Assembly: GCA_019241305.1 (NCBI GenBank)
Contig: JAFAXE010000128.1
Coordinates: 1 to 37,056 of the forward strand
Direction of reading: 5' to 3'
Length of the DNA stretch: 37,056 bases
Source of the DNA: Vulcanimicrobiota bacterium
GTDB lineage: Bacteria; Vulcanimicrobiota; Vulcanimicrobiia; Vulcanimicrobiales; Vulcanimicrobiaceae
Below the pieces are notes generated by a model. The model was given only the letters and a program-made list of their open reading frames with translations, made no database searches and was not told the DNA's origin. Below are positions 1 through 37,056 of the stretch, piece after piece (within the stretch, counting starts at the first letter, position 1; each line of letters opens with the position of its first letter). A program made the position numbers and the translations under genes.

Positions 1-485
1 TGTCTGCAGACGGCCCGGATTTCGTAGCTCGTAACGATTTCCGTGCCCTCCGCCGGTTGACGGTTGATGCGCTGCACGATCGGACGCAGAATGACGTTGG
101 CGCCAAGCACCGCCGCGGCGCCGATCGTCGCCTGGAGCATGAAACCGAAACCGACCAGCGCGCCTACCGCCGCGGTGCACCAGAGGGTGGCTGCCGTGTT
201 GAGCCCGCTCACGCTGAGCCGTTCCTTGAAGATCACGCCTCCGGCAAGGAAGCCGATTCCCGAGACGACGTATGCGGCGATTTGCGTCGCGTTTGCGCCG
301 TCTCGGACGAGCGGCGTGATCAAGATGAACAGACACGTCCCCGTCGCAACGAGTGCATTCGTGCGGAGCCCCGCCATGCGCTGGCGCCATTGGCGTTCGA
401 CCCCGATTGCCGAGCCCAGCAGCAGCGCGATCGAGACGCGCAGCGCGAACTCCGAGAGCGTTACAGCACCGGCTCCGCTGTTCAT
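1..485 (-). CDS. mgtC: MgtC/SapB family inner-membrane protein (3' end outside window)
   Basis: Reading the minus strand from an ATG at 485 gives 161 codons open to the window edge. The translation begins MNSGAGAVTLSEFALRVSIA and contains the MgtC/SapB hallmarks GSAIGVERQWRQRMAGLRTN and IGFLAGGVIFKE, followed by hydrophobic helices. These are the conserved N-terminal membrane domain of the family. A good ribosome site (GGAGGG, 6-7 bases upstream) supports the start. MgtC proteins are linked to growth at low magnesium, acid or phosphate stress, and in enteric bacteria to inhibition of the F-type ATPase; the exact role here is inferred. The gene lies 60 bases downstream of the tmRNA gene on the same strand, with a hairpin between them. 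The C-terminal end, including any ACT-like domain, is not visible. Confidence 0.9.
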   Translation of the reverse strand, partial: MNSGAGAVTLSEFALRVSIALLLGSAIGVERQWRQRMAGLRTNALVATGTCLFILITPLVRDGANATQIAAYVVSGIGFLAGGVIFKERLSVSGLNTAATLWCTAAVGALVGFGFMLQATIGAAAVLGANVILRPIVQRINRQPAEGTEIVTSYEIRAVCR

Positions 486-508
486 TCGGGCCCTCCGCTT
501 ACACGCGA

Positions 509-539
509 AGACGGCGCTGCCTTCATCGGCGCGCCGTCT
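509..539 (-). terminator. Hairpin after tmRNA, probable terminator
   Basis: A perfect 9-bp stem (AGACGGCGC at 509-517 pairing with GCGCCGTCT at 531-539, 13-base loop) starts 7 bases after the tmRNA CCA end and precedes the mgtC start. There is no strong T tract on the minus strand, so termination may be partial and allow read-through into mgtC. It could instead be part of the mgtC leader. Confidence 0.5.
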
Positions 540-545
540 ACACTG

Positions 546-898
546 TGGTGGAGCTGCCGGGGAACCGCCCCCCGGGTCCGAAAAGCCGGACCAACGCTTT
601 CTCCAGGCTCAGTTTCGATTTTGTCTTAGACGCTCGTGCTTCTCGAAACCGGAATCACGTGCGCCGCAGTCTCAAAAGTTTCGGACGGTTCCCGAGACGA
701 TTTCCCCGTCCTAGCCGGACTTGTTGACGGATGGCGAGGCGGCTCCGGCGACTCCTCGCGTACCGTGACTAGCCTAGATTAGGCAGCCAGTGCGTAGTTG
801 GTGTTCGCGTGTATAACGCTTGCGATCGTTTTAGGAGGGCTCGCAACTCCGCCTGCTTACGCTGACCGCGGATCGATTCGTCGAACCTGCTCAGCCCC
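546..898 (-). ncRNA. ssrA: Transfer-messenger RNA (tmRNA), one-piece
   Basis: tmRNA with SmpB rescues ribosomes stalled on broken mRNAs and tags the nascent protein for proteolysis. On the minus strand the 5' end GGGGCTGAGCAGGTTCGACG carries the tmRNA-type D-region. It pairs with the 3' end CAGCTCC-ACCA in a 7-bp acceptor stem with a G-U wobble at the third pair, the alanine identity element. CCA is encoded. Upstream of the T arm is the familiar TTTTCGGAC. The tag reading frame (808-779) is GCG AAC ACC AAC TAC GCA CTG GCT GCC TAA, giving ANTNYALAA; its stop lies in a small hairpin (GCCTA/TAGGC), as in helix 5 of other tmRNAs. Total length 353 nt is typical. Odd: the T-arm loop reads about GGCGGTT instead of the usual TTCRANN. 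Confidence 0.93.
779..808 (-). other. tmRNA tag-peptide reading frame (ANTNYALAA)
   Basis: Ten codons including TAA inside the tmRNA. The encoded tag ends in ALAA, the degron that ClpXP-type proteases recognise on tmRNA-tagged proteins. The resume codon is taken as GCG at 808-806 by analogy with the usual alanine resume codon; the codon before it reads CAC. Confidence 0.85.
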
Positions 899-905
899 GC
901 GAGTC

Positions 906-935
906 TCCGGGCCTTGCCCGGCACCGTAGTATAAC
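906..935 (-). promoter_or_regulatory. Extended -10 promoter and leader hairpin of tmRNA
   Basis: On the minus strand TGTTATACT (TATACT at 933-928 with an upstream TG) is a good extended -10 element about 30 bases before the mature tmRNA 5' end. A short hairpin (CCGGGC-AAG-GCCCGG) sits between it and the mature end and would be in the precursor removed by RNase P. No clear -35 is seen. The plus strand also reads TATAAC at 930-935, so a divergent promoter for the antiporter may overlap. Confidence 0.5.
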
Positions 936-1040
936 ACGTTCTCGAAGGCGGCGGGTTTCCGTCCTGCTGCGACCGTGCAACCAACCGAGCGGTGCGCGTG
1001 GTCCAGGTCGCAACGGCCCCTCATCCCCGGATTCTCCTAC

Positions 1041-2606
1041 GTGCAGCCACCGTTTTTGATCTTCGGTCTCTTGATTGTGACCGTGGCCTTCGCGATCGTC
1101 GCGAAGCGTCTGCGCCTACCCTATCCCATCGTCTTCGTGATCGGCGGCGCGCTGCTCGCCTTCATCCCGGGGCTACCGGAGATTACGGTGCGGCCCGACC
1201 TCATCTTCCTGGTGGTGCTGCCGCCATTGCTCTATGCCGGGGGGTGGACGACCGACTGGCGCACGTTCAAGCAAAACCGGCGACCCATCGCGTTACTCGC
1301 CATCGGGCTCGTCCTCGTCACGACCGTTGTGGTCGCAGTCTGCGCGCGCGGCATGACGCCGGAACTTGGATGGGCGAGTGCGTTTGCACTTGGAGCCATC
1401 GTTTCACCGCCCGATGCAGTCGCTGCAGAGGCGGTGTTCGAGCGCTTCGACATACCGCGGCGGATCATAGCGATTTTGAGCGGTGAAGGTCTCGTTAACG
1501 ATGCGACGGCACTCGTCGTATACCGGTTTGCCGTAGCGGCGGCGGTCACGGGAACGTTCTCGCTGCTGTGGGCAACGGTAGACTTCGTCGCGGTCGCCAT
1601 CGGTGGTATCGCCATCGGCCTCGCCGTCGCGGCGGGTATCGTGACGATCGGCAAGCTGCTCGACCGCAGCGGTCTCGAGGATTCGCTGCTCGATAACCTC
1701 ACGCTCTTTATTGCGCCGTATGCCGCGTACTTTTCCGCCGATGGTCTTCACGTTTCCGGCGTGCTATCCGCGGTGACGGCCGGCATCTACGTGAGTCGCA
1801 AATCCTCCGAGATTTACGCGCCCGCGACGCGCCTCACCGCCTGGGCTATCTGGAGCGTCCTCATTTTCTTACTCAACGCACTGGTTTTTTTACTGATTGG
1901 GCTACAGCTCCGACAAATCGTGCGCGACCCATCGTTCGCGGCACACTACCTGTGGGCGGGCGTCGCGATCAGTGCGGTCACGATTGCCGTACGCCTTGTT
2001 TGGGTTCCGCTCGCGACCTACGCGCCGCGCTTGCTATCGCGGAACCTTCGCCGGCGTGATCCCGTGCGCTGGCAGTACGTTTCCGTCATCGCGTGGTCGG
2101 GGATGCGCGGCATCGTCTCGCTCGCCGCAGCGTTAGCACTCCCCTTGGGCATATCCGGCCGGAATGAAATCGTCTTCATCACGTTCTGCGTCATCTTCGC
2201 AACGCTCGTCTTTCAGGGACTTTCTCTCGTGCCGATCGTGCGCTGGCTCGGCGTCGATGGTGCAGAGGACTTGAAAGAACGGGAGACGGAGGTTCGCGTG
2301 GCGGCGCTGCGAGCCGGCATTTCGCATCTGCGGCGACTGGAGCGTGACTTTCAGTCGAGTGAAGAACAGCAAGTCCAAGGACGGATCATTGCCGAGTACG
2401 ACTACCGCATTCAACATCTCGAACGGCATGGGGACGGCGCGGCCGAAATGGGGGCTGAAGTCGATATCGACCACCGCCTCGAGCACGAGGCGCTGAAGGC
2501 AGAACGGGTGGAGATCATGCGCCTGCGAGAAGCGGGGGAGATTCCCGACGAAATCTTTCGCACGATCCAATACGATTTGGACTTAGCAGACTCGCGGATT
2601 CGCTAA
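1041..2606 (+). CDS. Na+/H+ antiporter, CPA1 (NhaP-like) family
   Basis: A 521-residue integral membrane protein that exchanges cytoplasmic Na+ (or K+) for protons. About 12 hydrophobic segments fill residues 5-410. The transport core is recognisable from GAIVSPPDAVAA (the S/TDPVA-type unwound helix motif of CPA1) and GEGLVNDATALVVY, whose Asn-Asp pair is the ion-binding ND motif of electroneutral CPA1 exchangers. SGMRGIVSLAAALALP is the conserved late-helix motif. The last 110 residues are a charged cytoplasmic tail rich in Arg/Glu (MRLREAGEIPDEIFRTIQYD), as in bacterial NhaP/YjcE proteins. I chose the GTG at 1041 because it places the first helix directly at the N-terminus; an upstream in-frame ATG at 975 would add 22 unlikely residues. 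No clear Shine-Dalgarno is visible. Transcribed divergently from the tmRNA. Confidence 0.92.
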   Translation: MQPPFLIFGLLIVTVAFAIVAKRLRLPYPIVFVIGGALLAFIPGLPEITVRPDLIFLVVLPPLLYAGGWTTDWRTFKQNRRPIALLAIGLVLVTTVVVAVCARGMTPELGWASAFALGAIVSPPDAVAAEAVFERFDIPRRIIAILSGEGLVNDATALVVYRFAVAAAVTGTFSLLWATVDFVAVAIGGIAIGLAVAAGIVTIGKLLDRSGLEDSLLDNLTLFIAPYAAYFSADGLHVSGVLSAVTAGIYVSRKSSEIYAPATRLTAWAIWSVLIFLLNALVFLLIGLQLRQIVRDPSFAAHYLWAGVAISAVTIAVRLVWVPLATYAPRLLSRNLRRRDPVRWQYVSVIAWSGMRGIVSLAAALALPLGISGRNEIVFITFCVIFATLVFQGLSLVPIVRWLGVDGAEDLKERETEVRVAALRAGISHLRRLERDFQSSEEQQVQGRIIAEYDYRIQHLERHGDGAAEMGAEVDIDHRLEHEALKAERVEIMRLREAGEIPDEIFRTIQYDLDLADSRIR

Positions 2607-2626
2607 CGAGCGGAGTCGGAGGACGC

Positions 2627-3274
2627 TTAGTCGTGGGCGATGTGGCCGATGCCGCCGATTTCCTGATGGACGATACGCGGTGAACCAAGGTACGTCACCG
2701 AGCCGACACCGTTCACGGATACGTCCAGCGTACTCGCCGGCCCGACGCGCGCATTTCCCACGCCGCTGAGGCGTACCACGGCATCGCGGCTTTGGAGGCG
2801 GCGCAGATCGGCATTGCCGACGCCGCTCGAATCGAGCGAAAGACGTCCGATGTTTCCTGAGGCCGAAACGTCCCCGGCACCGGAGATCGAGATGTCGAGC
2901 GCAGGCCCGTGCACGCCGCTGATCGTCGCCGTGGAGCTGCCCTGAATGTCCAGGCCGCTGAGGGACGGCGCGGTGATGATGATCCGGGCAATCTTCTCTG
3001 TGCGGTATTGCTTCTTTTCAGAAACCGTCAATGTGCCGCCGGATGACGTCGTTTCGATGACCTCCTGAATGTTCGGCTGCGCTTCGACCTTCACCGAGAC
3101 AGGGATGCCGACCGCAATTTGCAGGTGGGAGGCGCCCTTCGTCAGGATGCGGTCGAACGATGCGACTTGTCGAGTCTGCGTAACGACGTCTCCTGTACCG
3201 ACCACGCGGTCGCCCAGATCGATGCAGCCGCTCACAACCGTGGCGAGCAGCGCGAGCAGAACCATGCGTTTCAC
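2627..3274 (-). CDS. DUF2807 (GIN-domain) lipoprotein
   Basis: 215 residues. The start is GTG at 3274, giving MKRMVLLALLATVVSGC: a lipoprotein signal with lipobox VVSGC, so the mature protein should be anchored by its cysteine at residue 17. The rest is a right-handed beta-helix-like DUF2807/GIN-domain sequence: short repeating strands such as LDISISGAGDVSASGNI and VRLSGVGNARVG rich in Gly, Ser and Val, beginning with VVGTGDVVTQTRQVASFDRI. Such proteins are called putative adhesins or auto-transporter head domains, and no enzymatic role is known. It starts 16 bases after the stop of a paralogous gene and is clearly a tandem duplicate of it. Convergent with the antiporter, 20 bases apart. Confidence 0.85.
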   Translation of the reverse strand: MKRMVLLALLATVVSGCIDLGDRVVGTGDVVTQTRQVASFDRILTKGASHLQIAVGIPVSVKVEAQPNIQEVIETTSSGGTLTVSEKKQYRTEKIARIIITAPSLSGLDIQGSSTATISGVHGPALDISISGAGDVSASGNIGRLSLDSSGVGNADLRRLQSRDAVVRLSGVGNARVGPASTLDVSVNGVGSVTYLGSPRIVHQEIGGIGHIAHD

Positions 3275-3290
3275 AGCATGCAAGCCTTCG

Positions 3291-3971
3291 TCAGTCGGCG
3301 GCAACACTCCCGGACCCGCGCACCGACTGGTGAATGATGCGGGGCGAGCCCGTATAACGGATGTCTCCACTGCCAGAAACTTCAACATCGAGTGTGGCGG
3401 CGACGTTGAGCTTCGCGTCACCACTACCGCGCACGCGCACGACCGCGTCGCGCACAGCTAACCCTTGTAGGAACGCATCCCCCGAGCCCGAGCAGGAGTA
3501 CGTGAGCCGCTCGACGTTCCCCGAGGCTCGCACGTCGCCGGAACCATGGATCGCGATGTCGAGATTCGGGCCGCGCATCCCCACGAGCGTGATGTCGGAA
3601 CTGCCGCTCGTCCGGACGCTATCCAACTGCGGTATCGTGACGAAAAGGATGGGGCTCTTGGTACTCGTGTACGAGTGCTGGCTCGTCACCACGAGCGTTC
3701 CATCTTCCACCTTCGTCTCGATGAGATCGGCGATGTTCGGTTGGGCCTCAAGAACGACTGACTGCGGGTTTCCGATGGTTACGTGCACGTCGGTGCTGCC
3801 ATGAACCGAGATTGCTCGAAACGCCCCGAGGACGCGCTCCGAGCGAACGACCGCCCCGGTTCCAACGACGCGGCTGAACCAGAACGCGTTCGCGGACGAA
3901 GAACCGAGGACCACGATCCCCCAGCCGACGACGGCCAGCATGGCGACGAGGACCGAGGTGACGAACCGCAT
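3291..3971 (-). CDS. DUF2807 (GIN-domain) secreted protein, paralogue of the next gene
   Basis: 226 residues starting at ATG 3971, preceded by an excellent AAGGAGG 9 bases upstream. Residues 1-29 are a Sec signal peptide (hydrophobic core VLVAMLAVVGWGIVVLG, probable cleavage after SSANA). There is no lipobox cysteine, so unlike its downstream paralogue it is probably released or held otherwise. The mature part shows the same beta-helix pattern: VVGTGAVVRSERVLGAFRAI, then LDIAIHGSGDVRASGNV and VVRVRGSGDAKLNVAATLDV. Function unknown; DUF2807/DUF4097-type proteins often accompany envelope-stress membrane proteins. A YvlD-like gene lies 85 bases upstream on the same strand, consistent with an envelope-related group. 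A GTG one codon upstream of the ATG is an alternative start. Confidence 0.87.
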   Translation of the reverse strand: MRFVTSVLVAMLAVVGWGIVVLGSSSANAFWFSRVVGTGAVVRSERVLGAFRAISVHGSTDVHVTIGNPQSVVLEAQPNIADLIETKVEDGTLVVTSQHSYTSTKSPILFVTIPQLDSVRTSGSSDITLVGMRGPNLDIAIHGSGDVRASGNVERLTYSCSGSGDAFLQGLAVRDAVVRVRGSGDAKLNVAATLDVEVSGSGDIRYTGSPRIIHQSVRGSGSVAAD

Positions 3972-4031
3972 CACGACACTCCTCCTTCTCAAACCCAGGG
4001 CAGGTACGCCCCAGCCAGGAGCATGTTTCAT

Positions 4032-4061
4032 CGTAGCGGGCTGCTTGGCATATCCGCTACG
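4032..4061 (-). terminator. Hairpin at the end of the yvlD-like gene
   Basis: An 8-bp stem, CGTAGCGG at 4032-4039 with CCGCTACG at 4054-4061, overlaps the stop codon of the YvlD-like gene and lies before the DUF2807 genes. There is no T run, so this may be an attenuator or mRNA-stabilising hairpin rather than a full terminator. Confidence 0.4.
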
Positions 4062-4407
4062 CCGCTTCGGCTTCACGCACGAGGAACGACAGGAGCATCG
4101 AAACGATCGCGAGGATGATCGCGCCGATGAACGCCGGGCCGAAACCGTTCACCACGAGGCCGATGTGCCATGAGCCGACCCACCAAAACAACAGCGCGTT
4201 GATCACGAGCGTGAACAGTCCGAGCGTGACGATCTGAAGGGGAAGCGTGATGATGAAGAGCAGCGGCCGAAGGATGGCGTTGACGATGCCGAGCACGAGC
4301 GCCGCGATGACTGCGCCGCCGAACGAGGTGACGTGCACGCCGGGAACGATGTAGGCGACGACGAGAAGCGCCACCGCGTTGAGGATAAGCCTGATGAGAA
4401 AGTTCAC
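4057..4407 (-). CDS. Phage holin family 4 / YvlD-like membrane protein
   Basis: 116 residues, four predicted membrane helices (about 4-22, 28-48, 54-76, 90-112) with the family hallmarks GGAVIAALVLGIVNAILRPL and ITLPLQIVTLGLFTLVINAL. This is PF04020, called 'phage holin family 4' but in most bacteria an ordinary chromosomal membrane protein (YvlD in Bacillus subtilis, in an operon with an adhesin-like YvlB). The GTG start at 4407 overlaps the uvrC stop as GTGA, and GGGAGG lies about 8 bases upstream inside uvrC, so the two are translationally coupled. No phage gene is nearby, so I do not regard it as a prophage holin. The role is probably envelope-related, by analogy with the B. subtilis operon. 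Confidence 0.88.
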   Translation of the reverse strand: MNFLIRLILNAVALLVVAYIVPGVHVTSFGGAVIAALVLGIVNAILRPLLFIITLPLQIVTLGLFTLVINALLFWWVGSWHIGLVVNGFGPAFIGAIILAIVSMLLSFLVREAEAA

Positions 4408-6464
4408 GAAGGCGGTCCTCCCAAGAGTGTGTTTTTAATTGAAGCGGCAAGCGCCGGCGTCATTCCTTTTACGGCGGCAATTTCATCCACACTGGCTTTG
4501 CGTAGCGCGCTGAGCGAGCCGAAGGCATTCAAAAGACGCCGCTTGCGGACCGGTCCCACGCCGGCGAAGGCATCGAGAGCCGAGCGCGTCATCGCTTTAC
4601 CCCTCCGCTTGCGATGATACTCCACCGCGAAACGATGCGCTTCATCGCGGATCCGCATCACCAAATGTAACGCCGCGGAATTCGGAGGAAGCACGATCGG
4701 CTCGGACTGTCCCGGCACGTATAACCATTCATGCTCTTTGGCCAGTCCGGCGACGGGAATGCCCCAAAGGTCCATTTCTTCGAGCACCTCGGCGACCGCG
4801 TTCAACTGCCCTTTTCCGCCGTCGATGAGCAAGAGATCGGGACGGCGATGGAAGCGCTCTTTCCGCTGCACTGCGCGTTCGACCGAGCGTTCTTTGGCCG
4901 CCACCGAGGCGCTATCGGTCTCGCCCGGCGCGTTCGTATCCGCTCGCAGGTACCGCAAGCGCCGGCGCAGCGTCTCTTGCATCATCGCAAAGTCATTCGC
5001 GCCGCTGTCGTACCGGATGCGAAAGCGTCGATAATCGCTCTTCTTTGCGCGCCCTTCGACGAAGACGACCATCGAGGCAACCGGGTTCGTCCCTTGGATA
5101 TTCGAGATGTCGTAGCACTCGATGCGGTGCGGCGGCTCCGGCAAATCCAAGGCCGTCGCGAGTTCCGTCAAGGAGCGGGCTGATGCGGTTTCCTGCAGCT
5201 CCTGGTGCGCAAGGAATGCTTTGAGATTTTGCTCGGCATTCTCGTGTACGAGACGCATATAATCGGCGCGCACCCCGCGCTGGGCGCGCAGGACGCGTAC
5301 CCGTTGGCCTTTCAGCTCGCCCAGCCACGCCTCGATGACCGAGAGGTCGGTCGGCACCGTTTCGACGAGGACTTCTTTCGGAACGGTCGTTTGCGCGGGC
5401 GTTCGCCGAGCCCGAAAGAGACGCGCACGCTCCGTCACTGCGACCGGTACCTCGTTGGCCAGCGATTCACGAAGCGCGAGTGGCGAGAAACCGCTGCCGC
5501 CCGAAACCACCATCCCCGCACGTGCCGTATAAAACTGTTTGAGAAACTCCGAAAGGATTTCCGCCTCAGAGCGCTCGGAGACGCCTTCGACGATGAAGTG
5601 CTCTTGTGCGATGAGCTTTCCGCCGCGGACCAAAAAGACTTGAGCGCAGGCTTGACCTTGCGCGCTCGCCAGCGCGATGAGGTCCATGTCGACGCGGGTA
5701 CCCCAGACCATCTTCTGGCCTTCGGTCACTCGGCGTACCTGCACGATCCGATCGCGCAAGCGCGCTGCTGCTTCGTAGTTCATGCGGTTTGCCGCCTGGG
5801 CCATTTCTGCCTGGAGGCGCTCTAAGAGCCGGTCCTGCCGTCCTTCCAAGAACAGCACGACCTCGTCAACGAGTGCGTCGTACTCAGGTTCGCTCTGGTA
5901 ACCGACGCACGGCGCGAGGCAGCGTTTGATGTGATACTGCAGGCAGGGGCGATGCCGCTTACCGTCGATCGGTTCGCGACACGTCCGGAGCGGGAAAACG
6001 ATGCGGATCAGGTTGATAAGTTCGCGTAAGCCGTGCGCGTTCGTATACGGACCGAAATACCGCGCACCGTCGTCCTTGACGACACGCGTAAAAAGAACAC
6101 GCGAAAACGGCTCGTTCGTTACTTTGAGGTACGGATAGCGCTTGTCGTCGCGCAGCCTAACGTTAAACGGGGGCTGATGCCGTTTGATGAGATTCGACTC
6201 GAGGATCAGCGCCTCGACTTCGTTGTGAACGACGACCGTGCGAACGTCCACCACGCGCTCCACCAGGCGCTGCGTCCGTTCGGGATGCGCAGCGCTGTCC
6301 TGGAAGTAAGAACGCACGCGATTTCGCAGGGAGACCGCTTTGCCGATGTAGAGAATGCGGCCGTTCTCCCCAAGCATCGTGTAGACGCCGGGGGCATCCG
6401 GAATCTGGGCGAGCCGCTCCGCGAGCTTCAAATCCGAGCCGCGCAGCGCGCCGGTGACGGTCAC
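4404..6464 (-). CDS. uvrC: Excinuclease ABC subunit C
   Basis: 686 residues. UvrC makes the two incisions flanking DNA lesions once UvrB is loaded by UvrA. Domains in order: GIY-YIG nuclease (residues ~22-102; GVYTMLGENGRILYIGKAVS) for the 3' cut; a cysteine-rich patch (CREPIDGKRHRPCLQYHIKR); a UVR helical hairpin that binds UvrB (~205-240, NRMNYEAAARLRDRI); the RNase-H-like endonuclease domain (IECYDISNIQGTNPVASMVV, LLIDGGKGQL) for the 5' cut; and a tandem helix-hairpin-helix end (AFAGVGPVRKRRLLNAFG). Length is slightly above the usual ~610, mainly because of an Arg/Glu-rich stretch after DTNAPGETDS. Start GTG at 6464 lacks an obvious Shine-Dalgarno. It lies 51 bases after a DedA gene on the same strand, with a hairpin between. 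Confidence 0.97.
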   Translation of the reverse strand: MTVTGALRGSDLKLAERLAQIPDAPGVYTMLGENGRILYIGKAVSLRNRVRSYFQDSAAHPERTQRLVERVVDVRTVVVHNEVEALILESNLIKRHQPPFNVRLRDDKRYPYLKVTNEPFSRVLFTRVVKDDGARYFGPYTNAHGLRELINLIRIVFPLRTCREPIDGKRHRPCLQYHIKRCLAPCVGYQSEPEYDALVDEVVLFLEGRQDRLLERLQAEMAQAANRMNYEAAARLRDRIVQVRRVTEGQKMVWGTRVDMDLIALASAQGQACAQVFLVRGGKLIAQEHFIVEGVSERSEAEILSEFLKQFYTARAGMVVSGGSGFSPLALRESLANEVPVAVTERARLFRARRTPAQTTVPKEVLVETVPTDLSVIEAWLGELKGQRVRVLRAQRGVRADYMRLVHENAEQNLKAFLAHQELQETASARSLTELATALDLPEPPHRIECYDISNIQGTNPVASMVVFVEGRAKKSDYRRFRIRYDSGANDFAMMQETLRRRLRYLRADTNAPGETDSASVAAKERSVERAVQRKERFHRRPDLLLIDGGKGQLNAVAEVLEEMDLWGIPVAGLAKEHEWLYVPGQSEPIVLPPNSAALHLVMRIRDEAHRFAVEYHRKRRGKAMTRSALDAFAGVGPVRKRRLLNAFGSLSALRKASVDEIAAVKGMTPALAASIKNTLLGGPPS

Positions 6465-6480
6465 GCTAACATAACCCGCA

Positions 6481-6520
6481 AGCGCCTTGCGGCGCTGCAG
6501 CTAGCTGGCCTCCAGCTAGC
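6481..6520 (-). terminator. Tandem hairpins between dedA and uvrC
   Basis: A perfect 9-bp stem with a 3-base loop (GCTAGCTGG at 6500-6508, CCAGCTAGC at 6512-6520) overlaps the DedA stop codon. A second perfect 6-bp stem (6481-6486 with 6491-6496, loop TTGC) follows. No T tract, so rho-independent termination would be weak. Either a terminator of dedA or a processing or stability element before uvrC. Confidence 0.5.
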
Positions 6521-7133
6521 CCGATGCTGCCCCCTTGCGCTCGGTTCGCCGGCGCACAGCGAGATAGACCACGACGATCACGGCGATGGCCAGAACCAGC
6601 AGCGCTGCGGAGCGAATCCACGGGAGCGCCTCGTTCAAATGGTTGCCGAGCGTATATCCGAGTGCGACCAGTCCAAAACAAAAGAGTGCTGAACCTGCCA
6701 AGGTGTAGAGAATGAAGCGGCCCAATTCCATTCGCGAAATGCCCGCGGGGAGTCCGGCGACACCTCGGATGAACGGAATGAATCGACAGAGGAAGACGGT
6801 CCCGTTGCCGTAACGCTCGTAAAAACTGTGGGCGATGTCGAGTTTGTGTAGCGAAAGCCCGACGAGACGTCCCCAGCGCGCGACGAAGGGTCGACCTCCC
6901 CAAAACCCTACCGCATACAAAATCAATTGGCCGGCAAGTTCACCGCAAAGAACGATGAGCGTCGCAAGCCACAAGCTCGAAAGATGTCCTTTGGCGACGA
7001 GGGCGCCGGCGGCGGGGATGACGATCTCGGCACCGATGGGCACGCCGATATTCCCCAGCGCCAAGACCACGAAGAGTGCAACGTACCCTTCACGGTCGAT
7101 GAACTGCAGCAACGAATGTGCGAGGTGTTCCAT
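6516..7133 (-). CDS. DedA family membrane protein
   Basis: 205 residues. The DedA/SNARE-associated (VTT) fold is shown by an N-terminal amphipathic stretch, re-entrant hydrophobic segments with GNIGVPIGAEIVIPAAGALV (the conserved E plus PGE/PxP region), and the signature ERYGNGTVFLCRFIPFIRGV, whose Arg residues are essential in characterised DedA proteins, followed by AGLPAGISRM and C-terminal helices. DedA proteins help maintain the proton motive force and are implicated in recycling undecaprenyl-phosphate or other lipid carriers; which substrate applies here cannot be told. The ATG at 7133 directly abuts the stop codon of the small Clp-N protein gene, so the two are likely co-transcribed. 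Confidence 0.92.
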   Translation of the reverse strand: MEHLAHSLLQFIDREGYVALFVVLALGNIGVPIGAEIVIPAAGALVAKGHLSSLWLATLIVLCGELAGQLILYAVGFWGGRPFVARWGRLVGLSLHKLDIAHSFYERYGNGTVFLCRFIPFIRGVAGLPAGISRMELGRFILYTLAGSALFCFGLVALGYTLGNHLNEALPWIRSAALLVLAIAVIVVVYLAVRRRTERKGAASG

Positions 7134-7520
7134 CTAGCGCGCGACGGCGGCCTGCGAAACGATATCGGCAGCGACGCTGCGGCCTTCGGCACAAATCGCA
7201 TCGAAAAGGTGTACGGGTTCCACGAGGCCTTGGCCGGAGGCTTCTTCCGCAAGGCGGACGATCTGCCGGACGCGGGGGGTCACGAGGATGCCGTCCCACA
7301 AACGCTCGTCGGGAGATCCAACGCGACGCCGAAGTTCCGCTTGCACCTGCGAAACCGCAATGCCGCTGTGCGAGAGTCGCGCTTCGATTGCCGAATCGTG
7401 TTGCTCCAAGAGGGCAAGCAAGAGATGCTCAACGCCCACGTAATAATGGTTGAGGTTGCGGCATTCTTGTTCAGCGACGCGCAAGACGTGCTTGGATGCC
7501 GGACTGAAGCGTGAAAACAA
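7134..7520 (-). CDS. Clp N-terminal-domain-only protein
   Basis: 128 residues consisting only of the double Clp repeat that forms the N-terminal substrate/adaptor-binding domain of ClpC/ClpA/ClpB. Repeat 1 is about residues 3-60 (FSRFSPASKHVLRVAEQECR, then HYYVGVEHLLLALLE) and repeat 2 about 80-125 (VTPRVRQIVRLAEEASGQGL, then EPVHLFDAI). No AAA+ ATPase module follows; the next gene is DedA. I chose the TTG at 7520 because it gives the family's usual MF-xRFs N-terminus. The longer upstream frame runs through the tRNA gene and is rejected. Such stand-alone Clp-N proteins may modulate Clp proteases or bind adaptors or arginine-phosphorylated proteins (inference). It follows tRNA-Pro by 37 bases. 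Confidence 0.82.
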   Translation of the reverse strand: MFSRFSPASKHVLRVAEQECRNLNHYYVGVEHLLLALLEQHDSAIEARLSHSGIAVSQVQAELRRRVGSPDERLWDGILVTPRVRQIVRLAEEASGQGLVEPVHLFDAICAEGRSVAADIVSQAAVAR

Positions 7521-7557
7521 CGATACCCCGCAGAGTGCGGCAAGAGAACGCTTGGGC

Positions 7558-7634
7558 TGGTCGGGGCGGCAGGATTTGAACCTGTGACCTCTGCGTCCCG
7601 AACGCAGCGCTCTACCAAGCTGAGCTACGCCCCG
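7558..7634 (-). tRNA. tRNA-Pro (anticodon CGG)
   Basis: 77 nt cloverleaf on the minus strand with CCA encoded. Acceptor stem CGGGGCG pairs with CGCCCCG, discriminator A. D arm GCTC-loop-GAGC; anticodon stem CTGCG/CGCAG around the loop TTCGGGA, so the anticodon is CGG and reads CCG proline codons. The variable loop is AGGTC and the T loop TTCAAAT is canonical. It is expressed toward the small Clp-N gene. Confidence 0.96.
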
Positions 7635-7666
7635 ACAAAGCCGCGAACGACCAGGCATCGTTCTGA

Positions 7667-7681
7667 AGCACCTCGGGTGCT
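7667..7681. repeat. Short perfect hairpin between tRNA-Pro and the TrkA gene
   Basis: AGCACC-TCG-GGTGCT, a 6-bp stem with a 3-base loop, lies 33 bases upstream of the tRNA and about 84 bases upstream of the first TrkA gene. It could be a regulator half-site pair or a small hairpin. No -10/-35 elements are convincing in this 130-base divergent gap. Confidence 0.3.
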
Positions 7682-7764
7682 CCTCCCGCGTCGGAACGCC
7701 GAGCAGAGGAAGCGCGGCAGCGGTGGGGATGCCGAACGGCCTGGCGCGAAGCACCGCATCGCCC

Positions 7765-8439
7765 ATGCATTATCTGATCGTTGGTTGCGGTAGAGTCGGT
7801 TCAACGCTCGCAAAGCTGCTGAGCGACGAAGGGCATGCCGTCACCGTGGTCGATGAAAATCCCGCGGCATTCAAGCGTCTCGGACACCACTTCTCCGGAC
7901 GCGTCGAGGTCGGGACCGGAATCGACTACGACGTTCTCCGGCGCGCAGGCGCTGCATCCGCGGACGGATTCGTCGCCGTGACCGAGGGAGACAACCGCAA
8001 CGTCATGGCGGCGCTGATCGCGCAGCGTATGTTTGGTATCAAAAAGATCGTGGCGCGGATTTACGACCCTCCTCGCGGCCTGTTATACCGGGAACTCGGA
8101 ATCGAAACGGTCTGTCCGACGACAGTAGGCGCCCGCCTCATCCGCGACAAGTTGATGTCGCTTCCTTTTGAATCGACGGGTTCGTTCGACTTCGGAAAGG
8201 TTTCTGCGCTCAGCGTTCACGTTGGGCCGCAGCTTGCGGGCAAGCGAATCCGCGACCTCGAGAGTGACGGACGGATCCGAGTCGTCGCTCTGCGCCGCGC
8301 TGCCGAAGTGCGAGTCGCTTCCCCGCACGAACCGTTGGAAGCCGACGATGAGCTGCACGCTGTCGTCGCGCCGGAAGCGCTTGCCGAGTTTGCCGAACGC
8401 ATCGTCGCCGGCGCGCCTACCGTCCGAATTTCCGCGTAG
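7765..8439 (+). CDS. TrkA-type (RCK) NAD-binding potassium-uptake regulator, first of a pair
   Basis: 224 residues. TrkA_N Rossmann domain (1-~125) begins MHYLIVGCGRVGSTLAKLLS, the GxGxxG nucleotide-binding turn, with an acidic ribose-binding residue at the end of strand 2 (VTVVDENPAAF). The second half (~140-220) is a TrkA_C domain (FDFGKVSALSVHVGPQLAGK). RCK proteins gate Trk/Ktr potassium transporters or K+ channels in response to nucleotides, or c-di-AMP in Ktr systems. ATG at 7765 was chosen because the Rossmann fold starts immediately; an upstream GTG at 7723 would add 14 residues. It ends 2 bases before a second TrkA gene, so the two are an operon and probably form hetero-oligomers. 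No TrkH/KtrB pore gene is adjacent. Confidence 0.88.
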   Translation: MHYLIVGCGRVGSTLAKLLSDEGHAVTVVDENPAAFKRLGHHFSGRVEVGTGIDYDVLRRAGAASADGFVAVTEGDNRNVMAALIAQRMFGIKKIVARIYDPPRGLLYRELGIETVCPTTVGARLIRDKLMSLPFESTGSFDFGKVSALSVHVGPQLAGKRIRDLESDGRIRVVALRRAAEVRVASPHEPLEADDELHAVVAPEALAEFAERIVAGAPTVRISA

Positions 8440-8441
8440 CC

Positions 8442-9125
8442 GTGTTTATTCTCATCGTCGGCGGCGGCAAGGTCGGTACGTATCTGGCGAGGGCCTTACT
8501 GGCACAAGACCACGAAGTGGTCGTCATCGAGAAGCAAGCGCGAAAAGCGCAGTATATGTCGAACATTCTCGACACCGACGTCGCGCTCGTTGGAGACGGT
8601 TGCGATCCAGAAGTCCTGCGCCAGGCCGGGATCGTTCGTGCCGACGTCGTGGTCGCGGACACCGGCGACGACGAAGACAACCTCGTCGTCTGCCTCATCG
8701 CGAAGAAACACTCGAAAGCACGGTGCATCGCCCGGGTCAACAATCCCAAAAACAAGATGATCTTCGAGTCGGTCGATACCGAACGGCCCATTACGCTGGT
8801 CTCGTCGACGGAAATTATCCTCGATCTCATCAACGAGTACGTCAATGCGCAGGACTACTCCATCATCACGCGCTTGCGCGACGGCGATTTGGAGCTGCTC
8901 AAGTTGACGGTTGGGCCGGAGTCACCCTCAAACGGCAAACGCATCGGCGATATCGGGCTGCCGCGCGGTAGCATCGTCGTCGCCGTCGACCGCCCGGGCG
9001 ACGAGCTCGTCATTCCGAGCGGCGACACCGTCCTCCATGCCGGCGATCAGGTCATCGTCATGGGAAAGCGAGATTACCGTATCGACGTGCGGCGCGCCAT
9101 CATGGGCCTGAAGGTTCCGGCCTAG
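8442..9125 (+). CDS. TrkA-type (RCK) NAD-binding potassium-uptake regulator, second of a pair
   Basis: 227 residues. Starts at GTG 8442, two bases after the preceding gene. TrkA_N Rossmann domain (1-~130) begins MFILIVGGGKVGTYLARALL with the GxGxxG turn and acidic residue VVVIEKQ; DVVVADTGDDEDNLVVCLIA is the strand-4 region. TrkA_C (~140-222) includes LPRGSIVVAVDRPGDELVIP and ends in LHAGDQVIVMGKR, typical of the RCK-C fold. Tandem TrkA genes like this usually serve one K+ transporter, whose pore subunit is not in this window unless the convergent membrane protein downstream acts in that role. The two proteins share architecture but are diverged, not a recent duplication. Confidence 0.9.
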   Translation: MFILIVGGGKVGTYLARALLAQDHEVVVIEKQARKAQYMSNILDTDVALVGDGCDPEVLRQAGIVRADVVVADTGDDEDNLVVCLIAKKHSKARCIARVNNPKNKMIFESVDTERPITLVSSTEIILDLINEYVNAQDYSIITRLRDGDLELLKLTVGPESPSNGKRIGDIGLPRGSIVVAVDRPGDELVIPSGDTVLHAGDQVIVMGKRDYRIDVRRAIMGLKVPA

Positions 9126-9190
9126 CTTCAGCGGCCGACGAAAGTGCCCGTCGACATGCTCGAACGAGACGACCGCCGCCGCCTTTGCGG

Positions 9191-9901
9191 TTAGGGCGTG
9201 AGGATGTTGATGGCGCGCGCCGCCACAAGCGTAATCGTCAAGAGCGACACGATCGATTCTACGAGCATCAGGCTCTTCGCCCACGCGGTCAGCGGCATCG
9301 TGTCGGTCGGGCTGAACGCCGTCGCGTTCGTGAACGCGACGTACAGATAGTCGACGAAGACCGGACTCCAACCAGCGGGCGCCGCGCCGGGCGTGACCAT
9401 CTGCGGGAAGAGGAAATCTGGTTGCGGATGCGTCGCGCGGCAGCGCGCCTCCGGACCGCCGCGGTCGAGTTCCCAATACCACAGCCCGAACACGATTACG
9501 TTGGTTACCCATATCGAGATCGCCGAATAGAGCAGCTCCGGACCGACGGTGTGCTTTCCGTGAAGAAGCCGCTGCACGAGTAACGCGAGCGACGTAAGGT
9601 TCGCAATGTTGACGATCGCGATGAGGCCGATCGCGACGGGACGGGTCAAGTGATCGAGACCCAGCCGGCGAGGCAAACCCAGCGTCAAGACGAGGAGCAC
9701 GATCACTTCGAGTGCCGGAAAGATCCAGCCCGGGCCCAGGGTGTACTTTCCGGGCAGCGTCAGGTAGAGCACTGCCGCAACGGCTATTGCTGCACTTGCT
9801 TGCAAGCGCGGCTCTTCGGGGGCAGGCGTGCCCCACGCGGCGCGTTTGCGTTCGGCGCGTTCCTTCGGACGTTCTTGCGGACCGGGCTCAGTCGTGGACA
9901 T
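9191..9901 (-). CDS. Membrane protein with a K+-channel-like pore segment lacking the canonical filter (DUF1345-like)
   Basis: 236 residues; ATG at 9901 shares one base with the stop codon of the radical SAM gene (TGATG). After a charged, Pro/Arg-rich N-terminus (1-30) there are about five hydrophobic helices. The C-terminal segment YLYVAFTNATAFSPTDTMPL followed by AWAKSLMLVESIVSLLTITL aligns by eye with the pore helix, filter and inner helix of two-TM K+ channels (consensus LYFSvtTlTTVGYGDi.P and the following G/A-rich helix), but SPTD stands where TVGYGD is expected. DUF1345 proteins share this pattern. Activity is unknown: it may be a non-selective or non-conducting relative of the channel fold. 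It lies convergent, 65 bases from the TrkA pair. Confidence 0.7.
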   Translation of the reverse strand: MSTTEPGPQERPKERAERKRAAWGTPAPEEPRLQASAAIAVAAVLYLTLPGKYTLGPGWIFPALEVIVLLVLTLGLPRRLGLDHLTRPVAIGLIAIVNIANLTSLALLVQRLLHGKHTVGPELLYSAISIWVTNVIVFGLWYWELDRGGPEARCRATHPQPDFLFPQMVTPGAAPAGWSPVFVDYLYVAFTNATAFSPTDTMPLTAWAKSLMLVESIVSLLTITLVAARAINILTP

Positions 9902-11112
9902 CAGTGCGTATGGGTGAAGTTTCCGAGGCGCACGCCGCATTCCCGGATGCGGCGAATCGCATCACGCATGCCGAGCGGTTCGCGTGGCCGTCCAACGGTG
10001 CGAAAGTACACTTCGGGATCGATGTTGAGGGTACGCGTCTGCACCATATCCACTGGCACGGAACGAAGAAAATCTTCCGTGGCGATCAGTTCGTCATGGT
10101 CGTCGCTGACGCCAGGATGTGTCAGCAGGTTCAGCGAGACGCGCAATCCCCGTTCCGAAGCCAAACGAATGCTTTCGAGCACGTCGGCCAAGCGATATCC
10201 CTGCGGCCGGTAGTACGCTGCATACACGTGCGCCCGGAAAGAGTTCAGGCTGATCCGTACCGCGTCCAGTCCAGCGTCGATCAGCCGGCGGAGCGCTTTG
10301 GGAGCGCTTCCATTCGTGTTGCAGTTGATCGTGCCATTCGTCCGTTCCGCGCGAATCCGTTCGATGGCTCGCACGATGGTCGTGGGCCGCAGCAGGGGCT
10401 CACCTTCGCAGCCTTGGCCGAACGAGACGATGCCGTCCGGCACGCGTTCGAGGTGATGCAGGGCGATGCGGGCGAGATCGGCAGCCTCCATTTCGACCGC
10501 GATACGAATTTGTGGCGATGGAATACCCGCCTCCACGCCGAGTTCGGAGATGCAACCAACGCACCGTGCATTGCAGCGTGGTGAAGCGGGAAGTGCGGCC
10601 TCACCGGCTTCGAGAAACACGTTTTGTGCCGTGAAGCATCCGTATTCCCGTGCGCACACGGCAAGTTGGGCTAGCACGCGGCTTTTGGGATCGCGTTCGA
10701 TCCGGCGCCGAATCGAGCGCTCCAGCACGCCGTTTTTAAAACGACGCGGTTTCCAATTTTCGTGGCGGTCGGTTCGCAGAGCGGCGACGTGCAACCGGCC
10801 CTCGAGCACACAAGCGAAGGTGTAGCCGAACAAGGGTAACGGCGGCGCCGTTGTGTCGGGGGCATATGCCGGAAGAAGCAGCCGGGTATATCCTGCCGGC
10901 AAGAGGGCGGCGAGGGCGGTTCTGCGTGACGCGACTCTTCCTCCAGAAAGAAGAGGCCGGCGCCCCGGTAACATCGTCGCCACGGTTCCGGGCGGCGCCG
11001 GCAGAAGTTCGTCGGCGCGCGCGCCACGAAGGGCACCGCCGTCAGCGAGCGGTTCAGCGGTCGAGTCGAAAAACACGCGCCCGCGCCGGTCGGCGTATGC
11101 GAGTCCCGTCAC
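9901..11112 (-). CDS. Uncharacterised radical SAM protein
   Basis: 403 residues from GTG 11112, which overlaps the dapF stop as GTGA with GAGG just upstream. The radical SAM core is shown by SPRCNARCVGCISE with the 4Fe-4S cysteines C180, C184 and C187 (CX3CX2C), then GIVSFGQGCEGEPLL (glycine-rich SAM-binding strand), TINCNTNGSAPKALRRLIDA and AVRISLNSFRAHVYAAYY. Residues 1-170 are an N-terminal extension of unknown fold that includes LFGYTFACVLEGRLHVAAL and a Cys-containing CAREYGCFTAQN. There is no second cysteine cluster of the SPASM type. The sequence resembles an orphan radical SAM family I associate with Firmicutes, with no assigned substrate. Coupling to dapF hints at cell-wall or amino-acid metabolism, but that is only positional inference. 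Confidence 0.85.
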   Translation of the reverse strand: MTGLAYADRRGRVFFDSTAEPLADGGALRGARADELLPAPPGTVATMLPGRRPLLSGGRVASRRTALAALLPAGYTRLLLPAYAPDTTAPPLPLFGYTFACVLEGRLHVAALRTDRHENWKPRRFKNGVLERSIRRRIERDPKSRVLAQLAVCAREYGCFTAQNVFLEAGEAALPASPRCNARCVGCISELGVEAGIPSPQIRIAVEMEAADLARIALHHLERVPDGIVSFGQGCEGEPLLRPTTIVRAIERIRAERTNGTINCNTNGSAPKALRRLIDAGLDAVRISLNSFRAHVYAAYYRPQGYRLADVLESIRLASERGLRVSLNLLTHPGVSDDHDELIATEDFLRSVPVDMVQTRTLNIDPEVYFRTVGRPREPLGMRDAIRRIRECGVRLGNFTHTH

Positions 11113-11909
11113 TCCACCTCGACGCTGCGTACGAATTCGGTTTCGGCCGGCCCGGAAAGGATCGCGTGGCCGTTCGTCTCCCAGACAACTTCCAGTTCGC
11201 CGCCCGGGACGATGACGCGTACGGGGTTCTTCACGCGCCCGTCGTCGAGGGCGAGGACGGCGGCGGCGACTGCGCCGGTACCACACGCTCGCGTGACTCC
11301 CACGCCGCGTTCATAGTGCCGCATCACGATGGAGTTACGGTCGTGGACCCGCGCTAGGTGCGCGTTGGTGCCGAGTGGGAACGCCGGATCGTGTGCGAGC
11401 GCAGCGCCGAGCGCTTCGAGGTCGACGCGCGCCGGATCGTCGACAAACATCACGACGTGCGGGTTGGGCATTGTAACGTGACCGTAGTGCCACGAATCCC
11501 CGCACGCCTCGAGCCGGACGCCGTCGCCGAGCCGATGGATCATCACCGGAACGCCGAGATCCGCCCGCACGACGATCTGGTGCTTTCTTTGTTGCAGTTC
11601 GACCGCGATACTCTCACCATTGCAATCGATGGCGAACCGTTCACCGGCGCCCTGTTCCCACAGATACCGCGCAACGCACCGGACGCCGTTCCCACAAGCC
11701 TCCGCCTCTGTGCCATCGGCGTTGAACACGCGCATCGTCGCGGCACCTCCGGCGGTCGGCGGGAGCACGACCAGGAGGCCGTCTGCGCCAATTCCTCCGG
11801 AACGATCGCACCAGCGCCGCGCAAACGCACCATATGCCGACAGGCGCGGACGACGCTCATCCAACACGAGGAACTCGTTCTTCGCCCCATTCATCTTGAG
11901 GATCGTCAC
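11109..11909 (-). CDS. dapF: Diaminopimelate epimerase
   Basis: 266 residues. Converts LL- to meso-diaminopimelate in lysine and peptidoglycan precursor synthesis, using two cysteines as acid/base without a cofactor. The two catalytic motifs are EACGNGVRC (C72) and TRACGTGA (C209), in the two pseudo-symmetric halves of the fold. The N-terminus KMNGAKNEFLVLD replaces the common KMhGxGNDF but keeps the overall pattern. Other conserved pieces are RSGGIGADGLLVV, NADGTEAE and NPHVVMFVDD. Start GTG at 11909 follows GGGGGG with a suitable gap. It lies 22 bases after hfq and is coupled to the downstream radical SAM gene. Confidence 0.96.
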   Translation of the reverse strand: MTILKMNGAKNEFLVLDERRPRLSAYGAFARRWCDRSGGIGADGLLVVLPPTAGGAATMRVFNADGTEAEACGNGVRCVARYLWEQGAGERFAIDCNGESIAVELQQRKHQIVVRADLGVPVMIHRLGDGVRLEACGDSWHYGHVTMPNPHVVMFVDDPARVDLEALGAALAHDPAFPLGTNAHLARVHDRNSIVMRHYERGVGVTRACGTGAVAAAVLALDDGRVKNPVRVIVPGGELEVVWETNGHAILSGPAETEFVRSVEVE

Positions 11910-11931
11910 CGCGATCCCCCCAGTCGAGAGC

Positions 11932-12213
11932 TCAGCCGGTCGCTTCAGCCGGCTCCTCCAATGACAGCGACCCCGCGACCGGTGCTTGTGGAGAAATCGT
12001 GGAGACCGCGTGTTTGTAAATGAGATGCATCTTGCGCTCGTATTCGAGCACGATCGTGAAAGAGTCGAAGCCCTTCACGGTTCCGCGTAGTTGAAAACCG
12101 TTCACCAGGTAGATGGTCACGGGAACCGCTTGACGTTTGATCTCGGCGAGATACGCATCTTGGAGGTGTGGCGCGCGAGCGCCGCTTGCGTGCGTGCTGT
12201 CGCGTCCGGACAT
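11932..12213 (-). CDS. hfq: RNA chaperone Hfq
   Basis: 93 residues. Hfq is a hexameric Sm-like protein that pairs small RNAs with mRNAs. Sm1 is VPVTIYLVNGFQLRGTVKGF followed by DSFTIVLE, and Sm2 is MHLIYKHAVSTISP, carrying the diagnostic YKHA of the proximal RNA-binding site. The 18 residues before LQDAYLAEIKRQ are longer than in most Hfq proteins, and the C-terminal tail is short and acidic (GSLSLEEPAEATG), unlike the long E. coli tail. ATG at 12213 leaves a 10-base gap after miaA; an in-frame ATG at 12243 would overlap the end of miaA. Part of a mutL-miaA-hfq-dapF run. Confidence 0.95.
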   Translation of the reverse strand: MSGRDSTHASGARAPHLQDAYLAEIKRQAVPVTIYLVNGFQLRGTVKGFDSFTIVLEYERKMHLIYKHAVSTISPQAPVAGSLSLEEPAEATG

Positions 12214-12223
12214 GAGGGGCGCT

Positions 12224-13135
12224 TCACGCCCATCCGAGCGCATCCCTGGCGAGCTGTGCGGCGCGCCATGACCCCTCGGTGACCGACATCCATTCTACTC
12301 CAGGCTCGCCGCGAAACCAGGTGCGCTGTCGCTTTGCGTAGCGCCGCGTCGTTCGTACGAGCAAGGCACGAAGTTCTTCGTCTGTACACCAACCGCACGC
12401 ATACGCGAGCGCGTGAGGGTAACCCACCGCATCCGCCGCGATCGCCTTGGCACCGACGGCTTCGGCTTCGGTGACGAATCCCTGTGACAGCATTGCGCCG
12501 ACGCGCCGGCGGATTCGCTGTTCCAACGTCGCGTCATCGAGATCGAGGAACACCTTCGCAAAGGGGATGCCGCTCTCGCGCAACGTCGGCGGTCGCATTT
12601 CCTCGGACGATCCACCGGCAAGCGCTATTTCTAGCGCGCGTACAACGCGATACCGGTCGCCTGGAGCAAGCGCTGACGCGCGCACCGGATCGCGCACGCC
12701 GAGCCACGCATGCAGCACTTCGGGGGGATGGACGCGCGCCTCCCGCATGAGCCGGTTCCGCAGTTCTGGATCGTAGGCGCCAGCAAGGCGGACGTCGCCA
12801 CACAGTGCACGGATGTAGAAACCGGTTCCGCCGGCCATGATCGCACGCTTGCCGCGCACGGCGATGTCGCGGATGGCCGCGAGCGCGTCGCGACAGAAAC
12901 GGGCCGCCGAATACTGCTCGTGCGGGTCGAGAAAACCGACGAGATGGTGCCGAATGCGGCGGCGCTGTTCTTCGGTCGGCGCCGCGGTACCGATCGGCAT
13001 GTCGCGATAGATTTGGCGTGCATCGGCGCCCACGATCTCGGCCTCGAAGCGCTCGGCGAGGTCGAGGGCGACTTCGGTTTTTCCAACGGCCGTCGGACCG
13101 GCCAGAATCAACACACCGCTGGCTGCGGCCCCCAC
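12224..13135 (-). CDS. miaA: tRNA dimethylallyltransferase
   Basis: 303 residues. Transfers a dimethylallyl group to N6 of A37 in tRNAs reading UNN codons, giving i6A, which MiaB (also in this window) then methylthiolates. Walker A/P-loop LAGPTAVGKTEVALDLAERF, then GADARQIYRDMPIGTAAPTE (family motif usually DSxQvYrgmdIGTAKPt, here with R for the variable residue and the key Asp kept), HHLVGFLDPHEQYSAARF, and AGGTGFYIRAL. The C-terminal ALVRTTRRYAKRQRTWFRGE is the conserved tRNA-binding end. I chose GTG at 13135, 11 bases after mutL; a GTG 7 codons later is also possible. The longer upstream frame is rejected because it overlaps mutL. Confidence 0.96.
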   Translation of the reverse strand: MGAAASGVLILAGPTAVGKTEVALDLAERFEAEIVGADARQIYRDMPIGTAAPTEEQRRRIRHHLVGFLDPHEQYSAARFCRDALAAIRDIAVRGKRAIMAGGTGFYIRALCGDVRLAGAYDPELRNRLMREARVHPPEVLHAWLGVRDPVRASALAPGDRYRVVRALEIALAGGSSEEMRPPTLRESGIPFAKVFLDLDDATLEQRIRRRVGAMLSQGFVTEAEAVGAKAIAADAVGYPHALAYACGWCTDEELRALLVRTTRRYAKRQRTWFRGEPGVEWMSVTEGSWRAAQLARDALGWA

Positions 13136-13146
13136 GCTCGTGCGAT

Positions 13147-14802
13147 CTACGCGCGCTTGAACATGCGCGCAATCGCGTCCGCTTCGATGCGAACGATGGT
13201 GGGCCGCCCATGCGGACAGTGCATCGGGTTCTCGCACGACGTTAAGCCACCGATCAGTGCCATCATCTCGGCGTGTTCCAACGCCTCGCCGGCACGAACC
13301 ACGGAGTGGCATGCGAGCGATGCCCACAAGCGTTCACGAGCACCAAGACCGGGAGCGTCGTCTGCAAGGTCGTCGATGAAGCCGCGCAGGTCGAGCGCGC
13401 GCGCTCCGTAACCTGCCGGCGTTGCAACGACACGATACGTGCGCTCGCCAAAAGGTTCCAACTCCAAACCAGCGTCCGCCAGCGCCGCACGCGCCGACTC
13501 CAAACGCGCGTGGCGAGCGGAATCGATCTCGATCATATAGGGGAGCAGGAGCGGCTCGCTCGCCGTTGCGCCCGACGCGCGGCGTGCGATCGCTTCGAAG
13601 GCGATCCGTTCATGCGCGGCGTGCTGATCGATCAGGACGAGCGCCTGTCCATCCGTCGCAAGGATAAACGTATCATCCAACTGGGCCAGGACGCGCAGCG
13701 TCCGCTGCGCGATCGCCTGTCCATCGAAGGCAAACGACGGGGTTCGCTCGGGCTGGTCCGCTTCTGACTGCGATGATACGGGAGGCGGTGGCGGCCCGAA
13801 AGAAACGGAACGCAGCAAATGGTGTTGAGCGTCGCGCCGCAGCGTGGTAGCAATCGCCTCGCGAACGCCCTGTGAGACGGCACTCGCGTCGCGCAACCTG
13901 ACGTCACTCTTCGTGGGATGGACGTTCGGATCCACGCGATCCGGCGGCAACTGGAGGAAAAGCACGCCGTACGGCTGGCGCCCCGACATCGCGAAGCTCG
14001 CATAGCCGGCGCTCCACGCTCCCGCCAGCAGCGTTGAACGCAGCAACCGTCCATTGACGAAAACAAATTGCATGCGGCGGTCGGGCCGATCCGATCCCGG
14101 CCGACTGACGAAGCCGTGAACCAGCGAGTTTCCTTCCATCGTAAGCAAGTCGCGCGCTGCCGTGTGTCCGAAGACGTGCGCAAGGCGCGCTTCCAGCGTT
14201 GCTGCTGCCGGAAATGCCCACACCTCACGCCCGTCATGGGCCAGGGTGAAACGGACATGCGGGTAGCCGAGTGCAAGGGTCGCCAGAAACGAGGAGATGC
14301 GCGCAAATTCCGTCGCAGGGGAGCGCAAAAACTCGCGGCGCACCGGAACGTTTGCAAAGAGATCGCGCACGACGACGCGCGTCCCAACCGGCGCCGCGAG
14401 CGGCTCTACCCGGCCGAGCCCATCATACCCAGCTTCGATGGAGTAGCCGACATCCTGCGTGGTGAGGCGCGACGTGACCTGGAGACGCGCAACTGCGGCG
14501 ATGCTCGCCAGACCTTCGCCGCGAAAGCCGAGCGTGGCGACGTGCTCGAGGCCGCCGGCATCCTGCAACTTACTGGTGGCGTGTCGCTGGACGGACAACG
14601 GCAAATCACCGGCGCTCATCCCTTCGCCGTCGTCGCGCACTTCGACACGCTCGATGCCCCCGCGCGCCACGACGACTGCGACGCTGTGCGCACCGGCATC
14701 GAGAGCGTTCTCGACCAGTTCTTTGACGACGGAAAGGGGACGCTCGATCACCTCGCCGGCCGCGATCTGGCCGATCGTCGCGTCATCGAGCAGGCGAATC
14801 AC
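13147..14802 (-). CDS. mutL: DNA mismatch repair protein MutL (endonuclease type)
   Basis: 551 residues. The N-terminal GHKL ATPase has all family motifs: LLDDATIGQIAAGEVIERPL, VKELVENALDAGA (Mg2+-binding Asn), DDGEGM, QRHATSKL and GFRGEGLASIA (usually GFRGEAL). The transducer domain includes VNGRLLRSTLLAGA and VDPNVHPTKSDVRL. The C-terminal dimerisation domain keeps the metal-dependent nuclease signature DQHAAHERIAFE (from D392), plus ACHSVVRAG (C498) and CPHGRPT (C529), so this MutL should nick DNA itself, as in organisms without MutH. Start GTG at 14802 gives MIRLLDDATIG; an upstream GTG at 14841 would overlap the preceding gene. MutS is encoded separately at 24003-26465. Confidence 0.97.
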   Translation of the reverse strand: MIRLLDDATIGQIAAGEVIERPLSVVKELVENALDAGAHSVAVVVARGGIERVEVRDDGEGMSAGDLPLSVQRHATSKLQDAGGLEHVATLGFRGEGLASIAAVARLQVTSRLTTQDVGYSIEAGYDGLGRVEPLAAPVGTRVVVRDLFANVPVRREFLRSPATEFARISSFLATLALGYPHVRFTLAHDGREVWAFPAAATLEARLAHVFGHTAARDLLTMEGNSLVHGFVSRPGSDRPDRRMQFVFVNGRLLRSTLLAGAWSAGYASFAMSGRQPYGVLFLQLPPDRVDPNVHPTKSDVRLRDASAVSQGVREAIATTLRRDAQHHLLRSVSFGPPPPPVSSQSEADQPERTPSFAFDGQAIAQRTLRVLAQLDDTFILATDGQALVLIDQHAAHERIAFEAIARRASGATASEPLLLPYMIEIDSARHARLESARAALADAGLELEPFGERTYRVVATPAGYGARALDLRGFIDDLADDAPGLGARERLWASLACHSVVRAGEALEHAEMMALIGGLTSCENPMHCPHGRPTIVRIEADAIARMFKRA

Positions 14803-14819
14803 ACGTGCCTGTTCGCTGG

Positions 14820-16226
14820 TTAGGGGCCAGCGACTTCCCACAGTGCGACCTTGCCAATGCGTCGCACCACCCGTGCCCGCCCATGCGCTGCCAGATCGAG
14901 GAGGCGGCGCCGCGTGACGGTTTGGTAATACGCATTGGGGTAGTCATCGGCAAAGAGCGCGTAGCGATATGGCGTGTACGGGAAAATCGTCGCCTTGGGA
15001 TACTTCGCGGCGATGTGCGCGAACCACTCGTCGTGCGTGATGAGTGCGGCCGTTGGCGGGACGAGTCGGAGCAGCGGCATCACGGCATCGTGAGGGTAGA
15101 CCGGCCGCAAGAAATGGAAAGGATGTAACGGATTGAACGCCAGAAAAAACAAGGTGCACAGCGCCGCGGCCGCGCACGCTGCCCGCCTGGCGCTACGAGC
15201 GTTGCCCCTGCGCCACAGCGATACGATAACGGCGACTGCTCCAAGAAGCAGCCACGGAATCCAGACGGCGGCATAGTGCGAACCCATCCGAAATGCTCCC
15301 CATTCGCTGGATAAGAGAAGCGCTGCCAGTCCAGGCAGCGCATACAGACTCCAAAGCGAGCGCAGTGGGAGGAACGCCAGCGGTGTCAGCGCTTCAAGCA
15401 AGTATCCGATCTTTGCGGGCGTGATGACGCGGGCTACGAGCACCGGGTGCGCCAACAGTGCAAGCGCCACTGCAGCTGGACCGTACGCGAAGGGATAGTC
15501 GTAGAAGTGAGCGGGCTGCCACGCCCCGACGCGCGGTATGACGACCAGAAAATACACAGCGAGCGCTCCCGCGTTGAGCAGAAAGAGGAACATTCCCGCG
15601 GCGGCGAGCGCGCGCGGATTCCTGGGCTCGAAGAACAACAGACCGCTCCCCGCGCCCTTCATTCGCATGTGCCAAGTGCCCGTCAGCGTAAGCCCCAAAC
15701 CAACGACGATGAAGGCGATGCAACACTCTTCACGGACGAGCGCCGAAGCAATGGCGAGGACGGCGAAAAGCACCCAACGCTCCGCATCCAGCGCCCAGAT
15801 GAGCGCGCACGCTACAAGCGGATAGAACGCGATCTCGTGGAACTCGCCGAACGCCACTGCGACCAGCGGAGGATAGATCAGCGGAAGGATGCCGCACCAC
15901 ACGGCGGTGCGTTCATCGGTGTACCGGCGTGCCAGCGCATAGATCGGAACTGCAGTGAACGCGATGAGAACGAACTGCGAAAATTGCAGCGCAAGACCGG
16001 ACCGGGTCAGCGCGACCACCGGATAGAGCACCGCCAGCAGCGGAGCCCAGTGGAACCGAAAGTGCGTTCCTTGCTCCGGACCGTCGCGGAAGCCGCCAAA
16101 CGCGTCGAGGACGATTTGCGAAAACGTGCCGGTATCGGCACCGAACGTCCAGATCCTCCAGCGATACGTTTGCAGCACGATGAAGATCGCGCAAAAAATC
16201 GCGATGGCGATCCAGAGCCGCCTCAT
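14820..16226 (-). CDS. DUF2079 polytopic membrane protein
   Basis: 468 residues with roughly 10 membrane helices. It matches the DUF2079 pattern: a short N-terminal helix, then FGADTGTFSQIVLDAFGGFR (like the 'YDLGiFdQ' luminal motif), HFRFHWAPLLAVLYPVVAL, FGEFHEIAFYPLV and a non-membrane C-terminal end (ITHDEWFAHIAAKYPKATIF). The fold resembles GT-C glycosyltransferases/mannosyltransferases that use polyprenyl-linked sugars, but catalysis has not been shown for the family and I do not assign a substrate. ATG at 16226, 18 bases after the histidine kinase gene and 17 bases before mutL, so it links the two-component genes with the repair operon. Confidence 0.85.
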   Translation of the reverse strand: MRRLWIAIAIFCAIFIVLQTYRWRIWTFGADTGTFSQIVLDAFGGFRDGPEQGTHFRFHWAPLLAVLYPVVALTRSGLALQFSQFVLIAFTAVPIYALARRYTDERTAVWCGILPLIYPPLVAVAFGEFHEIAFYPLVACALIWALDAERWVLFAVLAIASALVREECCIAFIVVGLGLTLTGTWHMRMKGAGSGLLFFEPRNPRALAAAGMFLFLLNAGALAVYFLVVIPRVGAWQPAHFYDYPFAYGPAAVALALLAHPVLVARVITPAKIGYLLEALTPLAFLPLRSLWSLYALPGLAALLLSSEWGAFRMGSHYAAVWIPWLLLGAVAVIVSLWRRGNARSARRAACAAAALCTLFFLAFNPLHPFHFLRPVYPHDAVMPLLRLVPPTAALITHDEWFAHIAAKYPKATIFPYTPYRYALFADDYPNAYYQTVTRRRLLDLAAHGRARVVRRIGKVALWEVAGP

Positions 16227-16244
16227 GAGCGCGGCAGTGGTGCG

Positions 16245-17753
16245 CTAGGCGGAGCGAACGCTGCGGGTTGGCTGTGAAAGGCGAGGGAGGCGGATGGTAA
16301 AACGCGTGCCCCGGGCAGGCTCGCTTTCGACCGCAATCTCGCCGCCGGCACGTTCCACGGCGCGCTTTGCGATGGCGAGGCCCAGACCGAATCCTTCGCT
16401 TTCGCCACGCTGATGGCCGCGATAGAAGCGGTCGAAGACGTGCGCCGTTTCTTCTGCCGACATGCCTTCACCGTGATCGGTCACCGAGACGTGGGCGCTG
16501 GAATCATCCGCTGAGACGACGATTTCGATCGTGGAGCGAGGCGCATACCGCAGCGCGTTCTCGACAATGTTCGAAATGGCCTCATGGAGCTCGGCTTCAT
16601 CGCAGCGCACGACCGCATCGGAGTCGACGCGTAGCACCAAGCGCCCCGCAGGATCGAGTGCCGCGAGGGCCTCCACGACACCCGAGACGAGTTCGTCGAC
16701 GGAGACGTCTTCCGGTTGTCGCGCCTCGGGCGTATCGAGCCGCGCAAGGACGATCAACTTTTCGATGAGCGTCCGCATGCGCCGGCTTTCGGCGCTCATC
16801 GTGTCGAAGATACGGCCTGAGCCGGCGAGATCGGCACTGCGACGGCGCAACACGTCGATGAAGCCCATGATCACGGTGAGCGGTGTGCGTAGTTCGTGAC
16901 CGGCATCGGCGATGAACTGCCGGATTTGCAGATCGGCGAGGCGGCGTTCTTCGAAGGCGCGCGTCACTTGTTGGACCGCCCCGTTATAGGCGGTGACGAG
17001 CTCTCCGATCTCGTTGCGTTCCGCACTCACGATCGCTCGGGGCGTGAAATCACCCGAGGCGAACTGCCGCAGGGCGGCCGTTGTTTCCACCAGCGGGCGC
17101 AGAGCCTGATTCGTAATGTAACGCCCCAGCAGCCAAGCCAGCAGGATAGAGAGGATACCGATGGGGATCATCGCGCTCCAAAAGGCGCCAATCGTTCGGG
17201 CGAGGGGACGCGGATCCACGAAGACCGCAATCATCCCACCCGGCACCGCGATGTGCCGCGGACGAATGTGAAAGAACATGCTCAGGCCCCACGGCAACGG
17301 GGCCCCATGCTCGAATCCGAGCATTGGCGGCGGTGGCGGATGATCGAGCATCTCCTTATCCGTGCCGCCAGACGGCGGCGCCACTGCCGCTGCGAAGTTC
17401 CGATGCGGTAGTGGGAATACCATGATGTTGTCACCGGGGCGATCGCGCATCGGATCGTCAAGCGCGACGATGTGGTGTCCTCCACTGACATCCTCGATGA
17501 CCGCGACGCGCAACCCTGGCCGCGACAAGCGGCGCACGATCTCGGGCGCCGCCTCACCAAGAGAAAGATGCCGCAGCGCATACGAACGTACGAGATCCGG
17601 TGCTTCTCGCGCGACATAGGCTTGCGCTTCGCGTTCACCGATCACAAACGTGGAGAGGGCAAAAGCCGTGACGGCGCCACCGGCAATCACGACGAGCGCG
17701 ATCGCGACGAGGACGTAGAGCGCAACCAGCCGCGTCGCCAAACTACGAAACAT
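16245..17753 (-). CDS. Membrane sensor histidine kinase
   Basis: 502 residues. TM1 (~10-33), an extracytoplasmic sensor region (~35-185) with no recognised fold, TM2 (~190-210), HAMP linker (~212-265), HisKA with the phospho-acceptor H286 in FIADAGHELRTPLTVIMGF, and HATPase_c with N box NIVENALRYAPR, G1 DHGEGMS, F box FDRFYRG and G2 GFGLGLAIAKRA. It autophosphorylates and passes phosphate to the response regulator encoded immediately upstream (5-base gap). The sensor region is notable for His/Pro runs (HPPPPP, HIRPRH, GGHH) that could bind metal ions, but this is speculation. ATG at 17753. An OmpR-type pairing is implied by the partner gene. Confidence 0.95.
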   Translation of the reverse strand: MFRSLATRLVALYVLVAIALVVIAGGAVTAFALSTFVIGEREAQAYVAREAPDLVRSYALRHLSLGEAAPEIVRRLSRPGLRVAVIEDVSGGHHIVALDDPMRDRPGDNIMVFPLPHRNFAAAVAPPSGGTDKEMLDHPPPPPMLGFEHGAPLPWGLSMFFHIRPRHIAVPGGMIAVFVDPRPLARTIGAFWSAMIPIGILSILLAWLLGRYITNQALRPLVETTAALRQFASGDFTPRAIVSAERNEIGELVTAYNGAVQQVTRAFEERRLADLQIRQFIADAGHELRTPLTVIMGFIDVLRRRSADLAGSGRIFDTMSAESRRMRTLIEKLIVLARLDTPEARQPEDVSVDELVSGVVEALAALDPAGRLVLRVDSDAVVRCDEAELHEAISNIVENALRYAPRSTIEIVVSADDSSAHVSVTDHGEGMSAEETAHVFDRFYRGHQRGESEGFGLGLAIAKRAVERAGGEIAVESEPARGTRFTIRLPRLSQPTRSVRSA

Positions 17754-17758
17754 CGTAC

Positions 17759-18466
17759 CTAGCGTTCTCGCAGCGAGTACCCCGCGCCACGATGCGTCTG
17801 AATGAGGCGCTTGGGAAAACCTTGATCGATTTTCGTGCGGAGGTAGGAAATGTAGGTCTCGACGGCACCCTGGCCGACGTCGCGGTGGGAGCCCCACACG
17901 AGATCCAACAGCTGGTCCCGAGTGAAGACGCGGTGCGGGTGACGCGCCAGCGTCACAAGTAAATCGAACTCGCGCGCGGAAAGCTCGACGGAGCGTTCGC
18001 CCCGCTCAACGGTCCGGGTTTCTAGATCGATCGCGAGATCGGCGTAGCGAACGGTGCGCGGCTTTGCAAGCTTTGGCCGTCGGAGCGCCGTTTCGAGTCG
18101 CGCGATGAGTTCCGACATTTCGAACGGTTTGCTCACGTAGTCGTCGGCACCGCCGGTCAGTCCGGCGATCTTATCGTCCACCTCTCCCTTTGCACTCAGC
18201 ATGAGGATCGGAGCTTCGGTCAGCCGTCGGAACAGCGGAAGCAGCGCGATGCCGTCGATCTTTGGCAACATCACGTCGAGGACGATAATATCGGGAGACC
18301 ATTCGCGGACGAGCGAAAGTCCAGCCTGACCATCGGCCGCTGAACGAACCTCAAACCCCTCATCGCCCAGACCGATCTCGAGCAGTTCGCGAATGTGCCG
18401 CTCGTCGTCGACCACTGCGACACGAGGGGGGCGCAGCCCCATCGTACTCATCGTCGCTTCGCTCAT
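17759..18466 (-). CDS. OmpR-family response regulator
   Basis: 235 residues. Receiver domain (~14-125): acidic pair D20/D21, phospho-acceptor D64 in IIVLDVMLPKIDG, S91 and K113 in VSKPFE. A DNA-binding winged helix of the OmpR/PhoB class (~140-232) includes LSAREFDLLVTLARHP, VFTRDQLLDLVWG and VETYISYLRTKID and ends in HRGAGYSL. Start ATG at 18466 is preceded by GGAGG five bases upstream. It is the first gene of the long minus-strand run and probably controls it or itself through the direct repeat at 18513-18530 in the divergent gap. Confidence 0.95.
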   Translation of the reverse strand: MSEATMSTMGLRPPRVAVVDDERHIRELLEIGLGDEGFEVRSAADGQAGLSLVREWSPDIIVLDVMLPKIDGIALLPLFRRLTEAPILMLSAKGEVDDKIAGLTGGADDYVSKPFEMSELIARLETALRRPKLAKPRTVRYADLAIDLETRTVERGERSVELSAREFDLLVTLARHPHRVFTRDQLLDLVWGSHRDVGQGAVETYISYLRTKIDQGFPKRLIQTHRGAGYSLRER

Positions 18467-18512
18467 CGTAGCCTCCGGGCGCTTAGAGAAGCCTGAGATT
18501 CGCGCCGGCGTG

Positions 18513-18530
18513 TCTCAGACATACCTCAGA
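18513..18530. promoter_or_regulatory. Direct repeat, candidate response-regulator operator
   Basis: On the minus strand TCTGAGG-TATG-TCTGAGA: two near-identical 7-mers with an 11-base period, one helical turn apart. OmpR/PhoB-family dimers bind head-to-tail direct repeats of this spacing. The same core recurs as CTGAGA at 18493-18498, CTTGAGG at 18544-18550 and CCTGAGG at 18574-18580. The site lies in the 113-base gap between the response regulator and the STAS gene, so autoregulation and control of both are plausible. Confidence 0.5.
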
Positions 18531-18579
18531 AAGCGTTGCCATACTTGAGGGGCACTAGCTACGCCGGAGGTTTCCTGAG

Positions 18580-18972
18580 GTGGTCGCGCCTACCGCATTT
18601 CCCGCTTCGCTCTCGCCTTTCGTCAGGCCGGCGATCGTGATCGAGCTCATTGGCGACCTGGACCGCATGGCGGCCCGGTCCATAACCGAGGCTGCCGGGC
18701 GTCTCGCACCAGACGAAGGCGAACGGATCGTTCTCGATCTGCAGCGGACGAACATGAGCGACCATGGAGGCGTCGCCGCACTCTTGAGAGGGTTGACGGA
18801 GCTGCGGCGGAGGTGTATCGACGTCGACGTCGTGGCAGCAAGCAAACGCAGTCGCACCGCGCTAGCGGCCGCACGGATTCGCGCGCGGGCTCTGCTTCCT
18901 GGTGACCGCGATGCACGCCGCCGCCACGTGATGATCGTACGCAATGCCGATCCCGAGCGGGAGTGCGCGTAG
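18580..18972 (+). CDS. STAS-domain protein (anti-sigma factor antagonist-like)
   Basis: 130 residues. A small STAS-type fold: AIVIELIGDLDRMAARSITE (strand-1 and helix-1), ERIVLDLQRTNMSDHGGVAA (central strand and loop), LLRGLTELRRRCIDVDVVAA (following helix and strand). In anti-sigma antagonists the loop reads DSxGL with a phosphorylated Ser; here it reads SDHGGV, His at the Ser position, so control by serine phosphorylation at that site is unlikely. The last 30 residues are basic and variable. GTG at 18580 has GGAGG nine bases upstream. It is divergent from the response regulator and overlaps its candidate operator region. No sigma factor or anti-sigma kinase gene is nearby. Confidence 0.7.
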   Translation: MVAPTAFPASLSPFVRPAIVIELIGDLDRMAARSITEAAGRLAPDEGERIVLDLQRTNMSDHGGVAALLRGLTELRRRCIDVDVVAASKRSRTALAAARIRARALLPGDRDARRRHVMIVRNADPERECA

Positions 18973-18980
18973 GACGCGTC

Positions 18981-19481
18981 TTAGCTCTGCGGTGGAACTC
19001 CGGTAGGCGCTGCAACTGCCTGAAACGGTAAGCGCGCTGCCGGCTGGTCGTTGACCTCGACGACGAAGGCGTACGGTCCAGGTGGAAGCGGAGGGCGAAT
19101 GAAGTTCAGCGCAAGTGGAACGCCGATCGCCATCCCACGCGGAAAACCCGGCGGGCGTCCGCACTCAAACGCGCTCTCGATTTGCCAGGGCTGTTCGCCC
19201 GCCGGCGTCTGCACCGGCACGGGCGCTCCATCTCCGTCGACGAGTTGAACTTTGAGGCGATGACGTTCGTTCGTCGCATCCCAATCCACGGAGACCGTTC
19301 CCGCGATCGCCATCTGCGCGGCGACGGGAGCGAGCGTGGTGGTCCACCCGCCGCCCAGCATATGAACCTTTGCGTCGGGTGAAGCTTGCGCACTATCCGC
19401 AAGAAGTAGCGTCAAGCGCACCGGGGCGTCTCGCTGAAGCGGCTGTTGGAGCCGCTCCGGTTCTCTCTCGTCGTCGCTCAC
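18981..19481 (-). CDS. Conserved protein, DUF6941-like
   Basis: 166 residues, no signal peptide or membrane segment, so probably cytoplasmic. Recognisable features: LTLLLADSAQASPDAKVHML then GGGWTTTLAPVAAQMAIAGT, VDWDATNERHRLKVQLVDGD, AFECGRPPGFPRGMAIGVPL and LPPGPYAFVVEVNDQPAARL. I recall an actinobacterial/viral family (DUF6941) with the same order of blocks and a beta-sandwich look, but I cannot verify it here, and no function is known. It starts at GTG 19481 and is divergent from the nitroreductase gene. Confidence 0.65.
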   Translation of the reverse strand: MSDDEREPERLQQPLQRDAPVRLTLLLADSAQASPDAKVHMLGGGWTTTLAPVAAQMAIAGTVSVDWDATNERHRLKVQLVDGDGAPVPVQTPAGEQPWQIESAFECGRPPGFPRGMAIGVPLALNFIRPPLPPGPYAFVVEVNDQPAARLPFQAVAAPTGVPPQS

Positions 19482-19563
19482 GCTCTGCGCGTTCGGCCGT
19501 TCGCCCGCGAAGCCTGCGACGCAAGAACGGCGAGCGCCCGTGTCGCAGGATCATACAACACGT

Positions 19564-20127
19564 ATGGACGTCATCGACGCAATTCGCTCGCGCCGCAACA
19601 TCGGCCGCCTCGAGGGTGAGGTCGCTGCGCACACCATCGAGGAGCTCGTGGAACTCGCGACGTGGGCGCCCAACCACCATCTGACCGAGCCGTGGCGCTT
19701 CACTGTCCTCAGCGGCGCTGAACGCGAACGCCTCGGTCGAATCTGGGGCGAAATCGCCGCCGACGCACAGAGTCTCGCAGGATCCGCTCGTGATGAAGCG
19801 ATTCACCGTGACGTCCAGAAGCTCTTGCGCGCACCGGTCCTCATCGTCGTGAGCACGCGAACCGATCCGGATCCCGTCGTTGCGGAGGAAGACTTTGCTG
19901 CCACCGCGGCTGCCGTTCAAAATCTGTTACTGGCAGCAACGGCATTCGGGCTCGGCGCCGCTTGGCGTACTGGACGCATCGTTCGCGACCCGGTGGTGAA
20001 GCGACATCTCGGCCTCGACGAGGATGATCGCATCGTGTCGATCATTTACCTGGGACACCCGTCTGGGCCGCCACCTCAAGGCCGCCCTCGCAACGTCGAC
20101 GTCGTTCTCCGATGGTACCGTTCCTAA
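19564..20127 (+). CDS. Nitroreductase family flavoprotein
   Basis: 187 residues. FMN-dependent NAD(P)H nitroreductase-type fold: MDVIDAIRSRRNIGRLEGEV (N-terminal FMN-binding Arg-rich segment), TWAPNHHLTEPWRFTVLSGA (the conserved APSa.N.qPWrFvvl motif), FAATAAAVQNLLLAATAFGL and GAAWRTGRIV, and GLDEDDRIVSIIYLGHPSG near the end. It reduces quinones or nitro compounds; the physiological substrate is unknown. Start ATG at 19564 follows CAGGA about 12 bases upstream; an upstream in-frame GTG at 19540 is an alternative. The downstream gap (20128-20186) holds an imperfect hairpin. Confidence 0.88.
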   Translation: MDVIDAIRSRRNIGRLEGEVAAHTIEELVELATWAPNHHLTEPWRFTVLSGAERERLGRIWGEIAADAQSLAGSARDEAIHRDVQKLLRAPVLIVVSTRTDPDPVVAEEDFAATAAAVQNLLLAATAFGLGAAWRTGRIVRDPVVKRHLGLDEDDRIVSIIYLGHPSGPPPQGRPRNVDVVLRWYRS

Positions 20128-20137
20128 CGAAAGCGGA

Positions 20138-20156
20138 CGTGAACGCACGGTTCACG
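20138..20156. terminator. Hairpin between convergent genes
   Basis: CGTGAAC-GCACG-GTTCACG, a 7-bp stem with a 5-base loop at 20138-20156, sits just after the nitroreductase stop and before the convergent secreted-protein stop. No T tract; weak terminator candidate. Confidence 0.35.
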
Positions 20157-20186
20157 CCCGCCATATGGTATTGACCGCGAAGAGCG

Positions 20187-21098
20187 TCAGAGCGTTTTCG
20201 GCGGCGGATACGTCATAGGGATGAACGGCGACCCGGGAGATCCCGGCGGCGGCATCGGGCCGAAGTTGAGCTGTGAGAGCAATTTCATATTGGCGGGACA
20301 GACGATCTCTTTGAGGCAAGCGCCGCCCGGGACCGTCTGGTCTAGCACGATACCGGAGATGCCGACATAGATTGTCTGCGACCCGCCGTTTGAAAAGGTG
20401 AACCGCGGCTGCTGCGTGCCGTGAGGCTGATAGCCAATATCGTACCAGAGGCCGAAGGTCGCTGGATTACTGGCCGTGATTGGACTGAACGATGCTTCGA
20501 CGTAAACCGTCGCATAGCGGAATTTATGCTTCGGCCGTTGCTTGTTCTGGTTGCAGATGTTGACGTACGGCATCGCTACCGGAGAGGAAGAGGGGTACGT
20601 CCATTCTAGCGTGCGCACGAAGCAGCGCACGCTCGAGCCGGTTTGGCCTTGCAGCAGACCGAAGTGATATTGGCCTTGGTGAGAATTTTGGTATAGGGTC
20701 GTGCCGAAATACTCGACGGTCGTCACATTCGTCGTGGGATTAAAGGTTACCGTCGGTGGACATGGATTATTGGGTCCGCGGCTCGGCGGGCAAAACGGAT
20801 TGTAGATCCCGTAGGTCGGCTCGTTGTTCGGAATATCCGAGGTGACGTCGCCGTTGAAGAGCACCTCGAAGTCGGTTGGTTGCGGGCCGTTCGGGAGCCG
20901 CACCCACCAGTTGCCGATTTCGGTTGGAGCCGCGCTGGTGTTGGGGTTCACGATGACCGCGCGAGCGGGAAGGCCAATAACGGAGGCCCGCGTACCGAAA
21001 GAGACGGGACGGCTCAGGTTTGCGAGTGCCGGGGTAAGCGCGCCTAGACCCAGCGTCGCGATCCCGCAGGCGGTGAGGCACAGACTGAAGCTACGCAT
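20187..21098 (-). CDS. Unknown secreted protein
   Basis: 303 residues. I do not recognise a family. ATG 21098 has a strong AAGGAG eight bases upstream. Residues 1-27 form a Sec signal peptide (hydrophobic LCLTACGIATLGLGALTPAL, likely cleavage after ALA). The mature protein is neutral, rich in Asn, Pro, Gly, Thr and Tyr, and has several cysteines (in NPFCPPSRGPNNPCPP, RCFVRT, VNICNQN, ACLKEIVCPANM), which suggests disulfides. Repeated beta-type stretches (NWWVRLPNGPQPTDFEVLFN, TTVEYFGTTLYQNSHQGQYH) suggest a beta-sandwich. It ends in a Gly/Pro-rich tail (MPPPGSPGSPFIPMTYPPP). The base composition is somewhat lower in GC than the neighbours. Role unknown; possibly a surface or exoprotein. Confidence 0.75.
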   Translation of the reverse strand: MRSFSLCLTACGIATLGLGALTPALANLSRPVSFGTRASVIGLPARAVIVNPNTSAAPTEIGNWWVRLPNGPQPTDFEVLFNGDVTSDIPNNEPTYGIYNPFCPPSRGPNNPCPPTVTFNPTTNVTTVEYFGTTLYQNSHQGQYHFGLLQGQTGSSVRCFVRTLEWTYPSSSPVAMPYVNICNQNKQRPKHKFRYATVYVEASFSPITASNPATFGLWYDIGYQPHGTQQPRFTFSNGGSQTIYVGISGIVLDQTVPGGACLKEIVCPANMKLLSQLNFGPMPPPGSPGSPFIPMTYPPPKTL

Positions 21099-21283
21099 GA
21101 TGTGGACTCCTTGTGGAAGCAAGTGTTATGCCGACGGCGCTTACAGATCCCTAAGGATCGGAGCGCTTCTCGACATCCCGATGCTCCCACGGCGGCGCCC
21201 CCGGCCGATACCGACAAGTCGTACAGCTGCGCATACAGTTTACCGGCCCTGCCGCCGCAAAGCTCTCCGTTCTCGTCCGGCCG

Positions 21284-21964
21284 TTATTGCGGATGCCGCA
21301 AGGGCCGTTCGCCCGACGCAGAATCGTTCGCGCCGAGCCCGATGCGGTTCAGCCATCGGGGCAGCAGGAGCCGGCTCGCGACGACGATGGCGATGAGAGC
21401 GGCGACCACAGCGTATCGCATGTGCGTGCCGTGTGGATTCGTGATAGCGAGCGTTCCGGCGGTGACACCGAAGGCGACGGCCATCACTATGCTGGTAATC
21501 TTGTTTGTCGCCCAGCGAATTTCATCTCGTGGCATTTCGGAACGACGAAGGAATAAGCCTACAAGTAACATTAATCCAACCAGCACGTAAACTAGCGCGA
21601 ACGAGAAGAGAAAAAGCGCGAAGAAGACAGCAGAGTTTTGCCCGAGCGCAAAGATGCGTACGACGCTGTTGGCAAAATAGAGCGTGAGAATGAGCCCACA
21701 AAGTATTCCGAAATTTATCACGATCATCGGTGTGTTAAGGACAAAGAAACTACTGAATGTCCGATGATGGAGCCACCAGAGTACTGCGATAAAGATAAAC
21801 GCCGTGATGAATAAGGTCGTGCTGGCCCACACGCTGAACGTGTCGGTTGAGTTTTTGGGCAGCACAAGGCCGAGACCGAGCTGCGCAAGACAGAAGCCAA
21901 TGACGATGTCAGAGAAGGCTTCGAGCCGGTGGATTGTGTGCTCAGCTTTATCGGGGTGCCTCAT
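21284..21964 (-). CDS. TMEM175-like (DUF1211) membrane protein
   Basis: 226 residues with about six membrane helices. The N-terminal HRLEAFSDIVIGFCLAQLGL is the (R)xxxFSD signature of the TMEM175/DUF1211 family, whose bacterial members are tetrameric K+ channels with the pore lined by the FSD helix. A second hydrophobic set includes FNVI-type ILCGLILTLYFANSVVRIFA. The bacterial proteins carry one repeat, as here. Ion selectivity cannot be judged from sequence alone. The DNA of this gene is visibly richer in A and T than its neighbours, a possible sign of transfer or different expression constraints. ATG at 21964, nine bases downstream of the hydrolase stop on the same strand; 185 bases separate its stop from the secreted protein's start. 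Confidence 0.82.
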   Translation of the reverse strand: MRHPDKAEHTIHRLEAFSDIVIGFCLAQLGLGLVLPKNSTDTFSVWASTTLFITAFIFIAVLWWLHHRTFSSFFVLNTPMIVINFGILCGLILTLYFANSVVRIFALGQNSAVFFALFLFSFALVYVLVGLMLLVGLFLRRSEMPRDEIRWATNKITSIVMAVAFGVTAGTLAITNPHGTHMRYAVVAALIAIVVASRLLLPRWLNRIGLGANDSASGERPLRHPQ

Positions 21965-21973
21965 CCGAATGCC

Positions 21974-22645
21974 TCATGCCGTATGTGCAGAAAACCACGC
22001 CAGCGTCAGCGAGACAACCTCGTCGAGTGTGCTCGGTTCTTCGAACAAATGGGTTGCGCGCGGAACGACGCTCAGCCGCGACGCTGCATTCAATCGGTGG
22101 AGCGCCGTACGGTTGAGGTCCAAGACCTGCGTATCACGTTCGCCGACGATCAAGAGCACCGGCGCGCGAACTTCTCGAAGTCGCTCGGACGCAAGGTCCG
22201 GCCGCCCTCCGCGTGAGACGATGGACGAGACCCACGCAGGCTCGTCCGCCGCTGCGATCAAGGCGGCCGCCGCTCCCGTGCTCGCGGCGAAGTACCCCAT
22301 CGGGAGTTCGCGCAATCGCTGTCGATTTCGCAGCCAGCACGCGGCCGCGCCGAACCTGCTGCTGAGCAAGCCGATGTCGAAGCGCAGCGAGCCCGTCTGC
22401 CGATCGAGCTCATCCTCCACGGGCGTCAGTAAGTCTGCCAAGAGGGTTGCGAATCCGGCCTCATTGAGCGCCCCGGCGACGAATTGGTTCCTGGGACTAA
22501 ACCGGCTGCTGCCACTGCCGTGCGCAAACGCGATGACGCCGCGCGCGTTCGGCGGAACCGTAAGCGACGCGCGGATGGACTGGCTGTCCTCGATCGGAAT
22601 CTCGACCTCTCTTTTACGCCGCGTCATCCCTGCCGTTTTCGGCAT
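21974..22645 (-). CDS. Alpha/beta hydrolase, dienelactone-hydrolase-like
   Basis: 223 residues. IRASLTVPPNARGVIAFAHG (strand and oxyanion loop HGSGSSRFSPRN), then GYFAASTGAAAALIAA where S is the likely nucleophile in a degenerate AASTG elbow instead of GxSxG, VLLIVGERDTQV (acidic residue) and RATHLFEEPSTLDEV (catalytic His). The set matches the small dienelactone-hydrolase-like proteins found in many bacteria, sometimes fused to a phosphoribosyltransferase; here it is free-standing. Substrate unknown. ATG at 22645 was used; an internal ATG at 22627 is possible. It is divergent from the small basic protein gene with only 56 bases between. Confidence 0.82.
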   Translation of the reverse strand: MPKTAGMTRRKREVEIPIEDSQSIRASLTVPPNARGVIAFAHGSGSSRFSPRNQFVAGALNEAGFATLLADLLTPVEDELDRQTGSLRFDIGLLSSRFGAAACWLRNRQRLRELPMGYFAASTGAAAALIAAADEPAWVSSIVSRGGRPDLASERLREVRAPVLLIVGERDTQVLDLNRTALHRLNAASRLSVVPRATHLFEEPSTLDEVVSLTLAWFSAHTA

Positions 22646-22701
22646 CTCTGCTTCGTTGCCGTGCCGCGATAGCTCGACCCCTCAAGGGTATAGCAGCGAC
22701 C

Positions 22702-23088
22702 ATGAGAGCAACCTGGAAGCCACACGAAAAGCACGGGCGGCTGACCACCCAGAGCGATCTGCCCGATAGCGTCTTTGCCTTTCCAAAGCAACGGAAAGAA
22801 CCGCTAACGGATGCGCGCCACGTGAGAAATGCGGTCGCGCGCTTCGACCAGGTGACCGACGTTTCCGATGACGACCGAGCCCTAGCTTTCGCCAACATCA
22901 AGAAGGCAGCAAAGTATTACGACGTCGAGCTCTCCGAGAAATCATGGCATGAGCTTGGCGTGCGTCCTCAGCCTCGTCGAAAAGCGTCTGCCAAAAAAGG
23001 AGCAGCCACGCGTAAGCGGACCGGCGTCGCACGTACCGCTGCGCGAAAAGCGGCGACGACCCGCAAAAAGAAGCGCACTTCGCGCTAA
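22702..23088 (+). CDS. Small basic protein with DUF6582-like core and Lys/Arg-rich tail
   Basis: 128 residues. The core (about 1-92) reads GRLTTQSDLPDSVFAFPKQR, then KEPLTDARHVRNAVARFDQV and ALAFANIKKAAKYYDVELSE. This resembles the DUF6582 family (LPDSxFAFPkeRKEPLtDasHVRNAvARF), to my recollection, whose function is unknown. Residues ~95-128 form a highly basic Ala/Lys/Arg/Thr tail (KASAKKGAATRKRTGVARTA, then ARKAATTRKKKRTSR) like histone-H1-type or HU-type extensions, so DNA or RNA binding is plausible. No membrane segment. ATG at 22702 has AAGGG about 12 bases upstream. It converges on the diguanylate cyclase gene with 9 bases between stops. Confidence 0.75.
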   Translation: MRATWKPHEKHGRLTTQSDLPDSVFAFPKQRKEPLTDARHVRNAVARFDQVTDVSDDDRALAFANIKKAAKYYDVELSEKSWHELGVRPQPRRKASAKKGAATRKRTGVARTAARKAATTRKKKRTSR

Positions 23089-23097
23089 GACGCCGCT

Positions 23098-24003
23098 CTA
23101 GTCTGCGGTCCGGTACTTGGCACGCTTCGCGCGATACATCGCGACGTCGGCCTGTGCCAGGAGCGAATCAGCATCGGTCGCATCGTCGGGGAAGAGCGCT
23201 GAACCGACCGAGACGCCCAAAGTCACATCGAAGCGGCCGAGCGCAAACGGCTTCGTCAAGGTTTGTTCGATCCGATAGGCCACGCGCTCGAGATCGTTGC
23301 GATCGCGCACATGCTCCACGACGGCGGCGAACTCGTCGCCGCCAATGCGGGCGGCGACCCCGAAATCGCGCAGCAGCGAACGCAAACGAGTCCCCACCAT
23401 GAGCAGGACGCGGTCCCCCGCGGCATGGCCGTAGGTGTCGTTTACGGCCTTGAAGCCATCGAGATCGAAAAACAGGACGCCGTGCCGATCGCCCTCGCGT
23501 GCTGCGACGCCGAGCAGTTGCGATAAACCGTCGAAAAAGACGGCACGATTCGGCAAGTCGGTGAGCCGGTCGCGTTCGGCCAGCACGCGCATGTGGGCGT
23601 AGTCCGCCGAAAGCTTTGCGTGCTGCATGTCGCGCTGACGCATGCGGGCCACCGTCAACACGACTGCCGCAAATGCGACCGCGAGGATGAGCGCATCCAG
23701 CGGAACGCTGAGGCTTGAGGGCGGCATGACCGCAAACCAGTCGTGATCCAACGCGCTAAACACCGGCGCGATGGCGACGCCGACGAGAAACGCGATCCAC
23801 GGGCGCACGTAGTACGCCAAAACGATGAGCGGGATCGCCACGAGCGCGCCGACGTGCAGGTTGGAGGAGAGCAAGTCGAGGATGCCGAGGAAAACGATTC
23901 CAACCAGCGCCGCACCGATCGCCGACGCGCTGTGCCATTTCGCCCGTTCATCGAAAGGCGACCGAAGCCCGCGCTCTTGCGGAAGCGTCGTATTCATGCG
24001 CAT
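23098..24003 (-). CDS. Membrane diguanylate cyclase (GGDEF)
   Basis: 301 residues. N-terminal membrane module with about four helices (residues ~24-120, e.g. AALVGIVFLGILDLLSS, GALVAIPLIVLAYYV), a short coiled link, then the GGDEF domain (~140-298): DRLTDLPNRAVFFDGL, VLFFDLDGFKAVNDTYGHAA and RIGGDEF at 219-225, intact for c-di-GMP synthesis. The inhibitory I-site RxxD would fall five residues before RIGGDEF, but the sequence is RDFG, so product inhibition through that site is probably absent. The ATG (24003) overlaps the mutS stop by one base (TAATG), so translation is coupled to mutS. No EAL domain is visible in this window. Confidence 0.93.
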   Translation of the reverse strand: MRMNTTLPQERGLRSPFDERAKWHSASAIGAALVGIVFLGILDLLSSNLHVGALVAIPLIVLAYYVRPWIAFLVGVAIAPVFSALDHDWFAVMPPSSLSVPLDALILAVAFAAVVLTVARMRQRDMQHAKLSADYAHMRVLAERDRLTDLPNRAVFFDGLSQLLGVAAREGDRHGVLFFDLDGFKAVNDTYGHAAGDRVLLMVGTRLRSLLRDFGVAARIGGDEFAAVVEHVRDRNDLERVAYRIEQTLTKPFALGRFDVTLGVSVGSALFPDDATDADSLLAQADVAMYRAKRAKYRTAD

Positions 24004-26465
24004 TAGAACGCCAGCGGCAACTGCGTTTCCTCAGCGCCGGGCCGTGCCAGCCGTCCGCGAAGCGGTGCGAGCGCCTCGACCGTCGGCTCGGATGCAAGCA
24101 CCGCGGCGATCTCCCGCGCGCGGTCGATCACACCGGAGGGCAGCCCCGCCATCCGCGCGACCTCGATCCCGAACGAGCGCGAGGTACTTCCAGGGAGGAC
24201 ACGATGGGAAAACACCGGGGCTCCGAAGCGGGCGGTGTTCTCCACTGCGGTCACGTGATAGTTGGCAACGAGCGGCCAACGGTCCCCGAGTGTGGTGAGT
24301 TCATGGAAGTGCGTCGCAAACAGCACGAGCGGCGCGCTTTCTTCGAGGCCGAGGAGATATTCGCAAATTGCCTGTGCGATCGAGAGTCCATCTGCCGTCC
24401 CCGTCCCACGCCCCACCTCATCGATGAGCAAGAGACTTCGCCGCGCGCAACTGCGTAAGATGTTCGACGCTTCGGCCATCTCGACGTAAAAGGTCGACTG
24501 GCCAGAGGCAAGATCGTCGCCCGCACCGATGCGCGTGAAGATGCGATCGACCGGACCGAGCGACATCTCGGCGGCAGGGACGAACGAACCCATTTGGGCG
24601 AGGACGACGAGGAGTGCCGTTTGCCGTAAAAACGTCGATTTGCCGCCCATGTTGGGGCCGGTCAAGAGCAGAAAACGGTCCGCGCGTTCGCCAAGATGGA
24701 CGTCGTTTGGGACGAACGCCACGTCGACCATCGCTTCCATTACGGGATGGCGGCCATCCCGTACGTCGATGCGGCTCTCGTCCAGAAACGCCGGTCGACG
24801 GTAGCCGCGTTCACCCGCAACCTCTGCTAACGAACAGTACACGTCCAGTTCGGCCATCGCCCCAGCCGTCGACAGAAACTCGTCGACCTGTTCCGCGAGC
24901 GTCGCGACGAGTTCTTCGTAAAGCGCCTCTTCGAGTCGCCGTTGCCGGGATTCTGCGCTCGCAATCGCGATCTCCAGTTCCTTCAGCTCCGGCGTGACAA
25001 ACCGTTCGCCGCTCGTCAGCGTTTGGCGACGCACGTAATCGGGCGGGACAAGCGCGAGGTTGCTCTTACTCACTTCGATCGAATAGCCGAAGGCACTCGC
25101 ATATTTGACCTTCAGCTGTTTGATGCCCGTTCTCCGTCGTTCCCGTTCCTCGAGCGCGGCGAGCTGTTCGCGAGCTTCGGCTCGCAGCGCGACGCACTCG
25201 GCGATTTCAGCGGAAGCTTCCGGCCGAATGACGCCGCCGTCCGAGAGCGCGATCGGCGGCTCATCGACCAGCCTCTTCTGCAACATCCCGAGCGCTTTGC
25301 CGGGATCGACCATCGCATCGCCAAGTGCATGCAGCGGCGGCTCCAGAACCTCGCGCAGTGGTTCCACGAGCAGGAGTGTGCGCCGTAGCGAGGCGAGATC
25401 GCGCGGCAACGCCTTGCGAAAGCGAACCTTTTGCGCGAGCCGTTCCAGATCGAGCGCTTCGTGCAACAGTTCCTGCATCCGGGCACGGCCAGGATAATTT
25501 CCAACGAGTGACTCCACACGATCCGCTCGCACTTCGATCGCGCGTCGGTCCACGAGCGGCGAGAGAATCCAGCGCGCCAAAAGCCGCGATCCCATTGCGG
25601 TCTTGCACCGATCCAGCGTGCGCAGCAGCGTTGCACGTGGATTCGCGCCTTGTGTCTTGGTCAGTTCCAAGTGCTTGCGCGCTTGCGCATCGAGAACGAG
25701 AAACGCTCGAGACCGGTAGAATTCCGGACTGCGTAACGACGCCCCGCTGTGAGCGACACCCACGCGACGCGCGAAAGCCCCTAGTGCATCGAGCGCGCGA
25801 TGCATCGCCAAAGATTCGTCGAGCGAAAAACCTTGCGCTTGCGGACGCTCGCGCGTTTCCACCGCTGCCAGTGCCGACGAACCAACGCGCACTCCCGGAA
25901 ACGCTTCGGTGATCGCGTCGCGAACGTCAGCGGAGACGTCCGCGACGACCTCAGCGGGCTCCAACCGTGCGAGTTCCGCAACCACGTCGTCCAAGCTGGC
26001 TGGGCCGCTGTAGGCGGTCGCGGCGGCATACCCGGTGGACAGGTCAGCATGGGCGACGGCGAGTGCATCGCCGAGGCCCGTGATCGCTGCCAGGTAATTG
26101 TTGCGCGCGCGGTCGAGCAGGTGTTCTTCGATGAGCGTCCCCGGCGTGACGATGCGGACGACATCGCGGCGTGTCAGGCGGTTTGGGACCGGCGCTTCGA
26201 GCTGTTCCGCCAGAGCGACGACGCGCTGCTGCGCGACCAGCTTCGCGAGATAGCCGTCGAGCGCATGATGCGGCACCCCGGCCATCGGAATGCGTTCGCC
26301 GCCCGCTTCCTTCGACGTGAGCGTGATCGAAAGCAGGCGCGCGATGACTTCCGCATCGGTCCCATAGGCTTCGTAGAAGTCGCCGACGCGTGCGAGCAGG
26401 ATCGCCTCGGGATGGCGAGCCTTCATCCCGAAATACTGTCCGAAGAGCGGTGGAAGTGTGCTCAA
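24003..26465 (-). CDS. mutS: DNA mismatch repair protein MutS
   Basis: 820 residues. Recognises mismatches and with MutL starts repair. The mismatch-contacting Phe-Tyr-Glu is F30-Y31-E32 in LARVGDFYEAYG; domains I-IV fill 30-590. The ATPase domain has Walker A TGPNMGGKST (~602-611), Walker B SLLLIDEVGRGTGT (D682/E683) and the signature ATHFHEL, then the helix-turn-helix dimer part (LPGSTSRSFGIEVARMAGLP). The tail is short (about 70 residues after the ATPase motifs), with the C-terminal end QLPLAF. Start TTG at 26465 overlaps the miaB stop as TTGA and gives MSTLPPLFGQYF, the usual N-terminus of MutS; the first in-frame ATG is at residue 14. Coupled downstream to a GGDEF gene. Confidence 0.97.
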   Translation of the reverse strand: MSTLPPLFGQYFGMKARHPEAILLARVGDFYEAYGTDAEVIARLLSITLTSKEAGGERIPMAGVPHHALDGYLAKLVAQQRVVALAEQLEAPVPNRLTRRDVVRIVTPGTLIEEHLLDRARNNYLAAITGLGDALAVAHADLSTGYAAATAYSGPASLDDVVAELARLEPAEVVADVSADVRDAITEAFPGVRVGSSALAAVETRERPQAQGFSLDESLAMHRALDALGAFARRVGVAHSGASLRSPEFYRSRAFLVLDAQARKHLELTKTQGANPRATLLRTLDRCKTAMGSRLLARWILSPLVDRRAIEVRADRVESLVGNYPGRARMQELLHEALDLERLAQKVRFRKALPRDLASLRRTLLLVEPLREVLEPPLHALGDAMVDPGKALGMLQKRLVDEPPIALSDGGVIRPEASAEIAECVALRAEAREQLAALEERERRRTGIKQLKVKYASAFGYSIEVSKSNLALVPPDYVRRQTLTSGERFVTPELKELEIAIASAESRQRRLEEALYEELVATLAEQVDEFLSTAGAMAELDVYCSLAEVAGERGYRRPAFLDESRIDVRDGRHPVMEAMVDVAFVPNDVHLGERADRFLLLTGPNMGGKSTFLRQTALLVVLAQMGSFVPAAEMSLGPVDRIFTRIGAGDDLASGQSTFYVEMAEASNILRSCARRSLLLIDEVGRGTGTADGLSIAQAICEYLLGLEESAPLVLFATHFHELTTLGDRWPLVANYHVTAVENTARFGAPVFSHRVLPGSTSRSFGIEVARMAGLPSGVIDRAREIAAVLASEPTVEALAPLRGRLARPGAEETQLPLAF

Positions 26466-27868
26466 GCGACGTGAATGAGATCGATCACGTCCCGAGGATA
26501 AACCTTTTCCGCTTCTGCGTCGAAATTCGCTGCGAGTCCGACGACCCGGCCCGAACACCCCCACACCCGCGAATCCTCGACCGCCACGTCAATCCAGGGT
26601 AATGCGACGAAGCGTTCCTGCTCCGTCCCGGACGCCGGCGCGATGACCGTGACGTTGTCCATTGTTTTGGCGGCGATCTTGGCGCGATCTTTGCGCGATG
26701 GGCCTTGCACGAGCGCTCGTACGACCGTGCCGGTTTTTTTTGCGTGGTACGCTCGGATGCCCCGTTCGACGACCTCGATGAGCCGGTGCAGCCGCTCATT
26801 CGCCACTTCGGCCGGAATTTGTTCCCAACGCGCTGCCGGCGTTCCACGCCGCGGCGAATAGACGAACATGAACGCCTGGGCGAACTGCATCTCCTCGCAA
26901 AGGAGAAGCGTTTGTGCAAAATCTTCCTCGGTTTCGGACGGGAAGCCGACGATGAGGTCGGTCGTCAGCGCCCAACCGGGGCAGTGTTTGCGAAATGCCG
27001 CGACGCGAGCCCGGTAATCCGCGACCGTATACTTGCGGTTCATGCGTCGCAGCACGGCATCCGAGCCGGACTGAACGGGGAGGTGAAAGCGAGGGTTCAG
27101 TTTCGCGTGGGCGCCCAACGTACGTGCGAGTTTCTCGGTGCAATCCTTCGGATGCGACGTCACGAAGGTAAGGCGTTCGACGCAGTCGAGCTGTACGACC
27201 CTCTCCAGCAAGTCCGCGAAATCTGCGCCCGTTGCGGAATCGCGATACGCATTAACGGTTTGTCCTACCAGCATCACCTCGCGAGCGCCTCGCGACGCGG
27301 CCACCTCCACGTCGGAAAGGATCTCCGGCATGGGCCGATGATCGAAACGTCCGCGCACATGCGGCACGATGCAGAAGGTACAGTAGTAAGAACAGCCCCG
27401 TTGCACGGTAACAAACGCACGCAACGGCGAAAAGGCATCGGCGATGCAGTCTGCCTTGCCACCAAGGCTGTCGACCAGCAAGCGTTCCTCAGTCTTCCCA
27501 TCGGTCCGGAACTCGGGACGCCAGGCTGCGAGCGCATCGCCGAGGCGTGCCAGCTCGCTCGTCCCAAAGACCGCATCGACGTGCGGCGCCACTCCGGGAA
27601 TGCGCTCACGATCCTGTTCGGCGAGACAGCCACAGACGACGAGTTTGAGCGAGGGATCGGCGCGTTTGAGCGCACGGAAATGTTGCATTCGTCCGTATGC
27701 ACGGCGTTCCGCGTTGTCCCGAACGGTGCACGTATTGAGCACGACGACGCTGGCCTCACGCGGCTCGGCAACGACGACGTAGCCGGCCGCGGTCGCGCGG
27801 TCGGCGATTTCCTGCGAGTCGGCTTCATTCATCTGGCAGCCGAAGGTCTCAATGTAGAGGCCCGCCAT
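26462..27868 (-). CDS. miaB: tRNA-2-methylthio-N6-dimethylallyladenosine synthase
   Basis: 468 residues. Radical SAM methylthiotransferase that turns i6A37 (made by MiaA) into ms2i6A37. N-terminal UPF0004 domain with the three cysteines that bind the auxiliary 4Fe-4S cluster (ETFGCQMNEADSQ, NTCTVRD, CGCLAEQ), the radical SAM core with RGCSYYCTFCIVPHVRGR (CX3CX2C), LVGQTVNAYRD, LPVQSGSDAVLRRMNRKYT, and a C-terminal TRAM domain (GTVVRALVQGPSRKDRAK). It is divergent from an S53 protease gene, with a 137-base gap that may hold both promoters. Confidence 0.97.
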   Translation of the reverse strand: MAGLYIETFGCQMNEADSQEIADRATAAGYVVVAEPREASVVVLNTCTVRDNAERRAYGRMQHFRALKRADPSLKLVVCGCLAEQDRERIPGVAPHVDAVFGTSELARLGDALAAWRPEFRTDGKTEERLLVDSLGGKADCIADAFSPLRAFVTVQRGCSYYCTFCIVPHVRGRFDHRPMPEILSDVEVAASRGAREVMLVGQTVNAYRDSATGADFADLLERVVQLDCVERLTFVTSHPKDCTEKLARTLGAHAKLNPRFHLPVQSGSDAVLRRMNRKYTVADYRARVAAFRKHCPGWALTTDLIVGFPSETEEDFAQTLLLCEEMQFAQAFMFVYSPRRGTPAARWEQIPAEVANERLHRLIEVVERGIRAYHAKKTGTVVRALVQGPSRKDRAKIAAKTMDNVTVIAPASGTEQERFVALPWIDVAVEDSRVWGCSGRVVGLAANFDAEAEKVYPRDVIDLIHVA

Positions 27869-27943
27869 GCACAGTGGTACCGCATCGACGCGTCGCTGGC
27901 CTTTGGCATAGAGTCCTCAACCGGGACGGGCTTCACGCGCTTC

Positions 27944-27963
27944 GCGGGGGAGGCTTCCCCCGC
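27944..27963. repeat. Strong GC hairpin upstream of an S53 protease gene
   Basis: GCGGGGG-AGGCTT-CCCCCGC, a perfect 7-bp GC stem with a 6-base loop at 27944-27963, lies about 45 bases before the start of the S53 protease gene. In the leader it could act as an mRNA-structure or attenuation element. Confidence 0.4.
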
Positions 27964-28005
27964 GGCACCGGTAAAGCGCGAACGTATCGGGCGAACCCCG
28001 AGAGA

Positions 28006-29640
28006 ATGGAGAACAGTCCTTTGAAAGTTCACTCTTTGTTAGGAGCGATGCTCCTCTTGAGTGCGGTCATCGTCGTCCCCCCACTTGCCGCACCTGCTCG
28101 CGCTGCCACGCTCGTGGACGGAGTCGTGCGCGCGGACGTGCGAGATCTCGGCAGAGCCGATGCGCGCATGCCGGTATCCTTTACCGTTGGCCTACGCTAC
28201 CGTCACGAAGCCGAACTGGAACGACTCGTCGAAGCGCAGACAAATCGCAATTCCCCCCTCTACCGACAGTTCTTGAGCAACGCACAATTCAACGATTACT
28301 TTGCACCGGCGACGGGCGACTATGCCCGCGTCGTTTTATCGTTGCGGCGGGCGGGGTTCGCGGTGGCGATCTCCGACAACCGGACGACCGTTCGGGCGAC
28401 GGGAACGACCGGAGCGGCGGAACGATACTTCACCGCGGAGATTCATCGGGTCGTACAAGCGGGTTACGGCATCCGTTATGGGAACGTGCGGACCGCGCTG
28501 ATTCCACGACAGATCGCCGACGTAGCCGATGTCGTGATTGGGCTCAACAATCTTCACGCGGCGACTCCCGACCATTTCTTCGTGCCGGCGTCTCGCGTGC
28601 GTCCTGATAAACTTCACGGCCCGCTGCTTGGCCCGAACGGCGGATACGGGCCGTTCGCGATTGCGCAGGCCTACGACTATCCCGTCCAACACGGTTTTGA
28701 CGGAAAAGGGCACGCCGTTGCGATCGCCATCGACTACGACTCGTCGGATAGCGACCTCGCGGCGTTCACGAAATTTTTCAACGTCAAGAGAACGGGGAAG
28801 ACGTTCCATGTCCCCGTCGATGGCGGCCAGCCGTACGACCCCAACGGCAGCGTGGAATCCACGCTCGACACCGAGACGGTGGGCAGCCTCGATCCCGGCG
28901 CTGACATGTACGTCTACAATTTTGGTGCAGCTTTCACGTTCCAAGAGATCAGCGACGCCTACAATAAGGCCGTCTCCGACAATAAGGTCGATGATGTGAG
29001 CTCGAGTTTCGGCCTGTGCGAGGACGACTCCCCACGAAGCTTCAACACCCTGGTCAACAAAATCACGAAGCAAGGTGCCGCCAAGGGCATCACGTTCAAC
29101 GCAAGCACCGGCGATTTTGGCCGCGGCGGGAAATGTTCTGATGGAACCGGACAAGACGTGCCGGCCGTGCTAACGTATTTCATTTCGGTGGGCGGTGCCG
29201 ACCCGAACATCGACAGCCACGGCAAGCTTGTCAGTGAAAACGAGGACTCGGGTTCCGGTGGCGGTCCTTCGGATATCTTCAAAATCCCCAGCTACCAGAA
29301 GGGCTTGCCCGGAATCTTCTCGACGACGAAGCGCAACATTCCCGACGTGTCGGGACCGTACTTGCCCGATGCGTTTTACATCAACGGGCAGTGGGGTCAA
29401 ATCGGCGGTACCTCGTGGGCATCGCCGGCGACGGCCGCCTTCATCGCTCAAGCGAACCAGGTTGACGGCAAGCGCCTCGGGTTTGCGAACCCGCACATCT
29501 ACGCCGCCTTCAAGGCGAACGGCTATAAGGACTTCAACGACGTGACGGTCGGTAACAACGGTATTGCATGCACGACGGGCTACGACGATTGCAGCGGTAT
29601 CGGGACGCTCAAAGGCTTCCCCCTCGCCGGCGCGCTCTAA
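28006..29640 (+). CDS. Secreted S53 (kumamolisin/sedolisin-type) serine-carboxyl protease
   Basis: 544 residues from ATG 28006; a TTG at 28021 with GGAG nine bases upstream is an equally good start and yields a clean Sec signal (MKVHSLLGAMLLLSAVIVVP, cleavage after ARA). Propeptide (~45-185): PVSFTVGLRYRHEAELERLV, SPLYRQFLSNAQFNDYFAP (pro-kumamolisin activation domain). Catalytic domain (~210-544): E284 and D288 in SVESTLDTETVG, D370 in FNASTGDFGRG (oxyanion hole), nucleophile S470 in GTSWASPATAA, and a Ca2+ site in the terminal GYDDCSGIGT. S53 enzymes are subtilisin-fold endopeptidases usually acting at acidic pH. It is followed by a strong bidirectional terminator. Confidence 0.93.
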   Translation: MENSPLKVHSLLGAMLLLSAVIVVPPLAAPARAATLVDGVVRADVRDLGRADARMPVSFTVGLRYRHEAELERLVEAQTNRNSPLYRQFLSNAQFNDYFAPATGDYARVVLSLRRAGFAVAISDNRTTVRATGTTGAAERYFTAEIHRVVQAGYGIRYGNVRTALIPRQIADVADVVIGLNNLHAATPDHFFVPASRVRPDKLHGPLLGPNGGYGPFAIAQAYDYPVQHGFDGKGHAVAIAIDYDSSDSDLAAFTKFFNVKRTGKTFHVPVDGGQPYDPNGSVESTLDTETVGSLDPGADMYVYNFGAAFTFQEISDAYNKAVSDNKVDDVSSSFGLCEDDSPRSFNTLVNKITKQGAAKGITFNASTGDFGRGGKCSDGTGQDVPAVLTYFISVGGADPNIDSHGKLVSENEDSGSGGGPSDIFKIPSYQKGLPGIFSTTKRNIPDVSGPYLPDAFYINGQWGQIGGTSWASPATAAFIAQANQVDGKRLGFANPHIYAAFKANGYKDFNDVTVGNNGIACTTGYDDCSGIGTLKGFPLAGAL

Positions 29641-29650
29641 TGACGATTCG

Positions 29651-29674
29651 GCTGAGGGGCTTACGCCCCTCAGC
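29651..29674. terminator. Bidirectional terminator
   Basis: Perfect 10-bp stem (GCTGAGGGGC at 29651-29660, GCCCCTCAGC at 29665-29674) with loop TTAC. On the plus strand it is followed by TATTTCGCTTT, a weak T tract. It lies between two convergent genes and overlaps the stop of the PEGA gene. Confidence 0.8.
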
Positions 29675-30459
29675 TATTTCGCTTTACTCGCGGTCAGCCG
29701 CGTGAGCAGCGCTAGGGGAAGGTACAGTTTTCCTTTGATGCGCGACGGTGCTGCATCGTAAGACACCGGTGTACCATCGAACCGCATCGCCGCCTCACCA
29801 AGCGTTCCCATCGCCTGATGGCCGCCGTAGCGAACCATCACCTTCTTTCCGCTTACCGAATAGGCGTCGTCGGGGAGGAACTCTTCAGCAGGCGCGACGA
29901 TCCCCATGGCGCGTGGTGCACTGAGCGCGTCGGCGAAAACAACCTCGGTCGTCGTATCGGCGTAGATCGTAAAGGTTCTCGTCACTTTCCGCGCGCCCGT
30001 CGTGATGACGGCAACGTGGGTTCCCGCTGCCAGCGATATGGAGCCACCGGATTCACGGACGGCCTGGCCATCGATCGCAATTCGCGCATCGCCCGCAAGC
30101 CCGTGTAGCGTGACGCTGCCGAAGGCATGCAGCGAACTCGCCTTTTTGGTATCGAGGCGCATGCGATAACTGACCATCGCCGTCGAGCCGGAATTGACGT
30201 CGAGATCGGCTTCCTGCATGAGCCATCCGGCTTTGGTCAGCGTCACGGCATGATGGCCGGCAGAAAGCGCATCGACTAACACCGGACTTTTGCCTACGTA
30301 CGTTCCGTCGATCCAAACGTTGACGCCGCTGGGCAGCGTGCTCAGGTACGCGCCCCCGTAGCCCTGTGCCGCCGTAGCGCGTACCGCAAAAAGCACGACG
30401 ATAGCGAGGGCGAGCAATAGCGCCGCCATCCTTGCAGCGTATCGGCCGGCCGAAAGCAT
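29674..30459 (-). CDS. Exported PEGA-domain protein
   Basis: 261 residues. Signal or membrane anchor MAALLLALAIVVLFAVRATA (from an internal Met at residue 11). A PEGA domain (~35-105) with YLSTLPSGVNVWIDGTYVGK then SPVLVDALSAGHHAVTLTKA, the beta-sandwich repeat typical of surface proteins. A second, similar segment (SSLHAFGSVTLHGLAGDARI) may be another beta module. The C-terminal ~80 residues (DDAYSVSGKKVMVRYGGHQA, RIKGKLYLPLALLTRL) resemble the stalk-like 'copper amine oxidase N-terminal' modules used by secreted proteins. No catalytic site seen. ATG at 30459; divergent from der with 91 bases between. Confidence 0.75.
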   Translation of the reverse strand: MLSAGRYAARMAALLLALAIVVLFAVRATAAQGYGGAYLSTLPSGVNVWIDGTYVGKSPVLVDALSAGHHAVTLTKAGWLMQEADLDVNSGSTAMVSYRMRLDTKKASSLHAFGSVTLHGLAGDARIAIDGQAVRESGGSISLAAGTHVAVITTGARKVTRTFTIYADTTTEVVFADALSAPRAMGIVAPAEEFLPDDAYSVSGKKVMVRYGGHQAMGTLGEAAMRFDGTPVSYDAAPSRIKGKLYLPLALLTRLTASKAK

Positions 30460-30550
30460 CGCCGTGCACTTCGCCTCCTTGGGCCACACGCCCGCTTCGT
30501 GCGAGGCACAGCGAAGCGATGCATGGGCGGCACGGCGAACGAACGGTTGC

Positions 30551-31915
30551 ATGGAGAGCCCGGCGACCGTCGCAATCGTGGGACGCCCAAACGTCGGCAA
30601 GAGTGCGCTCTTCAACCGTTTGGTGGGTCGGCGCCTCGCCATCGTCGACGATACGCCGGGCGTGACGCGCGACCGCTTGTACGCCCTCGCCGAATGGCGT
30701 GGACGAACGTTCAGCGTCGTCGACACCGGTGGAATCGCGGACGAGCCCCGCTTGGCGGACGCGATCGGCACGCAGACCCGTCAGCAGGCTGAGGCGGCTG
30801 CGCGCGAAGCCGACGCGATTGTATTCGTCGTCGATGCAGCCGCCGGACTTTCAGCACTGGACGACGACGTCGCGATGATCCTGCGACGTACGCGCCGGCC
30901 TGTTTTGCTCGCAGCCAACAAAGCGGAGTCGACGAAGGTACGCGAAGCGCTCGGTGGTGAGTTCGCCCGCCTTGGCTTCGGCGAGCCACTGCCGGTATCG
31001 GCCATTCATGGAGAGGGAACGGGCGATTTGCTCGATGCGGTTGTGGAGAAGCTCCCGCCGGCCACCTACGTCTCGCCGGACGACGAACTCTCCATCGCCA
31101 TCGTCGGTCAACCCAACGTCGGCAAGAGCTCGCTGTTGAACGCACTGGTTGGCGAAGAACGCACGATCGTTTCCGACGTTCCCGGCACGACACGTGACGC
31201 GATCGATTCGCTCTTCGAATGGCATGGTCGCGACATACGTCTCATCGATACCGCCGGCTTGCGGCGACGTTCTTCGGCGCGTGATTCGCTGGAATACTAC
31301 TCGTCACTGCGCGCGCTCCGTGCGATCGCACGTTGCGACATCGCGATACTGGTGATCGATGCGATGCGAGGCATTCTCACGGGAGATCAGCGCCTTGCGG
31401 GCATCATCCTCGAAGAGCGCAAAGGTCTGATCGTGGTGGCAAACAAGTGGGATCTTGCGCAGCAGCAAGGCGACTACAGTCAATCGGAACTTACGCGCAT
31501 CATCCACGATCAGATCCCGTTTGCACGTTTTGCTCCGGTAACATTTTTGTCCGCGTTGACCCGGCGGCGGTTGGGCAGTCTGATGCCGCTCGTAGCGCGC
31601 GTTGCAGAGAACCTCGAGCGCCGCATTCCTACCGCCCGGCTGAACACGATCGTGCGCGATGCCGTCCTGCGGCATCCACCTGCTTCGGTCGGCGGACATC
31701 CGCTGCGCATCCTGTACGCGACGCAACATGGCGTCCATCCGCCACAGTTTGTTTTTTCCTGTAACGACCCGAAGCTCGTACAAGCCTCGTACGTGCGCTA
31801 CTTGGAAAACATCTTGCGCACGAACGAGGACTTCGAAGGCGTCCCGTTGATTCTTGACTTTCGTCGCCGTTCCGAAGGAATGGCACGCCGGGAAGGGGCG
31901 GTGGAGGATGCCTGA
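30551..31915 (+). CDS. der: GTPase Der (EngA)
   Basis: 454 residues. Two tandem G domains and a C-terminal KH-like domain, the unique layout of Der, needed for 50S ribosome assembly. G domain 1: GRPNVGKS at 11-18, DTPGVTRD (G2), DTGG (G3), NKAE (G4). G domain 2: GQPNVGKS at 186-193, VPGTTRDAID, DTAG, NKWDL. The KH-like end contains RHPPASVGGHPLRILYATQ and FEGVPLILDFR. ATG 30551 gives MESPATVAIVGRPNVGKS; the upstream in-frame extension to 30464 is not typical. No strong Shine-Dalgarno. It overlaps plsY by 8 bases, forming der-plsY-efp. Confidence 0.96.
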   Translation: MESPATVAIVGRPNVGKSALFNRLVGRRLAIVDDTPGVTRDRLYALAEWRGRTFSVVDTGGIADEPRLADAIGTQTRQQAEAAAREADAIVFVVDAAAGLSALDDDVAMILRRTRRPVLLAANKAESTKVREALGGEFARLGFGEPLPVSAIHGEGTGDLLDAVVEKLPPATYVSPDDELSIAIVGQPNVGKSSLLNALVGEERTIVSDVPGTTRDAIDSLFEWHGRDIRLIDTAGLRRRSSARDSLEYYSSLRALRAIARCDIAILVIDAMRGILTGDQRLAGIILEERKGLIVVANKWDLAQQQGDYSQSELTRIIHDQIPFARFAPVTFLSALTRRRLGSLMPLVARVAENLERRIPTARLNTIVRDAVLRHPPASVGGHPLRILYATQHGVHPPQFVFSCNDPKLVQASYVRYLENILRTNEDFEGVPLILDFRRRSEGMARREGAVEDA

Positions 31916-32648
31916 AAGCTTGGCAGCAAACTCCGGTGCTCCGGCGTGGCAGATATTCGCCTACATTGGGGAAGCGGTTGCTGCGTTTGCAATCGGATCG
32001 ATTCCGTTCGGCGTCATCATTGGGCGCCTGTTCTATCGCATTGACATTCGCGCATCGGGCAGCGGCAACATCGGCGCGGCAAACGCGCTACGCACCTTTG
32101 GCCGCGTGGGTGCGCTCAGCGTCCTCGTCCTCGATGCGCTGAAGGGCTTTGTCCCCGTCGCCCTTGTGATGACGTTCGGCGCGAGATGGGGGGCGCAGGC
32201 TGCCGCTTCCGTCTTGCTTCTCGCCGGCATCGCGGGCTTTGCGGCCTTGCTCGGCCACTGCTACAGCCCGTGGTTGCGTTTTCGCGGAGGGAAAGGTGTT
32301 GCGACGCACCTCGGCGTCCTTCTCGCGCTGTCGTGGCCTATCGGGCTGCTATTCATTGCCACGTGGGCGGTAGCAGCATTATCGTCGGGTTACTCTTCTG
32401 CAGGTTCGTTGCTTGCAACCCTCGTCAGCGCGGTGGGCCTGTGGCTTGCGCTTGGCCCGATCGGTCTTGTCTACGGAGCCGCGGCCGCGATCATCATCTT
32501 TTGGCGGCACCGGGACAACCTTGCGCGCCTGCGCACCGGCTCGGAACATCGCATGAGTCTTTTCGCACGCGGAGGCTCAGGGATCGCCCGCTCGCCCGCA
32601 TCGCCCGAAAAGACCTTTCAGGCGCATCGCCGTACACCGCCCGCATGA
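31908..32648 (+). CDS. plsY: Glycerol-3-phosphate acyltransferase PlsY
   Basis: 246 residues. Membrane enzyme that transfers an acyl group from acyl-phosphate to glycerol-3-phosphate, the first step of phospholipid synthesis. The three catalytic motifs are [31 protein letters not shown] and [20 protein letters not shown], and [15 protein letters not shown] near the end is also typical. About five membrane helices. The start ATG 31908 overlaps the end of der (8 bases), and its stop overlaps the efp start as ATGA. The C-terminal 30 residues are a basic Ser/Pro-rich tail that extends beyond the usual family length. Confidence 0.95.
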
Positions 32649-33205
32649 TCTCCTCGAACGACTTCCGTAACGGCGTCACCATCCTGGTGGATGGGCAGCT
32701 TTGGACCGTCGTCGAGTTCCTGCACGTCAAGCCTGGAAAGGGCTCCGCGTTCGTACGAACTCGCCTTAAGAACGTGAAGACCGGCGCCACGGTCGAACGC
32801 ACTTTTCGCGCCGGCGAGAAGCTCGAGCGAGCCACCGTGGATAACCGCGAGATGCAGATGCTGTACAACGACGCCGACGGTTACCATTTCATGGATAACG
32901 AGACGTTCGAGAACATCACGCTGCAACGCGACATCATTGGCGATCCCGCCGATTTCCTGAAGGACGGCATGAAAATCGACGTGCAGATGCACGACGGCGC
33001 ACCGATCGGCGCCTCGCTTCCCGCGCACGTCGAACTCCGCGTCGAGCAGACGGAGCCGGGCTTCAAAGGCGACACGGCCCAGGGAACGACGAAGCCGGCG
33101 ACGCTGGAAACCGGCGCAACGGTTCAGGTCCCGCTCTTCGTGAACGAAGGCGATGTCATCCGAATCGACACTCGCGACCGCCGCTACATCGGCCGCGTGC
33201 AGTAA
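32645..33205 (+). CDS. efp: Translation elongation factor P
   Basis: 186 residues. EF-P relieves ribosome stalling at proline runs. KOW-like domain I carries [20 protein letters not shown], with the modifiable Lys at residue 32 (PGKG loop). OB domains II and III contain [40 protein letters not shown] and the signature [17 protein letters not shown]. The ATG at 32645 overlaps the plsY stop as ATGA. The Lys-type loop is compatible with beta-lysylation by EpmA/B or another modification, but no epmA/epmB gene is in the window. It is followed by a perfect hairpin terminator. Confidence 0.97.
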
Positions 33206-33227
33206 ACAGGCCCGTGTAACGCAGGCA

Positions 33228-33255
33228 GGAGCCGCACACGCACGTGTGCGGCTCC
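33228..33255. terminator. Strong hairpin between efp and the S53 gene
   Basis: Perfect 12-bp stem (GGAGCCGCACAC at 33228-33239, GTGTGCGGCTCC at 33244-33255) with loop GCAC. No T tract on either side, but its symmetry and position between convergent genes suit a bidirectional terminator. Confidence 0.65.
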
Positions 33256-33276
33256 ATACCCGTGGGATGTCGCGCC

Positions 33277-35538
33277 CTACTCGATGCGCGAGAGGTAGAA
33301 CGCGTTCGCCGATCCTATACCGGTGACGTTGTCGTAACCAGGACCCGCTGTGAACGGTCCGTTCGAGCCGCTCGTCACGTCGTGGAATCCCCAGTCGCCG
33401 TTGTAATAGTACTGAGTAATCCAGGCGCCGTAGAGGGCGGGATGTACGTCTCCAGCGAGATCTTCTTCGCGGTGATTCACCTCGACTTGCACCGCGCAGA
33501 AGATTGGTGAGGAGACGGACGTACCCCAGGTGTACCACCATTGTCCGCCTGAGTACACGCTCACGGGCGTCTTGTCGCTTCCGTTGAAGGCGATGTCCGG
33601 CGTGTTTCGTCCCGTGCTCGACAGGAACCATTGCTGCCAGTAGGGCTCCGGGAAGTGTGGTGAGACACCACCGCCGCTGCCGGACCAACCGACTTCGTGC
33701 GAATAGCCGGCGTGCCCGTTGATATAGAGGCTCGTTGCGGCCACCGAAACGAAGTAAGGATCGCTCGACGGTACCTCGATTTCGCCGTTGCAGCCATTGC
33801 CGCCGCCATCCCCACTGGACGCACTAAACGTCATCCCATAGGCCGCGCCCTGCATCGCGATCTGGTTCGTTTGATCCCCAAACCAGTCGCTACACCCGGC
33901 GAAACTCGAGTTCACGAGTTCGGGGGAAGCGTTGGAGACCAGGTAGTTGTACGCGTCCAGGATGTGCGTGAAGCTCAGATCCGGGATCGTATAGATCGTG
34001 AGGTCGACGCCGGGCGCAAGCGACGCAATCATTTCCACGTCGAGATGCGGCTCCAGTTGGTCACCGCCAGGGGGACCATCGATGTTCACGTGATGGTAGA
34101 GCCAACTGTAGCGCGTGATTCCGAACTGACTCAGGTAGGTGTTGAGGTCCGCATCTGGGACGTCGCCGTCGATGACCACGCCCGCGGAGTGGCCCGTGCC
34201 ATCCCAACCGTGCTGTACCCCCATGTCGTAGGCAGACGCCAAGCCGTACGGGCTGAAGCCTGCGGGACCGTAGGGCGAACCCGTGAGAGCCTTGCCGCGC
34301 CCACCGGCATAGTCGTAGATCGAGACGTCATCGAGGAAGGCGTACCGGAGCGCATTCGCGCCCGTTCCGGTCACGCCGAGATAGATCCAAATGGGATGTC
34401 CAGCGAAGAAGCTCATGTCCACGGCGAAGTTCTGCCATCCTAGCGGCGCTTGGCCCGTCTTCGTGGATTGTTGATACGGGAACTGATAGAACTTGCCGCG
34501 GGTGTAGTCGTATACGTAAGCCACCGTGAATTTCGCGGGGTCACTATTGACGAGGTAGGCCCACCACGTCATTTCGGCCAGGTTCGGCGTCGCACTGAAG
34601 TACTGGCAGACCATCGAATAGCCGTTGACTTCCTGTGAGCCGGCGCCCGCAAGGACCGAATACGAGCCGGTGTGCGCGTACGTGCTGATGCTGACGGGAT
34701 CCGTTCCGCCACAATCAACCCACGGTCCCGAGAGCGAACCCGATTCGAAGCCGGGGTCTTGCACGTAGTTCGACCCGAACGGAAACCCGTAGTTTGGGTT
34801 GACGCGCTGCGCGCGCGTTTTCGGGCGAGGCAGAAGATGCGCGCGGAGGTGCGCTTCCGTCCTGGCGTCGACCGGTTGCGGCGGAATTGCGTGCGGCCGT
34901 GCGGTGCCGCCGCCGTCGCGGCGAAGGAGCGGCGGTGGCGCCACGCGGGCGTGCGAGGTCGCGTGCACCTCAATCACGTTGCTCAAACCCGCGACGCTTC
35001 GAACGACGCCCTGCAGGCTTGCCGGCATGAGTGCCGCGCGCACGTTCATGTAGCGGATGCCGTAGTGGCTCTGCGCGACGGTGTGGATCGTCGTGTTGAA
35101 GAACCGCTCAACGACCGCAACCGGTGCGGCGGCGTCGATGATCGTGCGGTTCGCGAACGTCTTGGTGATCGTGAAGCCGGCGGCGCGCAGGGTCGCGATC
35201 ACCTTGGCGTGGTCCTGCGCGGCCGGCGCAAAGGTCGCGATGAATTGTTGCCGCGTGATCCAGCGATGGTACAGCGGCGAGTGACGATCCGATTGAGCCC
35301 TGACGAGGGCCTCGAGTTTCGCCTGCTGCCGGTACTCCAGCACAAACGCGAGATTCGCGCGCGTGGTGGGTGCAACGCGACCAAGATCGCGGACGTCGCG
35401 CGCGTTGGGAAGACCAGCGGCCAGGTTGCTCGGAAGGGGCATTGCCGATGCCGGAGTTGCGCTGAGCGCGGCACAGAGCAGGCCGGCGGTGAGGAGCCCG
35501 GCGGCACCGATTCGGCCGGCGGGCGCGTACGTCATCAT
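33277..35538 (-). CDS. Secreted S53 protease with an inserted lectin-like module
   Basis: 753 residues. Sec signal (~1-32, cleavage after TPASA). Propeptide (~35-200; PLYHRWITRQQFIATFAPAA). A region of ~150 residues (about 258-410) not found in ordinary kumamolisins, opening DPGFESGSLSGPWVDCGGTD and closing RYAFLDDVSIYDYAGGRG, looks like a beta-jelly-roll carbohydrate-binding or lectin module. The catalytic domain (~415-753) has E496 and D500 (LEPHLDVEMI), D577 (FSASSGDGGG), S674 (GTSVSSPIF) and Ca2+ site GPGYDNVTGIGS. All catalytic residues are present. ATG 35538 has GGAGA about seven bases upstream; the next codon is also ATG. It is a paralogue of the S53 protease at 28006, but much longer. 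Confidence 0.9.
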   Translation of the reverse strand: MMTYAPAGRIGAAGLLTAGLLCAALSATPASAMPLPSNLAAGLPNARDVRDLGRVAPTTRANLAFVLEYRQQAKLEALVRAQSDRHSPLYHRWITRQQFIATFAPAAQDHAKVIATLRAAGFTITKTFANRTIIDAAAPVAVVERFFNTTIHTVAQSHYGIRYMNVRAALMPASLQGVVRSVAGLSNVIEVHATSHARVAPPPLLRRDGGGTARPHAIPPQPVDARTEAHLRAHLLPRPKTRAQRVNPNYGFPFGSNYVQDPGFESGSLSGPWVDCGGTDPVSISTYAHTGSYSVLAGAGSQEVNGYSMVCQYFSATPNLAEMTWWAYLVNSDPAKFTVAYVYDYTRGKFYQFPYQQSTKTGQAPLGWQNFAVDMSFFAGHPIWIYLGVTGTGANALRYAFLDDVSIYDYAGGRGKALTGSPYGPAGFSPYGLASAYDMGVQHGWDGTGHSAGVVIDGDVPDADLNTYLSQFGITRYSWLYHHVNIDGPPGGDQLEPHLDVEMIASLAPGVDLTIYTIPDLSFTHILDAYNYLVSNASPELVNSSFAGCSDWFGDQTNQIAMQGAAYGMTFSASSGDGGGNGCNGEIEVPSSDPYFVSVAATSLYINGHAGYSHEVGWSGSGGGVSPHFPEPYWQQWFLSSTGRNTPDIAFNGSDKTPVSVYSGGQWWYTWGTSVSSPIFCAVQVEVNHREEDLAGDVHPALYGAWITQYYYNGDWGFHDVTSGSNGPFTAGPGYDNVTGIGSANAFYLSRIE

Positions 35539-35569
35539 GGGAGCGTCTCCATTTTGTGGTTGTGAGATG

Positions 35570-35602
35570 GAGCGCCGCCGACAGGAACCTGAGGCGGCGC
35601 TC
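35570..35602. repeat. Inverted repeat in the S53 gene leader
   Basis: GAGCGCCGCC (35570-35579) and GGCGGCGCTC (35593-35602) form a perfect 10-bp GC stem with a 13-base loop in the 127-base gap upstream of the S53 gene. The minus strand after it is not T-rich, so it is more likely a leader hairpin than a terminator of the upstream regulator gene. Confidence 0.45.
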
Positions 35603-35665
35603 GATGCCGGCATCGTAGGGTGAGGCCGTCCCACAAGCGTCCCGCGGCGAGGAACGATCCGGGTC

Positions 35666-37056
35666 TTAGACCGCGCGAGCTTCCGCGAGCGCCTGCGCCT
35701 GAGTCAGCGCGCGGCCGTACGCCTCGAGCGCCGCGGCCGTCTCCTCGTGAAGCGCCGTGCGCAAGCGCGCGCGCGCCGCGTCACGGCTCCGCTGCTCGGT
35801 GAACTCGTACGCACAGTGTTCCTTGCTGAACCATGCGTCGGTGTAGCCGAGCAACAAGGCGCCACGCCGTGCGTCACCACGTTCCGCCGCGACGGCGGCA
35901 AGGTGCAACATGGCCACGGTGCAGAGCCGCTCGTCGAGCCCGCGAGCAGAAAGCTCGAGGGATTCTGCTCCGCACGCGCGCGCCTCATCGTATTGTGCGA
36001 GCGCGAGGTGATACCCGGCGGCGTTGCACGCGGCCGCCGCTTGGATGCGCTGGTCGCGCAGCGCTGCACCGATCGCGGCCGCTTCGTTGCAGTGGGCCAG
36101 GGCGAGAGCCGCATGGCCCTCCGAAAACTCCAGTTCTCCAAGCGACATGAGCGTCGCTGCCGCGGTATCGCGCAGGTTCTCCGGCACCCAGACGCCGGCC
36201 ATCAAGGTTTCGCGTGCCTGGTCGACGCGACCAAGCCGTAACAGAATACCGGCGAGGCCCTGCATCGTTATGGCGTAGCGGCGCGTCCCTGAGCGTCCCG
36301 CTTCACGGTAAAGTTCGAGTGCCCGGCGCGAAGCGGCTTCCGCTTCCTGCATGCGATCCATGTCGAACAGACCTGTCGACAATTGCCGGTATGTGTCCGC
36401 GAGTTCTGCGCGATTCATGGAATGTTCAAAGAGCGCGATCGCGCGCTGTGCCGCTTCGACCTGGCGGCGCGCAACGGACAGCCCTGCGAGACCACGCCAC
36501 AGACGCCCTTCGACGCCGGGATGTGCATCGGGCTCGAGTTGCGCCAGCGCGTCTTCGATGGCACGGCGGCCTTCTTCTCGCAGCCCACCTAGCGACCACA
36601 GGCCGCTGAGACTGCCCGCGATGCGGGCGCCGAGGAGCCCGTCATGTCCCGCATCGAGGCACCACGTCAAGGCGGCGCGGAGGTTCTCCCGCTCGGGTTC
36701 CACATCTGCAAGCCACCGCGCGATCGGTGTGTTCCAGAGCTGCTCGTACATGCCGTCCGCAAACTCTACGCCCCATGCAGCGAGCCGGCGCGCAACGGCG
36801 TCGTATTCACCGGCCTCCGCAAGCCGTTCTCGGCCATAGGCACGCGTCGATTCCAACAGACGGTAGCGCGTCGTTTGCGCGCCGACGTCAGCCACGACGA
36901 GCGACTTGTCGACGAGCGACGCATGCAATTCAAAGAGTTCAGGAGCCGGCAACACGCCGTCGGCGCACACCGCCTCGGCGGCCGGCAACGTCCAGCCACT
37001 TGCGAAAATGGCGACGCGGCGTAAGAGCGCGCGCTCTTGCACCGTCAGGAGGTCGT
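35666..37056 (-). CDS. C-terminal part of a large NB-ARC/TPR-type transcriptional regulator (5' end outside window)
   Basis: At least 463 residues, open to the window edge with no stop upstream, so the start is beyond the window. It begins DLLTVQERALLRRVAIFASG, the winged-helix part that follows the NB-ARC ATPase in LuxR/AfsR/SARP-type regulators (consensus Y.LL...er.lfrrLavFaGGw), continues through SLVDKSLVVADVGAQTTRYR, LLESTRAYGRERLAEAGEYD and WLADVEPERENLRAALTWCL, then has TPR-like helical pairs. Ala, Arg and Leu dominate the helices. The missing N-terminus could be a DNA-binding, adenylate cyclase or effector domain. Probably a signal-responsive ATPase regulator; the targets are unknown. 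Its 3' end is 127 bases upstream of the S53 gene on the same strand. Confidence 0.75.
   Translation of the reverse strand, partial: DLLTVQERALLRRVAIFASGWTLPAAEAVCADGVLPAPELFELHASLVDKSLVVADVGAQTTRYRLLESTRAYGRERLAEAGEYDAVARRLAAWGVEFADGMYEQLWNTPIARWLADVEPERENLRAALTWCLDAGHDGLLGARIAGSLSGLWSLGGLREEGRRAIEDALAQLEPDAHPGVEGRLWRGLAGLSVARRQVEAAQRAIALFEHSMNRAELADTYRQLSTGLFDMDRMQEAEAASRRALELYREAGRSGTRRYAITMQGLAGILLRLGRVDQARETLMAGVWVPENLRDTAAATLMSLGELEFSEGHAALALAHCNEAAAIGAALRDQRIQAAAACNAAGYHLALAQYDEARACGAESLELSARGLDERLCTVAMLHLAAVAAERGDARRGALLLGYTDAWFSKEHCAYEFTEQRSRDAARARLRTALHEETAAALEAYGRALTQAQALAEARAV

What the first reader, a model, noticed from the sequence alone, without database searches (positions are those of the whole stretch)
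7765..9901. RCK (TrkA) pair facing a channel-like protein without the K+ filter
Two tandem TrkA genes have no TrkH/KtrB nearby. The convergent membrane protein has a pore-helix/filter/inner-helix pattern, with SPTD where TVGYGD would sit. It may be a divergent pore subunit, a sensor that lost conduction, or an unrelated DUF1345 protein.
Basis: inference. Interest (0 to 1): 0.6.

Follow-up and report, generated by a model that had tools for sequence, protein, structure and literature searches.

The report
Orphan potassium sensors beside unusual channel relative
A soil-bacterium genome carries a pair of potassium-transport control proteins whose usual pump is missing, and next to them, probably only by neighbourhood, a member of a widespread unstudied protein family that folds like a potassium channel but has a different, strictly conserved filter.

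Summary
Tandem RCK genes (7765-8439, 8442-9125, +) face a convergent membrane gene, MEM (9191-9901, -). The held genome has no TrkH/KtrB. The loop is conserved, not decaying: AFSPTD-like in MEM, its 75 aligned relatives and all 20 fetched divergent members, never GYG. MEM is a DUF1345-like relative of P-loop channels, spread over several phyla.

The proposed RCK-MEM unit is not supported. The pair is near-universal in the class (108 of 116 genomes), MEM lies within 3 kb of it in only 5, and a single-contig genome keeps the pair without MEM. MEM starts inside the stop codon of a radical-SAM gene, so it looks co-transcribed with that. The pair is an orphan: no TrkH and no KimA in any of 116 class genomes. 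Its relatives elsewhere sit beside the K+ importer KimA (11 of 20 loci read). I infer that it now regulates another permease in trans, an APC+Usp transporter or Kup.

The parts
7765..8439 (+). trkA1-like gene: RCK protein 224 aa, TrkA_N + TrkA_C, GxGxxG motif
8442..9125 (+). trkA2-like gene: RCK protein 227 aa, TrkA_N + TrkA_C, GTG start 2 bases after the trkA1 stop
9191..9901 (-). MEM: 236-aa membrane protein of a DUF1345-like, P-loop-channel-fold family; convergent with the pair
9194..9589 (-). MEM residues 105-236: the pore module (outer helix, pore helix, filter-like loop, inner helix)
9323..9358 (-). MEM residues 182-193: pore-helix-like helix
9293..9331 (-). MEM residues 191-203, TNATAFSPTDTMP: filter-like loop; A195, F196, P198, D200 and P203 invariant in 76 aligned homologues; AFSPTD aligns with TVGYGD
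9901..11286 (-). radical-SAM protein gene (open frame; true start probably lower, since it overlaps dapF); its TGA (9903-9901) overlaps the MEM ATG (9901-9899) by one base, TGATG
7137..7556 (-). Clp_N-domain gene: usual divergent neighbour of the RCK pair in the class

Best explanation
Two unrelated things meet here. (1) The tandem genes encode the two halves of a hetero-oligomeric RCK regulator of the CeoB/CeoC kind. It is related to pairs that in other phyla sit divergent from the APC-type K+ importer KimA; in this class neither KimA nor TrkH was found, and the pair stayed, in a uvrC-dedA-clpN-trkA1-trkA2 block. I infer that it still senses nucleotide (and perhaps K+ or c-di-AMP) and switches a permease encoded elsewhere. 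The best candidates are the APC permease with its UspA-like partner on contig 42 and the Kup on contig 185. (2) MEM is a member of a widespread uncharacterised family, related to DUF1345, that has the pore module of P-loop cation channels with a conserved non-canonical filter (AFSPTD/E). I infer a tetrameric membrane pore or pore-derived sensor that is not K+-selective and works independently of the RCK pair. Shown: gene content, synteny, absences in the genomes held, fold prediction, loop conservation. Inferred: every step of transport, gating or sensing.
For: RCK pair: TrkA2 match in 108 of 116 class genomes (131 of 148 in the sample). TrkH in 0 of 116 (16 of 148, all in other classes). KimA in 0 of 116 (7 of 148). 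Outside the phylum, 11 of 20 fetched pair loci have a KimA-like permease directly divergent from trkA1 and 3 of 20 an APC-Usp fusion directly upstream on the same strand; one such permease matches the solved KimA at E 7.8e-115. On a tree of concatenated pairs the 41 class pairs form a clade of 54 (support 0.999) with 11 KimA-linked pairs, L291 and L169. APC permease orthologue in 98 of 116 class genomes; it lies beside Kup in all 7 loci fetched because the coordinates were close and beside a second RCK pair in G032 and G125. MEM: the pore module gives only K+ channels in Foldseek's best 50 (prob 0.87-1.00) and Z 10.2-11.5 against Kir, KirBac, NaK and plant K+ channels; hhalign of divergent members with K+ channels E 1.4e-5, probability 79.8; 75 of 76 members match DUF1345 and 25 of 76 Ion_trans_2 at E 0.1; two members exceed the Ion_trans_2 cut-off. 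MEM independence: no neighbour family in more than 8 of 80 loci.
Against: No Foldseek match reaches E 0.001 (best 0.027), and with the full-length model the top VIA row was an unrelated helical protein (Z 9.1). Z around 11 is still within what helical bundles can give by chance arrangement (note). The contig-42 APC permease resembles cationic amino-acid transporters, not KimA, in the PDB, so it may not move K+. Genus g2 genomes (G028, G078, G096, G102, G134, G137) keep the pair without that permease, and nine class genomes lack both it and Kup. The Solirubrobacterales pairs beside the APC-Usp fusion are not the closest relatives of the class pair on the tree. KdpA was not searched. G000 is 91.5% complete.
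Confidence: 0.55

Rival explanations
1. The RCK pair gates MEM: MEM is a divergent pore subunit that replaced TrkH in this lineage, and the convergent placement reflects a functional unit.
For: MEM has the predicted channel pore fold. In five class genomes, G000, G117, G079, G123 and G132, MEM lies within 3 kb of the pair, and in G131, G113 and G036 within about 12 kb. 26 of 30 MEM genomes outside the phylum also carry a pair homologue.
Against: MEM is convergent, not in the RCK operon, and overlaps a radical-SAM stop codon. Pair beside MEM in 4 of the 80 best MEM loci. The pair is kept without MEM, for example in the one-contig genome G008. MEM without pair in 4 of 30 genomes outside the phylum. 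In 8 of 39 class loci the radical-SAM gene directly abuts trkA2 with no MEM between.
Confidence: 0.07
2. MEM has the channel fold but no longer conducts: the conserved AFSPTD loop is a ligand or metal site, or a structural element, of a membrane sensor or enzyme subunit.
For: No GYG in any of the members examined. Strong conservation outside the filter too: WELDRGGP and PDFLFPQM. No conserved transporter neighbour.
Against: The pore helix, loop and inner helix are all kept and the loop mostly keeps the acid that follows the K+ filter. P-loop channels with non-GYG filters that conduct are known (NaK, CNG; recalled).
Confidence: 0.35
3. The RCK pair is a true Trk system whose TrkH lies in the missing 8.5% of the assembly.
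For: G000 is 91.47% complete in 227 contigs.
Against: TrkH is missing from all 116 class genomes searched, among them many over 95% complete and the single-contig G008, while 16 genomes of other classes in the same search ring.
Confidence: 0.02
4. The pair's partner is specifically the APC permease plus UspA-like protein of contig 42, functioning as a K+ importer that replaced KimA.
For: Homologous APC-Usp fusion directly upstream of a tandem RCK pair in 3 of 20 loci outside the phylum; best match among ten G000 transporters 128-146 bits against 54 or less for the next. Same permease divergent from a second RCK pair in G032 and G125. Beside Kup in 7 loci. Extra Kup copies where it is missing: 8 of 18 against 4 of 98 genomes (Fisher p 2.4e-5; without genus g2 p 0.06).
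Against: Nearest solved structures are cationic amino-acid transporters. Pair kept in genomes without it. Tree placement.
Confidence: 0.3

Closest known systems
CeoB/CeoC of Mycobacterium tuberculosis with the adjacent Rv2690c
   Same: Two TrkA genes named together as the Trk system; a published transposon screen groups ceoB and the adjacent Rv2690c by phenotype (PMC12216072, abstract and two passages seen); deletion of ceoBC affects K+ homeostasis (PMC6375644, passages seen). A Williamsia locus (same order as Mycobacterium, recalled) has the pair divergent from KimA.
   Different: No KimA-like permease next to the pair or found in the genome here.
TrkA/KtrA with TrkH/KtrB
   Same: RCK_N + RCK_C domains.
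   Different: No TrkH/KtrB in the held genome or in 116 class genomes; each gene carries one RCK unit.
KimA (solved structures 6s3k, 8b70, 8b71)
   Same: Its homologues are direct neighbours of related RCK pairs.
   Different: Not found here; the contig-42 APC permease is not KimA-like.
DUF1345 (PF07077)
   Same: MEM matches residues 94-225 to profile 47-169, E 3.4e-5; 75 of 76 members match.
   Different: MEM is under the curated cut-off; conserved AFSPTDTMP, WELDRGGP and PDFLFPQM blocks mark its group.
Ion_trans_2 / Kir / KcsA two-TM K+ channel pore module
   Same: Outer helix, pore helix, re-entrant loop and inner helix; Z about 10-11.5. A TVGYGD channel of the same class, L294, matches both Ion_trans_2 and weakly DUF1345 and aligns with MEM.
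   Different: AFSPTD in place of TVGYGD; extra N-terminal helices; a conserved loop between outer helix and pore helix.

Membership tests
Trk/Ktr K+ uptake system | RCK regulatory subunit(s) with TrkA_N and TrkA_C | tested here: met
Trk/Ktr K+ uptake system | TrkH/KtrB membrane subunit | tested here: not met
   0 in G000, 0 of 116 class genomes; G000 is 91.5% complete
CeoBC-KimA arrangement | Tandem single-RCK pair related to KimA-linked pairs | tested here: met
   clade of 54 with support 0.999, midpoint root, FastTree
CeoBC-KimA arrangement | KimA-like permease adjacent or in the genome | tested here: not met
   none in G000 at E 1e-60; only six of eight first-look candidates were scored
P-loop K+ channel (Ion_trans_2) | Two-TM pore-module fold | tested here: met
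   (prediction, not a solved structure; no Foldseek E under 0.001)
P-loop K+ channel (Ion_trans_2) | TVGYGD-type K+ filter | tested here: not met
   AFSPTD-like in A1 (76 members) and in 20 divergent members
P-loop K+ channel (Ion_trans_2) | Pfam match over the curated cut-off | tested here: not met
   MEM itself has none; family members in G059 and G055 do
P-loop K+ channel (Ion_trans_2) | Ion conduction by a tetramer | not testable with these tools
   needs expression or purified protein
DUF1345 (PF07077) | Pfam match over the curated cut-off | tested here: not met
   24.0 bits against 31.8, E 3.4e-5

The most novel reading that the evidence does not exclude
MEM and its relatives are a real, conducting P-loop channel family with a selectivity filter of a new class (AFSPTD/E in place of TVGYGD), spread over Actinomycetota, Chloroflexota, Eremiobacterota, Deinococcota and rhizobia and so far unnamed. 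As a side branch, the orphan RCK pair of this class controls an APC-type permease in trans after loss of both TrkH and KimA.
Probability: 0.3. Interest if true: 0.75.

Novelty: new variant of a known kind. Interest (0 to 1): 0.5.

Why it matters
A strictly conserved non-GYG loop in a K+-channel pore fold, found across several phyla, would be a natural test of what a selectivity filter can become. A relative with a normal TVGYGD filter (L294) makes the change testable by ordinary channel biophysics. The orphan RCK pair is a case of a gating subunit kept through a whole class after its known pores were lost, and could show which permease families RCK proteins can regulate; the membrane partner of such tandem pairs is not named in the passages of the CeoBC papers that I searched.

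Tried and rejected
MEM as RCK partner: rejected as the main reading because adjacency is clade-limited and co-occurrence loose.

Contig-42 APC permease as a KimA: rejected; KimA does not appear even at E 10 in the PDB search. It stays a rival as a non-KimA partner. I first favoured it strongly; the tree and the genus g2 genomes weakened this.

c-di-AMP riboswitch in front of the pair, the APC permease, Kup or four further permease/pair loci: none at the gathering score in 9 sources.

MEM in phages: no match. MEM profile against PDB sequences: no match at E 1. NCBIfam for KimA-like proteins: no match at E 1e-10. Literature: DUF1345 occurs in 2 papers, neither opened (listing); orphan + TrkA + TrkH + RCK in none; Eremiobacter + potassium gave 23 papers, 10 listed, none on transport by title (listing); TrkA + RCK + Kup + KimA gave 6 (listing); KimA, TrkA, Mycobacterium, Rv2690c (three of four) gave 17, 10 listed (listing).

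In the fold look-up, the rank-1 VIA row of the full-length model was an unrelated enzyme; it is not among the 50 rows shown for the pore module alone. Rows dropped: 5 of 80 MEM relatives left out of A1 because of stops or unread letters; 5 of 76 loci without a clean pair left out of the tree; L294 left out of the automatic K+-channel list by a stop in its flank and added with corrected ends. KdpA was not searched: all 12 genome-search runs were used.

Full report
What is there. Two RCK genes lie in tandem at 7765-8439 and 8442-9125 (+), each with TrkA_N and TrkA_C over the Pfam cut-offs, 2 bases apart, each with GxGxxG. A convergent gene, here called MEM, runs from 9901 to 9191 (-). Its ATG overlaps by one base the TGA of a radical-SAM gene (TGATG at 9903-9899), so it is probably translated with that gene and not with the RCK pair. 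The genome is, by its relatives, a Candidatus Eremiobacterota MAG: same-family genomes G117 and G131 have contigs of the same length (36,686 and 38,758 bases) as named Eremiobacterota contigs (inference).

No Trk pore. TrkH/KtrB (PF02386) has no match in G000 and none in the 116 genomes of its class in the 148-genome phylum sample; all 16 positive genomes belong to other classes. The class count of 116 (families f1 98, f2 4, f3 14) is mine, made from the listing, and all class counts below rest on it.

The RCK pair is a class-wide fixture. TrkA2 matches in 131 of 148 genomes, 108 of them among the 116 of the class (two of the 108, G094 and G104, only weakly). Of 40 class loci read (L125-L164), all have both genes side by side, and 39 have the Clp_N gene on the trkA1 side, in most within 1 kb. 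After trkA2 comes either the radical-SAM gene directly (gap 20 to 154 bases in 8 of 39 loci) or assorted other genes; MEM is in that slot in 1 of the 39.

MEM travels on its own. It is in 88 of 148 genomes, all of the class. It lies within 3 kb of trkA2 in 5 of these (G000, G117, G079, G123, G132) and within about 12 kb in 3 more (G131, G113, G036), by the coordinates. Among the 80 best relatives in genome contigs, RCK genes were found in the flanks of 4, and no neighbour family occurs in more than 8 of 80 (flanks are at most 5 kb and often shorter). 26 of 30 MEM genomes outside the phylum have a pair homologue; none of these 30 loci has RCK genes in the flank read. The single-contig genome G008 has the pair and no MEM.

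MEM's fold. AlphaFold2 with 76 sequences: pLDDT 89.4, pTM 0.85; helices 33-47, 60-74, 83-114, 120-148, 182-193 and 206-234. Residues 105-236 predicted alone: pLDDT 78.8, pTM 0.71. For this module the 50 best Foldseek rows are all K+ channels, probabilities 0.87-1.00, but E 0.027 at best; VIA-align gives Z 10.2-11.5 over 92 to 122 residues for 50 rows that are K+ channels or the NaK channel, save 9ma5, titled only 'a transmembrane protein'. The full-length model gave the same families with Z 7.8-9.0 but an unrelated enzyme at rank 1 (Z 9.1). The sequence agrees: hhalign of 76 close homologues with 30 K+-channel pores of the class gives E 0.0009 but probability only 22.8; 21 members (MEM and 20 divergent ones) give E 1.4e-5, probability 79.8. 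Both alignments put AFSPTD on TVGYGD. 25 of 76 close and 5 of 21 divergent members match Ion_trans_2 at E 0.1 or better. A same-class channel with TVGYGD, L294, matches Ion_trans_2 at 52.3 bits and DUF1345 at 18.2 bits.

MEM's filter. In 76 aligned homologues A195, F196, P198, D200 and P203 are invariant. In 20 divergent members the loop reads mostly xFSPTD or xFGPTE (a few vary further, such as SFTAAE), with the acid kept and GYG never present. Such conservation argues against decay. It also argues against K+ selectivity of the usual kind. What the pore passes, if anything, is unknown.

What the RCK pair serves. Outside the phylum I read 20 pair loci (of the 26 genomes with matches). A KimA-like permease lies directly divergent from trkA1 in 11; an APC permease fused to a Usp domain lies directly upstream on the same strand in 3; two have only a Usp-like gene and four none of these. 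The KimA profile used was built from ten of these same loci, so the independent evidence is the PDB match: KimA at E 7.8e-115 for one and 4.3e-178 for the alignment. On the tree the class pairs form a clade with the KimA-linked pairs (support 0.999, FastTree, midpoint root). KimA is in 7 of 148 genomes of the phylum and 0 of 116 of the class (at most six first-look candidates were scored per genome). So the pair looks like a KimA or CeoBC-type regulator that outlived its neighbour.

Candidate new partners. The APC permease of contig 42 (P0002), followed by the UspA-like P0004, has orthologues in 98 of 116 class genomes. It is the G000 permease closest to the APC-Usp fusions that sit beside RCK pairs (128-146 bits; next 54 or less). 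It lies beside Kup in 7 loci chosen because the coordinates were close, and divergent from a second RCK pair in G032 and G125. Genomes without it more often have two or more Kup genes: 8 of 18 against 4 of 98 (p 2.4e-5), but p 0.06 when genus g2 is left out, so relatedness explains much of it (one split Kup in G085 was counted as one). Against it: nearest solved structures are cationic amino-acid transporters; pairs persist without it; the tree does not place its RCK neighbours nearest. Kup is in 55 of 116 class genomes. Nine class genomes show neither; Kdp was not tested.

Known ground. In the passages searched, PMC6375644 and PMC13163235 treat CeoBC as the Trk system of M. tuberculosis, and the word TrkH occurs in neither of them nor in PMC12136442. 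PMC12216072 (abstract and two passages) reports that ceoB and adjacent Rv2690c mutants share a phenotype. That Rv2690c is KimA-like is recall, supported here only by the Williamsia locus L290. For DUF1345 or MEM as a channel I found nothing in print in the searches; neither of the two papers that hold the word DUF1345 was opened. Two annotated plasmid relatives of MEM are called hypothetical protein.

Verdict. The proposed RCK-MEM unit is probably a coincidence of place in a small clade. Two modest leads remain: a conserved non-canonical P-loop family, and an orphan RCK pair kept through a class.

Noticed in passing
L001:1195-2199 (G000 contig 13) and L299, L300, L302: A two-TM channel fused to RCK domains whose filter reads TTGGGE (TIGGGE and TVGGGE in relatives) instead of TVGYGD; possibly not K+-selective.
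   Followed up: no
L294:1492-2325 (G086): A 278-aa channel frame with a normal TVGYGD filter that matches Ion_trans_2 and weakly DUF1345 and aligns with MEM; a natural bridge between the two families.
   Followed up: partly
L272:400-3645, L276, L278 (Solirubrobacterales by record titles of the same genomes): Operon-like APC permease with fused Usp domain followed directly by two tandem RCK genes.
   Followed up: partly
L222-L228: APC permease + Usp gene convergent with Kup in several genomes of the class (genus g7 and G116), suggesting a K+-related cluster.
   Followed up: partly
window 546-898 (-): tmRNA gene found by Rfam (111 bits) but not listed by ARAGORN.
   Followed up: no
window 27874-29640 (+) and 33277-35634 (-): Two long ORFs that look like secreted sedolisin-type (S53) proteases, by eye only.
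   Followed up: no
L372 (Mesorhizobium plasmid) 3950-4459: A short MEM relative (about 169 aa) that covers little more than the pore module, annotated hypothetical protein.
   Followed up: no

Follow-up and report, generated by a model that had tools for sequence, protein, structure and literature searches.

A predicted secreted S53 protease whose prodomain and catalytic domain are separated by a CBM-like jelly-roll module

Results

An S53 protease gene with a long interdomain gap

We analysed a 37,056-nucleotide stretch of bacterial DNA (the window) that carries two S53 protease genes. The first lies in an open reading frame spanning 33277-35634 on the minus strand, with a Shine-Dalgarno-like GGAG 8 nt 5' of an ATG at 35538. 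Residue numbers follow the 785-codon reading frame that begins at GTG 35634; subtracting 32 gives the numbering of an initial annotation of this DNA. The features of the locus are as follows.

33277-35538, minus strand: S53 protease coding sequence, 753 aa from ATG 35538, stop codon at 33277-33279 (open reading frame and Shine-Dalgarno-like GGAG)
35443-35538, minus strand: predicted signal peptide, residues 33-64, ...ATPASA^MP (sequence reading)
34978-35394, minus strand: prodomain, Pro-kuma_activ (PF09286), residues 81-219 (Pfam, E=1.1e-24)
34771-34977, minus strand: prodomain-module linker, basic and Pro-rich, 10 K/R per 66 aa, the probable favoured zone of activation cleavage
34318-34770, minus strand: inserted jelly-roll module, CBM_4_9/CBM61-like, residues 289-439 (profile match 2e-38, AlphaFold2 pLDDT 87.4, Foldseek)
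34273-34317, minus strand: module-catalytic linker, short, lacking the Pro/Thr linker of relatives
33280-34272, minus strand: S53 catalytic domain, residues 455-785 (alignment to kumamolisin-As)
34051-34053, 34039-34041, 33808-33810 and 33517-33519, minus strand: catalytic residues E528, D532, D609 and S706, respectively
27874-29640, plus strand: second S53 protease, 588 aa, without the module (Pfam, tree), with its nearest relatives (82%) belonging to another family within the class

S53 sedolisins are acid-active, pepstatin-insensitive, Ca2+-dependent endopeptidases, usually described as a prodomain followed by a catalytic domain. Their hallmarks are a Ser-Glu-Asp triad and an oxyanion Asp in a subtilisin-like fold, together with a large N-terminal Pro-kuma_activ prodomain. 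Both are present in the window protein, the triad and oxyanion Asp by alignment and the prodomain by Pfam. The catalytic domain (about residues 455-785) aligned with kumamolisin-As over almost its full length (E=5e-25), and the same alignment identified a C-terminal Ca2+-site motif (D752-V753...D768). The initial annotation had described all catalytic residues as intact, and this was borne out: E528, D532, D609 and S706 correspond to the catalytic Glu, the catalytic Asp, the oxyanion Asp and the Ser, and are invariant among the aligned relatives. Reading from the alignment, E620 sits opposite Asp179 of kumamolisin-As, the residue to which that enzyme owes its preference for Arg at P1 (PMC11294657). 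On these sequence features, the gene encodes a predicted secreted S53 endopeptidase of the sedolisin/kumamolisin type.

The insert is a domain with a CBM-type fold

Approximately 230 residues separate prodomain and catalytic domain in the window protein, comprising the basic linker, a domain at residues 289-439 and the short second linker. The initial annotation had proposed about 150 extra residues here, and the domain delimited in this work (257-407 in its numbering) lies close to where it had placed them. When checked against the propeptide and the normal S53 fold, the region proved to be part of neither. A profile built from homologues of the module matched the window insert at 2e-38, and AlphaFold2, run with 38 sequences, returned a nine-strand jelly roll (pLDDT 87.4). 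Together with the contrast in gap length with module-less S53s described below, the profile match and the confident fold indicate that the insert is a true domain, beyond chance.

Searching the PDB with this model using Foldseek ranked CBM61 first (TM 0.69) and CBM16 next (0.63), with E values of about 1e-8; below these came a porphyran-binding CBM, CBM22 and CBM4 and, further down, gingipain adhesin and meprin domains. A profile search of PDB sequences likewise placed CBM61 first (8e-5). Pfam CBM_4_9 matched the window module alone at E=0.0099 (16.7 bits, under the cut-off of 25.9), and reached E<=0.01 in 22 of 47 module homologues, some of them above the cut-off; sub-threshold InhA-like_MAM matches were also found in 22 of the 47. 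The initial guess of a CBM-like module stands at the level of fold (CBM61 and CBM16 by Foldseek), while the Pfam match of the window module by itself falls short of the cut-off. That the module adopts a CBM-type jelly roll is well supported by the predicted structure, from which we infer that it may bind glycan; jelly rolls of such fold can also bind protein or merely stabilise.

The module occupies one slot in S53 proteases of a single family

Homologues of the insert alone were found in 53 of 149 genomes of the phylum, and the module profile matched 58 of 148, all from the window's own Eremiobacterota family. Among 94 S53 catalytic domains gathered from the phylum, 39 are accompanied by the module; these module-bearing proteases come from at least 33 genomes and 19 genera of that one family, and the module always occupies the slot between prodomain and catalytic domain. 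In S53s of the phylum with an upstream prodomain, the gap to the catalytic domain spans 218-318 aa in module-bearing proteins but 17-90 aa in the others, and no other type of insert was seen in gaps exceeding 200 aa among the 94 domains. The architecture, which the initial annotation had expected to be unusual, is thus not peculiar to the window gene and is common in its bacterial family.

Module-bearing S53s usually comprise a lipobox (32/38), the prodomain, a basic linker, the module, a Pro/Thr linker of ~50-100 aa and the catalytic domain. The main clade is further marked by a pair of co-occurring Cys residues, one in the catalytic domain and the other where the Pro/Thr linker ends. The window protein lacks the Pro/Thr linker and both Cys residues, and carries a predicted Sec-type signal peptide without the lipobox of these relatives.

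Within the same family, the module also occurs outside S53s, stand-alone, as part of apparent lipoproteins or N-terminal to a PF04185 phosphoesterase (L016:130-2250:-, L030:220-2151:- and L067:2857-4875:+). The apparent lipoproteins are abundant, and in them the module is followed by a Pro/Thr linker and then a conserved domain at the C-terminus (L003:1000-2148:-, L006:961-2172:-, L014:1261-2574:+ and similar); this last domain, CGxVTQVL...HGYFYV...WPWVAVGDYVYVQGRYYYD, has no Pfam match. Sampling the reach of the module outside the phylum recovered distant homologues at the C-terminus of M4 metalloproteases from Embleya and Streptomyces, and a distant match in Kitasatospora falls under a gene annotated as M4. 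Three such C-terminal homologues on actinomycete M4 metalloproteases (L218, L219 and L220) are located on large linear plasmids. Of 13 records of plasmid-borne S53s, none spans 80% of the query. The module is a general extracellular accessory domain.

Modules diverge between near-identical enzymes

Comparison of 666 S53 pairs revealed that, at 80-90% catalytic identity, module identity ranges from 21 to 90%. The tandem S53s of a single genome, L055 (1843-4305:- and 4459-7167:-), share 95% identity in the prodomain and 92% in the catalytic domain, as against 40% in the module; the corresponding DNA identities are 96.7, 93.6 and 60.0%. Their modules fall in different well-supported clades of the module tree, and an AU test rejected grouping of the L055 modules with the catalytic clade (p=0.00027). 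Such divergence beside near-identical partners suggests cassette exchange, in which L055 modules would have been replaced while the slot stayed the same; exceptionally rapid divergence of the module alone could also explain the tandem pair but is less likely.

Most module-bearing S53s cluster in a single clade of the catalytic-domain tree, the window enzyme and L020 being placed outside it among module-less S53s. AU testing did not reject one origin of the insert for the window enzyme and the others (p=0.08-0.16; 0.08 for all together), and a separate gain of the window insert, as judged from these trees, is therefore only favoured. The window copy is the most diverged in the module tree, on a branch of 1.68 and with no sure sister, and the modules most similar to it (about 40%) are found in stand-alone lipoproteins. 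Two S53s, L164:313-2883:- and L170:1524-3413:+, have prodomain, Pro/Thr linker and catalytic domain without the module, and are likely to represent module loss within the module-bearing clade.

It is possible, and we put this forward tentatively, that the S53 pro-catalytic linker in this family acts as a recombination site at which glycan-binding-type cassettes are swapped, repeatedly retargeting one scaffold, with the window gene a separate acquisition on another S53 lineage.

A set of S53s nested within the module-bearing clade (L198-L209, for example L200:1911-4535:-, L198:1906-4497:- and L204:1767-4376:+) carries Pro-kuma_activ C-terminal to the catalytic domain in all 12 examined. This prodomain lacks about profile positions 21-57 of 141, and the N-termini are occupied by other domains, with tectonin-like repeats visible by eye in some and something different in L204. 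To our knowledge, no other S53 has this permuted order.

The neighbouring S53 is a distant homologue

The initial annotation had also noted a shorter paralogue nearby. A module-less S53 is indeed present 3.6 kb away (27874-29640), with 30 residues between prodomain and catalytic domain, but it is neither a recent sister nor the source of the module: the tree and a catalytic identity of 41% rule out a recently duplicated module-less sister and identify a distant homologue. It groups solely with S53s of another family, f3 (82% identical). A nearby Der gene, by contrast, shows 71% identity within its own family and about 55% with f3, so transfer of this S53 between families is probable. Since Der groups with its own family, contamination of the contig from another family is unsupported.

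The genome itself (2.8 Mb) is rich in S53s, with eight Pro-kuma_activ matches on contigs C1, C7, C93, C153, C167 and C169, the module being confined to the window copy; matches to Pro-kuma_activ occurred in just 1 of 14 control genomes. A scan of genome contigs with the whole protein gave no match.

Basic residues lie mainly before the module

Zymogen activation of known sedolisins, which takes place at low pH, removes the linker (PMC6278154). The slot lies within this linker, so a cut on one side would keep the module on the enzyme and a cut on the other would lose it. K and R occur at a density of 0.110 per residue before the module, in the linker to the prodomain, and of 0.021 after it, in the linker to the catalytic domain; the density before the module is the greater in 37 of 38 proteins; the window module-catalytic linker has one Arg and one Lys. 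We also examined a Pro-Arg/Lys cleavage motif in the prodomain-module linker, which showed no enrichment (8/38 against a shuffled mean of 14.3). The full-length model (pLDDT 52) was too poor to show how the domains pack. The position of the basic residues, mainly before the module, together with Glu620 at the Asp179 position, suggests that cleavage would occur mainly before the module, which would then be retained.

Discussion

The best explanation overall, in our judgement about evenly poised between right and wrong, is that a CBM-like domain has been spliced into the prodomain-catalytic linker of an S53 protease, where it is retained and serves in targeting. The enzyme would be exported, after which autolysis in the basic prodomain-module linker would remove the prodomain and leave the module at the N-terminus of the mature protease. 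CBMs remain attached to glycanases; by analogy, a retained module could anchor the protease on a glycosylated surface or an extracellular polymer, raising local activity on the substrate there. In the relatives, the slot would act as a cassette site at which modules are exchanged without loss of the flanking prodomain and catalytic domain, thereby diversifying targeting.

The same position is open to a different fate. Were the cut to fall beside the catalytic domain, the module would leave with or after the prodomain, ending up free or membrane-bound, and the protease would be a simple S53. Linker removal on sedolisin maturation (PMC6278154) could equally free the module, the lipobox upstream of the prodomain in most relatives means that prodomain and module could remain on the cell, and stand-alone module lipoproteins exist. 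Against such release, the basic residues are N-terminal of the module, and the co-occurrence of the main-clade Cys pair suggests that the mature enzyme includes the end of the Pro/Thr linker; we consider release unlikely.

Similarly improbable, in our estimate, is that the module aids folding, stability or autoactivation without binding glycan, as in the beta-jelly-roll domains of S8 proteases: KP-43 prodomain cleavage and TSS folding and stability depend on these, and the myroicolsin domain shows no collagen binding (PMC11294657). The short module-catalytic linker of the window protein would permit the close packing that suits this role. However, L164 and L170 keep the remaining architecture without a module, modules down to 40% identity sit beside near-constant partners, and the module is found by itself and on phosphoesterases too, which together argue against a dedicated folding interface. 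Finally, a protein-protein or surface adhesion domain of the MAM or cleaved-adhesin type, targeting proteins rather than sugars, would account for the InhA-like_MAM matches, for the gingipain adhesin and meprin domains among the Foldseek matches and for the homologous C-terminal modules of actinomycete M4 proteases. We regard this as the least probable account, given that the top structural and Pfam matches are to CBM61, CBM16 and CBM_4_9.

A module at the activation-cleavage site, apparently exchanged between near-identical enzymes, would provide a natural set for testing protease retargeting by module swap. It suggests a way in which these bacteria may steer proteolysis to particular biomass, and the slot could be used to engineer targeted acid proteases.

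CBMs on proteases and the S53 fold are already known; the slot in S53 is what we did not find described, literature searches of incomplete coverage having yielded no account of an S53 whose pro-catalytic linker holds a CBM-like domain, or of cassette exchange at that position. The closest enzymes, kumamolisin and kumamolisin-As, share the prodomain family, catalytic fold, Glu/Asp/Asp/Ser residues and an acidic S1 residue at the Asp179 position, but kumamolisin-As carries no binding domain beside its catalytic domain (PMC11294657), and a short linker stands in place of the 150-aa domain. CSI1 of fungal endosedolisins is likewise an insert at the S53 prodomain/linker, but is about 28 residues, loop-like and thought to be removed on maturation (PMC6278154). 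The Thermotoga CBM61 (2xom) and CBM16 (2zew, 3oea) resemble the module in predicted fold, at ~20% identity, and the module is carried by a protease rather than a glycanase. Mep72, a secreted Pseudomonas aeruginosa metzincin with CBM-like domains whose autoproteolysis is slowed by alginate (PMC4334185), differs in being a metalloprotease whose CBMs are C-terminal and in lacking a prodomain slot. M60-like and other MEROPS peptidases also combine a protease with a glycan-binding domain (CBM32 or CBM5_12), and a targeting function has been proposed for the CBM-bearing M60-like proteases; the CBM families and positions differ, and S53 is absent from the CBM32 table quoted there (PMC3267712). With the architecture described here, S53 would become a further peptidase family in which such modules are known.
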